Below, in pieces: positions 1 through 64,000 of a stretch of DNA of 64,000 bases. The notes under the pieces are model-generated. The model was not told the origin of the DNA. It saw nothing but the letters and a program-made list of their open reading frames with translations, and ran no database searches. Each line of letters begins with the position of its first letter. The stretch's first letter is position 1. The DNA comes from Chloroflexota bacterium (GTDB taxonomy: Bacteria > Chloroflexota > Anaerolineae > Anaerolineales > Villigracilaceae): contig JACRBN010000025.1 in NCBI GenBank assembly GCA_016213105.1, positions 496,001 to 560,000 of the forward strand, read 5' to 3'. Made by a program: the position numbers and the translations under genes.

Positions 1-533
1 GCCGTCCCGGGCACGTCCGTGATGCGCGCCAGCATGGCGGTCAGCACGTAGCCGAAATAGTAATAGGAAATGGCGTATCCCGAGAGCCACGGGTCGCGCG
101 GGGGAAAGGTGGGCGAGCGCAGGATGGCGTTGATGAAGGCCAGTTCCATCGGCTTCTCGGTGCCGAGAATCTCGGGGTTGGCCGAACGCACCAGGGCCAG
201 GAAGCCGAAGGCCAGCAGGAAGAGGATTTCCGTGGTGAGCACGACCCGCCAGCTTTGCTTCATGAAATCCGCGATGTCAGAGCGGCCCCTGACATAGACC
301 CAGATGCTCAATCCAACCACGATTGCCAGGGCCAGCAGGAGGCCGCTCAGGTCGTTCAACACGACGCCAAGCGAAGCCAGCCACCAAAAGAGGAAGCCCC
401 ACAACAGCAGGCCCGCCGCGCGCGAAAGCGTGTACCCCCGATCCGCCAGTGCGGGAAAGAGGTGGCGCACCAGCGGGAAGACCAGCCAGCCCAGCAGAGT
501 TATGAAGAAATACCAGGAAAGGAAGGCAGTCAT
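1..533 (-). CDS. DUF2298 (Chlor_Arch_YYY) membrane protein, 3' end outside the window
   Basis: The first 177 residues of a polytopic membrane protein are visible. It starts MTAFLSWYFF, has several hydrophobic helices, and contains the family signature SGYAISYYYFGYVL, an aromatic run that gives the Chlor_Arch_YYY family its name. The same signature occurs near the middle of the giant protein encoded two genes upstream. The start ATG lies 3 bases after the stop of the DUF952 gene, so the two are probably cotranscribed. The family is known from Chloroflexota and archaea and is usually found with GT39-type glycosyltransferases; its reaction is not established. Lipid-linked sugar handling at the membrane is inference. 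The C-terminus is cut by the window edge. Confidence 0.85.
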   Translation of the reverse strand, partial: MTAFLSWYFFITLLGWLVFPLVRHLFPALADRGYTLSRAAGLLLWGFLFWWLASLGVVLNDLSGLLLALAIVVGLSIWVYVRGRSDIADFMKQSWRVVLTTEILFLLAFGFLALVRSANPEILGTEKPMELAFINAILRSPTFPPRDPWLSGYAISYYYFGYVLTAMLARITDVPGT

Positions 534-536
534 GGG

Positions 537-899
537 TCAGTTATCGATCTGCAGCGGGGAAAAGGTTCCATCGGGGCCGGGCGCAAAATCCAGGACGTTC
601 GTTACGGACTCCAGGTTGATGGGACCATAAATGTGCGGGAACAGGTCAGAGGTGGAGATGCCAGCCGCGGGGGGACCCGCAGGCGCTTCCCAGCGGACCT
701 CGGAGCGGGCCGCCGTTTCATCGAGGACCAGCAGGGCGAGGTCGGTGCGTCCGCGGTAGAAGGCATTCGCCACGTGCACGACCTGCGCCGCCGTCGAGCA
801 ATGGATGAAGCCCTCGCCCGTCAGGCTGGGCGCCGTGTACTCGCCGCGCGCCCGCGCAGACTCCCATTCGGCGCGGGAGGTAATGTGATAGATCGTCAT
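537..899 (-). CDS. DUF952 family protein
   Basis: A 120-residue soluble protein starting MTIYHITSRAEW. The signatures GEGFIHCST and LFPHIYGPI identify the DUF952 family. Its biochemical role is unknown; some databases call it glutathione S-transferase-like without proof. The ATG overlaps the stop of the upstream giant membrane protein (ATGA), which indicates translational coupling. A longer reading frame starting at 950 is possible but would run into the upstream gene. Its position between two DUF2298 proteins is unusual; whether it takes part in the same pathway cannot be told from the sequence. Confidence 0.85.
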   Translation of the reverse strand: MTIYHITSRAEWESARARGEYTAPSLTGEGFIHCSTAAQVVHVANAFYRGRTDLALLVLDETAARSEVRWEAPAGPPAAGISTSDLFPHIYGPINLESVTNVLDFAPGPDGTFSPLQIDN

Positions 900-3800
900 T
901 GGATCACCTCGTAAATGACCGTCTCGCCGGTCCGATAGACTTCCTTCCACAAGTCGCCCTCCAAGCCGTCGAATTTCAGCAGGCCGTTGGGCATGGCCGG
1001 GTCGAGCGGGGTGTACTTGCCGCGCTCCAACTGCCCGACGATGATGTAACGCACGTCATACTTGCGCAGGAAGAAGCGGGCCAGCTCCCGGTCCAGGGTG
1101 TTGTAGAAGGTGTCCACTTCCAGGCCGCGGTCGATGACCTGCTGCGAGAACTGGAGGCGCTGCTGCTGCTGGTGCCACTGCCAGCCCACCACGCCGGGCA
1201 GGCCGGTATAGATCGTCATGCGCGAGAGCCAGGTATACTGCACGCCGGCCGGGGCCGCCTCCAAGATCACGGGCGAACCCTGGACATTGTCCTGAAGCCA
1301 GCGGATGGCCTGGTAATCCTGGTCGAGCAGCATGTCGCGCCCAAACTCGGAATAGGTGGCGTACTTCATATAATCCAGCGAGTCGAGCGTGTGCGGGGCG
1401 AACGGACTCATGCGGTCGCCAACCTTGTCGAGGGTGGCGGTAATGGTGAACAGGAAGGCGCCCGCCACCAACAAATATGTGCCCGTCTGGAAGATCGTCC
1501 GCCAGCGCAGCCGCCAGCGATGGAGGTCGTTGAGCAGCCAGCCGAAGGCCGCCGCCGCGCTGACCGCCAGCATGATCCAGGCTTGCAGGTAGAACTTGAA
1601 GACCGTGTTCATGCGTCCAATGTCGCCGACCACCACGACCACTTCCACCACCAGGGTGATGACCAGCGCCGTGCCGACCAGGAACAGGATCAGCCGCTTT
1701 TCATCGGGCAGGCCCGGTCGCAGAAGCAGGAGTCCCGCCCAGGCCGCCAGGGGCAGGGCCAGCCAGGCAATCTCCACGCCCTTGAAGCCCAGGTAGAGCA
1801 GGGCAGCCAGCAAGACGGCCAGCCCCACTTCGATGACCAGCATGAAGGGACGCAGTTTGCCCAGCGAAGAAACGGGCGTAGCCGCCATCCACTCGCGCGT
1901 CTCCCAGGCCATCCAGAATGCGATCAGGAACAGGAACAATCCCCAATGCGCAAGGTATGACCAGATCGGAGTGTGCTGCCCCGTCCACGGGTCGACCGAG
2001 CCATAGGCCTGCGCGTACCAGGCGCGGTATGGCTGGTATAACACGAACGAGAGTCCCACCAGCACGGCCACGCCCAATGCGATCATGCCCACGCGTTTAT
2101 ACAGGGACGGGATGGAAGCGGGCAGCCAGGAAACCTGCGCGTAGAACCACAACACATAGGCCAGCGCAATGACCGCCAGCAGCAGGTAGGTGTACATGTC
2201 CGAGAGGTTGGTCGGGTAGATCGCGCCAGCCATCAGCCCGCCCACGAAGAACGAAGCCACCCACTCGACGCGGGTCATCCTCGCGCGGCTTTTGAGGATC
2301 GAAACGGCCCAGGCCAGTACGAACAGGGCCAGGGGCAGGACGATCATGTGCGCATGCAAATCGCCATACAGGAAGGTGAACAGCGGGAATTCCGTGATGG
2401 CCATGTCATTCGGGGGCATGACGCGGCTGGGATTCCAATACCACTCCCCGCGCCCAAAGGGCAGCATTCCGCCCGTCAGCGAGTTGAAGAATCCCTTGAA
2501 GGCCCAGATCCAGCGCTGGAGAACATTGGCCTCGTCGATGATGCCGCCCGGGGCGGCCATGCGCTGGAAGCCCTGGAAGATCATGCGGATCGTGCCCAGA
2601 TTGCCAATCGCCACGGTCATGAAGGCGGCAAACAGGCCTGCGATGATCCGCATGTCCAGCGGACGGTCGGGCCCCGCGCCCTGCGGCTCACGTGTAGTCG
2701 ACTGCATGAGTTGATGTACCACCACAAACGCGCCCACCGCCACCAGCGCGAACAGCGTCGGCAGCAGCAAGTTGTACGCAATGGAAGGCACAATACCCAG
2801 CAATTTGACCGGCGTCCCCACCAGCACGAAACCGTAGTAATAGTAGTTGATGTACCCGCCTGCAAACCACGGGTCATAGGCAGGGAATGAGCTGCTCTTC
2901 AGGATCGCATTGAAATACGAGAAGTCCATCGGGCGCTCGCCGCCCTTGGAAGGGTGCCACAAGTCCGGGTTGCCGAGGCGGATGAAGAGGTCGAAGAGGA
3001 AGAAGCCGAGGAAGATCAGTTCGACGGTCAGGAAGAAGCGGCGGTTCACCCGCCACTCTTCGAGCAGCTCCGCGCGCCGCGTCCACCCGACGGCCAGGCC
3101 TGCCGCCGTTACCAAGGCGAACACCAGCCCGATGGTGGTGCGCGAATACGTCAACCCGACCGAGCCTGCCAGCCATGAGAAGTACGCAAGCAGGGACAGC
3201 CCAAGGATGCGCGACAGGGCATAAGCGCCCACTCCCAGCCCGGGCAGGGCCAGCCGCGCCAGCGGATATGTAACCACGCCGAGGACAAAAATGAAGACGT
3301 ACCAGAAAATCAATCCCAGGGCGGGGAAACGGTTCTGGAGCGCGTCATAGCTGAACAGATCGGACCAGGTCCCGCCCGCCTGTTGTTCGGCCAGGCTGTC
3401 GGGGGGCAGCAGCAGATCCTTGTACTCATACGAGTTCGCCTGCCGCGGGGTGAGACGCACCACCCTGGTCAGGTCGACCGCCGAGAGGATCGTCTGCACC
3501 TTGACGGGGTCGTAATCCGCGCTCTTCTTGAAGACCAGCACCTTGGGATGATCGTAGAAGGTGAAGGCCTCCTCCGCGGCCTGGTCGTTGATAACCAGGG
3601 GTCCCAGCGTGGGATAGGAGGTAAAGACCGCCGCCAGTTCGTAACCCAGGCTGCCCTGGTACGTGCCGGGTTCGGCCACGCGATAGCAATGGATGATGTC
3701 CTCACCCGCAGGACAGCCGAGCAACTGACGGTAATATTCCGTCGTCAACGGATAGCGCTCGGGGATGCGCGTAATCTGGCCGTATTGGTGATTAGTGGGG

Positions 3801-5854
3801 ATGAGGATGTAATCGCCCTGGTTGAGCGAATCCATGAAGCGCGTCAACTTGGCAGGGTCGTCATCCCAGTAAACTTGCAGGATCAGATCGCCGCGATACA
3901 GGCCGCCAAAGGGATCGTAGCCCACGCGGAACGGCAACCCGAAATCGTAGTCGGTCTCGTTGATCACAGCGGAGCCGCTCAACACGATGGCGCCGCCGCT
4001 CGTCTCGATGGTCAGAATGTAGGAATTTCCTTGAACGATGGGGAAGGGCTGGTCGAAGGTCAGGGTCACGGGCGCGCCGCGCGAATCCGGCCAGGGCAGG
4101 AAATTCCCCGTCACGGTGGCCATCGAGGATGCGCCGGGCGCGGCTTCGCTGCTGATGGTCACGGTCAGGGTCTGCGGGCCCGAGTTGGAGAAATCGGCCA
4201 CGTGGCCCAGCAGGATTTCCTTCAACTCGCCCGCGCTGTTGGCGGTCATGACGGTCGTGAACGGCACCTCGGGCGTGATCTGCCCGCCGGGGAAGGCCAG
4301 GGGCTGCGAATACCGCCCGCCCGTGGAATCGATGCGCACGTTGATCGGCGCGGGCACATTCTGAAAAATCCACTTGGAGGCGGCGATGCGCGTCTCGTCG
4401 CGGGTGTAGATACTGAGGAAGGCAAAGGCCCAAACAGCGGTCAACGCCAGGGCCACGGCGCCCAGGCCCAGGGTCAGGGGCCGCAGGCTGAAAATCCGAT
4501 CTTTGATCTTCAACTTGAAGCCTTCGAACACAATCCACGCCGCCATCATCGCCAGCAGCGGGTAGATGGGAAGCTGGTAGCGCATGGTCGGGTTGTACTG
4601 CATCGACTGCCAGCCGAAGTACAAGGCGGTCCAACCCCACAACAGCAGGTGCGGACGCCATTGCCTGTTTTTGAAGATCTGCCAGGCCATCGCCAGGAAA
4701 CCGACCCAGGCCAGGATGCCCAGCGGCAGCCCCAGGCCCCAGGTGGTCAGGTTCTCGAAGGAATACAGGTGTGTGCGGCGCGCCCATTGCAGATTCCAGG
4801 GCAGGTCCGAATCGGGCGTGGCCTGCGCGCGCTGTTCCTTGATGTTGGCGATCCAGGCCGGGCTGGGAAGCAGTCCGCTGAAGGCATACGGCTGGAAGAT
4901 GCGGAAAGCCAGCACAGCAAAGAACCCGCCGATGACCATGTAGGTCCAGAACTTGGTCAGCCCGAATTTATCGGCGGCGGCGGATTCATCCTCCGCGTGG
5001 CGCACGGAGCGCAGCAGGAAGGCGCCCGGCAGGAGCAGGGCCAGCGGCGCAGCGGTCAGCTTGGACGATACCGCCATGCCAAACGCCACCCCGAAGGCGA
5101 CCGTATACCAAAACAACGGGTCGCCCAGGTAATGCGTCAGGATCGACGGATTGAAGGCATCCTCCGCCGTCCCAGGCTTGCGATACACCAAAATCTCCAC
5201 GGCGAAGAGGATCGCCAGGAACATGAAGAGGGTGGAGAAATTATCGGTGGTGTAGAAATGCGACTGCTGGATCTGCATCACTGCCAGGGAAGAGAAGACC
5301 GCCGCCAGCAGCGCCGTCCTGCGGTTGTACAGCCGCGCCACGATCAGGTACAGCAGCAGCACCGTCAACAGGTCGGCCAGCGCGGACATCTGCCGCCCGA
5401 ACAATTTTAAATCCCTGACCGGCTCGACCCAGGCGGAAAGCGATTCCACCTGCGCCAGTTGGTTGATCCAATCCGACGAGTAGCGCACGATCAGGAGGGG
5501 CAGGGTGCCGTATGTATAGAAGGAATGTCCGCGATTGTGGGGATTCAACGGCGAGCAGGCCGTATCGAAATAACCGCCCCACTCCTTGCAGTCCCGATAA
5601 ACCGAGGGATACGTTTCCCGCCAGGGGTAGGCCGCCGCGGTCGGCGCCGGTCCCAGCACGTCCGACTTGGTGCCAATCGGGGCGATGTCGTACGTCACCG
5701 AGGTCAGGAACAACTCGTCCGGGTGCTGGTGTTCGAGCTGACCCCAGTCGCTGCCGATGAAACGCAAATAAGCTGCCATCACCAGCACGGCGACCAGCAC
5801 AATGTCATAGATCCAGGCGCGTTCTTCTTTATTCATCATCTTTATCTGTTCCAC
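896..5854 (-). CDS. Giant GT39-like glycosyltransferase fused to a DUF2298 (Chlor_Arch_YYY) domain
   Basis: 1652 residues. The N-terminal ~470 residues look like a GT39/PMT-type transferase: a first transmembrane helix is followed by LRFIGSDWGQLEHQHPDE, typical of the catalytic external loop, then many membrane helices. Residues ~490-850 form a soluble, beta-rich extracytoplasmic region. The C-terminal ~800 residues are another polytopic module with the signature GGYINYYYYGFVLVG, as in the partial protein at 1-533. A single chain thus combines a sugar transferase and the family that often accompanies it. The start used is GTG at 5854; ATG at 5839 or 5836 is also possible and none has a clear ribosome site. 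The gene lies 12 bases after the upstream GT39 gene. Transfer of a lipid-linked sugar to an envelope acceptor is inference. Confidence 0.8.
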   Translation of the reverse strand: MEQIKMMNKEERAWIYDIVLVAVLVMAAYLRFIGSDWGQLEHQHPDELFLTSVTYDIAPIGTKSDVLGPAPTAAAYPWRETYPSVYRDCKEWGGYFDTACSPLNPHNRGHSFYTYGTLPLLIVRYSSDWINQLAQVESLSAWVEPVRDLKLFGRQMSALADLLTVLLLYLIVARLYNRRTALLAAVFSSLAVMQIQQSHFYTTDNFSTLFMFLAILFAVEILVYRKPGTAEDAFNPSILTHYLGDPLFWYTVAFGVAFGMAVSSKLTAAPLALLLPGAFLLRSVRHAEDESAAADKFGLTKFWTYMVIGGFFAVLAFRIFQPYAFSGLLPSPAWIANIKEQRAQATPDSDLPWNLQWARRTHLYSFENLTTWGLGLPLGILAWVGFLAMAWQIFKNRQWRPHLLLWGWTALYFGWQSMQYNPTMRYQLPIYPLLAMMAAWIVFEGFKLKIKDRIFSLRPLTLGLGAVALALTAVWAFAFLSIYTRDETRIAASKWIFQNVPAPINVRIDSTGGRYSQPLAFPGGQITPEVPFTTVMTANSAGELKEILLGHVADFSNSGPQTLTVTISSEAAPGASSMATVTGNFLPWPDSRGAPVTLTFDQPFPIVQGNSYILTIETSGGAIVLSGSAVINETDYDFGLPFRVGYDPFGGLYRGDLILQVYWDDDPAKLTRFMDSLNQGDYILIPTNHQYGQITRIPERYPLTTEYYRQLLGCPAGEDIIHCYRVAEPGTYQGSLGYELAAVFTSYPTLGPLVINDQAAEEAFTFYDHPKVLVFKKSADYDPVKVQTILSAVDLTRVVRLTPRQANSYEYKDLLLPPDSLAEQQAGGTWSDLFSYDALQNRFPALGLIFWYVFIFVLGVVTYPLARLALPGLGVGAYALSRILGLSLLAYFSWLAGSVGLTYSRTTIGLVFALVTAAGLAVGWTRRAELLEEWRVNRRFFLTVELIFLGFFLFDLFIRLGNPDLWHPSKGGERPMDFSYFNAILKSSSFPAYDPWFAGGYINYYYYGFVLVGTPVKLLGIVPSIAYNLLLPTLFALVAVGAFVVVHQLMQSTTREPQGAGPDRPLDMRIIAGLFAAFMTVAIGNLGTIRMIFQGFQRMAAPGGIIDEANVLQRWIWAFKGFFNSLTGGMLPFGRGEWYWNPSRVMPPNDMAITEFPLFTFLYGDLHAHMIVLPLALFVLAWAVSILKSRARMTRVEWVASFFVGGLMAGAIYPTNLSDMYTYLLLAVIALAYVLWFYAQVSWLPASIPSLYKRVGMIALGVAVLVGLSFVLYQPYRAWYAQAYGSVDPWTGQHTPIWSYLAHWGLFLFLIAFWMAWETREWMAATPVSSLGKLRPFMLVIEVGLAVLLAALLYLGFKGVEIAWLALPLAAWAGLLLLRPGLPDEKRLILFLVGTALVITLVVEVVVVVGDIGRMNTVFKFYLQAWIMLAVSAAAAFGWLLNDLHRWRLRWRTIFQTGTYLLVAGAFLFTITATLDKVGDRMSPFAPHTLDSLDYMKYATYSEFGRDMLLDQDYQAIRWLQDNVQGSPVILEAAPAGVQYTWLSRMTIYTGLPGVVGWQWHQQQQRLQFSQQVIDRGLEVDTFYNTLDRELARFFLRKYDVRYIIVGQLERGKYTPLDPAMPNGLLKFDGLEGDLWKEVYRTGETVIYEVIQ

Positions 5855-5866
5855 GAATGCGCGGAA

Positions 5867-8023
5867 TTATTTCTCCACAAAATAGATCATGAAATCCTTG
5901 CTCGGGTCGACCGCCGAGGAATAACGTCGGATGCTGCCCTGCGGGTAGAGATCCCTGAGGATCGCCTCCGTCTCGCCATCCTGCGGCCAGTAAATGAACA
6001 ATTTCGGGTACGGCGCCTCGAGCGAACTGGACAGGTTTTCCTTGAACAGCGCAAAGTCGCGATCGGGGATGCCCGCCCACACGCCCGGCAGGCGCGTGTC
6101 CACCCAATAGGGGAACGGCACGATCCACAGCGTATCCGTCTCGCCGTATTGCGCGCGGAAGTCGCTGATGACCATGCCCATCTCGGAGGTATTCCAGGCC
6201 CCGGCCTTGAACTGCGCATCAAAGACGTTGAAGACCAGGTTATAGTTCTGATAAGCGGATGCGGCCAGCAGGAGTCCCGCCAGGCCCCAGGCGACGACCG
6301 TTCGCCTTCTCCCGGACCCGAAGGCTTTCACCAGGCCATCGAGCGCCAGCGCCGCGAGCAGGATGGCCGGGATGGCCGCGGCGCCCGAACGATTCAAGGC
6401 CGGATTTTCATCGGGGAACGCCAGCGAAAGCACCGAGGGCATCATCAACAGCGGAACCGAGACCAGCAGGAACAGGTCGCGCCAATCGCGGCGGCGCAGG
6501 TAGCGGATCAGCACAAAGAGCGCGCCGAAGATGAACAACGCACCCGTCACCACATCCAGGGCCGGGCGGTGCGGGATCGAGTTGACCCAGATCTCACCAT
6601 CGTCCAGGTTGAACATGCGCAGGCCGTTCCACAGGTTCGAGAAGAAGATTTGCCATGCGGGACCGGACAGTTGCGTCTCCACATCGCCCAGGCGCGAGAA
6701 GGCGCGGTACGAGAAGGAGTCCGGGTTGTCCATCCAATAACGCCCCAGCGGCATGAAGACAATGGCCGAGAGCACCACGATCAGCGTCAGCCACCAGATC
6801 GCCTGCCCGCGCGCGTCCTTCGATTGCGGATGCAGCAGGTACAACGCGAAGGCCGCCACCACCACAAGCGGCATCATGCGGAAGGGACTGTATCCATGCA
6901 GGCCCAGGCCCAGGAACAGGCCCGCCAGCAGGAAATCATTGCGGTTGCGGGTGCGCAGGCCGCGCATCAGGAAGAACAGGGTCGGCGCGACAAACAACGG
7001 ATAAAGCGGAAAGCGCAGGCCAATGCGGGCGATCACATTCGGCCAGTAGGCCACCCCAAACAGGAACAGGGCAAAGAGTCCCACACGGGCCCCACCCCAT
7101 TCCCTGCCAAGCAAATAAATGAAGGGCAGGGTCAATACGCCCAGCAGCGTCGTGCCGAGTTTCAGGCTGAGGAACGAGAAGCCTGTATTGAAAACGGTGG
7201 CGACCAACAGGGTCCAGTACATCTGGAACGCTTCGCGCCCCGTGTTACGCGGGAAAAAGATCAGCGGGCTGCCCGTGGTAATCTCGTACACATCCAGGAT
7301 CTTCTCGGCGTGATCGCTGAACGGCTCGGAGGGGACACTGTCCACGCGATACAGGCGGAAGAACAGCGCCATTCCCATCACGGCCACGACCAGCACGGCC
7401 CACAAGACGGCCTTGCGGCGCGCTTCGGGTGCGGGCGGCGTCCGCTCAATGCGCGGCGTCTTCACCCACACCGCCCACAGGAACGTGGCAATGGTCAACA
7501 GCCACAACGTCACGTTCATGACGGTGAACAGGTTTTCATTGAAGGACGCGAACGCGGATACCATCAGGCCCACCGAGATGAGCAGGGGAATGATCCTCAG
7601 CGTCATCGGGTCGGCCTGGGCCAGGTCGGGGCGCAGGGAGGGTAGCTGCCATTCATCTTTGAAATAGGACCAGAGCGCCAGCAGGATGGCGAACACGTAC
7701 AGGCTCACCGCCAGTTCCACGTTGGGATCGGGCGGTTCGAGCTGCGACTGGGCATACAACGCCAGCAGGACCGCTCCCAGCATCCGCCAGGGCAGGCTCC
7801 CCACTTCGAGGCGGACCTCCGCCGGGGCGGGGGCTGTTTCCTGGAGGCGGGCATCCTCGGCGGCGACCCGCTCCACATCCGCGAGGCGTTCGGGGCTGCC
7901 CAGGGAGGTGACGAAGGTTAGGAACGAACTCCAGTCCTTCGTTACAGATTTGTACAGGTCAAGGACGGTCGGTTCGTGCTGCGGGGGTTCAGGGGAGATC
8001 GGAGGTTGTGGTTCGACGCTCAT
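5867..8023 (-). CDS. GT39/ArnT-like polytopic glycosyltransferase
   Basis: 718 residues. A ~95-residue hydrophilic N-terminus rich in Pro and Glu precedes about a dozen hydrophobic helices. After a first cluster of helices, the segment FFRLYRVDSVPSEPFSDHAE has the Arg and the acidic residues found in the first external loop of GT39-type enzymes, which use polyprenyl-phosphate sugars. The C-terminal ~170 residues after the last helices are soluble and probably extracytoplasmic. The start ATG overlaps the stop of the upstream methyltransferase (ATGA). The acceptor and sugar cannot be named. The neighbouring methyltransferases and GT39 fusion point to envelope glycan or glycoprotein assembly. 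Confidence 0.8.
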   Translation of the reverse strand: MSVEPQPPISPEPPQHEPTVLDLYKSVTKDWSSFLTFVTSLGSPERLADVERVAAEDARLQETAPAPAEVRLEVGSLPWRMLGAVLLALYAQSQLEPPDPNVELAVSLYVFAILLALWSYFKDEWQLPSLRPDLAQADPMTLRIIPLLISVGLMVSAFASFNENLFTVMNVTLWLLTIATFLWAVWVKTPRIERTPPAPEARRKAVLWAVLVVAVMGMALFFRLYRVDSVPSEPFSDHAEKILDVYEITTGSPLIFFPRNTGREAFQMYWTLLVATVFNTGFSFLSLKLGTTLLGVLTLPFIYLLGREWGGARVGLFALFLFGVAYWPNVIARIGLRFPLYPLFVAPTLFFLMRGLRTRNRNDFLLAGLFLGLGLHGYSPFRMMPLVVVAAFALYLLHPQSKDARGQAIWWLTLIVVLSAIVFMPLGRYWMDNPDSFSYRAFSRLGDVETQLSGPAWQIFFSNLWNGLRMFNLDDGEIWVNSIPHRPALDVVTGALFIFGALFVLIRYLRRRDWRDLFLLVSVPLLMMPSVLSLAFPDENPALNRSGAAAIPAILLAALALDGLVKAFGSGRRRTVVAWGLAGLLLAASAYQNYNLVFNVFDAQFKAGAWNTSEMGMVISDFRAQYGETDTLWIVPFPYWVDTRLPGVWAGIPDRDFALFKENLSSSLEAPYPKLFIYWPQDGETEAILRDLYPQGSIRRYSSAVDPSKDFMIYFVEK

Positions 8024-8736
8024 GAATTCCTTCTCGCGATGACCAGGATGCTTTCACCCCAGCGCATCGGCAAAAAGATGAAGCCCGTGATGGCCTGCAG
8101 GCCGCCCAGCGAGCCGAAGAACAATTTCTGAAGTTGTTTGGGGATGACAGGAACGTACGGCGCGTCCCAAAATCCATCGGAAAAAACGCGCTCGAAAGAG
8201 AAGCCCGCACCCTGAATCAGGCGCAGCCATTCCCCAGGCTCCTTGAGCGAGATGTGGGTCGGGTCCTGATAGCCGATCCACTTATCCCCCTTCCACGGCT
8301 TGAGCAGGGAGCCCAGGTTCGGCGTGGCCAGGATCAGGATTCCGCCCGGCTGGAGCACGCGCCCGATTTCGTGGAGCGCCCGGGCCGGGTCTGGCAGGTG
8401 CTCGACGATATGCTTGATGATGACCACATCGAAGGCGCCGTCCGCAAAGGGCAGGTCCTGGGCCGAGGCGGTCTCCAATGAAGTGTTGTGGATCACAGGT
8501 TTGGACTGTTTGACCGCCCAATGGTTCAGATCCATGCCGTAGGTTTCGAAACCATCTTCGAGCTGGCCGACCAGATGTCCCAGCCCCGAGCCGACTTCGA
8601 GCAGGCGCCCGCCTTTTTTGCCGTAGCGGCGGGCCAGCGTGGCAAAGAATCGATTCGACCACCAATACATGCTGTATTTGGCGAAGGTGATGTTCGCGTA
8701 CGTGTGGGTGCTAAAATATTTTTCGTCGAAGGCCAT
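8020..8736 (-). CDS. Class I SAM-dependent methyltransferase
   Basis: 238 residues with a Rossmann methyltransferase fold. Motif I is LLEVGSGLGHL, an acidic residue ending strand 2 lies in YGMDLNHWA, and motif IV/post-IV is FDVVIIKHIVEHLPDP followed by LQPGGILILATPN. It resembles the Methyltransf_11/UbiE-like enzymes common in glycan clusters. The substrate is unknown. Its stop overlaps the next GT39 gene. No ribosome-binding site is visible; the start is directly preceded by a heptad repeat array (8738-8772). It is probably read from the promoter in front of the next upstream methyltransferase. Confidence 0.85.
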   Translation of the reverse strand: MAFDEKYFSTHTYANITFAKYSMYWWSNRFFATLARRYGKKGGRLLEVGSGLGHLVGQLEDGFETYGMDLNHWAVKQSKPVIHNTSLETASAQDLPFADGAFDVVIIKHIVEHLPDPARALHEIGRVLQPGGILILATPNLGSLLKPWKGDKWIGYQDPTHISLKEPGEWLRLIQGAGFSFERVFSDGFWDAPYVPVIPKQLQKLFFGSLGGLQAITGFIFLPMRWGESILVIARRNS

Positions 8737-8737
8737 A

Positions 8738-8772
8738 AGTGGACGGTGGACAATGGACGGGGTACGGGGACC
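8738..8772. repeat. Degenerate 7-base tandem repeat
   Basis: Successive units AGTGGAC, GGTGGAC, AATGGAC, GGGGTAC and GGGGACC begin every 7 bases, directly in front of the methyltransferase start codon at 8736. The same design recurs at 22945, 31564, 31682, 32184, 32789, 40658 and 46989 with different unit sequences. Confidence 0.6.
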
Positions 8773-8801
8773 GCGACTTCGCGCGGCCTACGTTCTGCCG
8801 C

Positions 8802-9566
8802 CTAGGGTCGCTTCCTCGCTACGTAGAACGTAAACGTTCCCTGCGGGTGTTCGGGATGATCCACGAATTTTCGCAGGGCGCGTTCGGTGAAATATAAATT
8901 CCAGCGCGTGGGGGCAATGATCCAACGGTTGAACAGGGCATGCGGGAGCAGGGTGGGCGCGCCGAAATAATGGCCCCATTCTAACACGCGCATCGCCTCG
9001 GGCGAAAAATAATGCCACCAGCGCTCAAGCGTAAAGCCCGCCGCCTCCAGCCAGCCCTGCCAGACCTCCGGCTCGACGGCATGCTCCACCCGCGACATTT
9101 TGCGGAACCATTCCGTGTAGCCTTTGCCCAGCACGCGCGAAAGCGCAAGCTCGCTCAGGTAGCGGGTATTCGGCACACAAAAATAGAAGGGCGCGCCCGG
9201 CTTGAGTACGCGGGCGGTATCCTTCAGAACCTGCTGGACGTGTGGGATATGCTCCAGCACCGAGTTGGAGAAGGCGCTGGCAAAATACTCGTCGGGGAAG
9301 GGCGAGGTGCCGCCGTCCGCTTCGACCAGCAGGACGTACTTGTTGTACGGCTTGGCCTCGTGAATGGGACCGTGCCACGGGTCCAGGCCAACGTCGATGC
9401 GGCGGTCGAAGGTCAGCGCGGCGAAGTTGCCGTCGCCGCAGCCCACGTCCAGGATCGGGGAGGGCAGATCGAAATCCTGGTAATAGCGCGACTCGATGGC
9501 GCGCAAAAAGCCGCGGAAGTAGGGCAGGTCGCGCAAATTAAGGAAGAGGAAATCTTTTTCGGGCAT
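8802..9566 (-). CDS. Class I SAM-dependent methyltransferase
   Basis: 254 residues from MPEKDFLFLN. Motif I is ILDVGCGDGNFA, the strand-2 acidic residue is in VGLDPWHGP, and the later motif is ASAFSNSVLEHIPHV. C-terminal residues ~165-250 form a family-specific extension rich in aromatic residues. An upstream in-frame ATG at 9629 would lengthen it to 275 residues, but 9566 is preferred because a -10-like TATCAT sits 6 bases upstream, suggesting a leaderless message, and the longer form would overlap the antitoxin gene region. It is probably the first gene of the minus-strand glycan cluster. The substrate is unknown. Confidence 0.82.
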   Translation of the reverse strand: MPEKDFLFLNLRDLPYFRGFLRAIESRYYQDFDLPSPILDVGCGDGNFAALTFDRRIDVGLDPWHGPIHEAKPYNKYVLLVEADGGTSPFPDEYFASAFSNSVLEHIPHVQQVLKDTARVLKPGAPFYFCVPNTRYLSELALSRVLGKGYTEWFRKMSRVEHAVEPEVWQGWLEAAGFTLERWWHYFSPEAMRVLEWGHYFGAPTLLPHALFNRWIIAPTRWNLYFTERALRKFVDHPEHPQGTFTFYVARKRP

Positions 9567-9568
9567 GT

Positions 9569-9578
9569 TATAATGATA
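9569..9578. promoter_or_regulatory. Overlapping divergent -10 elements
   Basis: On the plus strand TATAAT (9569-9574) lies 44 bases before the antitoxin ATG. On the minus strand TATCAT (9578-9573) lies 6 bases before the methyltransferase ATG. Neither strand has a good -35. The overlap means that binding by one polymerase, or repression by the toxin-antitoxin complex, could affect both genes. Confidence 0.45.
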
Positions 9579-9618
9579 GCACTTTCCAAAAAGTGATGGC
9601 AGATTTAGGAGCAAGCCC

Positions 9619-9888
9619 ATGATCCGCACGATGATTCAACTGACCGAAGAGCAAATGCAGGCCCTAAAGGCGCTGGCCAAACAGCGCAAGACCTCCGTGG
9701 CCAAATTGGTGCGCGAGAGTGTGGCGGCGTATGTCATGAGTCCAACTGCCGAATTAACCCTGGAGGAAAAGCGACAGCGCGCTTTGGCCGCATTCGGACA
9801 GTACCGCTCCGGCGACAAGTCCGCAAACGCATCCGAAGAACACGACAAATACCTAGAAGAGGCCTACGGAACATGGAAATCTTCATAG
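9619..9888 (+). CDS. Ribbon-helix-helix antitoxin, VapB-like
   Basis: 89 residues. The N-terminal ~45 residues (MIRTMIQLTEEQ through VRESVAAYV) have the strand-helix-helix pattern of CopG/RHH DNA-binding proteins, with the beta strand at RTMIQLT. The charged C-terminus ending LEEAYGTWKSS would bind and block the toxin. An AGGAG site 6 bases upstream supports this start. The 3' end overlaps the PIN-domain gene by 16 bases, the usual coupled arrangement. Autorepression together with the toxin is expected for the family. Confidence 0.82.
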   Translation: MIRTMIQLTEEQMQALKALAKQRKTSVAKLVRESVAAYVMSPTAELTLEEKRQRALAAFGQYRSGDKSANASEEHDKYLEEAYGTWKSS

Positions 9889-10271
9889 ATACTTCCGCGT
9901 TTTACGCTGCCATGGATGAAGATGATCCACATTATGGAGAAGCCAGGGATGCCATCGACCAACATCTCAACGGGCAGGATGTTCTTATCTGCACGAATTA
10001 TATTATGATGGAGACGGTCACTCTGCTTCAAAGACGCCTGGGGATGGATGCCGTTAAAACGTTCGCGGAAGACGTGCTGCCCATCCTCAAAATCGAATGG
10101 ATCGAAAAGAACGATCACGAAGCCAGCCTGTCAGCCTTGCTCACTGCCAACCGCCGCCAACTCAGCCTGGTGGATTGCAGCAGTTTTGTTGTCATGCGGC
10201 GCATGGGCATCAGGACTGCGTTGGCCTTCGACGCTCACTTCCGCGAACAGGGGTTCAACGTCGTCCCGTAA
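9873..10271 (+). CDS. PIN-domain ribonuclease toxin, VapC-like
   Basis: 132 residues, the normal size for VapC. The acidic metal-binding quartet is complete: D6 in IFIDTSAF, E47 in METVTLL, D101 in SLVDCSSF and D120 in AFDAHF. PIN toxins cut specific RNAs, often tRNA or rRNA; the target here is unknown. It overlaps the antitoxin gene. Its TAA stop lies inside a hairpin that also holds the stop of the convergent glycosyltransferase. It looks intact and active. Confidence 0.87.
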   Translation: MEIFIDTSAFYAAMDEDDPHYGEARDAIDQHLNGQDVLICTNYIMMETVTLLQRRLGMDAVKTFAEDVLPILKIEWIEKNDHEASLSALLTANRRQLSLVDCSSFVVMRRMGIRTALAFDAHFREQGFNVVP

Positions 10272-10287
10272 CGCAATTTGCGTTACG
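10267..10287. terminator. Short palindrome between convergent genes
   Basis: CGTAACGCAA and its perfect complement TTGCGTTACG are separated by one base. The palindrome contains the stop codons of both converging genes. There is no T tract, so it may act as a bidirectional stop or an mRNA end stabiliser rather than a classic terminator. A related palindrome lies before ssrA at 63386-63412. Confidence 0.45.
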
Positions 10288-11446
10288 ATGATTTCGCTCC
10301 AAGTTTTGCAAACAACTTCTCATACTCTGCCGCAACGGAATCGGGGTCGTAGGCTTTCCTGATCGCAGGCACGTCGCCGCGGAACTGCTGCGGGTGATCC
10401 AGGATTTCGAGGATGCATTCCGCCAGCGAAGCCGCGTCGCCGATTTTGGAGACACGCCCCATGCCGTGCATCTTCACGGGCTGACGCACACCCGGCAGCG
10501 CCGAGGGGACGCTGGGCACGTTGTTCAGCATGGCTTCGATCTGCACCAGGCCAAAGGCTTCGGTCGAGTTCAGCGACGGGACCGTGATCACGTCCAGGTT
10601 GGGATAGACGGCCGCCAGTTGCAGAGGCGAGAGGTTACCCAGGAAGGCCCACTGTCCCTTTTGCTCGTATTCGCGGATGCGCGGAATCAGGCGCTCGTAA
10701 TAAGGCTGTTCGCCCATCACGTTTTGGTGCTGGCCCGCATAGATGACCTGCGCGTTCGGGTACTTTGCCAAAATCGCGGGCAGGGCATCCAGCAACACCT
10801 CCACGCCCTTCTCGGAGGCGAAGCGCGTGACCATGCCAATAACGGGACGCTTCTCCTTCGTCTTGTGTTCCAAGGCGAAGGCGGCCACCGCCTCGGGTGC
10901 GGGAGTCGGCATCTCGACCGGGGGCAGGATGGGGGTCAGCTTGGATTTGTAGCGCGAGAGGTAGGGGGAGTTGTCGGCGTAATCCTGGGTGTAGGTCACG
11001 ATATGATTCGCCAGCATCCCAGCCATGTTATTTTGGAAATGGACGACAAAATTAACCAGGCGGTTGAACAGGCCGGGCGGCAGGTTGAGGTCGCAGTGAT
11101 AGGTCAGGACGGCAGGCTTGCCAAACAGCCGCGCGCGGAAAGCCACGCCGGGCGCGTCGAACTGCGGCAGATGCAGTTGCACCACGTCGTGCTGGGCCAC
11201 CAATTTCGTGGCCACCCAGCCGAAGGTCGGCGCGATGACGCCCTTGCTGACGCGCAGCATGACGGGGATGCGGATGACCCGCACGCCGTCCATGAACTCT
11301 TCAAGCGGCAGGCCCGGCTCGAACTGGGTGGTCATCACGGTCACCTCGTGGCTGCGCTGGACGAAGGCCTTCGCCAGGCGCTCCGCATAGATTGTGAGGC
11401 CCGAGGTATGCGGACGGTAATAGGTGAGAACGGTCAGGATTTTCAT
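10283..11446 (-). CDS. GT4 family glycosyltransferase
   Basis: 387 residues with a GT-B fold. The N-terminal domain starts MKILTVLTYYRPHTSGLTIYAE, the usual acceptor-binding loop. The C-terminal domain has VIGMVTRFASEKGVEVLLDA, the nucleotide-sugar site, and the retaining EX7E motif in EAFGLVQIEAM. It is a soluble cytoplasmic or membrane-associated enzyme that probably adds a sugar from a nucleotide donor to a lipid or glycan. A -10-like TAAAAT 13 bases upstream overlaps the stop of tlyA, so it may have its own promoter. Donor and acceptor are unknown. Confidence 0.88.
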   Translation of the reverse strand: MKILTVLTYYRPHTSGLTIYAERLAKAFVQRSHEVTVMTTQFEPGLPLEEFMDGVRVIRIPVMLRVSKGVIAPTFGWVATKLVAQHDVVQLHLPQFDAPGVAFRARLFGKPAVLTYHCDLNLPPGLFNRLVNFVVHFQNNMAGMLANHIVTYTQDYADNSPYLSRYKSKLTPILPPVEMPTPAPEAVAAFALEHKTKEKRPVIGMVTRFASEKGVEVLLDALPAILAKYPNAQVIYAGQHQNVMGEQPYYERLIPRIREYEQKGQWAFLGNLSPLQLAAVYPNLDVITVPSLNSTEAFGLVQIEAMLNNVPSVPSALPGVRQPVKMHGMGRVSKIGDAASLAECILEILDHPQQFRGDVPAIRKAYDPDSVAAEYEKLFAKLGAKSS

Positions 11447-11462
11447 AAGTCAAGGGCTGATT

Positions 11463-12278
11463 TTACTCGCTTGCAGGCGGAACTGCCGAGTCAATCAAGA
11501 TTTGAATCTCATGAGAAGATTCGCCTGGGACCAGCCAAACCAGAAACTCCGTATTCCCCTTTGGCCCCAGCAGCGGACTCTTGATCAGCCCGCGCAAGCC
11601 GAAGCCTTCATGCTGCGCGAAGGTCAACACGTCCAGCAGCACCTGGCGGTGGATCTCAGGGTCGCGGATGACGCCGTCGCCGCGCGAGACGTCCTTGCGG
11701 CCGGCTTCGAATTGGGGCTTGATGAGGGCAATGATGCCCCCCTCTGTGTCTCCCCCCGTTTTCTCCGAAACTGGGGGGAGAAGCCAATTTTTAATAACGG
11801 GTAGAAGAATCTTGAGTGAAATAAAGGAAGCATCCACCGTGACCAGGGAGACCGGCTCGGGCAGGGACGCGACGTTGCGCGCGTTGGTTTCCTCCATGAC
11901 AACCACGCGCGGATGGTTGCGCAGCTTCCAATGCAGGATGCCCTTGCCCACGTCGATGGCGTAGATTTTGGCCGCGCCGCGCTGGAGCAGGCAATCGGTA
12001 AATCCGCCGGTCGAGGAACCCACGTCCGCGCAGATGCGCCCCTGAATGGAGATGGGGAAGGCGTCCAGCGCCCCTTCGAGCTTTTCGCCGCCGCGCGAGA
12101 CGTAACGCGGACCCGCATCCACCGTCAGGGCCGATTTGGGGTCCACGGCGGTGGCAGACTTGAGGGCGACCTGGTCGTTCACACGCACCTGTCCGGCCAT
12201 GATCAAGGCCTGGGCCTTGGCGCGCGACTCCGCCAGCCCGCGTTCGACCAGCAGCAGGTCCAGCCGGGTCTTGGGCAT
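11463..12278 (-). CDS. tlyA: TlyA family rRNA 2'-O-methyltransferase
   Basis: 271 residues. The N-terminal S4 RNA-binding domain (MPKTRLDLLLVERGLAESRAK) is followed by an FtsJ-like methyltransferase with motif I DVGSSTGGFTDCL and IIALIKPQFEAGR. TlyA proteins methylate 16S and 23S rRNA riboses; some are called hemolysin A for historical reasons. A small in-frame insert between the last two core strands (PPVSEKTGGDTEGG) is encoded by a palindromic repeat that also occurs in the helicase gene at 40091-40125. The start at 12278 lies 7 bases after the LOG gene stop. A longer frame to 12623 exists but runs through that gene in the wrong frame. Confidence 0.9.
   Translation of the reverse strand: MPKTRLDLLLVERGLAESRAKAQALIMAGQVRVNDQVALKSATAVDPKSALTVDAGPRYVSRGGEKLEGALDAFPISIQGRICADVGSSTGGFTDCLLQRGAAKIYAIDVGKGILHWKLRNHPRVVVMEETNARNVASLPEPVSLVTVDASFISLKILLPVIKNWLLPPVSEKTGGDTEGGIIALIKPQFEAGRKDVSRGDGVIRDPEIHRQVLLDVLTFAQHEGFGLRGLIKSPLLGPKGNTEFLVWLVPGESSHEIQILIDSAVPPASE
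11750..11780. repeat. In-frame palindromic insert inside tlyA
   Basis: CTCCCCCC and GGGGGGAG flank the core GTTTTCTCCGAAAC, whose ends also pair (GTTT/AAAC). The 13-base core TTTTCTCCGAAAC recurs at 40101-40113 inside the helicase gene. Both copies are read in the frame that encodes PVSEK. Confidence 0.65.
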
Positions 12279-12285
12279 GGTGCCG

Positions 12286-12867
12286 CTACTCCTCACGCAG
12301 CCAGCGCTTGACCGCGTCGTGCGGATGCACGTAATTTTCCATGGCATCCAGCAGGGCCGCGGGGTCGGTGTCACAATGCAGGGCGGCGCGGTGTTCGCGG
12401 AAGATGAAACCCTCGTTGACGGCGTGGTCGACAGCGGCCAGCAGGGGATCGAAATAATGGCGCAGGTTGAGCAGTCCGACCGCCTTTTCATGCGCGCCGG
12501 TCTGCGCCCAGGTGACCGTCTCGAATAATTCATCGAAGGTGCCGAAGCCGCCGGGCAGGGCGATATAGCCGTCGGCCAGTTCGTGCATGCGCGCCTTGCG
12601 GGCATGCATGTCAGCGGGCACATCCATGCGGGTCAGGCCCATGTGCGCCAGGGCGGGCGTGTTCATGCTCGGGATGATGACGCCGATCACCTCGCCGCCG
12701 GCGGCCAGCGCGCCATCGGCCACGGCCCCCATCAGTCCCGTCTTCCCGCCGCCGAAGATCAAACGGAGTCCGCGCTTTGCCAGGGTCGCCCCCATCTGGC
12801 GGGCGCCCTCCAGATAATCCGCGTGGACGGCATCCGCGGAGCCACAAAAAACACAAATTGATTTCAT
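12286..12867 (-). CDS. LOG family (Rossmann-fold nucleotide phosphoribohydrolase-like) protein
   Basis: 193 residues. The signatures LIFGGGKTGLMGAVADG and LPGGFGTFDELFE (the PGGxGTxxE motif) identify the LOG family. Members release the free base from cytokinin-type or other nucleoside 5'-monophosphates; the E in this motif and the preceding Arg/Lys region support catalysis. Bacterial members often act in nucleotide salvage, and the substrate here is not known. A purine-rich AAGGAAAAAGT site precedes the ATG. It is divergent from the cbpA-like gene. Confidence 0.88.
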   Translation of the reverse strand: MKSICVFCGSADAVHADYLEGARQMGATLAKRGLRLIFGGGKTGLMGAVADGALAAGGEVIGVIIPSMNTPALAHMGLTRMDVPADMHARKARMHELADGYIALPGGFGTFDELFETVTWAQTGAHEKAVGLLNLRHYFDPLLAAVDHAVNEGFIFREHRAALHCDTDPAALLDAMENYVHPHDAVKRWLREE

Positions 12868-12929
12868 ACTTTTTCCTTCATCCTGTAAAAGGGGCAGGTT
12901 AGAATTGCATTAGACAAACTTTCGGGCGC

Positions 12930-12958
12930 TTGACGCCGAATCAGCGCAGTGCTATCAA
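12930..12958 (+). promoter_or_regulatory. Promoter of the cbpA-like gene
   Basis: TTGACG, 17 bases, TATCAA. The hexamer ends 9 bases before the ATG at 12968, so transcription would start within a few bases of the start codon. Confidence 0.65.
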
Positions 12959-12967
12959 TAGGACACC

Positions 12968-13852
12968 ATGGATTATAAAGACTATTATAAGGTGCTTGGC
13001 GTTCCGCGCAATGCCAGTGCAGACGAAATTCGCAAGGTCTATCGCAAACTAGCCATGCAATATCACCCGGACCGCAATCCCGGTGACAAGCAGGCCGAGG
13101 AACGTTTTAAGGAAATCAACGAGGCCTACCAGGTGCTGAGCGATGAACAGAAGCGCGCCCGCTACGACCAGTTGGGCAGCGCCTATTCGAACTGGCAGCA
13201 GCGCGGCGGTTCGCCCAACGACTTCAACTGGGGGCAGTGGGCTGGCAGTGGCGGCACGCGCGTGGACATGGGCGACCTGAACGATCTCTTCGGCGATGGC
13301 ACGTTCTCGGATTTCTTCCGCTCCATTTTTGGCGGCGCAGGCGCGGCGCAAACCGCGCGCTCCGCGATGGGCAACGAACAGCCGGTGCGCATCACCCTCA
13401 AGGAAGCCTTCGAGGGCGCCACCCGCCAGCTCACAACCGAGAAACGCAAGGTGCAGGTGCGCATCCCGGCCGGGGTGAAGGATGGGTCGCGGGTGCGGGT
13501 GGCGGGCGCAGGTCCGCAGGGCGGTGACCTATACCTGATCGTGGACATCGAGGCGGACGACCGCTTCGAGCGCGAAGGCAACGATCTGCATACCAGCGCC
13601 AGCGTGGACGTGTTCACGGCCATCCTGGGCGGCGAGGCCGAGGTCGAGACGATGACCGGCAAGGTCAGGTTGAACGTTCCAGCCGGCACCCAGCCCGGGC
13701 AGCTATTCCGCATCGCTGGGCGCGGCATGCCCCCCTTAAAAAACTCTCATGCAAAAGGCGACCTGTACGTGCGCCTGAAGGTACAAATTCCAAAATACCT
13801 GTCGTCCAAGCAGAGAGAATTGCTGGAAGAAGCTGCCAAGATTAAATTTTAA
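12968..13852 (+). CDS. cbpA: DnaJ-class co-chaperone, CbpA-like
   Basis: 294 residues. An N-terminal J domain (residues ~3-70) contains the HPD motif in YHPDRNPGD, which stimulates DnaK ATPase. A Gly/Ser-rich linker with [12 protein letters not shown] follows, then two C-terminal beta domains for substrate binding (~135-290). The Cys-rich zinc finger of true DnaJ is absent, so CbpA-type is the better name. No dnaK or grpE is nearby. The message may be leaderless or rely on a weak AGGA before the ATG. Confidence 0.88.
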
Positions 13853-13870
13853 TTGTCTCCAAGGAGCATT

Positions 13871-15028
13871 ATGAAGCATACCCGCATCCTGATCCTATTA
13901 TCGGTGCTACTCCTGACCGCGCTTGCCTGCCAGGCGACGGGGCTGACCCCTGCCGCCTCCGTTCCGACCCCCGCCATCCTGCCCCCCATTTCCCAAGTCA
14001 TCAACCCCGTCTCCAATCCGTCCATCAGCCCTGCCGCCCAGCAGGATGCCCTGACCAACCTGTACAGCCGGGTCAGCCCAAGCGTGGTCGCCATCCAGGT
14101 GATCTCGGAATTGGGCGGCAGCCTCGGCTCGGGCTTTGTGTACGACACCCAGGGCCACATCATCACCAACTATCACGTGGTCGAAGGAGCCCAGGAAGTG
14201 GAGGTGGATTTCACCTCGGGCTACAAGACCTACGGCACCGTCATCGGCACGGACCTGGACTCGGACCTGGCCGTCATCAAAGTGGATGCGCCGGCCGAGG
14301 AACTGCATCCCGTTACGATGGGTGATTCCAGCACCCTGCAGGTCGGGCAGACGGTCATCGCCATCGGCAACCCCTTCGGGTTGAACGGCACGATGACCAT
14401 CGGCATCGTCTCGGCCCTCGGGCGCACGCTTGATTCGGAGCACAGCGCCCCGGGCGGAAGTTTCTTCACCGCCGGCGACATCATCCAAACCGACGCGGCC
14501 ATCAACCCGGGCAACTCGGGCGGCCCGCTCTTCAACATCAACGGCGAGGTGATCGCGGTCAACCGCGCCATCCGCACCACGAATTACACCGAAAGCGGGG
14601 AACCGGTCAACTCGGGCATCGGCTTCGCCATCTCGGGCAACGTGGTCAAACGCGTGGTGCCGGTGCTGATCGCGGAGGGCAAATACGATTATCCATACCT
14701 CGGCATCTCCTCGCTGGACGACATGAGCCTGACCATCATCGAGGCCCTGGATCTGAAGTCGTTCACCGGCGCGTACGTGACCAGCGTGACCGCCAACGGC
14801 CCGGCCGACAAGGCTGGCATCCGCGCCGGCAGCCAGGATACCGACATCCTGGGCCTGAAGTCCGGCGGCGACCTGATCATTGCCATCGATGGCCGTGCCA
14901 TCCGCAGCTTCAATGAGATGCTGGCTTATCTCATCAGCAACAAATCCCCGGGCGACACCGTGGTGCTGACCATCCTGCGCGGCGATGAAACACTGGATGT
15001 CAGCGTCAAGCTGGACAAAAGACCATAG
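13871..15028 (+). CDS. HtrA/DegP-type serine protease, lipoprotein
   Basis: 385 residues. A signal peptide ends in the lipobox LTALAC, placing Cys20 as the lipidated residue. A Pro/Ser-rich stem leads to a trypsin-like domain with the triad H102 (NYHVVEGA), D132 (DSDLAVIK) and S216 (NPGNSGGPL). A single PDZ domain occupies ~285-385. It probably acts outside the membrane in protein quality control. ATG at 13871 is chosen because AAGGAG lies 5 bases upstream and the signal peptide begins there; an in-frame start at 13853 is less likely. A strong terminator follows. Confidence 0.92.
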   Translation: MKHTRILILLSVLLLTALACQATGLTPAASVPTPAILPPISQVINPVSNPSISPAAQQDALTNLYSRVSPSVVAIQVISELGGSLGSGFVYDTQGHIITNYHVVEGAQEVEVDFTSGYKTYGTVIGTDLDSDLAVIKVDAPAEELHPVTMGDSSTLQVGQTVIAIGNPFGLNGTMTIGIVSALGRTLDSEHSAPGGSFFTAGDIIQTDAAINPGNSGGPLFNINGEVIAVNRAIRTTNYTESGEPVNSGIGFAISGNVVKRVVPVLIAEGKYDYPYLGISSLDDMSLTIIEALDLKSFTGAYVTSVTANGPADKAGIRAGSQDTDILGLKSGGDLIIAIDGRAIRSFNEMLAYLISNKSPGDTVVLTILRGDETLDVSVKLDKRP

Positions 15029-15035
15029 GAAATCG

Positions 15036-15067
15036 AAACGGCGGTCCGAACGGACCGCCGTTTTTTT
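15036..15067 (+). terminator. Rho-independent terminator after the htrA-type gene
   Basis: A 10-base perfect stem CGGCGGTCCG/CGGACCGCCG with an AA centre is followed by seven T. The AAA before the stem would extend the pairing, so it can also serve the opposite strand. Confidence 0.9.
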
Positions 15068-15081
15068 ATGGGTGGATGTCC

Positions 15082-15723
15082 CTACCCGAAGCGTTCCTCC
15101 CGCCAAACATCGGCGCGGTTATGATAGCCCGCCTGCTCCCAGAAACCGCGGCGGTCGCGCGGCATGAACTCCAGCGAGCGCAGCCACTTGGCGCCCTTCC
15201 ACAAATAAGGCGTCTCCAGGTCTTCGCGGCCGGGGATGAAACCCACCACGCCGCGTAAGGGATAGCCATGATCGGGGGTGATCGGCTGACCGTTCAGGTG
15301 CGTGGCCAGCAGAAAGTTCTCCTGCAACACCACGCTCAACGGCAGGTTGACGGTGAAGCCGTATTCAGCATGCTGCATGACGTGGGTGGCAGACGGCTTG
15401 ATCTGGATCAGGCCGCCGTCGACCAGGGTCCTGACCGATATGCCCTCCCAGGTCGTATCCGACTTGCTCCAGCGCGTCACGCAATGGATGTCCATCTTGA
15501 TCGAGGTGCGCGGCAGGCGGTTGAACTCGTCCCAGGTCCAGGATCGTTCCTGCTCCACCTCGCCCCAGACGCGTAAATTCCACGCAGATAGGTTGAAGGA
15601 GGGCACGGGGCCATAATGCAGGACTGGGAACTTCAGGGTAAGCGCCTGGCCCGGGGGCAGACGGCCTTCACTGCGAATACGGTCTTCCTCTTTGCGACGA
15701 TCGGGACCTTCAAAAGAAAACAT
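15082..15723 (-). CDS. Sulfite oxidase/YedY-family molybdopterin oxidoreductase, cytoplasmic
   Basis: 213 residues covering one oxidoreductase molybdopterin domain. The likely Mo-ligating Cys lies in MDIHCVTRWSK, and the family motifs LPLSVVL, TPDHGYPLR and PYLWKGAKW are present. There is no Tat or Sec signal peptide and no C-terminal dimerisation domain, so unlike MsrP/YedY it appears cytoplasmic. The substrate is unknown. An AGGAG site and a TATAAT-like hexamer (15741-15746, minus strand) lie upstream. It ends close to the htrA terminator, which probably serves both genes. Confidence 0.86.
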   Translation of the reverse strand: MFSFEGPDRRKEEDRIRSEGRLPPGQALTLKFPVLHYGPVPSFNLSAWNLRVWGEVEQERSWTWDEFNRLPRTSIKMDIHCVTRWSKSDTTWEGISVRTLVDGGLIQIKPSATHVMQHAEYGFTVNLPLSVVLQENFLLATHLNGQPITPDHGYPLRGVVGFIPGREDLETPYLWKGAKWLRSLEFMPRDRRGFWEQAGYHNRADVWREERFG

Positions 15724-15839
15724 AAAAAACTCCTGGCTGAATTATAACAAACGCTTATGATTTAGCACCATCTTTTACGCTGTTTTCCCCCATAAAGGTT
15801 ACAAAAGGATTAAAGACCGATGGGGGATGGATTTGCGCG

Positions 15840-15868
15840 TTGGCAACCTGGTGGAACTGTCCTATAAT
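15840..15868 (+). promoter_or_regulatory. Sigma-70-type promoter of the CASTOR/POLLUX-like gene
   Basis: TTGGCA, 17 bases, TATAAT. It lies downstream of an alternative ATG at 15827 and so supports translation start at 15896. Confidence 0.75.
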
Positions 15869-15895
15869 TCAGCAACTTTTTTTCCTGGAGAGCGC

Positions 15896-17809
15896 ATGCC
15901 TACATCAGCCCCAACCCTACGCCAACGCTGGCAATACTTTTTCGATAATTTTATGTCGCGCGGCACCTCCGCCCTGATTGGCGGTCTGGCCATCCTGACC
16001 CTCATCATCATCAGCATCGCTGCGCTGTTCATCACCATCGGCGGGCGCCTGCTGGCCCCCGAAGGCGCGGACACGCCCGGCTTCCTCGAAGCGGCCTGGC
16101 TCAGCCTGATGCGCACCCTCGACGCCGGCACCATGGGCGGCGACGCGGGCTGGGGCTTCCGCCTGGTCATGCTGCTCGTCACCATCGGCGGCATCTTCAT
16201 CGTCAGCACCCTGATCGGTGTGCTGAGCAACGGCCTGGAAGACAAGCTCGACGAACTGCGCAAGGGCCGCTCGCTCGTGCTGGAAAGCGACCACACCGTC
16301 ATCCTGGGTTGGTCGCCGCAGATCTTCACCATCCTCTCGGAACTGGTGCAGGCCAACGAGAACCGCAAGCAGGGCGCGGTCGTCGTCATTTTGGCCGACC
16401 AGGACAAAGTCGAGATGGAGGATGAGATCAAGGAACGCATCCCCGAGCCAAAAAACACGAAGATCATCTGCCGCTCGGGCAGTCCCATCGACCTGACCGA
16501 CCTCGAGATCGTCAGCCCGCACGTCGCGCGCTCTGTCATCATCCTGCCCGAGGGCGCGGACCCTGACACGCACGTGATCAAGTCCGTGCTGGCGCTCACC
16601 AACAATCCCAAGCGCCGCGAGGAACCGTACCTGATCGTGACCCAGATTCGCGACCCCAGAAACATGGACGTGGTGAAGATGCTCGGCAACCGCGACCACA
16701 TCCTGCCCATCCTGACCACCGACCTGATCGCCCGCGTGGTGGCCCAAACCTCGCGCCAGTCCGGGCTGTCGGTGGTGTATACCGAACTGATGAACTTCGG
16801 CGGCGATGAAATTTATTTCGCCAGTGCAGATGCGCTGGTCGGAAAAACGTATGGAGACGCGCTGCTTGCCAGTGAATCCTCCACCATCATGGGCCTGCGC
16901 AAGAAGAATGGCGCCGTCATGATGAATCCGCCGATGGACACCGCCATCGAAAAGGGTGACCAGGTCTTTGCCCTGGCCGAGGATGACGATAAGATTCACC
17001 TGGCGGTCCCCACCCAGGCGCTCGTCGTGGAAAGCGCCCTGCGCTCGCATCAAAAAGCCCAGGAACCCGCTCCCGAAAAATGCCTGATCCTGGGCTGGAA
17101 TCGCTCGGGCGCCACCATCGTGCGCGAGTTGGATCACTACGTGGCCGAAGGCTCCCAGGTGACAGTCGTCTCCGACCTGGCCAATCTTGGCCGGCAGATC
17201 CACCAACAGGCCGGCGAGCTGAAAAATCAGAAAGTCGTCATCGAGGAAGGCGATACCACCGACCGCACCCTGCTCAATCAGTTGAACGCCCATGAATACG
17301 ATCACGTCATCGCACTGGCCTACAGCCACCTCGACCCACAGGAAGCGGACGCGAAGACCCTCGTCACGCTGCTGCACCTGCGCGACATCGCCGAAAAGGA
17401 TGACACACCCTTCTCCATCGTCAGCGAGATGCTCGACCTGCGCAACCGCGAACTGGCCGAGGCCGCCAAGGTGGATGACTTCATCGTCAGCGACCACCTG
17501 ATCAGCCTGATGACCACCCAACTCTCCGAAAACCGCGAACTGTTCGATGTCTTCACCGACATCTTCGACCCCGAGGGCGCAGAGGTCTACCTCAAGCCGA
17601 TCAGCGATTACGTGGCCACGGGACAGCCGGTCAACTTTGCAACCGTCGTGGAAGCGGCCCGCCGCCGCGGCGAGACGGCCCTCGGCTATCGCCTGATGCG
17701 CGAAATGAGCGATGCGGAGAAGGCTTACGGCGTCCACACCAACCCGAAGAAGTCCGCCCAGGTGACTTTCACTCCGGAAGACAAGGTGATTGTCATCTCC
17801 GAGAACTAA
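15896..17809 (+). CDS. CASTOR/POLLUX-type ion channel with RCK-like NAD-binding domains
   Basis: 637 residues. Two transmembrane helices (residues ~27-52 and ~83-108) flank a pore-loop-like segment LEAAWLSLMRTLDAGTMGG. After the second helix come two Rossmann-type regulatory domains, the first starting HTVILGWSPQIFTIL and the second KCLILGWNRSGATIVREL, as in RCK-gated channels. Plant relatives (CASTOR, POLLUX/DMI1) are nuclear cation channels; bacterial members are little studied. The start is set by the promoter at 15840-15868 and a GGAG site before the ATG. A terminator at 17836-17876 separates it from the next gene. Confidence 0.85.
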   Translation: MPTSAPTLRQRWQYFFDNFMSRGTSALIGGLAILTLIIISIAALFITIGGRLLAPEGADTPGFLEAAWLSLMRTLDAGTMGGDAGWGFRLVMLLVTIGGIFIVSTLIGVLSNGLEDKLDELRKGRSLVLESDHTVILGWSPQIFTILSELVQANENRKQGAVVVILADQDKVEMEDEIKERIPEPKNTKIICRSGSPIDLTDLEIVSPHVARSVIILPEGADPDTHVIKSVLALTNNPKRREEPYLIVTQIRDPRNMDVVKMLGNRDHILPILTTDLIARVVAQTSRQSGLSVVYTELMNFGGDEIYFASADALVGKTYGDALLASESSTIMGLRKKNGAVMMNPPMDTAIEKGDQVFALAEDDDKIHLAVPTQALVVESALRSHQKAQEPAPEKCLILGWNRSGATIVRELDHYVAEGSQVTVVSDLANLGRQIHQQAGELKNQKVVIEEGDTTDRTLLNQLNAHEYDHVIALAYSHLDPQEADAKTLVTLLHLRDIAEKDDTPFSIVSEMLDLRNRELAEAAKVDDFIVSDHLISLMTTQLSENRELFDVFTDIFDPEGAEVYLKPISDYVATGQPVNFATVVEAARRRGETALGYRLMREMSDAEKAYGVHTNPKKSAQVTFTPEDKVIVISEN

Positions 17810-17835
17810 CAAAAGTCTTAAGCGTCCGACTATTC

Positions 17836-17876
17836 AAAAATGTCCTGCCAAGCTATGATACTGGCAGGGCATTTTT
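17836..17876 (+). terminator. Rho-independent terminator
   Basis: AAATGTCCTGCC pairs with GGCAGGGCATTT (one G-U pair) around a 13-base loop and is followed by more T. It separates the channel gene from the KAP-FGE gene. Confidence 0.8.
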
Positions 17877-17897
17877 ATTCGAGAAACGGCAACCGCG

Positions 17898-20120
17898 ATG
17901 GACGCAAAATCTTATATTCTTTCAGACCTTCCCACGGAAAAAGACAGCCTGGACTTCGCCCCCTATGTCAATACCCTGGTGGAAGTCATCACCTCTCCCA
18001 ACACCAGCACGCCGCTGACCCTGGGAATTTTCGGCACGTGGGGGTCGGGCAAGACCTCGCTCATGCGCATGATCGAAAAGGGCCTGCCCAAATCCTTCCG
18101 CACCACCTGGTTCAACGCCTGGATGTACGACAAGGAAGATACGCTCTGGCGCGTCCTGCTTTTGCACGTGCTGACCGCGCTCAAGCAAGCCATCCCCGAA
18201 AATAAACCCGGGGACATCGAACGGCTCAACGATCTGGAGGCCGCCCTGTACAAGCCCTTGGACCGCGAAAAATTGGGCGGCCTCACCATCGACTGGGGCA
18301 AGCTGGGAAAGGGAGTCACGGGCGGAGCCATGCAGATCGGGCTGGCCTTTCTGCCGGGCGGGACGGTGGTCAACGATCTATTAAAGGAACTGCGCAACAA
18401 GGACAAGGCCGACCAGGCCCTGGTCAATCTCTTCACCGCCATCCACCGCGAGAGTGCCAAAATTCACATCGACCAGATCCGCTTCTTCGAACAATTCCAA
18501 CGTTTCTTTTCGGAATTGGCCGATGAGTATCTGGTGAAGAAAAACCTTCGTTTGGTGGTCTTCATCGATGATCTCGACCGCTGCCTGCCCGACAAGGCCG
18601 TGGAGGTGCTGGAGGCCATCAAGCTGTTCCTGGATACCACGGGCTGTGTCTTCGTGCTCGGGCTGGACCAGAACGTGATCACGCGCGGCATCGAGTTGAA
18701 GTATCGCCGCCAGGATAACGGGACCAAGTCCGAGGTCCAGGATGGGATGGGGACCATGATCAACGGGGAACGATATCTGGAAAAGATCGTCCAACTGCCC
18801 TTCCGCATCCCGCCCATCGACAAGACTGTGATGAGTTCGTACGTTCAGTCGCTGGTGGCCGAGTGGCCGCATCCTGCCTGCCCGCAGGTCTTTTCAGAGG
18901 GACTGAGTGATAATCCGCGCCAGGTCAAGCGCACGATCAACCTGTTCCTCCTTTTGTGGAGTCTGGCGCAGCAGCGCTCGGGCAAATTACAGAGCGCCAT
19001 CAAGCCTGTGCGCCTGGCAAAGCTGGTTTCGATCCAGGCGGTGTATCCCGAGTTATACGAGCTGCTGCGCGAGATGCCGCGTTACCTGCGTGAACTGGAG
19101 GAATATTACATGAACGAATTCCTCAAGCCCGAGTCGCGGCTGGCGCTGGCCGGCAAAGAGCGCAACCGCCTGCCGCCCGCCCTGGCCGAGTTCACCAACC
19201 GCGACGCCGTGCGGCGCATCCTGACCCTGCACCAGCCCAACACCCCCGACGTCAACTTCAGCGACCTGCGCCCCAACGACATCCGCCTGTACTTTACGCT
19301 CACCCGCCGCACCGAGTCGCCTGTGGTTGCCATCCCCAACCTGCCGCAGATGTTCTTCGAACCGCAGATGATCCATATCCCGTCGGGCACCTTCATCATG
19401 GGTTCGAGCGAGGATCAGATCCAACAGGTGGTCGAAACAGGCATCGAACCCGAACGCCTCAGGCGCGAATTCCCGCAGCATCTGGTGAACCTCTCGGATT
19501 ACCATATCGGGAAATATCCCGTCACGAATCGCGAATACCAGGCTTTCATCATGGAAACGGGCTTTCAACCGCCTGCGGGCTGGGACGAGTTCCGCTATCC
19601 CGAAGACAAGGGCGATCACCCCGTAGTCAACGTCTCCTGGGAGGCCGGCATGGAATATTGCAAATGGTTGAGTGAAAAGACCGACAAGGAATACCGCCTG
19701 CCCACCGAGGCCGAATGGGAAAAGGCGGCGCGCGGCATGAATGCGCGCATCTACCCGTGGGGCAACAAGTTCGACCGCAACCGCTGCAACACCGCCGAGG
19801 GCAAGGTCGGAGATACCACACCGGTCGGCCAATATTCCCCGCGCGGCGACAGTTCCTACGGCTGCGCCGACATGGCCGGCAACATCTGGGAATGGTGCGC
19901 CGACTGGTTCAGCGAGACCGAATATAACAACCGCATCGGCATGGTGGTACAAAATCCACGCGGTCCCGAGGAGGGTGAGTATCGCGTCTTGCGCGGCGGC
20001 TCGTTCATCCTGGGCCAGAACGAAGCGCGCTGCGCGGCGCGCTTCCGTCTCAAGCCGTATTACTGGTTCGACTTCGGCTTCCGCGTGGCGATGACTACCC
20101 CGTCCGCTGAAACAGACTGA
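17898..20120 (+). CDS. KAP-family P-loop NTPase fused to an FGE/SUMF1-like domain
   Basis: 740 residues. Residues ~15-400 are a KAP NTPase: Walker A GTWGSGKT (46-53), Walker B VVFIDDLDRC (220-229) and the later QNVITRGIE/NPRQVKR segment typical of KAP and related STAND-like ATPases. The long membrane insert of some KAP proteins is weak here (only ~145-160 is hydrophobic). Residues ~485-735 are an FGE-sulfatase/SUMF1 fold: IPSGTFIMGSS, YPVTNREYQAF, RLPTEAEWEKAARG, DMAGNIWEWCADW and VLRGGSF. The catalytic Cys pair of true formylglycine-generating enzymes is not conserved (only C712 remains after RGGSF), so ligand or protein binding is more likely than sulfatase activation. The 3' end overlaps the convergent rlmD-like gene by 26 bases. 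A signalling or conflict-system role is inference. Confidence 0.85.
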   Translation: MDAKSYILSDLPTEKDSLDFAPYVNTLVEVITSPNTSTPLTLGIFGTWGSGKTSLMRMIEKGLPKSFRTTWFNAWMYDKEDTLWRVLLLHVLTALKQAIPENKPGDIERLNDLEAALYKPLDREKLGGLTIDWGKLGKGVTGGAMQIGLAFLPGGTVVNDLLKELRNKDKADQALVNLFTAIHRESAKIHIDQIRFFEQFQRFFSELADEYLVKKNLRLVVFIDDLDRCLPDKAVEVLEAIKLFLDTTGCVFVLGLDQNVITRGIELKYRRQDNGTKSEVQDGMGTMINGERYLEKIVQLPFRIPPIDKTVMSSYVQSLVAEWPHPACPQVFSEGLSDNPRQVKRTINLFLLLWSLAQQRSGKLQSAIKPVRLAKLVSIQAVYPELYELLREMPRYLRELEEYYMNEFLKPESRLALAGKERNRLPPALAEFTNRDAVRRILTLHQPNTPDVNFSDLRPNDIRLYFTLTRRTESPVVAIPNLPQMFFEPQMIHIPSGTFIMGSSEDQIQQVVETGIEPERLRREFPQHLVNLSDYHIGKYPVTNREYQAFIMETGFQPPAGWDEFRYPEDKGDHPVVNVSWEAGMEYCKWLSEKTDKEYRLPTEAEWEKAARGMNARIYPWGNKFDRNRCNTAEGKVGDTTPVGQYSPRGDSSYGCADMAGNIWEWCADWFSETEYNNRIGMVVQNPRGPEEGEYRVLRGGSFILGQNEARCAARFRLKPYYWFDFGFRVAMTTPSAETD

Positions 20121-21318
20121 TGCTTTCGATGTGATAGGTTTGGGGGAAAAGATCGAAGGGCGTCACCTCGACCAGGCGATAGCCGCCCGCGGCGAGTCGC
20201 GCCGCATCGCGCGCCAGGGTGGAGGGGTCGCAGGAGACGTACAGGAGCATGGGCGGATTCATCTTCAGGATGGAATCCAACACCTGGCGTTCGAGGCCCG
20301 CCCGCGGCGGATCGACCAGGACCAGGGCTGGCTCCGCTTCGAGATGCGGAATCACATCCTCGGCCGCTCCCTCGTAAAGCTCCACCCCGTCGAACTCGTC
20401 CAGGTTGACGGCGAAATCCTCGCAGGCTGATTCGGACGATTCGATCCCGATCAGCCGTTTGCAGCGCGGAGCGAGGAAGGCGCTGAACAGTCCCACGCCG
20501 CAATACAGATCGAGGACGGTATCCAACGGAGCGGGGAGTTTGGACAGAACGTGCTCCACCATCTTCTCTGCCATGGCCGTGTTGACCTGGAAGAACGAGG
20601 CCGCCGAGACCTGAAAGTCGCGCTCCAGCACGCACATCCGCAGGGCCGCCTCGCCCGCCATCACGACGGGGTGCTCCTCATACAGATGCACGACAGAGAT
20701 GCCCGCCTCCACTTCCAGTTCGGGCGCTTCGGGGCTGTCGGATTCCAGGAGCAGCATCAGCTCATCGCCCGCGCGCAGGGACACCCGCTCCACCTCCGTG
20801 CCCGCCTCGAACTCCAGCTGCGGCCACAGGTCGTTGAGCGGCGACTCGGGCAGGTGACACTCGGAGATGGGGACCACCTCCGCGCCGCGCGCTGAGACGA
20901 ATCCCAGCTTTCCATCCCCCGTCAAATGAAACTGAACGTGGTTGCGATAATTCCACGGACTCGGGCTGCCCACCGTCGGCTGGATGGGCGGATTTTCGAG
21001 TTTGCCGATGCGCATCAACTGGTCGCGCAGGATATCCGCCTTGGCTTTGAGCTGTGCTTCATAAGGCAGGTGCTGGTAATGGCACCCGCCGCAAACGCCG
21101 TAATGTTTGCAGCGCGGCGCAATGCGCTCGGGCGACGGCTCCAACACCTCGACCAGCTCGGCGCGCGCAAAACCGCGCTTTTCCCCGGTCAGGCGCACGC
21201 GCACACGCTCGCCCGGCAGGCCGAACGGCACGAAGACCGCGCGGTTGTCGGGCAGGCGTCCCATCGCCTCGCCGCCGTAGGTCAGGGTGGTGAGGGTCAG
21301 TTCGTGAAGCGTATCCAT
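20095..21318 (-). CDS. rlmD: 23S rRNA (uracil-5)-methyltransferase, RlmD/RumA-type
   Basis: 407 residues. An N-terminal TRAM-like beta domain (MDTLHELTLTTLTYGGEAMG) is followed by a probable [4Fe-4S] site CKHYGVCGGCHYQ and the methyltransferase core LDLYCGVGLFS. The catalytic motifs VDPPRAGL and YVSCDPSTLARD are present. These enzymes make 5-methyluridine in 23S rRNA or tRNA; RlmD rather than RlmCD or TrmA is not certain. The start is at MDTLHE; a longer frame to 21597 would pass through the small membrane protein gene. It may be cotranscribed with the sortase pair upstream. Confidence 0.88.
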   Translation of the reverse strand: MDTLHELTLTTLTYGGEAMGRLPDNRAVFVPFGLPGERVRVRLTGEKRGFARAELVEVLEPSPERIAPRCKHYGVCGGCHYQHLPYEAQLKAKADILRDQLMRIGKLENPPIQPTVGSPSPWNYRNHVQFHLTGDGKLGFVSARGAEVVPISECHLPESPLNDLWPQLEFEAGTEVERVSLRAGDELMLLLESDSPEAPELEVEAGISVVHLYEEHPVVMAGEAALRMCVLERDFQVSAASFFQVNTAMAEKMVEHVLSKLPAPLDTVLDLYCGVGLFSAFLAPRCKRLIGIESSESACEDFAVNLDEFDGVELYEGAAEDVIPHLEAEPALVLVDPPRAGLERQVLDSILKMNPPMLLYVSCDPSTLARDAARLAAGGYRLVEVTPFDLFPQTYHIESISLFQRTG

Positions 21319-21356
21319 AAAAGAGAAGAGCGGCCTGTCGGCCGCCCCGTCCCCTG

Positions 21357-21527
21357 TTACTTCAGGAAGAACGACAGCACGATCAGGATGGCGAAGAACG
21401 ACCCCGCCAGGATGCCGATACGGGTCAGGTCGTGTTTGACGTGGGTGTAGTCCGGGGCGAACTCCACCTGGGGCGCAACGCTTCCACGCTGACGGACCGA
21501 CAATCGAGTGCTTCTTTTGGTTGCCAT
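21357..21527 (-). CDS. Small single-pass membrane protein
   Basis: 56 residues. A basic N-terminus (MATKRSTRLSVRQRG) is followed by FAPDYTHVKHDL and one C-terminal membrane helix (RIGILAGSFFAILIVLSFFL), giving a tail-anchored shape. An AGGAG site overlaps the stop codon of the upstream sortase gene, so the two are coupled. I do not recognise the function. The hydrophobic profile, ribosome site and spacing support a real gene. Confidence 0.7.
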   Translation of the reverse strand: MATKRSTRLSVRQRGSVAPQVEFAPDYTHVKHDLTRIGILAGSFFAILIVLSFFLK

Positions 21528-21536
21528 TTCTAACTC

Positions 21537-22418
21537 CTAGTTTAAAAGTTTTGCAAAAACCACAATGCGATCCGTATCCACCAGATACGGATAGCATGAG
21601 ATTAGCGTAATGGTTGGGTCGGCGGTGGAGGCCATCACCTCGACCTGGGTCGGCTTGACGATCACCGTGCGGTCGACCACGTAGACGTACTGCCTTTGCT
21701 GGGTATACACGATGACCTGGTCACCGGGCTTGAGGCGGTCCAGATAACGGAACAACTCGCCGTACACATCGTTATGGGCCGAAACCACCATGTTGCCGGT
21801 TTCGCCCGGGTTGGCGGTGCCGATGTGCTGGGCCACGCCCTTCTTGAGCTGCTCCCAGCCATCTCCCTGAATGACGGGCGCATCCACCTTAAGCGACGGG
21901 ATCTGGATGCGGATGGCCTGCGCGGCGCTGGGCGGCGGCGCTGGGATGTTCTCCAGCGACTGCACCATCGGGCGCAGGTGCTCGGGGATCTCGGCCTCGT
22001 TCGGGCGGGTGTTACCCTGCGCATCCGGAGGGGTATGTCCCGAAGGCAGGATCACGGCCATCACCAGCGGAGTCGGCGTGGGCGTGACCGGGTTCAGTGC
22101 GGCGGTCACCTCGCGGTTCAGGTCCTGCAACAGGCCAAAGCCGCTCAGCAGCACACCGATGATCCCCACGACCGCCAGCACTTCCACGGCCAGCAGGACG
22201 CCGTCCAGAAAGCGGCGGCGCGGCGAGACCGGCGCGGCAAGCAGGTCGCTTCCATCCCGCGTATCCACGGAGGGGAAGTTCTCGGAGGTCGCATCCGCCA
22301 CACGTCCGGTGCGGCGGAAATGTTCGAGGCGCTCCTTGCGCGACCCGCGGCGTTTTTCCACCAGCAGGCGGCGCAGTTCCTCCACCGATAAATCTTCAGG
22401 CGCTTTACGTCGGGCCAT
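21537..22418 (-). CDS. Sortase family transpeptidase
   Basis: 293 residues. A basic cytoplasmic N-terminus (~75 residues) precedes one membrane helix (VLLAVEVLAVVGIIGVLL), a Pro/Thr linker (NPVTPTPTP) and a sortase domain. The catalytic His is in VVSAHNDVYG, the Cys in TLISCYPY and the Arg in VDTDRIVV. It would anchor or crosslink surface proteins bearing sorting signals; no substrate with an LPXTG-like signal is encoded nearby. The minus-strand TATAAT 9 bases before this ATG suggests a leaderless message. An alternative start at 22439 would lie upstream of that hexamer. Confidence 0.88.
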   Translation of the reverse strand: MARRKAPEDLSVEELRRLLVEKRRGSRKERLEHFRRTGRVADATSENFPSVDTRDGSDLLAAPVSPRRRFLDGVLLAVEVLAVVGIIGVLLSGFGLLQDLNREVTAALNPVTPTPTPLVMAVILPSGHTPPDAQGNTRPNEAEIPEHLRPMVQSLENIPAPPPSAAQAIRIQIPSLKVDAPVIQGDGWEQLKKGVAQHIGTANPGETGNMVVSAHNDVYGELFRYLDRLKPGDQVIVYTQQRQYVYVVDRTVIVKPTQVEVMASTADPTITLISCYPYLVDTDRIVVFAKLLN

Positions 22419-22427
22419 GGCGAGGGG

Positions 22428-22433
22428 ATTATA
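22428..22433 (-). promoter_or_regulatory. -10 element of the sortase gene
   Basis: TATAAT on the minus strand ends 9 bases before the ATG at 22418. No Shine-Dalgarno sequence lies between. TTGACA at 22450-22445 is only 11 bases upstream, too close for a standard -35. Confidence 0.5.
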
Positions 22434-22443
22434 CCGCAAGCCA

Positions 22444-22472
22444 TTGTCAAAATCGCGGGGCCTCGGTATAAT
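22444..22472 (+). promoter_or_regulatory. Promoter of the tRNA-Val gene
   Basis: TTGTCA, 17 bases, TATAAT, ending 17 bases before the mature tRNA 5' end. Confidence 0.8.
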
Positions 22473-22489
22473 GTGGGCCTGTTCGCTCC

Positions 22490-22563
22490 GGGCGGATAGC
22501 TCAGTTGGTTAGAGCACTGCTTTGACATAGCAGAGGTCGCAGGTTCGAGCCCTGTTTCGCCCA
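22490..22563 (+). tRNA. tRNA-Val (anticodon GAC)
   Basis: A complete cloverleaf: acceptor GGGCGGA/TTCGCCC with one G-U pair, D arm with AGCTCAGTTGGTTAGAGC, anticodon stem CTGCT/AGCAG around TTGACAT, and T loop GGTTCGAGCCC. The anticodon GAC reads valine codons. CCA is not encoded. A terminator follows at once. Confidence 0.93.
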
Positions 22564-22594
22564 CAAAAAATCCCTTGCCGGGGATTTTTTGTTT
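22563..22594 (+). terminator. Rho-independent terminator after tRNA-Val
   Basis: ACAAAAAATCCC pairs perfectly with GGGATTTTTTGT around a short loop, giving a T-rich 3' arm. Confidence 0.85.
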
Positions 22595-22787
22595 AATTCG
22601 CCTGATGATTCAACTTCCCGCAGCAGCAATTTCAAATCCAAACCTTTTGCCACGGATTTACACAGGTTGACGCGGATTGGAAATAAAAATCTGTGAACAT
22701 CCGCCGAACACCTGCATTGCGCGCAGGCGTAAGTGTCAGTGGCAGGGCTGTTGGTTTTTATCGCCAGATTTGGAATTGCCATGGTGC
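22595..22787. other. Intergenic stretch with no recognised feature
   Basis: 193 bases between the tRNA terminator and the thrS promoter. I see no open reading frame with a ribosome site, no strong hairpin and no repeat. Confidence 0.5.
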
Positions 22788-22815
22788 TTGACAGTCGCCT
22801 ATTTCAGCATATAAT
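22788..22815 (+). promoter_or_regulatory. Promoter of the thrS leader
   Basis: TTGACA, 16 bases, TATAAT. Transcription would start near 22822, giving a leader of about 410 bases. Confidence 0.85.
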
Positions 22816-22944
22816 TCGGGCTAATAACCAACGCGGTGACCGAGACGAGTACGTGGTCACTTCCCTGACAGGGAGAAGAGATCGCAGATTGAGAATCTCT
22901 TCCAGGGCAAGCCACCGAAAACCCCTCGCGAGCGTGAAGCAGAA

Positions 22945-22986
22945 CAGTGATTAGTGTCCAGTTGGCAGTGATCAGTCAGTAAGCAG
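22945..22986. repeat. Degenerate heptad array inside the T-box leader
   Basis: Six consecutive 7-base units: CAGTGAT, TAGTGTC, CAGTTGG, CAGTGAT, CAGTCAG, TAAGCAG. It occupies the segment between Stem I and the T-box, where Stem II elements normally lie. Confidence 0.65.
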
Positions 22987-23022
22987 AACGGTTGGCCTCG
23001 TTATCGGCTTAAGAGATGTAAG

Positions 23023-23044
23023 GCGAGATAATATCTCGCTCTAC
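23023..23044. repeat. Palindromic repeat shared with the rplT terminator
   Basis: A 22-base segment centred on GAGATAATATCTC is identical to bases 30779-30800. Here it forms the hairpin just before the T-box core, in the position of Stem III. Confidence 0.7.
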
Positions 23045-23116
23045 AATTCGGGTGGAACCGCGTGAGTCCAACTCTCGCCCCGTGTTCGGGCGAGAGTTTT
23101 TTATTTGGAGGTCGCC

Positions 23117-23167
23117 ATGACTGAAGACAGCACCACCCACACTACCTGGCGACCCGGAGGTCGGTAA
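23117..23167 (+). CDS. Thr-rich leader peptide reading frame before thrS
   Basis: A 16-codon frame, MTEDSTTHTTWRPGGR, begins after the T-box terminator. GGAGG (23107-23111) lies 5 bases before the ATG, a strong ribosome site. Five of the 16 codons are threonine (ACT, ACC, ACC, ACT, ACC), four of them clustered at codons 6, 7, 9 and 10. The last codons overlap a hairpin: GACCCGGAG (23151-23159) pairs with CTCCGGGTT (23174-23182), with no T tract after it. The arrangement resembles a translation-monitored attenuator in series with the T-box. That it is translated, and that it controls thrS, is inference. Confidence 0.5.
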   Translation: MTEDSTTHTTWRPGGR

Positions 23168-23234
23168 CCGCCTCTCCGGGTTGCGGAAACGTTCAACAGG
23201 CGGTACCAACCATACGTCAAGAAAGGAAACAAGA

Positions 23235-25046
<1,812 letters not shown>

Positions 25047-25061
25047 TCGAAAGCGAAAGAA

Positions 25062-25094
25062 AACAGGCGGAGGATTTTCCTCCGCCTGTTTTTG
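25062..25094 (+). terminator. Rho-independent terminator after thrS
   Basis: AACAGGCGGAGGA pairs perfectly with TCCTCCGCCTGTT around TTT, followed by T. The A-rich 5' side makes it suitable for the convergent gene as well. Confidence 0.9.
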
Positions 25095-25101
25095 TTACCG
25101 A

Positions 25102-26553
25102 TCATGGATTTTCTGGCGGCGACCAGGTCAACGACCAGGGACCGTGAAGCGCAACCGACTCAGTCAAACTCAATTCCACGGTAAGCATCCCAGTGGGAAG
25201 CGGCGGCGGATAGACAATGCTGTCGGCGTACACCACCGTTATTCTCTGATTGATGAGCATGCCATTAACCTGCATGTTGTTTTGCTGGTCCAGTGAAACA
25301 CCCAGAATATTGATGATCAATCCCACGCCTTCTGGCGCGTCACTGCCAGAGTGATATTTGAAGAGATAACCGCCCTCGATGGCTTCCACTGAATCAATGA
25401 CATACTCGTAACCGCGCAGGTGTATAGGGAGATCGATCTCCCACTTTTGCCCCACTTGCGGATTCAGACCCGCGTCGAAGGTAAATCGGGTTGTATCCGT
25501 TACCGCGATATTGACTTGATCCAAAGTGATGGTCAGAGGCCCGTGAATGGGCTTCGCGATTTCAAAGGCCCAGTAGCGAGCGCCCCATCCCATCTCTGGC
25601 TGCAAATCCTCGCGCACCTTGAAATCGACGGAGTTGCCCAACCCATCTTCAATGTGAGGCAGATCGGCGTTTGGATCCAGGTTGAATTCCACTGGCCCAG
25701 GCAATTCCTGCGCGTCCGTAAAATTGCCGATCAAAACATATGACCTTGGCAATTCAATCACCTTTTCAAGATATAACCCGGATCGAGGCGCAAAAGTTGG
25801 CATGGCCGGGTTAGGCGTGCTCTGCGGATCCCAGGTGGGCGTTGGTTTCGTCGGAATCGACGGGTAGGAAGAGACGAAGGTCGCGCCGATTTCGACACCA
25901 GGAGTCGCATAATCTTTTGGCGCGGGAGATAATCCAAGTGTGATCTGCCAGTTTTTAGGTCCAGAGCCTTCAGGCAAAATGCAGGCAAAAGTCAACGTGA
26001 CGGTGTTCACATCGGCTGGGATCGCAGCATAAGTCACGCTCTGATCCAACTTCAGAACAGTACCCACCTCTCCCCCCACCCCGCCGCTATAACCTCCTGT
26101 AAGCACATCTAATCTGGAACCATCCGGGAGTCGCAGGGAGGGCAGCATGGCATCATCACACGTCAACGGAGGCATCTCTGGCACAATGATGCCATCTATA
26201 CGGTAGGCAACGAAAGTGTGCTCGGAATCGGCCACAAGCGTGGAAACAGTAACGGTCAATCCATCCCTTTCGGCGATGATAGGCTCAGACAAGATGCGTA
26301 TGGGCAGGCTTTGATTCACCATTCCTACACCAGGGATATACCCTAGCGCCCGCCCAAGCGCATAGGCCACGCCGCTAAGCGCAAGCACAACAACCAGGGC
26401 GATCAACATCGCCAGCAAAGGTCGGGAACGTAACGTAGTCATCGGAGATTTCCTTTCGAGTTTGGCCGCAAGTTCAGGCCATAGATTGGTATTCTCCGGG
26501 ACGCCGCGCCGAGCGATGGATTCCAATGCGTCTTTCATGCGCTTGTCGTTCAT
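25102..26553 (-). CDS. Predicted membrane partner of an ECF sigma factor (anti-sigma-like)
   Basis: 483 residues. A cytoplasmic N-terminus (~42 residues, MNDKRMKDALESIARRG) could bind the sigma factor. One membrane helix follows (LLAMLIALVVVLALSGVAYALG), then a large extracytoplasmic part rich in beta strands, with a Pro/Thr spacer (PTKPTPTWDPQSTPNP) between two modules. The ATG overlaps the stop of the sigma gene (ATGA) behind AAGGAG, so the two are coupled. No zinc-binding anti-sigma motif is seen. The anti-sigma role is inferred from topology and context; the sensed signal is unknown. Confidence 0.7.
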   Translation of the reverse strand: MNDKRMKDALESIARRGVPENTNLWPELAAKLERKSPMTTLRSRPLLAMLIALVVVLALSGVAYALGRALGYIPGVGMVNQSLPIRILSEPIIAERDGLTVTVSTLVADSEHTFVAYRIDGIIVPEMPPLTCDDAMLPSLRLPDGSRLDVLTGGYSGGVGGEVGTVLKLDQSVTYAAIPADVNTVTLTFACILPEGSGPKNWQITLGLSPAPKDYATPGVEIGATFVSSYPSIPTKPTPTWDPQSTPNPAMPTFAPRSGLYLEKVIELPRSYVLIGNFTDAQELPGPVEFNLDPNADLPHIEDGLGNSVDFKVREDLQPEMGWGARYWAFEIAKPIHGPLTITLDQVNIAVTDTTRFTFDAGLNPQVGQKWEIDLPIHLRGYEYVIDSVEAIEGGYLFKYHSGSDAPEGVGLIINILGVSLDQQNNMQVNGMLINQRITVVYADSIVYPPPLPTGMLTVELSLTESVALHGPWSLTWSPPENP

Positions 26554-27101
26554 CCTTCGCTCCTTTCGAGCAGGCCGCGCAACCGTTCGCGCGCCGCGTT
26601 CAGCATCCATTTGACCGTCCCCACCGCCGAACCTGCCTCTTCCGCCATTTCCTTTTCGCTCATCTCAAGAAAATATCGTTGCACAACCACCGCGCGTTGA
26701 CGCGGCGATAATTTTTGCATGGCATCCCAGATTTGATTCTGGACTTCGATGGACTCCACCTGCGATTCGACTGACTCGACTCTTTGGGCCAGTTCCGCCA
26801 TAAGAGCTTCATCTGCATCCTCCCCAACTTGAACCTGTCTCGCCGACCTTTGCATGGTCTTCACCGCAGCGTTGACCACGCTGCGCATGAACCACGGCTC
26901 GAATGCACGCGTCGCATCGAATCCGCGCATGGCGCGAAAGGCCTTCAGGAAGGCATCCTGCACGATGTTCTCGGCCAGACCAAGATCGCGCGTGATCAAG
27001 TACGCTGTGCGCACAGCCTTCACCTGATGGCGCGCGACCAGAAATTCCAGTCCGCTGATATCGCCTTGCTTGAGTCGTTGGATCGCTTGTGTTTCGTCCA
27101 C
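26550..27101 (-). CDS. ECF-type RNA polymerase sigma factor
   Basis: 183 residues, the usual ECF size. Region 2 (~8-75) contains NIVQDAFLKAFRAM and the region 2.4-like FEPWFMRSVVNAA. Region 4 (~128-180) contains LSPRQRAVVVQRYFLEMSEKEMAEEAGSAVGTVK. It starts with GTG at 27101. The next gene encodes its likely membrane regulator. The linker between regions 2 and 4 is long and acidic (~90-120). Target promoters cannot be named. Confidence 0.9.
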   Translation of the reverse strand: MDETQAIQRLKQGDISGLEFLVARHQVKAVRTAYLITRDLGLAENIVQDAFLKAFRAMRGFDATRAFEPWFMRSVVNAAVKTMQRSARQVQVGEDADEALMAELAQRVESVESQVESIEVQNQIWDAMQKLSPRQRAVVVQRYFLEMSEKEMAEEAGSAVGTVKWMLNAARERLRGLLERSEG

Positions 27102-27146
27102 AGTTGTCTACTATATATATCCAATGACATGCCGAAAGGTTGGGTA

Positions 27147-27179
27147 CAAAAACTGGCGAAGTACAATCTCCGCCAGTTT
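27147..27179 (-). terminator. Rho-independent terminator of the WD40 gene
   Basis: On the minus strand AAACTGGCG pairs with CGCCAGTTT around a 12-base loop, and the 3' arm ends in TTTTTG. It lies between the WD40 gene and the sigma gene, so they are separate units. Confidence 0.8.
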
Positions 27180-27183
27180 CAAG

Positions 27184-29277
27184 TCATTCGCCGAACATGC
27201 CACTTCCCCCGCGAAATTCGAACAGGACCGAGCCAGTGTCCGTATCCCAAAAGCGGATCACGGTGAGCGCCTTGTCCGCATAGCCTGTTTCCAGGGAGAC
27301 CAGGGTGTGGGCATCCAGCCAGTCCAGGTGGATGTAGAGAACATTCTCCTGTTGGCCGAAGGATGTGAGCAGGCGTCCCGTGACGGTATCCCAAATCCGA
27401 ATCACGCCGCCGCCTGTGGCAAGCTGTTCCCCACCAGGCGACCAGGCCAGGCCGGGGACCTGGTTCTGGTGGGCATAGATCAGCCCGTCACAAGCATTGG
27501 TGGCAACCGTCCAGAAGCAGACCGTTCCATCGGCATGGCCCGAGGCGATGCGCTCCCCGTCGGGCGACCAGGCCAGTTGGATGGGTGATGCGCCCGCGCG
27601 CGGGTCGTACAACCGAACAGCTTCGCCCGTATCCACACGCCAGCGGCGGATGCCATAGCCCAGGTCGCCTGTCGCGATCAGGCGCGAGCCGTCAGGCGAC
27701 CAGGTGATGTCCTGGGGAGGCTGGAGAAAATCGGTTTGCTCGGAAACCACCTTCCCGCTTTCGATATCCACGACCAGCAGGCGGCGGTCGAGAAGGGCAA
27801 AGGCAAGCGTTTGACTGTCGGGCGACCAGGCCAGTGCGCCAAAGGGAGAGGTTGCTTCCTCCCCGCTTTCCCAGGTAAAAACCACCTCCCAAGTGCCCGT
27901 ATCCCAGACAACGACGCGCGGCAAACTGCCTTCAGGCGTAAGGGAAGGCAGACTGCCCGCCCCGAGCCTTGTCCCATCGGGCGACCAGGCCAGGCTGAAG
28001 ACGTTTTTCAACTGGCTCATTTCACGGAGCAGCGCGTCAGAATTCAGGTCGTACAAAGACACACCCTGTAAGGTCGCCAATGCAATCACCTGTCGATTCG
28101 GACTGATGGCAAAAGTGCGGATCGTGTCCGACAGGCTGGCAGCCACCCTCGGCTCCGACTCAGGCAGCGGAATGGGCGTGGGCATGCCGTAGGTGGAGGT
28201 GGTAAAGCGCGGCGCGGCTTCCTCCCCCGGATCCAACTGCACGTCGAACTCCCACTGGCCGTAATAGACATATCCCAGCGCCTCGATAAATTTGCGATAG
28301 GCCTGCTGTTCGTTCATGCCCGCGGGCAGTTTCTTATACTCGGGATACGCGCCGCGGGCGACGACATGCCATTCCATCTCGATGCCTTCCCAGGCTTTGA
28401 GATACTTGAGCGCCTCCGCAAGCTGGTCGTCGGGAATCACCTCGGGCATGGATTGTTCCAGCGCGGGGACGGTCAGGGTAAGGGAGCGGGGATCGGCGGC
28501 GCCGACGGGAAACCCGAGCTTGACACAGCGCCCGCTCTGAACAGGCGGAGTCCAGCCCGGCTCGCCGCCCTTGCCGACATCGCCGTAGTCCGCGTCGAAC
28601 AGGAGGCTGTACGAATCCAGCCTGGCTTGTTGATCCCCGATCTTCAAACGGGTCTCGCTGCTGACGCCCCAATCCGCGCCACTCGGCTTGACGTAGCACA
28701 GATAAACCTGCGTGTACGCAGGCGTGATCACCACGCGGTCCAGCAGGATGTTGACGCCGCTGACGGACGGGTAACTGCGTTTTGGCTCGAAGGTCAGCGC
28801 GGGATGGACAGACGCATCGAAGGGGAAGGAAAAACGTGCCAGGGGTTCTCCCACGCCCGCGGACGTCACCACGGAGAATTCCAGCCTGCCTGCGAGGCGC
28901 TCCACGGTCAACGGGGACACGATGCCAAAGTCGAACTGGTACAGCGACGGCTCGCCGCCCACAGGTCCGTAGCCGACGCTGGAGTTGATCATATCCCCGC
29001 CCTCATCCAGAAGCATGACCTGATCCGGGAAACCGTCGCTGCCCGTCAGGCGCACCTGGAAGACCAGGCGGCTGGCATCCGCATAATAGGCCGCAAGCTC
29101 GGCGGTGATCCCGTTGTCGGTCCGCGGTTCGAGGTTCAGTCGCGAGAGCGGCGGCAGGCCCGAAACCTCCCGCACGCCGAATGGGAAGATGATCCGCCCC
29201 AGGCCGTAGGAGCCCCACGTGATCGAAATCAGGGCCGCCAGAACCAGGAGATTATTCAAAAAGGGTTTTCTCAGCAT
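27184..29277 (-). CDS. Membrane-anchored protein with a C-terminal WD40-type propeller
   Basis: 697 residues. One N-terminal membrane helix (LLVLAALISITWGSYGLGRIIF) is followed by ~350 residues of beta-rich extracytoplasmic domain similar in style to the partner at 25102-26553. Residues ~385-690 are a beta-propeller with repeated LAWSPDGTRLGAG-type blades (AWSPDSQTLAFA, TWSPDGSRLIATG, AWSPDGERIASG, AWSPGGEQLATG). The start at 29277 has GGAGG 6 bases upstream; a TTG-started extension to 29298 is less likely. It may be functionally tied to the sigma/anti-sigma pair downstream, which is inference. Confidence 0.78.
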   Translation of the reverse strand: MLRKPFLNNLLVLAALISITWGSYGLGRIIFPFGVREVSGLPPLSRLNLEPRTDNGITAELAAYYADASRLVFQVRLTGSDGFPDQVMLLDEGGDMINSSVGYGPVGGEPSLYQFDFGIVSPLTVERLAGRLEFSVVTSAGVGEPLARFSFPFDASVHPALTFEPKRSYPSVSGVNILLDRVVITPAYTQVYLCYVKPSGADWGVSSETRLKIGDQQARLDSYSLLFDADYGDVGKGGEPGWTPPVQSGRCVKLGFPVGAADPRSLTLTVPALEQSMPEVIPDDQLAEALKYLKAWEGIEMEWHVVARGAYPEYKKLPAGMNEQQAYRKFIEALGYVYYGQWEFDVQLDPGEEAAPRFTTSTYGMPTPIPLPESEPRVAASLSDTIRTFAISPNRQVIALATLQGVSLYDLNSDALLREMSQLKNVFSLAWSPDGTRLGAGSLPSLTPEGSLPRVVVWDTGTWEVVFTWESGEEATSPFGALAWSPDSQTLAFALLDRRLLVVDIESGKVVSEQTDFLQPPQDITWSPDGSRLIATGDLGYGIRRWRVDTGEAVRLYDPRAGASPIQLAWSPDGERIASGHADGTVCFWTVATNACDGLIYAHQNQVPGLAWSPGGEQLATGGGVIRIWDTVTGRLLTSFGQQENVLYIHLDWLDAHTLVSLETGYADKALTVIRFWDTDTGSVLFEFRGGSGMFGE

Positions 29278-29335
29278 CGAAAGCCTCCACGCAGGCAATC
29301 ATACATCAAAATTCGGGAGCAAAACCGACTCTGCG

Positions 29336-29365
29336 TTGACGATTCCCCTGCGTATATGGTATCAT
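29336..29365 (+). promoter_or_regulatory. Promoter of the infC operon
   Basis: TTGACG, 18 bases, TATCAT. The leader that follows contains the hairpin CCAGCC-TTG-GGCTGG (29380-29394) about 30 bases before the infC start. Confidence 0.65.
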
Positions 29366-29423
29366 TCGCCCGCTAAAAACCAGCCTTGGGCTGGTCGTCC
29401 GTTATGATAACGAGGAGAAACTT

Positions 29424-29975
29424 ATCAGCGCCAACGAATTTCGAGTCAATGAGGGCATTCGCGTTCCCGAGGTCCGTTTAATCGGGCCCGACGGTGGGAA
29501 CGTCGGGGTTGTCCCCATCCGCCAGGCCCTGCAAATCGCGCGTGACGCGGACATGGATCTTGTCGAGGTCTCACCAAACGCCGCGCCGCCCGTCTGCCGC
29601 GTCATGGATTTCGGCAAGTTCATCTATGAACGCGCAAAAAAGGACCGTGAGGCCCGCAAATCGCAGACGAAGATCGAAGTCAAGGAAATTCGCCTGCGAC
29701 CGAAGACCAACGAGGCCCATCGCGGCTTCAAAGTGGACGACGCCCGCCGCTGGCTGCTCCAGGGCCACAAGGTGCGCGTCACCATCAAGTTCCGCGGACG
29801 CGAGATGGATTACCCCGAGATCGCGCTGGAAGACCTCAAGGAAATCGCCCAGGCCCTCTCGGACGTGGCCGTGATCGAGGTCACGCCGCAGATGGAAGGC
29901 CGCACGATGCTCGTGGTTCTGGCGCCCGGCAAGGCCAGCCCCAAGAAAAAGGAAAAGGGCGAAGCCGAAGCGTAA
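29424..29975 (+). CDS. infC: Translation initiation factor IF-3, AUC start codon
   Basis: 183 residues. The N domain begins SANEFRVNEGIRVPEVRLIG, the linker is MDFGKFIYERAKKDRE and the C domain includes EIRLRPKTNEAHRGFKVD. The only in-frame start that keeps the full N domain is ATC at 29424, with AGGAG 6 bases upstream. Use of a rare start is known for IF-3, which discriminates against such codons and so limits its own synthesis. The ATG at 29404 is out of frame, and the next in-frame ATG (29553) would remove the conserved N-terminus. It is the first gene of infC-rpmI-rplT. Confidence 0.9.
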   Translation: MSANEFRVNEGIRVPEVRLIGPDGGNVGVVPIRQALQIARDADMDLVEVSPNAAPPVCRVMDFGKFIYERAKKDREARKSQTKIEVKEIRLRPKTNEAHRGFKVDDARRWLLQGHKVRVTIKFRGREMDYPEIALEDLKEIAQALSDVAVIEVTPQMEGRTMLVVLAPGKASPKKKEKGEAEA

Positions 29976-30011
29976 GGCCGGAACGAAAGTAATTCCCCAG
30001 ATGTTGATCGT

Positions 30012-30038
30012 CCGCGGGAGGCAGGATCAATCCCGCGG
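30012..30038 (+). promoter_or_regulatory. Hairpin between infC and rpmI
   Basis: CCGCGGGA pairs perfectly with TCCCGCGG. It ends about 13 bases before the rpmI ribosome site and has no T tract. It could be a processing or L20-type control element, but I cannot assign it to a known class. Confidence 0.45.
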
Positions 30039-30067
30039 TTCATTTTGTCAGAAAGGAGCAAACAGCC

Positions 30068-30301
30068 ATGCCTCGCAAAGCAAAAGCTGGTGGCAAGATC
30101 AAGCTCAAGACCCACAAGGCAACCTCCAAGCGTTTCCGCCTGACGGGTGCTGGAAAACTCGTGCGCACCAAAGGCGGCAAGAGCCACCTGCGCCGACACA
30201 CTTCCAAGCGCACCAAGGGCGAATTGAGCGAGATGCAGACCGTCAAGGGTCGCAGCATCATCAAACGCGTCAAGCGCCTTGCGCCCAATATGGAAAAATA
30301 G
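30068..30301 (+). CDS. rpmI: 50S ribosomal protein L35
   Basis: 77 residues, strongly basic. It starts MPRKAKAGGKIKLKTHKATSKRF and has GKSHLRRHTSKRTKG, the conserved L35 core. AAAGGAG lies upstream. The gene is in its usual place between infC and rplT. The stop codon lies at the base of a perfect hairpin (30301-30321). Confidence 0.95.
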   Translation: MPRKAKAGGKIKLKTHKATSKRFRLTGAGKLVRTKGGKSHLRRHTSKRTKGELSEMQTVKGRSIIKRVKRLAPNMEK

Positions 30302-30321
30302 GGTCGAGGAAACCTCGACCC
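30301..30321 (+). promoter_or_regulatory. Hairpin between rpmI and rplT
   Basis: GGGTCGAGG and CCTCGACCC pair around AAA. No T tract follows, so it is more likely an RNA-processing, stability or feedback element than a terminator. Confidence 0.5.
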
Positions 30322-30419
30322 TATGAGACCGGTCATCGTATTCAAGAAGATTTGCGGCTTTCTGGTGTACACAACTGGCGCAACCCGCCGACGCCCGCGA
30401 GACCGCAGGAGGTAGATAA

Positions 30420-30764
30420 ATGCCAAGAGTAAAGGGAGGCCCGCAAGGGCACCTTCGTCACAAGAAAGTTTTGAAGATCACCAAGGGCCAGCGCGGCGCG
30501 AAGCATCTGTTGTTTAAGCGCGCGAACGAGGCCATGCTCAAGAGCCTGTGGTACGCCACCCGCGACCGCCGCGTTCGCAAGCGTGATCTTCGCAAGCTGT
30601 GGATCGCCCGTATCAACGCCGCGGCCCGCCTGAACGGCACCACCTATAGCCGCCTGGTGGCCGCGCTCAAGAAGGCGAACATCATCCTCAATCGCAAGAT
30701 GCTGGCTGACATCGCCGTGCGCGACCCCAACGCCTTCGCCAAGATCGTGGCGCAGGCCAAGTAA
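30420..30764 (+). CDS. rplT: 50S ribosomal protein L20
   Basis: 114 residues. It starts [19 protein letters not shown] and contains [23 protein letters not shown] and [19 protein letters not shown], all typical of L20. GGAGG lies 7 bases upstream. In other bacteria L20 represses this operon by binding leader RNA that mimics its rRNA site. The operon ends at a palindromic terminator. Confidence 0.95.
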
Positions 30765-30773
30765 CGAACAATA

Positions 30774-30806
30774 GTAGAGCGAGATAATATCTCGCTCTAC
30801 GTTTTT
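30774..30806 (+). terminator. Terminator of infC-rpmI-rplT, a dispersed palindrome
   Basis: A perfect inverted repeat with 13-base arms (GTAGAGCGAGATA and its complement) around a single A, followed by GTTTTT. Its 3' 22 bases are identical to 23023-23044 in the thrS leader. Confidence 0.8.
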
Positions 30807-30813
30807 AACGGGG

Positions 30814-30819
30814 TAAAAT
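30814..30819 (+). promoter_or_regulatory. -10-like element 6 bases before the macrodomain gene
   Basis: TAAAAT ends 6 bases before ATG 30826 and no Shine-Dalgarno sequence is present. This fits a leaderless message. Confidence 0.45.
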
Positions 30820-30825
30820 ATTTGC

Positions 30826-31389
30826 ATGAACACCCTCCTGATCGAACGCACCATTTCCACAAGCCAGACCCTGCAAATCGTCCAGGGCGACCTGACCGCC
30901 GAGAACGTCGATGCCATCGTCAATGCGGCCAACGAGCAACTCGCGCATGGCGGGGGCGTGGCCTGGGCCATCGTGCGCAAAGGCGGGGAGGTGATCCAGC
31001 AGGAAAGCGACGACTGGGTCCGTGAGCATGGGCCTGTCAGCCACGCCCACCCTGCCTGGACCTCGGGCGGACTCCTGCCTGCGAAATACGTGATCCACGC
31101 GATTGGCCCCGTGTGGGGCGACGGCGACGAGGATGCCAAACTGGCGGCGGCGGTGCGCGGCTCCCTGCGCGTGGCGGACGAGTTGAAGCTCCAGTCCATC
31201 GCCCTGCCCGCCATCTCGACCGGCATCTTCGGCTTTCCCAAAGGCCGCGCCGCGAATATCATCTTCAGAACGATTGCGCATTACTTCGATGAGCATTCCG
31301 AGTCGGGCGTGAGCCTGGTGCGCATCGTGCTGTTCGACTCCGCCACCATCGACGCCTTTATGGATGTGTGGAAGGAATGGGACGCTTGA
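30826..31389 (+). CDS. Macrodomain (ADP-ribose-binding) protein
   Basis: 187 residues forming a single macrodomain. The signatures are VQGDLTAENVDAIVNAANEQLAHGGGVAWAI and LPAISTGIFGFP, which form the ADP-ribose site. Members remove ADP-ribose from proteins or nucleic acids, or deacetylate O-acetyl-ADP-ribose. The Asn-Ala-Ala-Asn and GGGVA loops are intact. The gene overlaps the start of the following SpoU-type methyltransferase. A sirtuin, which produces O-acetyl-ADP-ribose, is encoded 18 kb away, but a link is only speculation. Confidence 0.92.
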   Translation: MNTLLIERTISTSQTLQIVQGDLTAENVDAIVNAANEQLAHGGGVAWAIVRKGGEVIQQESDDWVREHGPVSHAHPAWTSGGLLPAKYVIHAIGPVWGDGDEDAKLAAAVRGSLRVADELKLQSIALPAISTGIFGFPKGRAANIIFRTIAHYFDEHSESGVSLVRIVLFDSATIDAFMDVWKEWDA

Positions 31390-32198
31390 TCATCTCCGCT
31401 CAGAACGGAAAATTGAAACTGGTCCGCGCCCTGCTGGGACGCGCGAAGGAACGCCGCGAAGCGGGCGCATTTGTGGCCGAGGGCGTACGGTTGGTGGAAG
31501 AGGCGGTAAATAGTAATTGGGAATTTCGATTTGTTCTGTATGACCAGACGCTGAGTGAGCGCGGTCGGTCGAATGTCGAAAGTCTAAGGTCGCGGGGTGT
31601 CGAATGCGAGGAAGTCACCCCCGAGCTGATGAAATCCTTGAGCGACACCGAAACCTCGCAAGGCATTCTGGCCGTCCTGCCATTTACCAATTTACCAATT
31701 ACCAATCACCCCAATTTCCTGCTCATCCCCGACCAGATCCGCGACCCGGGCAACCTGGGTACCTTGATCCGCTCGGCGGCTGCGGCGGGCGTGCAGGCCG
31801 TGCTAATTCCGCCCGAAACGACGGATGCCTTCGCGCCGAAGGTTGTCCGCGCGGGGATGGGAGCGCATTTCCGCGTGCCGATCCTTTCGATGACGTGGGA
31901 GGAGATTGGGCAGGTTGGCAAGTCCGAAGGTTTGAAGGTTTACCTGGCTGACATGGGCGGGATTTCGTGCTGGGAAACCGACCTGCGCGCACCGTTGATG
32001 TTGATCGTGGGCAGTGAGGCCGAAGGCGCCAGCGAATCCGCGCGCAGGCTGGCAACACAGAAAATCTCGATTCCCATGTCGGGTCAGGTCGAGTCGCTGA
32101 ATGCGGGCGTGGCAGGCTCGGTGTTGATGTTCGAGGCGTTAAGACAACGTTCAACCCTTCGACAGGCTCAGGGCAGGCCGCTAAACGTTCAACATTAA
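31377..32198 (+). CDS. SpoU/TrmH-family RNA 2'-O-methyltransferase
   Basis: 273 residues. The N-terminal substrate-binding domain (LIISAQNGKLKLVRALLGR) and the knotted SPOUT core (LLIPDQIRDPGNLGTLIRSAAAAG, LIVGSEAEGAS, ISIPMSGQVESLNAGVAGSVLMFEA) are clear. It methylates a ribose in rRNA or tRNA. The start is uncertain: ATG 31377 directly touches an AAGGA site, whereas TTG 31386 would have ideal spacing and give the usual MIISAQN start. Three repeat tracts are read in frame: heptads at 31564-31597, 31682-31710 and 32184-32211, and a CCCTTCGACAGGCTCAGG repeat at the C-terminus (32155-32177). Confidence 0.88.
   Translation: MGRLIISAQNGKLKLVRALLGRAKERREAGAFVAEGVRLVEEAVNSNWEFRFVLYDQTLSERGRSNVESLRSRGVECEEVTPELMKSLSDTETSQGILAVLPFTNLPITNHPNFLLIPDQIRDPGNLGTLIRSAAAAGVQAVLIPPETTDAFAPKVVRAGMGAHFRVPILSMTWEEIGQVGKSEGLKVYLADMGGISCWETDLRAPLMLIVGSEAEGASESARRLATQKISIPMSGQVESLNAGVAGSVLMFEALRQRSTLRQAQGRPLNVQH
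31564..31597. repeat. Heptad-like tract inside the SpoU methyltransferase gene
   Basis: Units TCGGTCG, AATGTCG, AAAGTCT, AAGGTCG and CGGGGTG occur with a 7-base period. Confidence 0.5.
31682..31710. repeat. AT-rich heptad tract inside the SpoU methyltransferase gene
   Basis: ATTTACC, AATTTACC, AATTACC and AATCACC repeat with a period of 7-8. The tract is much more AT-rich than its surroundings and encodes FTNLPITNH between the two domains. Confidence 0.55.
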
Positions 32199-32211
32199 AC
32201 GTTAAACCGAG
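32155..32211. repeat. Dispersed repeat plus heptads at the end of the SpoU gene
   Basis: A 23-base segment containing CTTCGACAGGCTCAGGGCAG (32155-32177) differs by one base from 47054-47076 in mutL. It is followed by heptads AACGTTC, AACATTA, AACGTTA that run past the stop codon to the next ribosome site. Confidence 0.65.
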
Positions 32212-32216
32212 GGAAA

Positions 32217-33425
32217 ATGAAAATCCGTTCCATCACCTATTTTTGCAACCCCGAATATCCGCTCAATGAAGATGTCCTGCGACAGGCGGGCGATTTTCTG
32301 ATGCAGGCCAAAGCCGCCTTTCAGGCTGAAGGCTACGAAGTGCAAACCACGCGCATGGCGGCGATTCCGTTTCCGCGCCTGCTGGGGGAGAATGTTGAGC
32401 AGTTGCCGAAGTTCGCCGAGGCGTTGTCCAAACTGCTGCACGAGGCTGGTATTGCCTATGCTTCGCTTGGCCCCGCACTGCCCGAATCCCCGCGCAGTTA
32501 TGAACTCATCCCCGAAGCCATTGCGGCCTCGCAGAACATCTTCTTCGGTGGGGTGATGGCCGACGCGCGCGGCATCCACATGGACGCGCTGCGCGCCTGC
32601 GCCGGGGTCATCGTCCGCTGTGCGCCGCTCGACCCGAACGGATTTGCCAACCTGAATTTCGCCGCACTGGCCAATGTCCCTGCGGGCGCGCCCTTCTTCC
32701 CTGCCGCCTATCATGACGGTGACGAACCCATGTTCGCGCTGGCGGTCGAGTCGGCAGATTTGGCGGTGGATGCTTTCAGCGGAGAATCAACGTTAAACGT
32801 TGGACGTTCAACGTTGATCCGCGAGATCGAGCGGCACGGACAGGCCCTCGCCAGAGTCGCCGCCACCCGCCTGTGGAATGTTCCCTTTGGCGGGATCGAC
32901 TTCTCGCTGGCGCCCTTCCCCGACGACACACATTCCCTCGGCGGCGCCGTCGAGCGGATGGGCGTTCCGCGCATTGGCTTGCACGGCTCCCTGGCCGCCG
33001 CTGCGCTCCTGACCGAGGCCATCGACCGCGCCGATTTCCCGCATACCGGCTTCAGCGGATTCATGCAGCCGATCCTCGAAGACTCGGTGCTGGCCAAACG
33101 CGCCGCCGACGGGACGCTGACGATCAAGGACGCGCTGCTGTATTCGGCGGTGTGCGGCACGGGGCTGGATACGGTTCCGCTGCCGGGTGATACGACCGCC
33201 GAGCAGATTGTGCCGCTGCTGCTCGACCTCTCCGCCCTGGCCCTGCGCCTCGACAAACCGCTGACCGCGCGTCTGATGCCTGTCCCTGGCAAAAAGGCGG
33301 GCGATGTGACCACGTTCGATTTCGGGTTCTTCGCCAACAGCCGCGTGATGAAACTGGACGCGGAGCCTCTGTCTGCGCCGCTGACGAGCGACGCGCTCAT
33401 CTCCCTCAGTCCGCGTAAAAAATGA
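32217..33425 (+). CDS. DUF711 (UPF0210-like) family protein
   Basis: 402 residues. It starts MKIRSITYFCNPEYPLNEDVL and contains SLGPALPESPRSYELIPEAI, FSLAPFPDDTHSLGGAVERMG and a C-terminal DFGFFANSRVMKLD, features of the DUF711 family with a glycyl-radical-enzyme-like barrel fold. The function is unknown. A heptad tract (32789-32816) is read in frame as STLNVGRSTLI between two conserved blocks, suggesting insertion into a surface loop. The stop overlaps the next gene start (ATGA). Confidence 0.85.
   Translation: MKIRSITYFCNPEYPLNEDVLRQAGDFLMQAKAAFQAEGYEVQTTRMAAIPFPRLLGENVEQLPKFAEALSKLLHEAGIAYASLGPALPESPRSYELIPEAIAASQNIFFGGVMADARGIHMDALRACAGVIVRCAPLDPNGFANLNFAALANVPAGAPFFPAAYHDGDEPMFALAVESADLAVDAFSGESTLNVGRSTLIREIERHGQALARVAATRLWNVPFGGIDFSLAPFPDDTHSLGGAVERMGVPRIGLHGSLAAAALLTEAIDRADFPHTGFSGFMQPILEDSVLAKRAADGTLTIKDALLYSAVCGTGLDTVPLPGDTTAEQIVPLLLDLSALALRLDKPLTARLMPVPGKKAGDVTTFDFGFFANSRVMKLDAEPLSAPLTSDALISLSPRKK
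32789..32816. repeat. Four-unit heptad repeat inside the DUF711 gene
   Basis: AACGTTA, AACGTTG, GACGTTC, AACGTTG. This is the clearest heptad array in coding sequence; the same AACGTT unit occurs at 32184-32207. Confidence 0.75.
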
Positions 33426-33913
33426 ATCTGACCTTCACACAACTGTTATGGGGTGTGCCGATCCTGCTGGCCATCCACAACCTGGAGGAGGCACCCTTCA
33501 TGGAAAAGTGGTCGCGGGAACTGCCGCTGCCGATCCACCCGGTTGTGTCCACGCGGCAGTTCGTGGCGGCGGTGACAGTGTTGACTGTGGCAGGCTTTCT
33601 GCTCACGTATCTTGGGCTGACCGTGATCCCGCAGCCGACAGGGATTTGGCTCATCCTGGGGATACAGGTCATCATGGGAGTCAACGCCATCGCGCCGCAC
33701 CTGGCGGCGACTCTGCGCTTTCGAAAATATAGTCCCGGGGTGATCACGGGCCTGTTACTCAATATCCCCTTTTCGATCCATCTGCTCCAGCGCGCCATGC
33801 AGGAGGGATTTCTGACCTGGCCGGTCTTTTGGATCATGCTGGTCATCGCGCCGTTTGCCACGGCCGGGCTCGCGTTGGGGTCGCTGCAGATCGGGAAGTG
33901 GTTCGTTAAATAA
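33422..33913 (+). CDS. HXXEE-motif membrane protein
   Basis: 163 residues with four to five membrane helices. The N-terminal motif HNLEE (residues 19-23), followed by a conserved Glu-Ala, identifies the HXXEE family, whose function is not known; the polar residues suggest metal or substrate binding in the membrane. The ATG overlaps the DUF711 stop, so the two are cotranscribed. Confidence 0.8.
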   Translation: MNLTFTQLLWGVPILLAIHNLEEAPFMEKWSRELPLPIHPVVSTRQFVAAVTVLTVAGFLLTYLGLTVIPQPTGIWLILGIQVIMGVNAIAPHLAATLRFRKYSPGVITGLLLNIPFSIHLLQRAMQEGFLTWPVFWIMLVIAPFATAGLALGSLQIGKWFVK

Positions 33914-33935
33914 TCGCATCCACGTTGAGCGGAGG

Positions 33936-34058
33936 CCTGAGCGTACGCCGAAGGCCGCAGTCGAGACGCAGAGTTTTCTGAAAATTTGCGCTTCGACTGC
34001 GCCGCTGGTTTTCAATGCACTGTTTTGCGGCTGCGCAACCGCCAGCGGCTCCGCTCAG
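33936..34058. repeat. Intergenic fold-back repeat between convergent genes
   Basis: CTTCGACTGCGCCGC (33991-34005) and GCGGCTCCGCTCAG (34045-34058) form the arms of a repeat also seen at 36487-36528. Upstream, GAGCGGAGGC and CGCAGTCGAGACGC (33936-33970) form a degenerate inverted copy. No gene is evident; it may act as a boundary between convergent transcripts. Confidence 0.55.
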
Positions 34059-34069
34059 TGCGAATACCC

Positions 34070-34627
34070 CTACGTGTCTCGCCAATACTCGCCCCCGCCG
34101 CCTTCGCGCTTCATCAAGCCATACCCGACCAGTTCGCGCCGCAGGGTGGCCGTGTCTTCGTGGTAACCGCCCAGGATTTCATTGACCTGTTTCTCGCTGT
34201 AGCGCTTGCCGACCTTGAAGGCCTTTGCCACGTAGCGCAGCACAGCCTCCAGCTTTTTGCGCTGGGCCGGGATGGTCTTGAGGCTGCCGTCCTTGCGCGT
34301 GAAATCGGCGACGACCTTCTGATCGTAGGCGTCCAGGTCAACGCCTGCGATGGAGGCGGAGAGTTCCGCGCTGGAGAAGAGACTGCGGGACTTGCTCTCC
34401 AGCGCTTCCTTTTCCAGTTGGTAGACGTTGTAATAACTTTGCGTGCGGGCGCTGACCAATCCCGCCTCGGACAGCCGCGCGAGGTGATGCGAGACGGTCG
34501 AGGCTTTCAAATTGAGCAGCGCGGCCAGCTCCTCCACACTGTATGATTGTTGGGCCAGCAAGCCCACGATCTTAAGACGGTTGGGGTCAGCCAGCGCCTT
34601 GAAAAAGTTGACAAGTTCTTCGCTCAT
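34070..34627 (-). CDS. ArsR-like winged-helix regulator with DUF2087 domain
   Basis: 185 residues. The N-terminal winged helix (~1-75) has the recognition region VEELAALLNLKASTVSHHLARLSEAGLV. The C-terminal DUF2087 domain (~105-180) includes DGSLKTIPAQRKKLEAVLRYVAKAF and YSEKQVNEILGGYHEDTATLRRELV. No metal-binding Cys cluster is seen, so the effector is unlikely to be a heavy metal. A TATCGAATT half-site lies 14 bases upstream, matching the operator of the paralogue. The two genes are tandem and probably arose by duplication. Confidence 0.87.
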   Translation of the reverse strand: MSEELVNFFKALADPNRLKIVGLLAQQSYSVEELAALLNLKASTVSHHLARLSEAGLVSARTQSYYNVYQLEKEALESKSRSLFSSAELSASIAGVDLDAYDQKVVADFTRKDGSLKTIPAQRKKLEAVLRYVAKAFKVGKRYSEKQVNEILGGYHEDTATLRRELVGYGLMKREGGGGEYWRDT

Positions 34628-34649
34628 GGTTTATTCCAAATATCGAATT

Positions 34650-34730
34650 TCGTTGCGAGCGATAGCGAAGCAACCTCGCCTAAAAACAGGAGATTGCTTC
34701 GGGCGGAAGAACACCGCCCTCGCAATGACA
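34650..34730. repeat. MITE-like palindromic repeat
   Basis: Outer inverted repeats TTGCGAG (34653) and CTCGCAA (34719) enclose inner repeats GCGAAGCAACCTC and GAGATTGCTTCG. Elements of this design are common in many genomes. It lies between the two DUF2087 regulator genes and has no coding potential. Confidence 0.65.
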
Positions 34731-34734
34731 TAAG

Positions 34735-35283
34735 CTACACCCGCCAGTACCTCGAACCGTCGCTTTCACGGGCCAGCATGTTCGCATCCACCAGGTCGCG
34801 GCGCAGACCGGCAGTGTCGAGGTGGAAGCGGCGCAGGATGGTGTTAACTTCCCTTTCGGTATAGTTCACGCCAGGCGTGAAGGCCGTGATGAGATAGTCG
34901 AGGATCACACGCAGTTTGGCAGGCTGGGAGGGAATCTGCTTGATGGTGCCATCCTTGTTGAGGTGGGAGACCAGCACCCTGCGGGACTTCGCGTCCAGGT
35001 CGGGGGCGGGGGTGTAGCTCTCGCGCTGGGTCTGCGCAAACTGCCGTTTGGAGAGGGCTTCCATGCCGCTCTCGTCCAGTTCGTAGACATCCTCATTCTT
35101 GCGGACAACACCCACAAAGTTGAGGAACTCCAGGTGGTTGAAGGCGTCGCGCACGGGCATTCCCAATTCGGAGGCCACTTCCGCGGCGCGCGCGGAGCGT
35201 TGGGCCAGCACGCCGATGATCCGCAGCCGGTCGGCGTCGGACATGGCTTTGACGAAATCGAGCATATCAGGGATTGCGTTCAT
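34735..35283 (-). CDS. ArsR-like winged-helix regulator with DUF2087 domain (paralogue)
   Basis: 182 residues, same architecture as the downstream neighbour: winged helix (RAAEVASELGMPVRDAFNHLEFLNFVGVV) then DUF2087 (KDGTIKQIPSQPAKLRVILDYLITAF, NTILRRFHLDTAGLRRDLVDANML). A perfect 15-base inverted repeat overlaps its promoter (35297-35328), which argues strongly for autorepression. The recognition helix differs from the paralogue, although both share the TATCGAATT half-site upstream. The regulated pathway is unknown. Confidence 0.87.
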   Translation of the reverse strand: MNAIPDMLDFVKAMSDADRLRIIGVLAQRSARAAEVASELGMPVRDAFNHLEFLNFVGVVRKNEDVYELDESGMEALSKRQFAQTQRESYTPAPDLDAKSRRVLVSHLNKDGTIKQIPSQPAKLRVILDYLITAFTPGVNYTEREVNTILRRFHLDTAGLRRDLVDANMLARESDGSRYWRV

Positions 35284-35296
35284 TTCTCACTTCCGT

Positions 35297-35328
35297 AAAT
35301 CTAATTCGATAGTTATCGAATTAGATTT
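35297..35328 (-). promoter_or_regulatory. Operator: perfect inverted repeat
   Basis: Arms AAATCTAATTCGATA and TATCGAATTAGATTT are separated by GT. On the minus strand it overlaps the -10 (TAAAAT, 35330-35325) and the probable transcription start. The half-site TATCGAATT recurs at 34641-34649 before the second regulator. Confidence 0.8.
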
Positions 35329-35352
35329 TAACGAATTTCGGCAGGTTGTCAA
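35325..35352 (-). promoter_or_regulatory. Promoter of the DUF2087 regulator
   Basis: On the minus strand TTGACA (35352-35347), 16 bases, TAAAAT (35330-35325). Confidence 0.75.
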
Positions 35353-35365
35353 GAAGAAAAATCCA

Positions 35366-35424
35366 GACTTCGGAGGTCTGCAAGGAAACTCGAATCAAAA
35401 ATTACGCGCCGGACCTCCGAAGTC
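35366..35424. repeat. Intergenic inverted repeat
   Basis: GACTTCGGAGGTC (35366-35378) and its perfect complement GACCTCCGAAGTC (35412-35424) lie 33 bases apart between divergent genes. A similar CCAAAGTC/GACTTTGG hairpin is at 45226-45245. Confidence 0.6.
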
Positions 35425-35489
35425 CTGCCAATGAATAGGGTTATAATTTTGGCGCAAGCAAACCCAATCCACTATTCGGAGGTGCCCCT

Positions 35490-36407
35490 GTGACAGGAGA
35501 AAGCCATGCGTTTTTCGAAGGGAAGATCGTTCCCTTCTCCGAGGCCAAAGTCAGCATCGCGTCGCACGCCTTTCTGTACGGCACGTCGGTCTTCGGCGGC
35601 ATGCGCGCTTATTGGAATGAAGAGCGCAAGAAGCTCTTCGCGTTTCGACCGTTCGACCATTTCCGCCGTTTATTGAATTCCGCGCGCATGTTGCACATGC
35701 AGGTGAACCACGACGAGGAGAGCCTGACACAAATCCTGCTCGACCTGCTGCGCACCGACAACTGGCAGCGGGACGTGTACATGCGTCCCACCATCTACAA
35801 GGCCGACATCGGCATCGGCGTGCGCCTGCACGACCTGCGCGACGAGTTGAGCATCTTCGTGCTGCCGTTCGACAAGTACGTCAAGAACGACACTAACGCG
35901 CACGTGACCTTTTCCTCCTGGCGGCGTATCGATGACAACGTCATCCCCGCGCGCGCCAAGGTGGCGGGCGCCTACGCCAACTCCGCGCTGATCAAAACCG
36001 ATGCGAATCTGTCAGGCTTCGACGAGGCGCTGGTGCTCGATCACAACGGCCACGTCTCCGAGGGTTCGGCCATGAACATCTTCATGCTGCGTGACGGGGT
36101 GCTGGTGACTCCGCCCATCACGGATAACATCCTCGAAGGCATCACGCGCCGCTCGATCATCGAACTGGCCCAAAAGGAGCTGGGACTCCAGGTGGTGGAG
36201 CGCAGCATCGACCGCACCGAGGTCTTCATCTCCCAGGAGATGTTCATGACGGGCACCGCCGCCCAGGTGGTGGTCGTGACCAAGGTCGATCACCGTCCCA
36301 TTGGCCGCGGCGAGATGGGACCCGTCGCATCCAAACTGCGTGAACTGTTCGACGATGTGGTGCGCGGAAAAAATCCCAAGTACGCGCATTGGAACACAGT
36401 AGTGTAA
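35490..36407 (+). CDS. ilvE: Branched-chain amino acid aminotransferase
   Basis: 305 residues, fold type IV PLP enzyme. The PLP lysine is K157 in ARAKVAGAYANSAL, and the family signatures GFDEALVLDHNGHVSEGSAMNIF and TGTAAQV are present. It interconverts Leu, Ile and Val with their 2-oxo acids. It starts with GTG at 35490 behind GGAGG. A TATAAT (35442-35447) upstream lacks a clear -35. A strong terminator follows. Confidence 0.92.
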   Translation: MTGESHAFFEGKIVPFSEAKVSIASHAFLYGTSVFGGMRAYWNEERKKLFAFRPFDHFRRLLNSARMLHMQVNHDEESLTQILLDLLRTDNWQRDVYMRPTIYKADIGIGVRLHDLRDELSIFVLPFDKYVKNDTNAHVTFSSWRRIDDNVIPARAKVAGAYANSALIKTDANLSGFDEALVLDHNGHVSEGSAMNIFMLRDGVLVTPPITDNILEGITRRSIIELAQKELGLQVVERSIDRTEVFISQEMFMTGTAAQVVVVTKVDHRPIGRGEMGPVASKLRELFDDVVRGKNPKYAHWNTVV

Positions 36408-36422
36408 GGAAAAAGGAATCGA

Positions 36423-36460
36423 ACAGGCGCATCCACGTAAAAGGATGCGCCTGTTTTTAT
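36423..36460 (+). terminator. Rho-independent terminator after ilvE
   Basis: ACAGGCGCATCC pairs perfectly with GGATGCGCCTGT around an 8-base loop, followed by TTTTAT. Confidence 0.9.
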
Positions 36461-36486
36461 TTCCGTGACTCTCAATTGATACTTGT

Positions 36487-36528
36487 CCTTCGACTGCGCC
36501 GCAAAGAACGCGGCTCCGCTCAGGACGG
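36487..36528. repeat. Dispersed palindromic repeat
   Basis: CCTTCGACTGCGCCGC and GCGGCTCCGCTCAGGACGG separated by 7 bases. The arms match those at 33991-34058. Confidence 0.6.
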
Positions 36529-36541
36529 AGCAAACAGTGAG

Positions 36542-37324
36542 TTATGGAATGAACCTGTCCAGCGGGCCTTGCGGAGCGATGATGTCCTTCAACGCGCCAT
36601 ACGGGATCGTGACCTCCTGCGGGCCGGCCGCATAGGGCGCGACCTGGTATTCGTCGAAGGTGATCAGCAGGCCGTCGGCGGTGATGTTCCAGTTTTTGTA
36701 ATTTTCGTCGAGCGGATCGGCGCCGAAGGCAAAGGCCTCGAAACCTATGTTGCGGGTGGACAGTTCGGCCTTGCAATAATCCGAGAAGGCTTGCAGATAA
36801 TTCGCGTTCGGCAGGAAGAGTTGCGTGATGGACAATGACTGGCCGGTCTCGATGTTGAAGCTGAAGGTGCGGACATTGTGGAAGGGATGGGCTGCGCCAT
36901 CCGAGTAACCGGTGACCAGATATTTGATGCTGATGATCTCGCCGGGCGGGGAGACGAGCGTATATCTCATGTCCAGCGAACTGCCGGTCGTGATGGGTGT
37001 GGCGGGCATCTCGGCCATGGCATCCCTGAATTCACCCGTGAACAACTGGAAGATGCCGTAGGTCAGGTCATTGAAGGCCTTCACGCGCGGATCGTCAACC
37101 CCGATGATGGTGGGAATGTCGGCCGTGATGGTGTAGACCGGCTCTGCGCTGTTTTCCTCGAAGGGCATCGGTGAGACCTTCACCTGCTGACTCAGCGGCA
37201 CGTTGGGATTCAGGATGACCGGGCCCGGCGCGGTCGGGGCGGAGGACATGGATGGGGCGCAGCCAGCCACGAGCAGGGCCAGGCTGGATAGGACAGCGGT
37301 TAACATTGTGTACAGGGACTTCAT
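36542..37324 (-). CDS. Predicted lipoprotein with DUF3298-like domain
   Basis: 260 residues. The signal peptide ends in the lipobox LLVAGC, giving a lipid-anchored protein. The C-terminal part (ISIKYLVTGYSDGAAHPFHNVRTFSFNIETGQSLSI, split here as SDGAAHPFHN and FNIETGQ blocks) resembles the RsiV/DUF3298 fold. AAGGAG lies upstream of the ATG at 37324; an in-frame extension to 37387 is unlikely. The ligand is unknown. Confidence 0.8.
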   Translation of the reverse strand: MKSLYTMLTAVLSSLALLVAGCAPSMSSAPTAPGPVILNPNVPLSQQVKVSPMPFEENSAEPVYTITADIPTIIGVDDPRVKAFNDLTYGIFQLFTGEFRDAMAEMPATPITTGSSLDMRYTLVSPPGEIISIKYLVTGYSDGAAHPFHNVRTFSFNIETGQSLSITQLFLPNANYLQAFSDYCKAELSTRNIGFEAFAFGADPLDENYKNWNITADGLLITFDEYQVAPYAAGPQEVTIPYGALKDIIAPQGPLDRFIP

Positions 37325-37383
37325 AAAGATGATTCTCCTTGCGCACAGTATACCCGCAAGCACACCGTACCCGCCTCCCGGAT

Positions 37384-38385
37384 TCACAAACCCAGAGGGA
37401 TGAATATCTTCCCTAATCCCAGGTAGGTGCCGTCGAACTCGTACATCAATCCCTGCGCGGTATCGGGCACCTCGAACTCGGCGGTGGTGATGAGCTGTCC
37501 GCCGGGGAAGAGCGTGTTGTAGTCCATCGCGAAATAGGATGAGTAGCCGAACCCGTCGGTATCCTTCAGGTAGGCGGCATAAGTCGGGTCGATCTCAATG
37601 TCCTGCGAGCCGAGGTTCTGGAAGACCAAATCCACGTGGACTTTCTTGTAGCGGGTGGGCGTTTGGCTGTCGGCGGGCGGCTGGCTGACACCGGTCACCT
37701 GGATGCTCAGGTTCCCCAGGGTGACGGGCTGGCCCATGAGGTGGATGGACTGCGGGCGTTCCCCCTCCAGGGCGGCGGGGACCTGTGCGGCGCACGGACC
37801 CGGCCCCAGGTCCCAGAAAATGCGCTGGGCGGGCAGGTTGTAATCGGCGTCGGCCTCCAGCACGAGCAGAGAGGGTTGTTCCTCCACCAGCATGAAGCTC
37901 AGCCACGCGCGGATGCGTTCGCCCGGGGCCAGGGTGGTGTAGAGCACATCGTACGTGTCCTGCCCGTGGCTGTCCTTGACCGTGTAGTTGTCGCCGGTGT
38001 ACAGGGTGGCATTGCCGCGGTTGACCATTAGCATGTCCACGTACAGGGTCGGAGCGGGCATGAAGGGTTCCTCGACCAGCACCCAGCCCAATACCATCCA
38101 GGTCAGGTCGCCTGAGCGGACTTCGTCGCCGACTTTGTGCATATTCTCTGCGGCTGCGTAATTGGGGAGCGGCAAGGTGGCGCGATCCACGAACTCGGGG
38201 CCGTAGGTCTTGTCGGCTTCCTCGTTGACTGCCTGGATCGTGCCAACCAGGCCCGGCATGCCGGGAGAAATGACCGTGCCAATGGGGCTTTGGTCACTGG
38301 CTCGTTGAATGGGAGCAGATACCGTGGAACAGGCCAGGCTGCTCAACAGCAAAACGGCGAGCGCAAGACGAACGGAGGGTTTCAT
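37384..38385 (-). CDS. Predicted lipoprotein with Ig-like beta domains
   Basis: 333 residues. The signal peptide ends in the lipobox LSSLAC. Two beta-rich modules (~80-180 and ~215-330) resemble DUF4352-like extracellular domains (VQVTGVSQP-type strand, then YKKVHVDLVFQNLGSQDIEI), which is a tentative match. The ATG at 38385 has AAGGAAG upstream. The promoter region holds a perfect 13-base inverted repeat (38414-38455). The function is not recognised. Confidence 0.72.
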   Translation of the reverse strand: MKPSVRLALAVLLLSSLACSTVSAPIQRASDQSPIGTVISPGMPGLVGTIQAVNEEADKTYGPEFVDRATLPLPNYAAAENMHKVGDEVRSGDLTWMVLGWVLVEEPFMPAPTLYVDMLMVNRGNATLYTGDNYTVKDSHGQDTYDVLYTTLAPGERIRAWLSFMLVEEQPSLLVLEADADYNLPAQRIFWDLGPGPCAAQVPAALEGERPQSIHLMGQPVTLGNLSIQVTGVSQPPADSQTPTRYKKVHVDLVFQNLGSQDIEIDPTYAAYLKDTDGFGYSSYFAMDYNTLFPGGQLITTAEFEVPDTAQGLMYEFDGTYLGLGKIFIPLGL

Positions 38386-38413
38386 GGCGTCTTCCTTTCC
38401 AAGCCTGGCCTGA

Positions 38414-38455
38414 ATGCGATCAGTGAGTGTCGACATTGTAGGTCACTGATCGCAT
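38414..38455 (-). promoter_or_regulatory. Inverted repeat around the -10 of the lipoprotein gene
   Basis: ATGCGATCAGTGA and its perfect complement TCACTGATCGCAT are 16 bases apart. On the minus strand the spacer holds TACAAT (38440-38435), a candidate -10. A repressor site or a transcript hairpin are both possible. Confidence 0.5.
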
Positions 38456-38523
38456 GAGGATAAGCCGCAAAGGTTGGGATTCCCTCCCCCACTTTGGTAT
38501 GTCCAGAAGACACGGACTCCGTG

Positions 38524-41052
38524 TTATTCCATAGTCTGGGTCAATTCGCGCAGAATGGCCAGGGTCTCCTGTTTGCCGCCGTAGCCGTTCTCGCCCCCGG
38601 GGCCGACGCACGAGGGACAGCCGTCGGTACATTCACACTGCGTCACCAGTTCCAGCGCGCGCTGCATCAACTCGGCGTGGATGTCGAACAGGCGCTGGCT
38701 GAAGCCGATGCCCGCCGGGACGAGATCGTAGAGCACCACCGAGGGGTTGGGGAAATCCTCGGTCGGGGACGGCTCGACGTGCGTGCCCAGGTCGCCGCTG
38801 TCGCACATCAGGAAGAGCGGGGCCAGGTTGCCCAGCACATAACTGAGTCCCGCCAGGCCGCTGCGCATGCGCACGTTGGCCTCCACCTTGCGATGACAGG
38901 AGGAACACAGCGTGGTCAGGTTTTCGAGGCAGTTGGCCTCCTCGCGCGAGACAAAGGCCTTGAACGGAACCTTGTGATGCACATCATGCTGACGTCCGTT
39001 CTCGGGTGCGCCGCACACCTGGCATTTGAATCCGTCACGGGCGCGCACCCGTTCGCGGATCTTCGTCCAGCCGGGGCCGTAGTCGTTCGGGTCGTTCGTC
39101 CAGGCGCCGGCATCGCGCAGGCGCTCCACCGTCTGCTCGGAGAGCGAAAGCCAGTAGCCTGTGGTTTGCAGGTCGGTGGGCGGCAGGTCGAGCGCCTCCT
39201 GACCGAGATTCTCGTGAGTAAACCAGCGCCGCTTCTGGAACCCGGTCACCTGGGTGGTGACTTGCAATTCGCCCCAATTTTTTTCTCCACCCGGAATGGC
39301 GGCAAGGTCAGATTGCGCGAGAACTTGCACGGTCGTGCCGCGCATGGGTTCGGTGTAGTAGTCCATCGTGGCGGGACGCAGGCGGGCAATGTTCTGCTCG
39401 AGATCGAGCGCCTCGACAAAAAAGGATTGTGCCTCGTGCAGATAGACCGCGCCCGGATGGACCATCCAGACCGCGCTCTCGCCGTCCACAGTGCCGACGG
39501 TGAACGGGCGGCCCTCCTCGTCCTGGGCCTGCAACACCACACCCTGCGGCGACGCGGAACGCAGCGAAATATTCGCGGCGGGATACTGGTCGGCCATCCA
39601 GAAAAATTTGTCGTCCGAGAAGTGCGCCTCGTGATTGCCCACCAGGAATTGCAAAAAATCCTCCACCTGGGCGGCGCTCAAATGCCCGAAGCCCTCACCC
39701 TTTTGGAAGGGCAGTTCGAACATGGCGCAGCGCAGATGCTCCAGCAAAATAAGCAGGTGATCGGGATTGACCAGCGCCTGCTCGGGCGAGCGCCCGAAGA
39801 AATATTCGGGATGATGGGCCAGGAACTGGTCGATGGGATTGGCGGACGCGACCAGCACCGCCGCCGCGGGTTCGAGTCCGCGCCCGGCCCGCCCCGACTG
39901 CTGCCACGCTGAAGAGATGCTGCCCGGGTAGCCGACCAGCACCGCCGCGCCCAGCCCGCCGATGTCGATGCCCAGCTCGAGGGCGTTGGTCGCCACGACC
40001 GCCTTGACCGAGCCGTTGCGCAGGCCCTGCTCAATTTCTCTTCGTTGAGAAGGAAGATAGCCGGAGCGATAGCCCCTAACCCCCACCCTACCCTCCCCCA
40101 TTTTCTCCGAAACAGGGGAAGGGAGAGATTGTAAGTAAGTGAGGATGATCTCCACGCTGCGCCGTGAACGCGCGAAAACCACGGTCTGCACATTTTGTTC
40201 AATGAGATCCTGGGTCAGGCGCACAGCTTCGAGCAGGGAACTCTTGCGCAGGCCGATGGACTCATCCACGACGGGCGGATTGTAGATGATGAAGTGGCGC
40301 GGGCCGCGGGCGGAGCCGTCCTCGTCGATCAGGTGGACGGGCGCTTCGATGAGCTTCTCCGCCAGTTCGCGCGGGTTGCCGATGGTGGCCGAGGCCAGGA
40401 TGAACTGCGGCTTTGCGCCGTAGAATTTTGCCACACGCTGGACGCGCCGCAATACGTTGGCCACGTGCGACCCGAAGACGCCGCGGTAGGTGTGCGCCTC
40501 GTCGATGACGATGAATTTCAGATTCGAGAAGAACTCAGCCCAGTTGGTATGATGTGGCAGGATGCCCGTGTGCAGCATGTCGGGATTGGTCAGCACGATG
40601 CGAGCCTGCCTGCGGATGGCGGAGCGGTCCTTCTGCGGGGTGTCACCATCGTAGATCGAAGGTTGCAGGTTGAAGGTTGTGCGTTGGAGGTTAAGGGTGT
40701 TGAGCTGATCCTGCGTGAGTGCCTTGGTGGGGAAAAGATACAGCGCGCGCGCCGCGGGGTTTTCAGCCAGCGCAGCGAAGACGGGCAGATTGTAGGCCAG
40801 GGTCTTGCCGCTGGCCGTGCCGGTAGCCAGGATGACGTTCCCGCCGTTGCGAACGTGAGTCCAGGCCTGGGATTGATGCGAGTAGAGCGAGTGAATCCCA
40901 GACGCGACCAGGGCCTGTTTAACGGGAGCAGGCAGATCGTCCGGCAGGGGTTGGATGGAGGCGGGGCGCGGGGGCAGAGTCCGCCAGGTGGCGAAGTTTT
41001 CCGCAGTCAGCGGGTCACGCTTCCAGGCTTCGAGCAGGGCGGCAAGAGACAT
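38524..41052 (-). CDS. MrfA/YprA-like superfamily 2 helicase with an HNH domain
   Basis: 842 residues. Helicase core: Walker A GTASGKT (78-84), DEAH at 184-187, SAT (221-223) and motif VI QSGRAGRG (385-392). The C-terminal MZB/DUF1998 zinc site has C806, C808, C812 and C815 (CECTDGCPSC). Between the core and the zinc site lies a typical HNH module (~665-725): CQVC, DVHHKVPF, N711 and CSSCH. MrfA-type helicases act in mitomycin-damage repair; the extra nuclease would let one protein unwind and cut. Two repeat tracts are read in frame: heptads at 40658-40699 and a palindromic insert at 40091-40125. It starts at ATG 41052, just after the cyclase stop. Confidence 0.87.
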   Translation of the reverse strand: MSLAALLEAWKRDPLTAENFATWRTLPPRPASIQPLPDDLPAPVKQALVASGIHSLYSHQSQAWTHVRNGGNVILATGTASGKTLAYNLPVFAALAENPAARALYLFPTKALTQDQLNTLNLQRTTFNLQPSIYDGDTPQKDRSAIRRQARIVLTNPDMLHTGILPHHTNWAEFFSNLKFIVIDEAHTYRGVFGSHVANVLRRVQRVAKFYGAKPQFILASATIGNPRELAEKLIEAPVHLIDEDGSARGPRHFIIYNPPVVDESIGLRKSSLLEAVRLTQDLIEQNVQTVVFARSRRSVEIILTYLQSLPSPVSEKMGEGRVGVRGYRSGYLPSQRREIEQGLRNGSVKAVVATNALELGIDIGGLGAAVLVGYPGSISSAWQQSGRAGRGLEPAAAVLVASANPIDQFLAHHPEYFFGRSPEQALVNPDHLLILLEHLRCAMFELPFQKGEGFGHLSAAQVEDFLQFLVGNHEAHFSDDKFFWMADQYPAANISLRSASPQGVVLQAQDEEGRPFTVGTVDGESAVWMVHPGAVYLHEAQSFFVEALDLEQNIARLRPATMDYYTEPMRGTTVQVLAQSDLAAIPGGEKNWGELQVTTQVTGFQKRRWFTHENLGQEALDLPPTDLQTTGYWLSLSEQTVERLRDAGAWTNDPNDYGPGWTKIRERVRARDGFKCQVCGAPENGRQHDVHHKVPFKAFVSREEANCLENLTTLCSSCHRKVEANVRMRSGLAGLSYVLGNLAPLFLMCDSGDLGTHVEPSPTEDFPNPSVVLYDLVPAGIGFSQRLFDIHAELMQRALELVTQCECTDGCPSCVGPGGENGYGGKQETLAILRELTQTME
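40091..40125. repeat. In-frame palindromic insert inside the helicase gene
   Basis: CCCTCCCC and GGGGAAGGGAG flank the core TTTTCTCCGAAAC, identical to 11759-11771 in tlyA. On the coding strand it is read as SPVSEKMGEG in a loop of the second RecA domain. Confidence 0.65.
40658..40699. repeat. Six-unit heptad tract inside the helicase gene
   Basis: GAAGGTT, GCAGGTT, GAAGGTT, GTGCGTT, GGAGGTT, AAGGGTG. On the coding strand it encodes NTLNLQRTTFNLQPS, after the first helicase motifs. Confidence 0.7.
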
Positions 41053-41055
41053 AAG

Positions 41056-41655
41056 TCAGTTCTTGATGACGAGCGCGTCGAGCCTCAGCCCCGAGATGGA
41101 CAACTCGAACGGCTCAGCCCGCACAGCGGCATCGGCAGGCAGCAGATCGTAGGCGGTTTTGGTGATGAGGATCTCGCCCCCGCTGGCCACGTCCTCGCCG
41201 AGCTTGCTGGCGCGGTTGACAGCCATGCCGAAATAGTCCGGGCCGCCGATCAACAGCACCTGGCCGTAATCGATGCCGGTGCCCACCAGGATGTCGAACT
41301 TCTCGTCGGTGTGGGCGTTGAGTTCGGCGAAGGCGTGGTTCACGGCAATGGCGGCGCGCACGGCGGAGGACACGTCGTCGAACATGGCAAAGCAGTTGTC
41401 TGCCTCATACTTGATGATCTCGCCGCCCTCCCGCTCGATGATGGGACGCGAAACGGTCTGCATGCGGCAGACCATCGCCAGGTTGTAGACGATGCCGTAT
41501 TTCTGGGTCAGGATCGAAAAGCGCGAGAGGTCCATCACCAGCACGGCCTTGGTCGCGCCGAACTCGCGCCAGAGCTGCTCCTCGATCAGTTTGCGTTTGG
41601 CGGGGTCATCGTGCTCGATATACTGCGAGAGCAAGTCTTGAAAAAGTTGATCCAT
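41056..41655 (-). CDS. Class III adenylate/guanylate cyclase catalytic domain protein
   Basis: 199 residues, essentially one cyclase domain. Metal-binding Asp residues appear in VLVMDLSRFS and in YEADNCFAMFDD, a substrate Lys in IIKYEAD, and the transition-state Asn/Arg pair in FGMAVNRASKLG. It has no sensor or membrane domain, so activity may depend on dimerisation or a partner. It lies 5 bases after the flippase-like gene with AGTAGGA upstream, so the two are coupled. Whether it makes cAMP or cGMP cannot be decided. Confidence 0.83.
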   Translation of the reverse strand: MDQLFQDLLSQYIEHDDPAKRKLIEEQLWREFGATKAVLVMDLSRFSILTQKYGIVYNLAMVCRMQTVSRPIIEREGGEIIKYEADNCFAMFDDVSSAVRAAIAVNHAFAELNAHTDEKFDILVGTGIDYGQVLLIGGPDYFGMAVNRASKLGEDVASGGEILITKTAYDLLPADAAVRAEPFELSISGLRLDALVIKN

Positions 41656-41660
41656 GCATC

Positions 41661-42662
41661 CTACTTTCCAGCGTTGACGTGCAGGCGGCGGAAGGCCAGC
41701 GCGCCCACTCCCAGCGGCACCCAGAACGTGATGGCGCGATAAGCCAGCGTGATGATGACGCCCTGGCTCCAGGCCACGCGCAGCGAGGAGAGCGCCAGCG
41801 GCATGAGACCCTCCACAATCCCGATGCCCGAGGGCGTGGGGGAAACGATCAGGAACAGGTATCCGATGGAGAAGCCGCCGACGATGGTGCCCGCCGAAAA
41901 AGGGACATCGAAGGCCAGGAAGGCCGTCAGCAAAATGCCCATCAACAGGGACTTGTTCAGCAGACCCCACAACACGGGGCGCAGCAGGGCCAGCGGATGC
42001 CCGGTCAGGCCCGAGAGGCCCTCCCCGATCTCCGCGGCGAAGGCGTGCGCGCGCTCTTCGCTCAGAAAATCGCGGCGCAAAATGAAACGGGTCAAGCGAT
42101 TGACCTGGCGGGCGATGCGCGCCAGCACATTGCCGAGCCTGACCGCGGAGCGATATCCGAGGTACAGCAGGAAGGCCATCACGGCGGCCAGCACCAACAG
42201 GAGGGCGGAGGCGCCGATCTCACCCAGGGACAGGTTCCCGCGGCGGACGAGCACGATCAAGCCCAGCGCCAGGATACATAGAAAGGCGGCCTGGTCCGAA
42301 AGCATGCAGAGCGCCGCGGCGACAGTGGCCTTGCCGCTCGGATGTCCACGCTTGCGGGCTTCCGCGGCGAACAGGGCGATGCCGCCCATTCCGCCGGTCG
42401 GCATGACGATGTTGACGAAGGTCGTGGCCGCCGCCACGATGCCCAGGTTCAGGGTCGTATCGTCCATGTCCAGCAGATGGTAGATGGAATGATACATTTG
42501 CCCGACCACGAGAAACCAGGCCAGCTGAATGACCAGCGCCAGGAACAAATACCCGTGATGACCACCCTGCAGAGTGCCGACGATGGTTTCCAGTTCCCCG
42601 AAACTCAGAATGACCAGCGCAACGCCGAGAAATAATAGTACGATGAAGACAAATTTGTTCAT
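41661..42662 (-). CDS. UPF0104/flippase-like membrane protein
   Basis: 333 residues with about eight membrane helices. The motifs VNIVMPTGGMGGIALFAAEARKRG and SPTPSGIGIVEGLMPLAL mark the family that includes the membrane part of MprF and archaeal AglD, thought to flip or scramble lipids. The ATG at 42662 lies 9 bases after a minus-strand TATAAT, again without a Shine-Dalgarno sequence; a frame to 42698 would start upstream of that element. The transported lipid is unknown. Confidence 0.85.
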   Translation of the reverse strand: MNKFVFIVLLFLGVALVILSFGELETIVGTLQGGHHGYLFLALVIQLAWFLVVGQMYHSIYHLLDMDDTTLNLGIVAAATTFVNIVMPTGGMGGIALFAAEARKRGHPSGKATVAAALCMLSDQAAFLCILALGLIVLVRRGNLSLGEIGASALLLVLAAVMAFLLYLGYRSAVRLGNVLARIARQVNRLTRFILRRDFLSEERAHAFAAEIGEGLSGLTGHPLALLRPVLWGLLNKSLLMGILLTAFLAFDVPFSAGTIVGGFSIGYLFLIVSPTPSGIGIVEGLMPLALSSLRVAWSQGVIITLAYRAITFWVPLGVGALAFRRLHVNAGK

Positions 42663-42671
42663 GTCGGGACG

Positions 42672-42677
42672 ATTATA
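42672..42677 (-). promoter_or_regulatory. -10 element of the flippase-like gene
   Basis: TATAAT on the minus strand, 9 bases before the ATG and just after the terminator of the preceding gene. Confidence 0.55.
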
Positions 42678-42681
42678 CACA

Positions 42682-42715
42682 TAAAAAAACTCCCGCAAGC
42701 CGGGGCCTGCGGGAG
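42682..42715 (-). terminator. Rho-independent terminator of the zinc protease gene
   Basis: On the minus strand CTCCCGCA pairs with TGCGGGAG and is followed by TTTTTTT. It lies 27 bases after the protease stop codon. Confidence 0.9.
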
Positions 42716-42741
42716 CCGTTGGTCATAATTGGCAAACGCCA

Positions 42742-43458
42742 TTAGCGGCGGCGTCCACCCACCAGGTTTACAAAGTACAGCAGTTGCAGGATGGCGGCCG
42801 CCAATCCCGCCACGTAGGTCAGCGCGGCGGCGTTCAGCACGCTGTTGACACCCTTCTGCTCATCCTCCCCGCTGATGATGCCGGTCTCGGCCAGGAGGCG
42901 CTTGGCGCGCGCCGAGGCGTTGAACTCCACCGGCAGGGTGGCCAGCGCAAAGACCGCCCCGCCCGCGAAGAACAGGACGCCCAGCCAGGCCAGGTTGGTG
43001 ATCTTCAGGAACAGGCCGGCCAGGATCATGATCCAGCCGAGCCACGAGCCGATGTTGACCATCGGCACCAGCGCGGCGCGGAAGCGCAGCGGGAAGTAGC
43101 CCTCGGCGTCCTGCATGGCATGGCCGAGTTCGTGCGCGGCAATCGCCACGGCCGCCACCGAGGCGCTGTTGGCGACGCCCTGCGACAGGTTGAGGGTCTT
43201 CGTGCGCGGATCGTAGTTATCGGTCAACTGTCCGCCGATGCCCTGAACCCGGACGCTGGCCAGGCCTGCGCCCATCTGCACGTCGGACAAGCTGCCGCTC
43301 ATGATCAGACGTTGGGCCGCCTGCGCCCCAGTCAGGCGGCTGCGGACGCCCACCTGGCTCCACTTGCGGTAGGCCGAGTTGACATACCAGGAAGCCAGCA
43401 TCACCAGCAGCATGCCGGGCAGCATGAAACAGAGATAGTTCACATCGTAAAAGTACAT
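42742..43458 (-). CDS. Membrane zinc metalloprotease (Zn_peptidase_2 family)
   Basis: 238 residues. Hydrophobic N-terminus (YLCFMLPGMLLVMLASWYV), then the catalytic HELGH motif in AIAAHELGHAMQDAEGY, and three more membrane helices. The family (PF04298-type) is membrane-embedded with an unassigned substrate. It starts at ATG 43458 behind GAGGTAACC; the long upstream frame is out of the conserved region. The Ctp protease gene ends 15 bases upstream, so two proteases are likely cotranscribed. Confidence 0.87.
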   Translation of the reverse strand: MYFYDVNYLCFMLPGMLLVMLASWYVNSAYRKWSQVGVRSRLTGAQAAQRLIMSGSLSDVQMGAGLASVRVQGIGGQLTDNYDPRTKTLNLSQGVANSASVAAVAIAAHELGHAMQDAEGYFPLRFRAALVPMVNIGSWLGWIMILAGLFLKITNLAWLGVLFFAGGAVFALATLPVEFNASARAKRLLAETGIISGEDEQKGVNSVLNAAALTYVAGLAAAILQLLYFVNLVGGRRR

Positions 43459-43472
43459 GGTTACCTCATCGG

Positions 43473-44819
43473 TTATGGAACGGGTGTGGCGGTCGGCGCG
43501 GAGGTGGGGATGGGATCTCCGGCGAGGATCGCCAGCAGGGTTTGAATGGCAGCGTCCAGTTGCGGATCGAGATCGTTCTTGTAATCGTCCTCGGTCATCT
43601 CCACCCACACTTCGGGGGTCAGGCCCTTTTCGTGGATGGTGCGCTCGTTGGGGGTCAGCCACTTGGCGATGGTCACGCGTACCGCGCCCTGGTTGTCCGA
43701 GAGCGCAATCCAGTTCTGGACCGAGCCTTTGCCATAGGAAGTCACGCCCACCAGGGTGGCGCGGGCATAATCCTGCAAGGCGCCCGCCACGATCTCGGAG
43801 GCGGAGGCCGAGCCTTCATTGATCAGCACCACCATCGGGATGTCGGTGGCCAGGCCGCCCGGTTGAACATCGAAGGTGTTCTTCTTGCCGTCGCCGTACT
43901 GCTCGTACAACACCACGCCCTTGTCCAGGAATTGCGAGGTGACCTCCACGGCAGTTTGCAGGAAGCCGCCGCCATTGTTGCGCAGGTCGAGGATCAGGCC
44001 CTTGGGGTTCTGGGCCATCACATCGGTCAGGGCCGCCAGCAGCTCGGGGGTGGTATTCTCGCCGAAGGTGGTCACCTGCACGTAGGCGATGTCATTCTCG
44101 AGCATCTTGCCTGTGGCGCTCTTGATGACGATCTTGTCGCGGGTCACGTCGAACTCCAGCAGGTTTTTCTCGCCTTCGCGCGCGATGGTCAGGTGGACGA
44201 CCGTTCCGGCCGGGCCGAGCACGTGCTGGCGCGCAAGTTCAGGGTCCACGCCGGCCATATCCTCTCCGTCGATCTTGACGATGATGTCGCCCGGGCGCAG
44301 GCCGGCCGCCTCGGCTGGGGAGCCGGGGATGGGGCTGGTAATGGTCAGGAAATCGCCGCCGGTATCCACGTAGGCGCCGATGCCTTCGTATTCACCGGAC
44401 AGGCTTTCGTTGGCCTGTTTGTAGTCGACCGGGTCCATGTAGGAACTGTGCTTGTCGCCCAGCGATTCCATCATGCCGCGGATGGCGCCCTGCATCAGCT
44501 TGAGATCGTCCACGGGCTGGTCCACGTACTGTTCGTGGACGATGTTCCAGGCCTCCCAGAACGGTGTGAACAGCGTTTGCAGTTCCTGCGGCGTGGCCGA
44601 TTGCTGCTCGCTCGATGGCGTGGAGGCCACGGACGGCAGGAACGAGTGGGACACACCGCCCAGGTCGGGCAAAAGCTGCCCGGCCAGCAGTCCACCGGCG
44701 AACGAGGCCGCTCCGACGAAGAGCACGACCACGATCCCCAGGATAATTTTCAATGCCTTGTTCGCGCTTCCACCTGTGTTCACCGTTTCGAACACGGGTT
44801 CATTCATGGATTCATTCAT
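43473..44819 (-). CDS. C-terminal processing protease (S41, Ctp type)
   Basis: 448 residues. One N-terminal membrane helix (IILGIVVVLFVGAASFAGGLL), a PDZ domain (~140-230) and the S41 domain with nucleophile S337 (NEGSASASE) and K364 (TSYGKGSVQ). It acts outside the membrane on protein C-termini. GGAGG lies before the ATG; the N-terminus repeats MNESMNE, so a second ATG 12 bases on could also be used. The C-terminus ends in a Pro/Thr tail. Confidence 0.93.
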   Translation of the reverse strand: MNESMNEPVFETVNTGGSANKALKIILGIVVVLFVGAASFAGGLLAGQLLPDLGGVSHSFLPSVASTPSSEQQSATPQELQTLFTPFWEAWNIVHEQYVDQPVDDLKLMQGAIRGMMESLGDKHSSYMDPVDYKQANESLSGEYEGIGAYVDTGGDFLTITSPIPGSPAEAAGLRPGDIIVKIDGEDMAGVDPELARQHVLGPAGTVVHLTIAREGEKNLLEFDVTRDKIVIKSATGKMLENDIAYVQVTTFGENTTPELLAALTDVMAQNPKGLILDLRNNGGGFLQTAVEVTSQFLDKGVVLYEQYGDGKKNTFDVQPGGLATDIPMVVLINEGSASASEIVAGALQDYARATLVGVTSYGKGSVQNWIALSDNQGAVRVTIAKWLTPNERTIHEKGLTPEVWVEMTEDDYKNDLDPQLDAAIQTLLAILAGDPIPTSAPTATPVP

Positions 44820-44952
44820 GGGTTCCTCCAGGCGATATGCCGATAAATCAGGTAGGGTTTTATCATAAAGGGATTAATACGGAATGAAACAGATATATGC
44901 GTTTTGTAAAATACCCACGGTTGCATCCCGTCGCCAGACTTGCGGCGCGGGT

Positions 44953-45174
44953 TCATTCTTCCTTTTTATCCTCCGACAGGTCGCGCATCTTTTGGCGCAG
45001 CTCATCGTACGGCTGGTTGCTGCGGTCCAGGGGCTTGCTCAGGCTGTTGCGCAGGGCATTCATCCAGTGGCTGTCGCCGCGGGTTGCGCCGCGCACGATG
45101 CCGTACATGGCAAAATTGATGACCACGATCCCCAGGATCAGCAGGGCCAGGGCAATGGCGGCTTTCGTTTCCAT
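44953..45174 (-). CDS. Small membrane protein of unknown function
   Basis: 73 residues. One N-terminal helix (ALALLILGIVVINFAMYGIV) and a charged cytoplasmic tail ending SEDKKEE. I do not recognise the family. The ribosome site (AAGTGAGTG) is weak. The frame is intact and fills the space between the HAD and Ctp genes on the same strand. Confidence 0.6.
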   Translation of the reverse strand: METKAAIALALLILGIVVINFAMYGIVRGATRGDSHWMNALRNSLSKPLDRSNQPYDELRQKMRDLSEDKKEE

Positions 45175-45198
45175 GACACACTCACTTTCTGATTGGAG

Positions 45199-45245
45199 TC
45201 AACGTTTCCCGACGTTGATAAGCAGCCAAAGTCTGGAGACTTTGG
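45199..45245. repeat. Two adjacent hairpins after the HAD gene
   Basis: TCAACGT/ACGTTGA (45199-45218) and CCAAAGTC/GACTTTGG (45226-45245). Neither is followed by a T tract on the minus strand. The second resembles the inverted repeat at 35366-35424. Confidence 0.5.
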
Positions 45246-45255
45246 ACTCCACACG

Positions 45256-45885
45256 CTACGATAGAATCTGCGGCAAATTCGCCCACTCTTCGAAACAGGC
45301 GTCCGCGTCGGGGTGCGGCCCGGGCTGACCGAACAGCACACCGTGCAGACCAAAGTCCCGCGCGGCGCGCGTGGTGCGCGGCAGGTCGTCAATCATCACA
45401 CAGCGCGCGGGGTCGCTCTCGCCGGCGGCCCGCATCGCAATGGCAAAGGATTCGGGCATGGGCTTGCAGTAGGGCGTCACCGCGTTCACATCCACGATGC
45501 CGTCGAACAGGCCTTCGAGTTGCAGCGCGGCCAGCACCCGTTGGGCGTGGGGCACATCCGCGTTGGTGAAGATCAACTTGCGCTGGGGCAGGCTGGCGAT
45601 CACCTCGCGCTGGAGCGGATTCGGGGTCAGGAAATCCTGGAGCGGCGCATCATGCACGTAGGCCAGGAATTCCTGCGTATCCACCTGGTGATAGGCCTGC
45701 AAGCCGCGCAGTGTGGTGCCGAATTGCAGGAAGTACTGTTCGCGCAGGCGGGAGATCTGGTCGACGGGAATGCCGAGACGTTCGCGCATGTAATCGCTCA
45801 TGCGCTTCTTGAGCAAAGTCCACAGGCCGGTCGAAGCGGGATACAGGGTGTCGTCAAGGTCGAAGAACAGGGTGGTGAAACGCAT
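45256..45885 (-). CDS. HAD-superfamily hydrolase, pyrimidine 5'-nucleotidase-like
   Basis: 209 residues. Motif I is FFDLDDTLYP (nucleophile D9, D11), with motif II LIFTNAD, motif III Lys in YCKPMPESF and motif IV VMIDDLPRTT. The helical cap and the DTLYPAS pattern fit the pyrimidine 5'-nucleotidase subgroup related to yeast Sdt1/Phm8; substrate choice is uncertain. The start lies 6 bases from the shared ATTATAAT element, with no Shine-Dalgarno sequence. Confidence 0.87.
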   Translation of the reverse strand: MRFTTLFFDLDDTLYPASTGLWTLLKKRMSDYMRERLGIPVDQISRLREQYFLQFGTTLRGLQAYHQVDTQEFLAYVHDAPLQDFLTPNPLQREVIASLPQRKLIFTNADVPHAQRVLAALQLEGLFDGIVDVNAVTPYCKPMPESFAIAMRAAGESDPARCVMIDDLPRTTRAARDFGLHGVLFGQPGPHPDADACFEEWANLPQILS

Positions 45886-45891
45886 CCGCCG

Positions 45892-45899
45892 ATTATAAT
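45892..45899. promoter_or_regulatory. Shared palindromic -10 for two divergent leaderless genes
   Basis: ATTATAAT reads as TATAAT on both strands. The plus-strand hexamer ends 6 bases before the mutL ATG (45906), and the minus-strand hexamer ends 6 bases before the HAD ATG (45885). Only 20 bases separate the two start codons. Confidence 0.7.
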
Positions 45900-45905
45900 G
45901 GACAC

Positions 45906-47708
45906 ATGCCCATTCGACTGCTCTCTTCAGAAGTAGCCTCGCAGATCGCCGCGGGGGAAGTCATCGAACGCCCCGCCTCGGTGGTAAAGGAACTGGCCGA
46001 GAACGCGCTGGATGCGGGCGCGCGCGCGCTGACGATTTCCATTGCGGAAGCGGGACGCGTGCTGGTCGAAGTCGCCGACGACGGAAGCGGCATCCCCGCC
46101 TCCGAACTGGCGCTGGCCGTCGAACGCCATGCGACCTCGAAGCTGGTCCAGTCCGATGACCTGTTCCACATCTCGACGCTGGGATTCCGCGGCGAGGCGC
46201 TGGCCTCGATTGGTTCGGTCTCGCGCATGACCATCACCTCGCGTGTGGCGGATTCGCCCGCAGGGGCGCGGCTGCGCGTCGAAGGCGGAATCAGCGGCAG
46301 GGTCGAGCCGGTCGGCGCGCCGGTCGGCACGGTGGTGCGCGTGGAGGATCTATTCCACAACGTGCCCGCCCGCCTGAAATTCCTCAAAGCCGACGTGACC
46401 GAGCGCCGCGCCATCGACAACCTGGTCACGCGTTACGCGCTGGCTTACCCCAACGTGCGCTTTAAATTGAGCGAAGGCAAAAGCGTCTCGCTGCAAACCG
46501 CCGGTGACGGCGACCGCCGCGCCATCCTGGCCGCGCTGTATGGCGTGGACGTGGCGAAGCAGATGCTGGAGGTCATCTCCGAGGAGGAGGGCCTGCGCCT
46601 GACGGGCTACATCAGCCCCACTTCCCTGACGCGTTCGAACCGCAAGGAAATTACCTTCTTCGTCAACGGCCGCTGGGTGCAGGAGATGGCCTTGAACACG
46701 GCCGTCATCCAGGCCTATCACACCCTGCTGATGGTGGGACGCTACCCGCTCACGGCGCTCTTCCTGGAGATGTCTCCCGAAGACGTGGACGTGAACGTAC
46801 ATCCCGCCAAGGCCGAGGTGCGCTTCAAGAGTCAGGATCGCGTCTTCAGCTTCGTCCAGCGTGCGGTGCGCCGCGCCTTATTGGCCTACACGCCCATCCC
46901 ATCCGTGGCGCCGACCACGCTGTGGGGCGGACGCCCGTCCGAGCCGCGCGAGATCGGGCTGGATTGGACGATGGCGGGGCAGGCTGGAAGTCAAATGTCA
47001 AATGTCGAAGGTCCCGTTCCACTCGATGAATCCGCTCCTCCACCGACATCCGACCCTTCGTCAGGCTCAGGGCAGGCACTTCGACCTTCGACTGCCCAAT
47101 CAGGTTCAGTGCCAGCTTTCAACCTGCCACTCTTAAGACTTATCGGCCAGATCGGATCGGCCTACCTCGTGGCCGAAGGTCCCGACGGGTTATACCTGAT
47201 CGACCAGCACGCCGCGCATGAAAGGGTGTTATTCGAGAAATTGATGGTTCAGCACGAAATGAAAAGCATCCCCTCGCAGTCGCTGTTGACTCCCGCCGTG
47301 GTGCATCTGCCGCCTGCGCAGGCCAAACTGCTCGAAGGCCAGTTGGACATCCTGAATCATTTCGGCTTCGAGGTGGAACTCTTCGGCGCAAACGCCTTCC
47401 AGGTGCGCGCCATGCCGACCATCTTCCGCGGCAGCGACCCGTCGCTGGCGTTGCGCGCGCTGGTCGAGGATTTCGAAGAGGACGAGACGCCGCTCCAGGC
47501 CGAAGTGGAGGCGAAACTGGCAGGACGCGTGTGCAAGCGGCTGGCCGTCAAGGCGGGGCAGACCCTGACCCCCGAGGAGCAGCGCGCCCTGCTGAACGAT
47601 CTCGAGTCCTGCGAATCGCCGCGCACCTGTCCGCACGGCCGGCCGACGATGATTCATCTGTCCGTGGATATGCTCGAACGCCAGTTTGGGAGGAAAGGTC
47701 CGCGCTAG
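45906..47708 (+). CDS. mutL: DNA mismatch repair protein MutL with endonuclease motif
   Basis: 600 residues. N-terminal GHKL ATPase: KELAENALDAGA, VADDGSGIP and TLGFRGEALASIGS. The C-terminal domain has the nicking-endonuclease motif DQHAAHERVLFE from D433 (DQHAx2Ex4E) and the zinc-site region CESPRTCPHGRPT, as in organisms that lack MutH. The linker (~355-410) contains heptad and dispersed repeats (46989-47076) and is likely disordered. No mutS is nearby. Transcription probably starts next to the ATG from the shared element. Confidence 0.95.
   Translation: MPIRLLSSEVASQIAAGEVIERPASVVKELAENALDAGARALTISIAEAGRVLVEVADDGSGIPASELALAVERHATSKLVQSDDLFHISTLGFRGEALASIGSVSRMTITSRVADSPAGARLRVEGGISGRVEPVGAPVGTVVRVEDLFHNVPARLKFLKADVTERRAIDNLVTRYALAYPNVRFKLSEGKSVSLQTAGDGDRRAILAALYGVDVAKQMLEVISEEEGLRLTGYISPTSLTRSNRKEITFFVNGRWVQEMALNTAVIQAYHTLLMVGRYPLTALFLEMSPEDVDVNVHPAKAEVRFKSQDRVFSFVQRAVRRALLAYTPIPSVAPTTLWGGRPSEPREIGLDWTMAGQAGSQMSNVEGPVPLDESAPPPTSDPSSGSGQALRPSTAQSGSVPAFNLPLLRLIGQIGSAYLVAEGPDGLYLIDQHAAHERVLFEKLMVQHEMKSIPSQSLLTPAVVHLPPAQAKLLEGQLDILNHFGFEVELFGANAFQVRAMPTIFRGSDPSLALRALVEDFEEDETPLQAEVEAKLAGRVCKRLAVKAGQTLTPEEQRALLNDLESCESPRTCPHGRPTMIHLSVDMLERQFGRKGPR
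46989..47076. repeat. Heptad tract and dispersed repeat in the MutL linker
   Basis: Heptads AAGTCAA, ATGTCAA, ATGTCGA, AGGTCCC (46989-47016). A 23-base segment containing CTTCGTCAGGCTCAGGGCAG (47054-47076) matches 32155-32177 with one difference but is read in another frame (SSGSGQA here, LRQAQGR there). Confidence 0.65.
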
Positions 47709-47726
47709 CCGCCCCCATTTTCGAAC

Positions 47727-47766
47727 GCAAAAAAAGACGCCACCTCGCGAGGTGGCGTCTTTCGTT
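47727..47766. terminator. Bidirectional terminator between mutL and the histidine kinase
   Basis: A perfect 15-base stem AAAGACGCCACCTCG/CGAGGTGGCGTCTTT, preceded by A and followed by T, so it works for both convergent genes. Confidence 0.92.
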
Positions 47767-47768
47767 TT

Positions 47769-48977
47769 TTATAGCTTGTTTGGCTGGGTCTTGTTGCCGC
47801 GCGACAAGTGGATCGTAAACATGGTGCCGATGCCCGGCTTGCTCTTGACCTCGATGCGCCCGCCGTGGCCATGCACGATCTGTTTGCAGATCGAGAGTCC
47901 CAGCCCCGTGCCGGAGGCCTTGTTCTCGTGTTCGCGCACGCGGTAGAACTTTTCGAAGAGATGCGGCAGGGCCTGCTCGGGAATGCCCATGCCTGTGTCC
48001 TGGACGGTGATGCAGATTTCGTTGTCCACCGCCTCGGCGCGCAGCATGACCGACCCGTTGGGACGGTTGTACTTGATGGCGTTGCTCAACAGGTTCAGCA
48101 GCACCTGCTTGATCTTATCGCGGTCGGCTTCGAGGATGGGCAGGCCCTCAGGCGACTCCACGCGCACCTGGATATGCTCCTCGTCCGCCTTGGACGACAT
48201 CACATCCTTGCACTCGTAGAGCAGGTCGGCCAGGCTGAAGGAGGACTTGCGGAACTGCACGCGGCCCGACTCCAGGCGCGCCAAATCCAGGAAGGAGGAG
48301 GCCAGCGCGTTGAGGCGCAGCGTCTCATTGTGGATGCTGTTGACGATCTGGTCGCGCTGGTCCTGCGACATCTCGGGACGCAACAGCAGGTAGGTGGCGG
48401 TGCTGAGCGAGGCCAGCGGCGTGCGCAGCTCGTGGACAAACTCGGAGATCAGGTCCGATTGCTGAAAGAGGCGCGCGTTCTCGATGGCTACAGCCGCCTG
48501 CGCTCCCAGCACCAGCAGCAGGGACTCGTCCGCGTCGGTGAACTTGCCGCCGTATTTGTTGAGTGCCTCCAGCACGCCGACGATCTTGTTCTTGGTGATC
48601 AACGGCACGCCCAGCATGGATTCGGTGGTGAAGCCGGTGGACTGCTCGATGTCGCTGTAGAAGCGCGGATCCTCGTGCACGTTGGTGACGCGCACCGACT
48701 TGCGGATGGTCACGATCCAGCCGGCGATGCTCTTGTCGAGCGGCACGACCAGCCCGCGGCGGGTGGGCTCGTCGATGTTGGTAGCCACCTGGAAGTAGAG
48801 CCGCCGCGCAGCATCATCGTAGAGCAGGATCGAGGCGGCTTCCGCCCCGCTCACCTCCGCCGCGGCGTGGACGATGCGTGAAAGTAAAATGTCCAGGTCG
48901 AGGGTGGAGGCGAGATCACGCGCGATGTCGATCAATCGGCGGTATCCGTCGAGTCTTTCGGTCTTTATTTCAGCCAT
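47769..48977 (-). CDS. GAF-domain sensor histidine kinase, soluble
   Basis: 402 residues with no membrane helix. GAF domain (~15-170), HisKA with phospho-acceptor H182 in EFVHELRTPLAS, and HATPase_c with LLSNAIKYN, DTGMGIP, LFEKFYRV and GTGLGLSICK. It senses an intracellular ligand or redox state through GAF. The first 8 bases overlap the sirtuin gene, so it is cotranscribed with the CpaE-like protein, whose receiver domain is a plausible phosphate acceptor. The start is at MAEIKTERL. Confidence 0.9.
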   Translation of the reverse strand: MAEIKTERLDGYRRLIDIARDLASTLDLDILLSRIVHAAAEVSGAEAASILLYDDAARRLYFQVATNIDEPTRRGLVVPLDKSIAGWIVTIRKSVRVTNVHEDPRFYSDIEQSTGFTTESMLGVPLITKNKIVGVLEALNKYGGKFTDADESLLLVLGAQAAVAIENARLFQQSDLISEFVHELRTPLASLSTATYLLLRPEMSQDQRDQIVNSIHNETLRLNALASSFLDLARLESGRVQFRKSSFSLADLLYECKDVMSSKADEEHIQVRVESPEGLPILEADRDKIKQVLLNLLSNAIKYNRPNGSVMLRAEAVDNEICITVQDTGMGIPEQALPHLFEKFYRVREHENKASGTGLGLSICKQIVHGHGGRIEVKSKPGIGTMFTIHLSRGNKTQPNKL

Positions 48978-49749
48978 GAAGGGTTTTCTCCGCAATGGCA
49001 GGCAGAATACTGGCGGCATCCTCCCCGATGGTCACATCCGCGCGCACATTCAGATAGGTGGGTGTATTGTTGAGAATGATCAGGTGGGCGCCGCGATCCA
49101 ATGCCTGGATGGGCAGTCCGGCCACCGGCAGGACCTCCAGCGAGGAACCGACCACCATCATCAGGTCACATTGGCGCGCTTCGCGCTGAGCTTCGTACCA
49201 GGCTTTCTGCGGCAGCTGCTCGCCGAACAGGATCACATCGGGTTTCAACAGCGCGCCGCAAAATGGGCAGTGCGGAATGACGCCCTGTTCGGCAAACGGT
49301 TTTAAATACGGAGCGGACTCGACCTGCCGAAAACATTGCGTGCAGGACAGAGTCCGCATGGTGCCGTGCATTTCGATCACCCGCTTCGAGCCGGCCTTCT
49401 GGTGCAGGACATCGATGTTCTGGGTGATGACGGCCTGAAGGCGTCCCGCCGCTTCCAACTCGGCCAGCGCAAGGTGGGCAGGGTTGGGGTAGGCATTGAA
49501 TATCTGGCTGGCCAGCGGGCGAAACCATTGGAAGAAGCGCTCGGGGGCCGTGCGAAAAGTCCCCAGGGAGGCCACCTCCATCGGCTCGTCGCGCGACCAC
49601 AGTCCCTTGCCCTCTGAGCGAAAATCGGGAATGCCCGAAGGCGTGGAAAGGCCCGCACCGGTGAGAACCACCGCTCGTTTGGCGCCACGGAACAGGGCGG
49701 CCGCGAACTCAATGGCGGACTGAGTCTGACTGGAGAAAGCCAGAGTCAT
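48970..49749 (-). CDS. cobB: Sir2-family NAD-dependent deacylase
   Basis: 259 residues. NAD site GAGLSTPSGIPDFR (31-44), QNIDVLH, catalytic H128 in EMHGTM, zinc Cys136, 139, 161 and 164 (CTQC, CPFC), and GSSLEVLPVA. It removes acyl groups from lysines using NAD and makes O-acetyl-ADP-ribose. It sits between a receiver/CpaE-like gene and a histidine kinase with overlaps at both ends, an unusual operon for a sirtuin. Confidence 0.93.
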   Translation of the reverse strand: MTLAFSSQTQSAIEFAAALFRGAKRAVVLTGAGLSTPSGIPDFRSEGKGLWSRDEPMEVASLGTFRTAPERFFQWFRPLASQIFNAYPNPAHLALAELEAAGRLQAVITQNIDVLHQKAGSKRVIEMHGTMRTLSCTQCFRQVESAPYLKPFAEQGVIPHCPFCGALLKPDVILFGEQLPQKAWYEAQREARQCDLMMVVGSSLEVLPVAGLPIQALDRGAHLIILNNTPTYLNVRADVTIGEDAASILPAIAEKTLHG

Positions 49750-50909
49750 CGCGCCTTTTCGCGCTCCATAACCTGGTCAGCAAATTTGAGGAATTGCTGG
49801 GAAGTAACGTTCGTTGGCTGGCAGACCACGGACGGAGTCTGGTTGCGGGCTGCCTGAAAGAACAACTCGGGCGCGGGCGTCAGCGTGATGGCGATGGAGT
49901 GGTTGAGCTTTTCCTGCACCTGCGTCCACGGCATCTGCGTCTCCGAACGAACGCGATTGTTCAGCACGGCGACGATGGCCTTGCGGTCGATCCCGAGCGC
50001 GGAAATCTCGTCGATCAGGATCTTGGAATGATGGATCGAATTCGGAACGCCCTCCACCACCACGATGCGTTCAGAGCACATCGGCAGGATCTTCTGCACG
50101 AAGGGCGGCAGGCCGGTTCCCAGGTCCAAAACGATGAAGCGGGAGAGTGAGGCCAGGCGCGAAACCAGGGCCTCGTAATTGTTAACCTGCGAGGTCAAAT
50201 TCACATCGCGCGGGCTCTCGGTTGCGGCCAGTAATTTGATGCCCGAGACGTGCGGGACGAGGGCGGCCGCGACCTTTTCACGCGTGATCTCCACAAGCGA
50301 ACCGGAGATGAGGTCATTCAACTCCTTGCCGCCGGTCAAGCCCAGGTCGAGGCCAAGCGTTCCGCGACCGGGCGTCAGCTCGGCCAGGATCACGTCCACC
50401 TGGGCGCGGCTGGAAATTCCCGCCGCCAGGTTGGCCGCCACGGAGGTGACTCCCAGGCCGCCGCGCGCGGAAAGCACCCCGATCACGTATCCGCGCTGCT
50501 CCTGCCCCGTCGTGGCGGTCTGTGGAGCGGTCTTCTTGTCGGAGCGCGCCAGCAGGGCGCGCACGTGCGCTTGCAATTCGGAGGGATGGGTGGGCTTGGT
50601 CAGGTAATCATCCGCGCCGACCTCGAAGCCGGTCACCTTGTCGTCCAACTGGGTCTTGGCGGTAAACATCAGGATCGGGACCGTGGCCGTGGCGGGGTTC
50701 TTCCGCAGGCGGCGCGTGACCTCGTACCCGTCCATGTCCGGCATCATCACATCCAACAGAATCAGGTCGGGGTTTTCCACGAACGCCTGCGAGAGCCCCT
50801 GTTCACCGTTCGTGGCGGCGACGATGTTGTAGCCTTGACGCTGCAACATCAACCCAACCAAACGCAGAGTATCCAGATCATCATCAATAATCAATATTTT
50901 TTCGGCCAT
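49746..50909 (-). CDS. CpaE-like protein: receiver domain plus MinD/ParA-like domain
   Basis: 387 residues. Receiver domain (~1-122) with phospho-acceptor D53 (LLDVMMPDMDG) and the Lys in YLTKPTHPS. The MinD-like domain (~138-385) starts VIGVLSARGGLGVTSVAANLA: the P-loop (148-156) has Val where ATPases have the essential Lys, so ATP hydrolysis is doubtful. CpaE/TadZ proteins localise pilus machinery, but no tad genes are present here. The stop overlaps the sirtuin start. It is probably the first gene of a three-gene unit. Confidence 0.87.
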   Translation of the reverse strand: MAEKILIIDDDLDTLRLVGLMLQRQGYNIVAATNGEQGLSQAFVENPDLILLDVMMPDMDGYEVTRRLRKNPATATVPILMFTAKTQLDDKVTGFEVGADDYLTKPTHPSELQAHVRALLARSDKKTAPQTATTGQEQRGYVIGVLSARGGLGVTSVAANLAAGISSRAQVDVILAELTPGRGTLGLDLGLTGGKELNDLISGSLVEITREKVAAALVPHVSGIKLLAATESPRDVNLTSQVNNYEALVSRLASLSRFIVLDLGTGLPPFVQKILPMCSERIVVVEGVPNSIHHSKILIDEISALGIDRKAIVAVLNNRVRSETQMPWTQVQEKLNHSIAITLTPAPELFFQAARNQTPSVVCQPTNVTSQQFLKFADQVMEREKAR

Positions 50910-51020
50910 GGCGTTTCTATCCTTGGGTAAAGTCTAGCACAAACAACCATTTCGGGCAAGCATTTGAGTTTTTTGCATGGATAAGGTCGTCTTTGGCAGA
51001 TTGGGCTGGCTGCCAGGGAT

Positions 51021-51050
51021 AAAAAATCAGCCTCCGTACTGGAGGCTGAT
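51021..51050 (-). terminator. Rho-independent terminator of the LuxR-type regulator
   Basis: On the minus strand ATCAGCCTCC pairs with GGAGGCTGAT and is followed by TTTTT. Confidence 0.92.
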
Positions 51051-51054
51051 CCCG

Positions 51055-51732
51055 TTATTTTCCGCGCGGCTCGCGTTGGACGATGCCGCTTTGCCAGGCG
51101 TAGACGGCCACCTGGGTGCGGTCGGCCAGGTGCAGCTTGCTCAGGATGTTGCTGACATGGCCCTTGACCGTGTTTTCGCTGATGACCAGCTTCTCGGCGA
51201 TCTGACTGTTGGTCATGCCGTTGGCGATCAACTTGAGCACGTCCAATTCGCGGTCGGTGAGTTCGGTAAAGAGCGGCTGCTCCTCGTTGTTCTCCCCGCG
51301 GATGTTTTCCAGCACGCGCGCCGCCACACGCGGGTGCAGGGTCACCTCCCCTTGCAGGGCGCGGTGCAGCACCTCGACCAGCTTGTCCATCTTCATATCC
51401 TTGAGGATGTAGGCGATGGCGCCCGCCTTGAGCGCGGGGAAGATATGCACATCCTCATGGTAGGAGGTCAGCACCACCACCTGGGTGCGCGGGCTGATCT
51501 GCTTGATGCGGCGCGTGGCCTCCACCCCGTCCATACCCGGCATGATCAGGTCGAGCAGGACGATGTCGGGGATCAACTCGGCCACCATGCTGATGGCCTC
51601 CTCGCCGGAGACCGCCTCGCCGATCACGTTGAATTCGGGCAGGGTGCCCAGATAGGCGCGGATGCCGTTCCGAACGACCTCGTGGTCGTCCACGATCAGG
51701 ATGCTCATGGGGGTCAACATGGGATTGGTCAT
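51055..51732 (-). CDS. NarL/LuxR-family response regulator
   Basis: 225 residues. Receiver domain with D61 (IVLLDLIMPGMDG), T/S in VVLTSYHED and K in YILKDMKMD, then a LuxR helix-turn-helix (ELTDRELDVLKLIANGMTNSQIAEKLVISENTVKGHVSNIL). The ATG overlaps the stop of the sensor kinase (ATGA), so the pair forms a two-component system. An internal ATG at M6 or M9 is also possible. Targets are unknown. Confidence 0.92.
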   Translation of the reverse strand: MTNPMLTPMSILIVDDHEVVRNGIRAYLGTLPEFNVIGEAVSGEEAISMVAELIPDIVLLDLIMPGMDGVEATRRIKQISPRTQVVVLTSYHEDVHIFPALKAGAIAYILKDMKMDKLVEVLHRALQGEVTLHPRVAARVLENIRGENNEEQPLFTELTDRELDVLKLIANGMTNSQIAEKLVISENTVKGHVSNILSKLHLADRTQVAVYAWQSGIVQREPRGK

Positions 51733-54700
51733 GGTTGTACACTCTCCATCTCTGCCACTTCGGGGATCTTGATGGGAACCTGGATCAGGACACGCGTGCC
51801 CTGCCCGGGTTCGCTTTGGATTTGCAGGCTGCCGCGGATGCTGGCCGCCCGTTCACGGATGGAACGCAGGCCCATGCCGCGGATTTTCTGGTTGACGTCG
51901 AAGCCCTGGCCGTTATCCTCGACCGCTACTTCGAGCAGGTCGGCGCGATAGACGAGGGAGATCTCCACCCGCGTGGCGTGGCTGTGGCGGGCAATATTGG
52001 CCAGGGTTTCCTGAATGATACGATAGATCGACTGTTCCGTGCCCAACTCCAGCGGATGCTCGTTGCGAATGACGAGATTGACCGGGATGTCGTTGCGATT
52101 TTCCCATTCGAAGATGTACTCGCGCAGGGTGGTGGGCAGGCCCTTCTCCTGCAAGGCAATCGGATAGATTTCCTGGATGAGGAAGGTCAACTCCTGAATG
52201 ACTTCGTAAACGAGATTCTCGGCTTCGTTCAGGTGCGAGCGGGCGCTGGTTGGGCTGAGATGACTCAGAATGCCATTGGCCGTGCCGAGCTGGGCCAGGG
52301 CGGCGAAGGCCTTCTGCTTGGCGCTGTCGTGCAGGTCGCGCGCCAGGCGGTTGCGCTCCTCCATGACCGCCAAATCCTTGGTCTGCTCGAAGAGCTGCAT
52401 GTTGGCAATGGACAGCGACGCGCGCTGGACCAGGGCCGTGAACAGGCGCACGATGTCCTCGTTGATGGCGCCCGGACGGGTGAAGCCCACGTTGAAGACG
52501 CCAACCGTATGCGTGTCGACCTTGATCGGCAGATGCACAAAGGATTGGATGCCTTCTTCGAGGATGGCCGCGCGAACATCGGGGCGCAACTCCGCCGGGT
52601 CGATCTCGGGCGCGATGACCGGCTCGCCCGTCGCGAACACCTGCCCCACCATGCCCTCGCCTTTGGCAAAATGCAGGACCGACAACGTCCTGGCGCTGAA
52701 CCCGTGGCTGACGCGCGGCAGGGCCAGCGACTTTTCCTCGTTCCAGACGAAGACCACGCTGCGGTCGGCCTTCAGGCTGTCGGTGGAGACATCCACCAGG
52801 GTGCGGCAGACCTGATTGAAGCTGACCGTGCGCAGGATCCTTTCGTCAGCCTCGTAGAGGGTCTCGATTTCGAGTGTGCGCTTTTCGAGATCGTGGGTGC
52901 GCGAACGCACCAGGTTGGCCAGTTCCCGGTTGCGGCGCTGGACGGCATCCAGCCGGAAGCGGTACCCGCCCGCGAGGGCCAGGCCCACCACGATCACAGC
53001 CAGGATGCGGAACCAGGTTGTCTCCCAGAAGGGCGGCACGACCGTCACCTGGATGCGCAGGGGCGTGTCGCTCCAGACGCCGTCGCTGTTGGAGCCGTTG
53101 AGCAGCAGGGTGTAGGTGCCGCCCGACAGGTTGGTATAGCGGCCGTTGCGGCGCGTGCCGATATAGTTCCAGGTGGTGTCGAAGTTTTCGAGCATGTAGG
53201 CGTACTGGTTGTGATTCGGCTGTCCAAAGGCCAGCGCGGCAAACTCGAATTCGAAGCCATTCTGCGGCCAGGTCAGGGTGATGGAGCGGGTGTATTGAAC
53301 CTGCTGGTCGGTCTGGATGGGCTGTCCATCCTGCGTGATGGAGGTCAGCGTCACCGAGGGAACGTACAGGCTGTCTTCGATCTGCAGGGGGCGGAAGGAA
53401 TTGACGCCATTGATGCCGCCGAAATACATCTCGCCGCGCGGACTGAGGGCATAGGCGCTCATGTTGAATTCATTGCTTTGCAAGCCGTCGCTGGTGGTGA
53501 ACGTGCGGAAGGTTTCCGTCTGGCGGTCGTAGCGTACCAGGCCGTTGTTGGTGCTCATCCACAGGTCGCCGGCGTCATCTTCGAGAATGCCGTAAATGAC
53601 GTTGCTGGGCAGGCCGTCCTTTTCGGTGTAATGCACAAAGTTGTCGGTCCCGGGCACGTAACGGTCCAACCCGCCGCCGCCCGTGCCGATCCACAGGATG
53701 CCCTCGCGATCCTCGAAGAGGGCAAAGACCGTGTCGTTGCTCAAACTGGTGGAATCCTTGGGGTCGTTGAAATAACTAATAAAGCCTTCGGCGCGGCTGT
53801 TGAGACGATGCAGGCCGCCGCCAAATGTCCCAATCCACAAATGGTTGCCGCCGTCCTTGAGGATGGAAACCACCTGGTTGTCCTCATCCACGGAGTTGGG
53901 GATATAGTGGATGAAGGTCCCGGTCTGCGGCTCGAATTGGTCAAGCCCGCGGCCGGTGCCCACCCACAAAATGCCTTCATTGTCCTCGTACAACATGTAG
54001 ACCGGCAGGCCGGAGAGGCCGAAATCCTCGTCGCGGACGGACGGGTAATAATGCCTGAAATTGCCGGTGCTGATGTCGAGGCGGTCGAGCGCGCGCGAGG
54101 TTCCCACCCATACCGTCCCGCTCGAATCGGTCAGGACCGAGTAAACCTCGTCGCTGCTCAGGCTGTTGGGATTTTGCGGGTCGTGACGGTAATGCACGAA
54201 ACGTGAGGTGATGGGGTTGAAGCGATTCAGGCCTGCGCCGTAGGTGCCGATCCAGACCATGCCGCGCAAATCCACGTGAATGGGAAATACCACGTTGCTG
54301 CTCAGGCTGTTGGGGTCACCGGGGTCATTGCGGTAATAAGTGAAGCGGTCCTGCTGGCGGTTGTATTTGTTCAATCCGCCGCTGTAGGTGCCCACCCACA
54401 ACACGCCGCTATTGTCCTCGAAAATACTCATAATGGAATTGCTGCTCAAGCTGTTGATGTTGGCGGGCTGGTTGCGGTAATGCACGAAGCGGTCGTTGCG
54501 GGCATTGTAGAAATCCAGGCCGGCTTCGGTCCCCACCCACAGGCCGCCATTGTGATCGCGGAACAGACTGAGGATCACATCCGCGCCGATGCTGTAGGCG
54601 TTTTTTTCGTCGTGCTCGTAGCGTTTGAAGACACCCGTGGCGCGGTCGATGCTGGTCAGGCCGTCATTGGTGCCGATCCACAGGTTGCCCCCGGCATCTT

Positions 54701-55484
54701 CCATAATGGCCGTGATTCGGTTGTTGGTCAGGGTGGCGTCATCGTCGGAACTGTGCTTGAAGACCTGGATGTTTCCATTCTCGGGATCATAGCGATTGAG
54801 ACCGTCGGGGGTGCCAATCCACAACACGCCGTTGATATCCTCATACAGGGTCGTGATGCGGTTGCTGGTCAGTCCGTCCGACGGGGTCACGTGAATGAAG
54901 GCTCCATCCGACGGGTCGTAACGATCCAGCCCGCCCTGGGACCCGACCCACAGGACGCCGCGGCTGTCATACAGCAGGGAGGTAATGCGGTTGTCGCTCA
55001 GACTGGATTTTTGTTCCGGGTCGCGCCGATAGGTGGTGAACTGGCCCAGGCGCGGATCGAAACGGTTGAGGCCTCCCTGGCGGGTGCCCACCCACAGGTT
55101 CCCGCTGCTGTCCTCGGCCAGGGCCGTCACCCAACGGTCGCTGATGGAGTTGGGATTATCCACATCGGGACGGTAGACTGTAAAGAAGTAACCATCATAG
55201 CGGTTCAGGCCGTCCTGGGTGCCAAACCAGAGGAAGCCCTGGGAGTCCTGGAATATGACGGTGACCGTGTTCTGGGAGAGTCCCTGCTCGATCCCAATCC
55301 GCTCGAAGCGGATCGAGGGGTTGTAGCGGCTGCTTTGCAGGAAGGAGGCGCCCGCTCCCGTTTGGGCGATTGCCGTGGGACTGGGTGTCGGCTTGGGGAG
55401 CGGGGGCGGCACTCCGCACGAAGACAGCGCCAGCGTGAGGGCGATCAAGGCAAACAGGGGGACGGTTAAAAGGCGGGCTTTCAT
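51729..55484 (-). CDS. Giant two-component propeller sensor histidine kinase
   Basis: 1251 residues. A lipobox-like signal (LALSSCG) starts an extracytoplasmic region of repeated Reg_prop blades (~58-705; motifs such as GFLWFGTQDGLNRYD and GVLWVGTYSGGLNKYN), about 14 repeats that should make two seven-bladed propellers. Then come a Y_Y_Y domain (~730-808), one membrane helix (~822-845), a GAF domain (~885-1030), HisKA_3 with the His in LARDLHDSA (near 1053), and HATPase_c (~1150-1245). Such sensors often detect polysaccharides. A lipid anchor together with an internal helix would be unusual; the Cys may be fortuitous. Confidence 0.9.
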   Translation of the reverse strand: MKARLLTVPLFALIALTLALSSCGVPPPLPKPTPSPTAIAQTGAGASFLQSSRYNPSIRFERIGIEQGLSQNTVTVIFQDSQGFLWFGTQDGLNRYDGYFFTVYRPDVDNPNSISDRWVTALAEDSSGNLWVGTRQGGLNRFDPRLGQFTTYRRDPEQKSSLSDNRITSLLYDSRGVLWVGSQGGLDRYDPSDGAFIHVTPSDGLTSNRITTLYEDINGVLWIGTPDGLNRYDPENGNIQVFKHSSDDDATLTNNRITAIMEDAGGNLWIGTNDGLTSIDRATGVFKRYEHDEKNAYSIGADVILSLFRDHNGGLWVGTEAGLDFYNARNDRFVHYRNQPANINSLSSNSIMSIFEDNSGVLWVGTYSGGLNKYNRQQDRFTYYRNDPGDPNSLSSNVVFPIHVDLRGMVWIGTYGAGLNRFNPITSRFVHYRHDPQNPNSLSSDEVYSVLTDSSGTVWVGTSRALDRLDISTGNFRHYYPSVRDEDFGLSGLPVYMLYEDNEGILWVGTGRGLDQFEPQTGTFIHYIPNSVDEDNQVVSILKDGGNHLWIGTFGGGLHRLNSRAEGFISYFNDPKDSTSLSNDTVFALFEDREGILWIGTGGGGLDRYVPGTDNFVHYTEKDGLPSNVIYGILEDDAGDLWMSTNNGLVRYDRQTETFRTFTTSDGLQSNEFNMSAYALSPRGEMYFGGINGVNSFRPLQIEDSLYVPSVTLTSITQDGQPIQTDQQVQYTRSITLTWPQNGFEFEFAALAFGQPNHNQYAYMLENFDTTWNYIGTRRNGRYTNLSGGTYTLLLNGSNSDGVWSDTPLRIQVTVVPPFWETTWFRILAVIVVGLALAGGYRFRLDAVQRRNRELANLVRSRTHDLEKRTLEIETLYEADERILRTVSFNQVCRTLVDVSTDSLKADRSVVFVWNEEKSLALPRVSHGFSARTLSVLHFAKGEGMVGQVFATGEPVIAPEIDPAELRPDVRAAILEEGIQSFVHLPIKVDTHTVGVFNVGFTRPGAINEDIVRLFTALVQRASLSIANMQLFEQTKDLAVMEERNRLARDLHDSAKQKAFAALAQLGTANGILSHLSPTSARSHLNEAENLVYEVIQELTFLIQEIYPIALQEKGLPTTLREYIFEWENRNDIPVNLVIRNEHPLELGTEQSIYRIIQETLANIARHSHATRVEISLVYRADLLEVAVEDNGQGFDVNQKIRGMGLRSIRERAASIRGSLQIQSEPGQGTRVLIQVPIKIPEVAEMESVQP

Positions 55485-55492
55485 TCGATCCA

Positions 55493-55498
55493 ATTATA
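55493..55498 (-). promoter_or_regulatory. -10 element of the propeller sensor gene
   Basis: TATAAT on the minus strand ends 8 bases before the ATG at 55484. No convincing Shine-Dalgarno sequence is present. Confidence 0.55.
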
Positions 55499-55499
55499 T

Positions 55500-56008
55500 A
55501 TCCAGCAGGCCGGAGGCGATACCGCAAGTATAGTGCATGTCCCTTCATATTTATCGGGTGAACCATTCCATTTTCGCCCCTACCCCGGGGGGGTCTTTGA
55601 GGGCTGGAAAAACCATACCCGGGGAGGGGGGAAGAGACAGGAATGCGTCCGGGCAAACCATCCTGGGGAACGGGAGGAAACGCGTTTGCAGGCGCATGTC
55701 AGGCAGGCGCAATCTCCGTATCATACGACCATCGAGCGCACCTGGGTGCGGCTCAAACAGGCTTCCCGGAGCAACTTCTTCTCCTCACATTCTCCTCAGA
55801 GAACGGCCTGGAAAGCCCGGGGGCTGGAACTTCCGCGCGACGGACGGAAGCCCCAGCCCCTGGGAAAGGCGGATCGCCAAACGTCTGGGTCTTATGCAGC
55901 CCAGCCTGGCCCAACCCGCAGAACTCTTTCCAGGCCCGTTCCGGGCCGCCAGTTTGAGCCGGATCCATTCCATAGACAGTAAAAGGAGGTTGATATCGCA
56001 GGACAACT
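55500..56008. other. GC-rich non-coding region before the ABC operon
   Basis: About 500 bases with no credible gene; the overlapping frames have no ribosome site and no family resemblance. It holds several GC-rich self-complementary segments, including GGGGGCTGG with CCCAGCCCC (near 55820-55862), and GGCCCG with CGGGCC (55934-55949). A lone AAAGGAGG (55981-55988) is not followed by a usual start codon. It could be an untranslated leader, a structured RNA or a decayed gene. Confidence 0.4.
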
Positions 56009-56037
56009 TTGCCCGACAATTCTGAAATCCCTATAAA
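56009..56037 (+). promoter_or_regulatory. Candidate promoter of the ABC operon
   Basis: TTGCCC, 17 bases, TATAAA. Transcription would start just at the AAGGAG site, leaving a very short leader, so an upstream promoter is also possible. Confidence 0.4.
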
Positions 56038-56057
56038 TCCAACAAGGAGATAGAGAA

Positions 56058-58655
56058 ATGAAATCGAAAATTTTGTACGCCACCCTCGGTTTGCTGGTTA
56101 TCCTGAGCATGATCCTTTCCGCCTGCCAGCCCGCGGCGCAGACTGCGGCTCCGACCGAGGAGCCCCTGGCCACCGAGAAACCCGCCGCCACGGAAGCGCC
56201 CACCGAGGCCGCCACCGAGGCTCCCGCCGAAATGCCCATGACCGACCGTCACGGCGGCTGGCTGGATGAGATCGATGTTTCCGTCATTGCCGGCGACTCG
56301 GCCATCTCCCAGCTCCAGGCTGGTTCGATTGACCTGTATTCCTACGGCCTGGCCTCGGACATCTACCCGGCCCTCAAGGAAGCCGGGCTGGGATATTCCC
56401 AGTCGTACGGCGGCAGTTACTCGATCATGTTCAACCCGGCCGTGTTCACCGACACGACCGTTCTGAATCCCTACTCCAACCGCAAGATCCGCGAAGCGAT
56501 GAACTGGCTGGTCGACCGCAACTACATCAACCAGGAGATCTACGCAGGCGGCTCACTGCCCAAGTTCTTCGCCATCACCACCCAGTTGGTGGAATACACC
56601 AACCTGGTGGACACGGCCCGCGCCCTGGAAGCCAAGTATGCCTACAACCTCGACAAGGCCCAGCAGGTGGTTTCCGATGAAATGACCGGCATGGGCGCGG
56701 CGCTGAACGCGGACGGCAAGTGGGAATACAACGGCAAGCCCGTCACCTTGATCTTCCTGATCCGCTCCGACGGCGACGGCACGCGCAAGCCGATGGGCGA
56801 TTACATGGCCAACCAGCTCGAAGCCGTCGGCTTCACGGTGGACCGCCAGTACAAAACCTCCTCCGAGGCCGCCCCGATCTGGCGCGGTTCCCCGGCAGTC
56901 GATGGATTGTGGAATCTCTACACCGCCGGCTGGCTGCCCTCCGGCCTGACCCGCGACGAGCGCTCCCAGATCCAGCAGATGTACCTGAATACCAGCGTCC
57001 AGGCGGTCGATCCCTTCATCTCGAACATTTCCGACCCCGAATTCCAGCAACTGGGCGATGACCTGGCGCAGGGCACCTTCTCCACGCGCGAGGAACGCGA
57101 CCAGATGATGGCGCGCGCGCTGGAACTGTCCCTGGAGGATTCCCTGCAAATCTTCACCATCGAGCAAGTGCAATACTCGCCCTACAACACCAACGTCCAG
57201 GTGACTTATGACCTGGCGGCAGGCGTGGAAGCCGCGTATGTTGGGCCGTACAACCTGCGCTTCGTGGGCGAGGAAGGCGGCACGATGAAGGTCGGCACGG
57301 TCGACCTGTTCACCGAACCGTGGAACACCATCTCCGGCAGCAACTGGGTGTGGGACTCCAACATCATGCGCGCCACCACCATGGGCGCCGCGAATGTGGT
57401 CGGCAGCGCCGGCCTGATGGGCGACCCCTACACAGGCCTGTCCTGGCCGCAGCGCATCGAAAGCGCCGAACTGACCGTGAAGAGCGGCCTGCCGGTCAAA
57501 CAAAATCTCGACTGGTTCACGATAGACACCGCCGACAGCATCGAGGTGCCCGGGGACACCTGGGTCGATTGGGATGCCACGAACCAGAAGTTCATCACCG
57601 CGGCCGAGAAATTCCCCGAGGGCACGACCGCCAACGTCAAGAGCGTTGTCACCTACCCGGCCGACCTGTATGAGACCATCACCTGGCACGATGGCAGCCC
57701 CATCTCCGCTGCCGACTTCGTGATGGCCATGATCGAAGCCTTCGACCGCGCCAAGCCCGAAAGCGCCATCTACGACGAATCCTACGCGCCCAGCTTCGAG
57801 GCCTTCCTGGCTTCCTTCAAGGGCTACCGCATCGTCTCCACCGACCCGCTGGTGATCGAATCCTACTCGGATGCCTACAACGCCGACGCCGAGTTGAACA
57901 TCCTGCCGCTGTGGCCCAACTCCCCCACCGGCCTCTCGGGCGAGAATAGCTGGCAGGTCTTTGCGATCTCGAACCTGGCCGAGGAAAATGGCGAACTGGC
58001 CTACACCTCCGACAAGTCCGATGCAACCGAGTCCGAGCAGACCAACTGGATCGGCGGACCGAGCCTCGAAATCCTGGCCAAGTACCTCGACCAGGCCGAA
58101 AGCGAAGCCTACATCCCCTACGAGCCGACCCTCGGTCAGTATCTAACCGCGGATGAAGTCGCTCTGCGGTATGCCAACCTCCAGCAGTGGTACAAGGATC
58201 ACGGCCACTTCTGGGTTGGGACGGGGCCCTACTACCTTGACCGCGTCTACACGACCGAGAAGTCGCTGGTGCTCAAGAACAACGAGACCTTCATGGATAA
58301 GTCGGACCGCTGGGCGTCCTTCAGCGAACCCAAGCTCGCCAGCATCCAGCTCGACGGTCCCGCCCAGGTGAGCGGCGGCAGTGAATCCACCTTCGACGTG
58401 ACGGTTTCGTTCAAGGATCAACCGTACGCCCAGGCCGACATCAAACAGGTCAAGTACATCCTGTACGATGCGACCGGCGCTGTGATCGAAGTCGGTGAAG
58501 CGGACTTTGTCTCCGACGGTCTGTACCAGGTAACCCTGAGCGCAGACACGGTCGCCAAACTGCCGACCGGCTCGGCCAGGCTCGAAGTTGCCGTGGTGCC
58601 CATCCCGGTGGCCATCCCTGCCTTCACCTCCATCGACTTCGTCGTCGTTCCGTAA
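56058..58655 (+). CDS. Family 5 extracellular solute-binding lipoprotein, enlarged
   Basis: 865 residues. The signal peptide ends in the lipobox ILSACQ, followed by a Thr/Pro/Glu-rich tether. The binding domain carries family 5 motifs such as NRKIREAMNWLVDRNYI and TWHDGSPISAADFVMAM. Family members are usually 500-600 residues; here the order of motifs suggests a long insertion or rearrangement, and a C-terminal Ig-like domain (~755-865) is added. AAGGAG lies 8 bases before the ATG. It is the first gene of a complete importer operon. The ligand, peptide or sugar, is unknown. Confidence 0.87.
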   Translation: MKSKILYATLGLLVILSMILSACQPAAQTAAPTEEPLATEKPAATEAPTEAATEAPAEMPMTDRHGGWLDEIDVSVIAGDSAISQLQAGSIDLYSYGLASDIYPALKEAGLGYSQSYGGSYSIMFNPAVFTDTTVLNPYSNRKIREAMNWLVDRNYINQEIYAGGSLPKFFAITTQLVEYTNLVDTARALEAKYAYNLDKAQQVVSDEMTGMGAALNADGKWEYNGKPVTLIFLIRSDGDGTRKPMGDYMANQLEAVGFTVDRQYKTSSEAAPIWRGSPAVDGLWNLYTAGWLPSGLTRDERSQIQQMYLNTSVQAVDPFISNISDPEFQQLGDDLAQGTFSTREERDQMMARALELSLEDSLQIFTIEQVQYSPYNTNVQVTYDLAAGVEAAYVGPYNLRFVGEEGGTMKVGTVDLFTEPWNTISGSNWVWDSNIMRATTMGAANVVGSAGLMGDPYTGLSWPQRIESAELTVKSGLPVKQNLDWFTIDTADSIEVPGDTWVDWDATNQKFITAAEKFPEGTTANVKSVVTYPADLYETITWHDGSPISAADFVMAMIEAFDRAKPESAIYDESYAPSFEAFLASFKGYRIVSTDPLVIESYSDAYNADAELNILPLWPNSPTGLSGENSWQVFAISNLAEENGELAYTSDKSDATESEQTNWIGGPSLEILAKYLDQAESEAYIPYEPTLGQYLTADEVALRYANLQQWYKDHGHFWVGTGPYYLDRVYTTEKSLVLKNNETFMDKSDRWASFSEPKLASIQLDGPAQVSGGSESTFDVTVSFKDQPYAQADIKQVKYILYDATGAVIEVGEADFVSDGLYQVTLSADTVAKLPTGSARLEVAVVPIPVAIPAFTSIDFVVVP

Positions 58656-58676
58656 CGCAAAGTTCCAAACCTTATC

Positions 58677-58712
58677 GACAGGGGCAAAGGGATCTCTCCC
58701 CTTGCCCCTGTC
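58677..58712 (+). promoter_or_regulatory. Intra-operon hairpin after the binding-protein gene
   Basis: GACAGGGGCAA pairs with TTGCCCCTGTC around a further partly paired GGG/CCC region. There is no T tract. Such hairpins often protect the binding-protein mRNA and reduce expression of the permease genes. Confidence 0.6.
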
Positions 58713-58736
58713 TCCAATTATCAAGCGAGGCATATC

Positions 58737-59861
58737 ATGGCGGTAGTGACCCAATCCCCAACGGAAGGCGCGGTCGTGAAGACCTCCGCGCGCACCAGCG
58801 CCTTTGTGCGCATATCCCGTTACATTGTGATGCGCCTGTTGACCCTGTTCGTCACGGTCGTGATCGGGGTCTACCTGACCATCATGATCGCGAACATGGG
58901 CGGCTACGTGGACCAGATCATGAGAAGCGAAGTCCGCGACCGCATCACGCAGCAGATCGGCCTGAATCCCGCCATGCAAAGAATGGACCCGGCCGTGCGC
59001 AGGAAACTGATCGAGGACACGATTGCGCTGGAGGAGGACCGCCTCGGCCTGAACGTTCCGCTGGTCGTGCGCAATGCCCGCTACCTGACCAACGCCCTGA
59101 CCCTGAACCTGGGCCGCTCCATCAACATCACCAGCGACGCGGGCTCCAAGCAGGTGCGCCTCATCCTGCTGGAACGGCTGCCGCCCACGCTCCTGCTGAT
59201 GGGTTCGTCCCAACTCTTCCTCTTCTTTTCGAGCATCTTCCTGGCTCTGGGCATCTCACGCAATTACGGCAGTTTCTGGGACAAGCTGGTCGTGGCGTTT
59301 TCGCCCACGTCCGCGGTGCCGCCGTGGTTCTATGGCATTTTCCTGATCCTGATCTTCGCCGCGGTCTTTAAGGTTCTGCCCTTCGGCGGGATGGTGGACT
59401 CCCCGCCGCCCACCAACACGTTCGCCTACACCCTCAGCCTGTTGAAGCACCTGATCCTGCCGGCCTTTTCCCTGATCATCAGTTCCTTCTTCCTGAGCAT
59501 TTACAACTACCGCACCTTCTTCCTGATCTATTCCAGCGAGGATTACGTGGAGATGGCCAAGGCCAAGGGCCTGCCCGCCCGCGACGTGGAGCAGCGCTAT
59601 ATCCTGCGCCCCACCCTGCCCAACATCATCACGAACTTCGCCCTGCTGATCATCACCCTGTGGACCGGGGCGACCATCACCGAAACGGTCTTCCTGTGGC
59701 CCGGGCTGGGACGCACCCTGTTCAGGGCCATCGGCCTGTACGACATCCCGATCATCGTCGGTTCGACCATCATCTACGCCTACCTGCTGGCCATGACGGT
59801 CTTCCTGCTCGACTTCTTCTACGCGCTCGTCGATCCCAGAGTGAAAGTTGGCGCCAAATGA
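58737..59861 (+). CDS. ABC transporter permease, DppB/OppB-type
   Basis: 374 residues with six membrane helices. A ~70-residue external loop after helix 1 is followed by the permease core. The EAA-type cytoplasmic loop is YVEMAKAKGLPARDVEQRYILRPTL. The N-terminus has a ~25-residue hydrophilic extension. GAGG lies upstream, and the stop overlaps the next permease (ATGA). It forms the translocation pore with the next protein. Confidence 0.92.
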   Translation: MAVVTQSPTEGAVVKTSARTSAFVRISRYIVMRLLTLFVTVVIGVYLTIMIANMGGYVDQIMRSEVRDRITQQIGLNPAMQRMDPAVRRKLIEDTIALEEDRLGLNVPLVVRNARYLTNALTLNLGRSINITSDAGSKQVRLILLERLPPTLLLMGSSQLFLFFSSIFLALGISRNYGSFWDKLVVAFSPTSAVPPWFYGIFLILIFAAVFKVLPFGGMVDSPPPTNTFAYTLSLLKHLILPAFSLIISSFFLSIYNYRTFFLIYSSEDYVEMAKAKGLPARDVEQRYILRPTLPNIITNFALLIITLWTGATITETVFLWPGLGRTLFRAIGLYDIPIIVGSTIIYAYLLAMTVFLLDFFYALVDPRVKVGAK

Positions 59862-61195
59862 ACGCACTCAAATCCTCCCTGCAAAACCTGGCGAAATACC
59901 CGTCCGCCATCATGGGACTGCTGGTCGTGCTGCTGCTGGTGGCCACCGCCATCTATGCCATGATCAAAATCCCCTACTCCGAAGCCATCCGCTTGTGGCG
60001 CGGCGGCGAGGACGTGTGGTATCAGAACCCGAAATTCGCCCCGCCCGCCTGGATCAATGCCTTTTCCAGCAAAAAGTACGCCGAGTCCTTCTCCGTCCGC
60101 AGCACGGATGGGGGCATACAGAAGATGGTCGCTCCGAACTCGGAGGAGGTCTCCACGATCACGATGGAGTACACCTTCGACTATTCCTACGACTACCTGC
60201 CGCAGGAAATGCTCCTGTACATTACATCCAAATACCAGCAGAAACAGCCCTTCATTTCCGTGGAATTGCTGACCCCCGACGGCCGCAAGGTCAGGATCAC
60301 GAACATCAGCCTCGGCGACCGGATCACCTATCGCTTCTCGCAGGATCAGAAGCTGATGACCCGCCTGCGCACGGAAGACGTCTTCTCCGCGTTGTTCTCG
60401 GTCCCGGACGCGACGGAAATCCTGAAGGGAAAATATCAACTGCTGATCACGGGCACCACCTTCGAGCCCGACTCGGATATCGACGTGGAATTCGTCCTGC
60501 ATGGACAGGTCTACGGCCTGGCCGGCACCGACCAATCCCGCCGCGACCTGGTCGTGCCGCTGCTGTGGGGCGCGCCCGTGGCGCTGGCCTTTGGCCTGAT
60601 CGCCTCGCTCGGCACGCTGGTCATGACCATGATCATCGCGGCCCTGGGTACCTGGTACGGCGGCTGGGTGGATGAACTCATCCAGCGCATCACCGAGATC
60701 AACCTGGTGCTGCCGTTCCTGTCCATCCTGATCATGATCGGCACCTTCTACTCGCGCAGCCTGTGGGTCATCCTGGGCGCGACGATCCTGCTGAGCATCT
60801 TCACCGGCGCCATCAAGGGTTACCGCTCGATCTTCATGCAGGTCAAGGAGTCGATGTACATCGAAGCGGCGCGCGCCTACGGGGCCAGCAGTCCGCGCAT
60901 CGTGTTCCTGTACCTGATCCCGCGCATGATCCCCCTGCTCATCCCGGGCCTGGTCTCCTCGGTGCCGTCCTTCGTCTTCCTGGAGGCCTCCCTGGCCGTG
61001 CTGGGACTGGGCGACCCGATCCTGCCCACCTGGGGCAAGATCATCCAGGATGCGCAGGCCAACGGCGCGTTATACCGCGGTTATTACTACTGGATCCTGG
61101 AACCCGCTGTCCTGTTGATGATTACCGGGCTGGGCTTCGCCATGCTCGGCTTCGCGCTCGACCGCGTCTTCAATCCCAAACTGAGGGAGGCCTGA
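59858..61195 (+). CDS. ABC transporter permease, DppC/OppC-type, with large external insert
   Basis: 445 residues; typical members have about 300. After helix 1 (IMGLLVVLLLVATAIYAMI) there is a ~170-residue hydrophilic, beta-rich segment (~40-220), probably outside the membrane, before helices 2-6. The EAA loop is YIEAARAYGASSPRIVFLYLIP. The ATG is within ATGA at the stop of the first permease; a longer upstream frame overlaps that gene. The insert may contact the enlarged binding protein. Confidence 0.9.
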   Translation: MNALKSSLQNLAKYPSAIMGLLVVLLLVATAIYAMIKIPYSEAIRLWRGGEDVWYQNPKFAPPAWINAFSSKKYAESFSVRSTDGGIQKMVAPNSEEVSTITMEYTFDYSYDYLPQEMLLYITSKYQQKQPFISVELLTPDGRKVRITNISLGDRITYRFSQDQKLMTRLRTEDVFSALFSVPDATEILKGKYQLLITGTTFEPDSDIDVEFVLHGQVYGLAGTDQSRRDLVVPLLWGAPVALAFGLIASLGTLVMTMIIAALGTWYGGWVDELIQRITEINLVLPFLSILIMIGTFYSRSLWVILGATILLSIFTGAIKGYRSIFMQVKESMYIEAARAYGASSPRIVFLYLIPRMIPLLIPGLVSSVPSFVFLEASLAVLGLGDPILPTWGKIIQDAQANGALYRGYYYWILEPAVLLMITGLGFAMLGFALDRVFNPKLREA

Positions 61196-61197
61196 CC

Positions 61198-62154
61198 ATG
61201 AAACAAAATCTGCTGAAAGTACGCGACCTGGTGCTGCACTTCCGCACCGAGCACGGCGACGTGCAGGCCGTCGACGGCGTGGACTTCGACCTGGATCATC
61301 ACAAGGCCGTGGTCGTGCTGGGTGAATCGGGCTGCGGCAAGACCTCCCTGTCGAAGGCCATCCTGCGCCTGCTGCCGCGCAACGTCAAGCGCTATTCGGG
61401 CCAGGTCCATTTGCAAGGCACCGACGTGATGACGCTCAACGACGAGGAGTATCGCAAGAACGTGCGCTGGGTTTCGATGTCGCTGGTGCCGCAGGCCGCC
61501 ATGAACGCGCTCAACCCTGTGCTGCGGGTCGGGGATCAGGTGGCCGAGCCTGCCATGATCCACCTCGGCGTGAGTCGGAATGAGGCGCTGGCCCAGGCGC
61601 GGCGCATGTTCCAGCACGTGGGCGTGCCCGATGACTTCCTGGAGCGCTATCCCTTCGAACTGAGCGGCGGGATGCGCCAGCGCGTGGCGCTGGCCATGGC
61701 GCTGGTCACCACACCGGCCCTGATCGTGCTCGACGAGCCGACCTCGGCCCTCGACCTGCTGACCCAGGCCAACATCATGAACGTGCTCAAACGCATCAAG
61801 CACGAATTGGGCACCAGTTTCATCCTCATCACGCACGACATCGCCACCTCCAGTGAACTGGCGGATGAGGTCGCCATCATGTACGCCGGTCAGATCGTGG
61901 AAGTGGGCGAGGCCAAGGATTTCTTCCCCGCGCCGCTGCATCCGTACTCGCAGATGCTCATGGCCAGCGTCCCGCGCCTGCGCAGCGAAACGGACCCGAT
62001 GTTCATCACCGGCCAGCCTCCCAGCCTGATCGCCCTGCCCAAAGGCTGCCGCTTTGCCGCGCGTTGTCCCTTCCGCATGGAGAAATGCTCCGAGGAACCA
62101 CCCGTCGTGACACAGGGCAACCGCAAGGTCAAGTGCTGGCTGCACGCCCAGTAG
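61198..62154 (+). CDS. ABC transporter ATP-binding protein, DppD/OppD-type
   Basis: 318 residues. Walker A GESGCGKT (42-49), Q-loop in LVPQAAMNALNPV, signature LSGGMRQRVALAMAL, Walker B LIVLDEPTSALD, and the C-terminal oligopeptide-transporter extension with a Cys-rich motif (CRFAARCPFRMEKC), likely a [4Fe-4S] or structural site. It lies 2 bases after the permease stop. It pairs with the next ATPase. Confidence 0.93.
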   Translation: MKQNLLKVRDLVLHFRTEHGDVQAVDGVDFDLDHHKAVVVLGESGCGKTSLSKAILRLLPRNVKRYSGQVHLQGTDVMTLNDEEYRKNVRWVSMSLVPQAAMNALNPVLRVGDQVAEPAMIHLGVSRNEALAQARRMFQHVGVPDDFLERYPFELSGGMRQRVALAMALVTTPALIVLDEPTSALDLLTQANIMNVLKRIKHELGTSFILITHDIATSSELADEVAIMYAGQIVEVGEAKDFFPAPLHPYSQMLMASVPRLRSETDPMFITGQPPSLIALPKGCRFAARCPFRMEKCSEEPPVVTQGNRKVKCWLHAQ

Positions 62155-62163
62155 GAGCAGGAG

Positions 62164-63195
62164 ATGATTACTGAAATGATCCCAACCCAGATCAGCAAAT
62201 TCGAAGTCAAGGAACAACCGCTCCTGTCCATCCGTGACCTGCACGTCTGGTACGAACTGCGCCGCTTCGGCTTCGGCCACGCAGGCTACGTCAAGGCGGT
62301 GGACGGCGTCAACTTCGACCTAGCCTCCGGCGAAACGGTGGCCGTCGTCGGCGAGAGCGGCTGCGGAAAATCGAGCCTGATGAAGACCATCCTCGGGCTG
62401 AACGTCCCCACCAGCGGCGAGGTCATCTTCGACGAGAGGAACCTGTCCAAACTCACGGGCGATGAACTGCGCGCCTACCGCTTCGACATCGGGTACGTCC
62501 AGCAGGACCCGTACGGCGCGCTGCCGCCCTTCATGACCGTGGAGCGCATTTTGGAGGAGCCGCTCATCATCAGCGGCGTGAGGAATAAAAAGGAACGCCT
62601 GGAGCGCATCCACAAGGCGCTGGGCGAGGTCAAGATGCACCCGGTCGAGGACTTCCTGCAAAAGTTCCCGCACATGCTCAGCGGCGGACAGCAGCAGCGC
62701 ATCGTCATCGCCCGCGCCATGATCCGCGGACCGAAGTTGATCGTGGCCGACGAACCGGTCTCGATGCTGGACGCCTCGGTGCGCGTGGAGATCCTCAAGC
62801 TGATGCGCGCCCTGCAGGAGGCGCACGGACTCTCGGTCATCTACATCACGCACGACCTCTCGACCGTGAAATATTTCTCGGCGCGCATCTTCGTGATGTA
62901 TGCAGGCAACCTGATCGAGAAGGCCGCCACCCGCCGCCTGCTCGAGAATCCGCTGCACCCCTACACGCTGGCCCTGCTGGCCGCCACCTCGGACCCCGAC
63001 GCGCGCAACGCCGAGACCTTCAAGGAGGTGCCGCCCGGCGAGCCGCCAAGCCTGGTCAACCCGCCCAGGGGCTGCCGCTTCCACCCGCGCTGCGCCAAAG
63101 CCATCGCCGGCCTGTGCGACGAGAAGGAGCCGCCCGACTTCACACCCGAACCCGGCCACTCCGTGGCCTGTTGGTTATATGAGGATAAAAAATGA
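62164..63195 (+). CDS. ABC transporter ATP-binding protein, DppF/OppF-type
   Basis: 343 residues. Walker A GESGCGKS (63-70), Q-loop [11 protein letters not shown], signature [15 protein letters not shown], Walker [13 protein letters not shown], and a C-terminal [15 protein letters not shown] motif. A short N-terminal extension precedes the first strand. GGAGCAGGAG lies upstream, and the stop overlaps the small membrane protein gene. Confidence 0.93.
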
Positions 63196-63389
63196 AACCG
63201 CGCACCCTGTTTTGGATCGGAGGCTGTCTGGTCTTCCTTGGCTGGCTGCTCCCGCTGTTGATGGTGATCCACGTGCTTGAGTCGACCTTCTTCCTCAACT
63301 TCTTCTCGTGGGGCGCCTCGGTGACGGGCTTGTTCCTCGGCCTGCTCGGCAGCGCAGGCTTCGTCCGCGACCGCCGCAGGAACCTGTAG
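63192..63389 (+). CDS. Small two-helix membrane protein
   Basis: 65 residues. Two hydrophobic helices ([21 protein letters not shown] and [22 protein letters not shown]) end in a basic tail RDRRRNL. The ATG overlaps the DppF stop, so it is translated with the importer. The family is not recognised; it could be an accessory subunit of the transporter. Confidence 0.7.
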
Positions 63390-63412
63390 CGCAAATTGGC
63401 AATTTGCGCTAC
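63386..63412. terminator. Palindrome ending the ABC operon, before ssrA
   Basis: GTAGCGCAAATT and AATTTGCGCTAC are separated by GGC. It includes the stop codon of the last gene. There is no T tract, and the ssrA -10 lies 5 bases later. Confidence 0.5.
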
Positions 63413-63416
63413 GTGA

Positions 63417-63422
63417 TATAAT
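63417..63422 (+). promoter_or_regulatory. -10 element of ssrA
   Basis: TATAAT ends 32 bases before the mature tmRNA 5' end. TTGGCA at 63397-63402 is a possible -35 with only a 14-base spacer, and it lies inside the palindrome. Confidence 0.55.
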
Positions 63423-63454
63423 GAAAGTGTAAGGGATACTCCCTTCCTGTTCAT

Positions 63455-63835
63455 GGGGATGACAGGCTTCGACGGGAGAGGCTGGTCCCGGAATGCGAGC
63501 CGAGCGCGCACCGAACTCGATAACTCAGTGCAAACCTTAAGTGCCAACCGCACTTCCTATGCTGCCATGCCCCTCGCCGCCTAAGGTGAGAGCATAACAG
63601 TACAGTCTCCTAGATGAGACTGCGTCCGCCGGCCCCGTTCTCCACCCGGTGACGGATCGGGCGACACAATGATGGAGCGCTGCGTATGACTCTGCTAAAT
63701 ACGCCTAAGACCAGCAGATGGCCGCGGGGTTACTTGCCCGCCGGGATCCCCGCGGTGACACAAATCGGCAGGCTACGCTCGTAGATTTCCGAGGGTCGAT
63801 TCTTTCGGACCCGGGTTCAATTCCCGGCATCTCCA
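63455..63835 (+). ncRNA. ssrA: tmRNA (transfer-messenger RNA)
   Basis: The 5' end GGGGATGACAGGCTTCGAC and the 3' end GGGTTCAATTCCCGGCATCTCCA form the tRNA-like domain; the acceptor GGGGATG pairs with CATCTCC. The tag frame is GCC AAC CGC ACT TCC TAT GCT GCC ATG CCC CTC GCC GCC TAA, giving ANRTSYAAMPLAA, with the hydrophobic end recognised by proteases. CCA is not fully encoded. It rescues stalled ribosomes. Confidence 0.95.
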
Positions 63836-63842
63836 CCTTCAG

Positions 63843-63872
63843 GTTTGCCCGGCAGCGGACTGCCGGGCAAAC
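63843..63872. terminator. Hairpin after ssrA
   Basis: GTTTGCCCGGCAG and CTGCCGGGCAAAC pair perfectly around CGGA. There is no T tract; it may end or protect the transcript. Confidence 0.6.
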
Positions 63873-63883
63873 TGGTTAACTGC

Positions 63884-63889
63884 TAAAAT
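63884..63889 (+). promoter_or_regulatory. -10-like element of the last gene
   Basis: TAAAAT ends 7 bases before ATG 63897. No Shine-Dalgarno sequence is present (the gap is mostly C). Confidence 0.5.
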
Positions 63890-63896
63890 ACCCCCC

Positions 63897-64000
63897 ATGA
63901 AAAAAATATTCCTGATTGGATGCCTGCTCCTGACCGTCGCCTGCTCCTCAGTGGCAGGGCAGACGGCCACGCCCCGGGTCGAATCCACGCCCAGCCTGGT
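63897..64000 (+). CDS. Start of a predicted lipoprotein (truncated by the window)
   Basis: Only 34 complete codons are visible: MKKIFLIGCLLLTVACSSVAG, a signal peptide with lipobox LTVAC, then a Thr/Pro-rich stretch like the other lipoproteins here. The function cannot be judged. Confidence 0.65.
   Translation, partial: MKKIFLIGCLLLTVACSSVAGQTATPRVESTPSL

Follow-up and report, generated by a model that had tools for sequence, protein, structure and literature searches.

A palindromic -10 element shared by divergent mutL and pyrimidine 5'-nucleotidase genes is probably the core of a bidirectional promoter with leaderless transcripts

It is established that bidirectional promoters can have two transcription starts separated by 7-25 bp (PMC10268837, PMC12825309), and the accessible portions of this literature give 18, 10, and 23 bp as the commonest start separations in E. 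coli. For five E. coli bidirectional promoters, the available part of one report describes basal activity that was in every case (5/5) too low for competition between polymerases, with competition appearing upon strong activation (PMC12825309). Divergent leaderless genes are also on record: In M. tuberculosis, both members of the pair prpD/Rv1129c, which includes a regulator, are upregulated together, and the same source, as far as its available text goes, calls closely juxtaposed divergent promoters common (PMC3898074). A survey of leaderless genes assigned the TAtaaT signal to Chloroflexi, in 4 of 12 genomes, with a mean of 4.7% leaderless genes.

The site analysed here lies in a window of 64 kb, by which we mean the whole stretch of DNA under study, from a host genome of 5.39 Mb (28 contigs, 97.55% complete). 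It separates mutL from a divergent gene for a HAD-superfamily nucleotidase (Table 1). According to the preliminary description, a TATAAT stands on each strand, 6 bases from each ATG, with 20 bases between the two ATGs; these positions proved exact, the 20 bases being 6 + ATTATAAT + 6. Since ATTATAAT reads TATAAT on both strands, it is the symmetrical -10 element by which bidirectional promoters are defined, and the 6-nt distance to both ATGs agrees for both genes with the position of the box in leaderless genes, 6-7 nt before the start codon. The geometry is simple: Two TATAAT hexamers on opposite strands that overlap by four bases make up ATTATAAT and put the predicted starts 21 bp apart, and an overlap of two bases makes up ATTATATAAT with predicted starts 23 bp apart. 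The nucleotidase passes TIGR01993 at 193.2 bits (NCBIfam cut-off 142.9), and the MutL protein passes the NCBIfam model mutl. Relatives align from residue 1 in 30/30 loci for mutL and in 41/41 near divergent pairs for the nucleotidase, which, together with these model passes, makes both start codons credible. In one relative (G056:C134:21510-23306), the mutL match holds two TAA stops, reflecting either a real inactivation or an assembly error.

Table 1. Features of the mutL/nucleotidase site (window coordinates) and other places at which the same layout was found (locus identifiers).
Feature	Position or locus	Strand	Basis
HAD-superfamily hydrolase, pyrimidine 5'-nucleotidase (TIGR01993), 209 aa	45256..45885	-	NCBIfam model
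Nucleotidase start codon	45885-45883	-	
Nucleotidase-side spacer, 6 nt	45886..45891	.	sequence
Palindromic shared -10 element ATTATAAT	45892..45899	.	sequence and conserved layout
Nucleotidase -10 box, TATAAT; predicted start of transcription 45885	45892..45897	-	start inferred
mutL -10 box, TATAAT; predicted start of transcription 45906 (A of ATG)	45894..45899	+	start inferred
mutL-side spacer, 6 nt	45900..45905	.	sequence
mutL ATG	45906-45908	+	
mutL, DNA mismatch repair protein, 600 aa	45906..47708	+	NCBIfam model mutl
Layout beside DnaG primase	L032		
Layout beside class-V aminotransferase and glycosyltransferase	L036		
Layout beside SpoU methylase	L041		
Layout beside methyltransferase	L044		
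Layout beside RsmF-like rRNA methyltransferase and creatininase-family protein	L045		
6/6 palindrome at recurrent pair of tRNA-editing-domain protein and class I methyltransferase	L051		Pfam
Same pair	L054, L056, L057, L161		N-terminus only

Judging from the letters of the site and their conservation, we consider it highly probable that ATTATAAT is the core of a bidirectional promoter without a recognisable -35 element, in which two overlapping -10 boxes would direct leaderless mRNAs both ways. The position of the boxes is the first line of evidence. We collected 58 mutL loci from 61 genomes of the family (two of the three absent genomes had no match, and in G024 the mutL start was not covered), and the mutL -10 box lies exactly 6 nt upstream in 53 of them, as TATAAT in 47 and as TAGAAT or TAAAAT in 6. 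In the other loci, TATAAT stands at 7 nt (3 loci) or at 8 nt (1 locus, L016, whose TAATAT at 6 nt was taken as chance), and one locus has none. A nucleotidase gene is near and divergent from mutL at 41 of the 58 loci. The other 17 comprise 15 loci with no nucleotidase match, among them L024 with only 143 upstream bases, and two (L011 and L125) in which the nucleotidase is more than 1 kb away. The nucleotidase TATAAT in the 41 pairs is at 6 nt in 32, at 5 nt in 1, at 7 nt in 5, at 8 nt in 1, and absent in 2. The exact 6-nt spacing is thus missing at 5/58 mutL loci and 9/41 nucleotidase loci, which counts against our explanation.

The host genome as a whole points to the same type of promoter. 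Over 300 kb, the gap from TATAAT to ATG (range 0-30) peaks at 6 nt with 10 cases, the next highest value being 4 (at gap 30), as would be expected for leaderless genes. When only ORFs of at least 100 aa in the same 300 kb are considered, 6 of 248 have gap 6 and at most 2 have any other gap; with the looser TANNNT, there are 16 at gap 6 vs. at most 11 elsewhere. For the -35 region, we profiled 45 shared loci, 2 of the 47 nucleotidase/mutL pairs described below being left out for incomplete context. No TTGACA-like hexamer (at least 4/6 matches) was found at spacers of 16-19 in either direction in these 45 loci. Reading towards mutL, 14 of the 45 do have at least 4 matches to TTGACA at a spacer of 15; these matches are perhaps due to the codons of the neighbouring gene, or there may be a weak -35 element in the mutL direction, which would count against our explanation.

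Comparison of the 41 near divergent pairs shows what is conserved at this site. In 15 of them, one ATTATAAT is common to both genes, with gaps of 19-23 (exactly 20 in 12 of the 15), and in 26 the box is not shared, with gaps of 27-172. Every pair with a gap under 27 bp, that is, all 15, has ATTATAAT with the four-base overlap, and none lacks it; as "shared" was defined as ATTATAAT with a gap of at most 23, this overlap follows partly from the definition. Where the box is split, mutL has its own box in 26/26 pairs and the nucleotidase its own TATAAT in 24/26, the exceptions at the nucleotidase being L133 (GATAAT) and L025 (no clear box). The genus-mate L003 belongs to this group, with two boxes in a 79-bp gap. 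At unshared loci, ATTATAAT is found at the mutL box in 1/43 and at the nucleotidase box in 0/26. In nearly every case, then, the palindrome amounts to two superimposed -10 boxes. In three of the 26 split pairs (L007, L010, and L146), there is a palindrome of 10 bases, ATTATATAAT, at the nucleotidase box, the mutL box being separate; symmetry is therefore not confined to shared sites, which again speaks against our explanation. In L010, the insert between the boxes contains an inverted repeat.

To place these states on a tree, we used the first 130 aa of MutL together with the nucleotidase (41 rows, midpoint root; 10 of 38 inner branches are open, and L148 is very long). Nine changes between shared and split are needed, at least six of them forced by well-supported branches, and the states are somewhat clustered (values as low were reached in 12 and 16 of 500 shuffles). 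The element that stays conserved is the individual -10 box of each gene, and sharing comes and goes. The repeated change within the family also speaks for sharing as a tolerated or economical arrangement and against its being required for control. In a second family of the order (L173-L202), 27 of 30 outgroup loci have a readable mutL start. The pair is near and divergent in 12 of these 27 (hand count), with gaps of 51-139, and a shared box occurs in none of the 12. Many mutL genes of this second family have a -10 box further upstream together with a GAGG-like site, and from these signals they seem to have leaders; the leaderless state would then be limited to certain lineages, a further point against our explanation. 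At several divergent nucleotidase genes of this family, TATACT lies some 6 nt away from the ATG. The second-family pattern hints that separate boxes may be ancestral, the midpoint root being provisional.

We suggest the following mechanism for the shared site. A polymerase carrying what is presumably the housekeeping sigma factor would bind ATTATAAT in either orientation, and initiation at the A of either ATG would give a leaderless MutL mRNA or a leaderless nucleotidase mRNA. A bound polymerase would block the opposite direction only while sitting there, and the two genes are thus probably transcribed in alternation. Sharing would then be a compact by-product of the need of each gene for a -10 box some 6 nt ahead of the start codon, about 20 bp being the shortest gap that would accommodate both boxes as ATTATAAT (the shortest found was 19). 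Sharing is probably gained and lost through deletions or insertions at the TATA repeat that lies between separate boxes. The fact that all gaps under 27 bp have the 4-bp overlap is consistent with such a deletion route and is no proof of it. More tentatively, and with the balance of our judgement on the doubtful side, -35-less leaderless promoters of the family may repeatedly fuse head to head, by deletion between the TATA direct repeats of two divergent boxes, into the layout of about 20 bp, CAT-N6-ATTATAAT-N6-ATG, and be split again by insertion, possibly with coupling by competition. If this is true, fusion would be a simple mutational route to bidirectional promoters in which neither promoter is lost, and polymerase competition at two perfect -10 boxes might be measurable and might couple mismatch repair with nucleotide clean-up.

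The preliminary description had taken the palindrome as the -10 box of two divergent, leaderless genes, which sequence and conservation bear out with the leaderless state as probable; it had also concluded that MutL and the phosphatase should be expressed in a mutually exclusive manner, and this second part is not supported. Only the binding step is exclusive: The site cannot hold two polymerases simultaneously, but the departure of one frees the other direction, so steric exclusion of binding does not entail exclusive expression. It is improbable that selection keeps the shared box as a switch by which the two genes oppose each other, since the box is unshared in 26 of the 41 pairs, including the genus-mate, and exclusion is thus not a maintained property; the nine changes on the tree and the lack, in the profiled loci, of a consistent -35 box that would bias direction argue the same way. 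To its credit, both boxes are perfect consensus, so that occupancy could exceed that of the tested E. coli promoters, and the clustering of states on the tree is in its favour. The published evidence cuts both ways: In the part of the E. coli study available, basal competition was absent from all five tested promoters, yet competition appeared once one direction was strongly increased (PMC12825309), and the overlapping divergent promoters of EcoRV are described, in the available text, as strongly coupled in transcription (PMC5333194). We regard the site as a known kind of promoter in a well-conserved variant and not as a demonstrated switch. The gene products themselves may be considered here. 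Nucleotide clean-up is a function of relatives of such nucleotidases, and it is a speculation that MutL and the nucleotidase can both be viewed as mutation-avoidance functions; if they are, joint and not opposed expression would be favoured.

A different reading takes ATTATAAT, a perfect palindrome, as an operator for a dimeric transcription factor, its TATAAT content being incidental. Some loci lend it a little substance, for 12 of the 45 shared loci extend the palindrome to CGATTATAATCG, although the window's copy does not. An operator would, however, stay palindromic when the promoters separate, and the near absence of ATTATAAT from unshared boxes leads us to disfavour this reading as very unlikely. 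Moreover, in 40 unshared mutL promoters, too, C is the base that most often follows TATAAT (57%).

The frequency of the layout speaks against chance. ATTATAAT occurs once in the 64-kb window and on average 0.06 times in shuffled versions of it (n = 100; 6 had one). CAT-N6-ATTATAAT-N6-ATG is present in 61 of 150 same-family genomes, at 72 places (hand count); a reversed control pattern was found in 1/150 and a version with 10/10 spacing in 0/150. The layout is thus commoner than chance by this check of our own, which stands outside the published definition of bidirectional promoters. In a draw of 400 genomes from the phylum, the layout was found in 18 (on our count, 12 of 25 same-family genomes and 6 of 375 others) and the reversed control in 1/400. 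We examined 36 of the 72 in-family places (L032-L061 and L161-L166); 34 of them are flanked on both sides by ORFs of at least 119 aa, the exceptions being L041, with 63 aa on one side, and L165, which is chance-like. Among the out-of-family places from the 375 genomes, 6 of 8 were examined and none lies between two ORFs of at least 100 aa. Three of these six (L169, L170, and L171; same phylum, another family) are longer perfect palindromes, possibly operators or repeats.

Conservation of the palindrome and its spacing in relatives, which had been proposed as a check, was confirmed by the family genomes and by a scan of GTDB for the layout in a mutL-specific form: Of the 59 stretches returned, 47 hold true nucleotidase/mutL pairs, and the other 12 match elsewhere by chance. 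The 47 relatives with the pair are Chloroflexota, many of them Anaerolineales; they include Anaerolinea, Brevefilum, and Herpetosiphon, genera that we take to be Chloroflexota. The core sequence in L112 (Candidatus Villigracilaceae, Anaerolineales) is the same as in family genomes such as G126, and the window may belong to Villigracilaceae as well. The box is also shared in L082 and L091, whose MutL is no more than about 62% identical to that of the window. Although the layout does look like chance outside the family, at L165 within it, and in 12 of the 59 scan stretches, we reject as practically negligible the idea that an AT-rich octamer simply fell into a functionless gap, given the reversed pattern, the 10/10 spacing, and the relatives, in which conservation at the nucleotidase/mutL pair by itself contradicts it.

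The layout is found next to other genes, too. The mutL/nucleotidase pair accounts for 25 of the 36 in-family places examined and is the commonest user, and other genes account for 11 (Table 1 names several). Pfam was applied to at most 9 of the 18 proteins that flank six non-mutL places, with four places complete and L051 representing five copies of its pair. In the host genome, ATTATAAT-N3-14-ATG has 19 matches vs. 5 for the reversed control, and four ATTATAAT palindromes, the window's included, have an ATG on both sides. ATTATAAT lies between divergent ORFs at L203 (1519), L204 (1486), and L205 (1475) of this genome, with gaps of 6/7, 9/9, and 23/7; at the 23/7 palindrome, no long ORF begins at the near ATG of one side. 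At L206, also in the host genome (palindrome at 957), ATTATAAT is flanked by the divergent genes of IMP dehydrogenase and adenylosuccinate synthetase, and the nearest ATG of either long ORF is 29 bases away. Purine synthesis divides at IMP into two branches, one for each of these enzymes, and a shared -10 box there, if present, would be good for testing competition between polymerases.

The family offers a natural replicated series in which one gene pair occurs with shared and with separate -10 boxes. Such a series permits a direct comparative test of the regulatory effect of promoter sharing and of how bidirectional promoters form. The site also suggests that, with two leaderless genes as predicted here, a complete divergent regulatory region can be as short as some 20 bp.

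How, then, does the mutL/nucleotidase site compare with the systems described so far? The M. tuberculosis pair prpD/Rv1129c resembles it in that two divergent leaderless mRNAs come from one region (the leaderless state being predicted in our case); on the available part of that report, in which both genes go up together, the likeness concerns the divergent leaderless layout (PMC3898074). The EcoRV restriction-modification promoters likewise have overlapping polymerase sites that couple two divergent genes and, according to the accessible text, differ in being controlled by a C protein (PMC5333194). The survey of leaderless genes reports the same box at the same position as here, and its main text does not contain the words "divergent" or "bidirectional." In the open-access literature that we searched, no report of a palindromic -10 box common to two leaderless genes was found. 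The closest relatives are the prokaryotic bidirectional promoters of Warman, Grainger and colleagues, which, as presented in the portions of that work available to us, have a symmetrical -10 element and divergent transcription as well. The predicted 21-bp separation at our site falls within their 7-25 bp definition, and it differs from the separations of 18, 10, and 23 bp common in E. coli, which counts against our explanation. Unlike those promoters as the same portions portray them, both -10 hexamers here are perfect consensus with no recognisable -35, both mRNAs are probably leaderless, and the layout is retained at one gene pair in many species. The kind of promoter is known; the combination of perfect overlapping -10 boxes, a predicted 21-bp separation, predicted leaderless mRNAs on both sides, and conservation at one gene pair was not found in the open-access literature searched.
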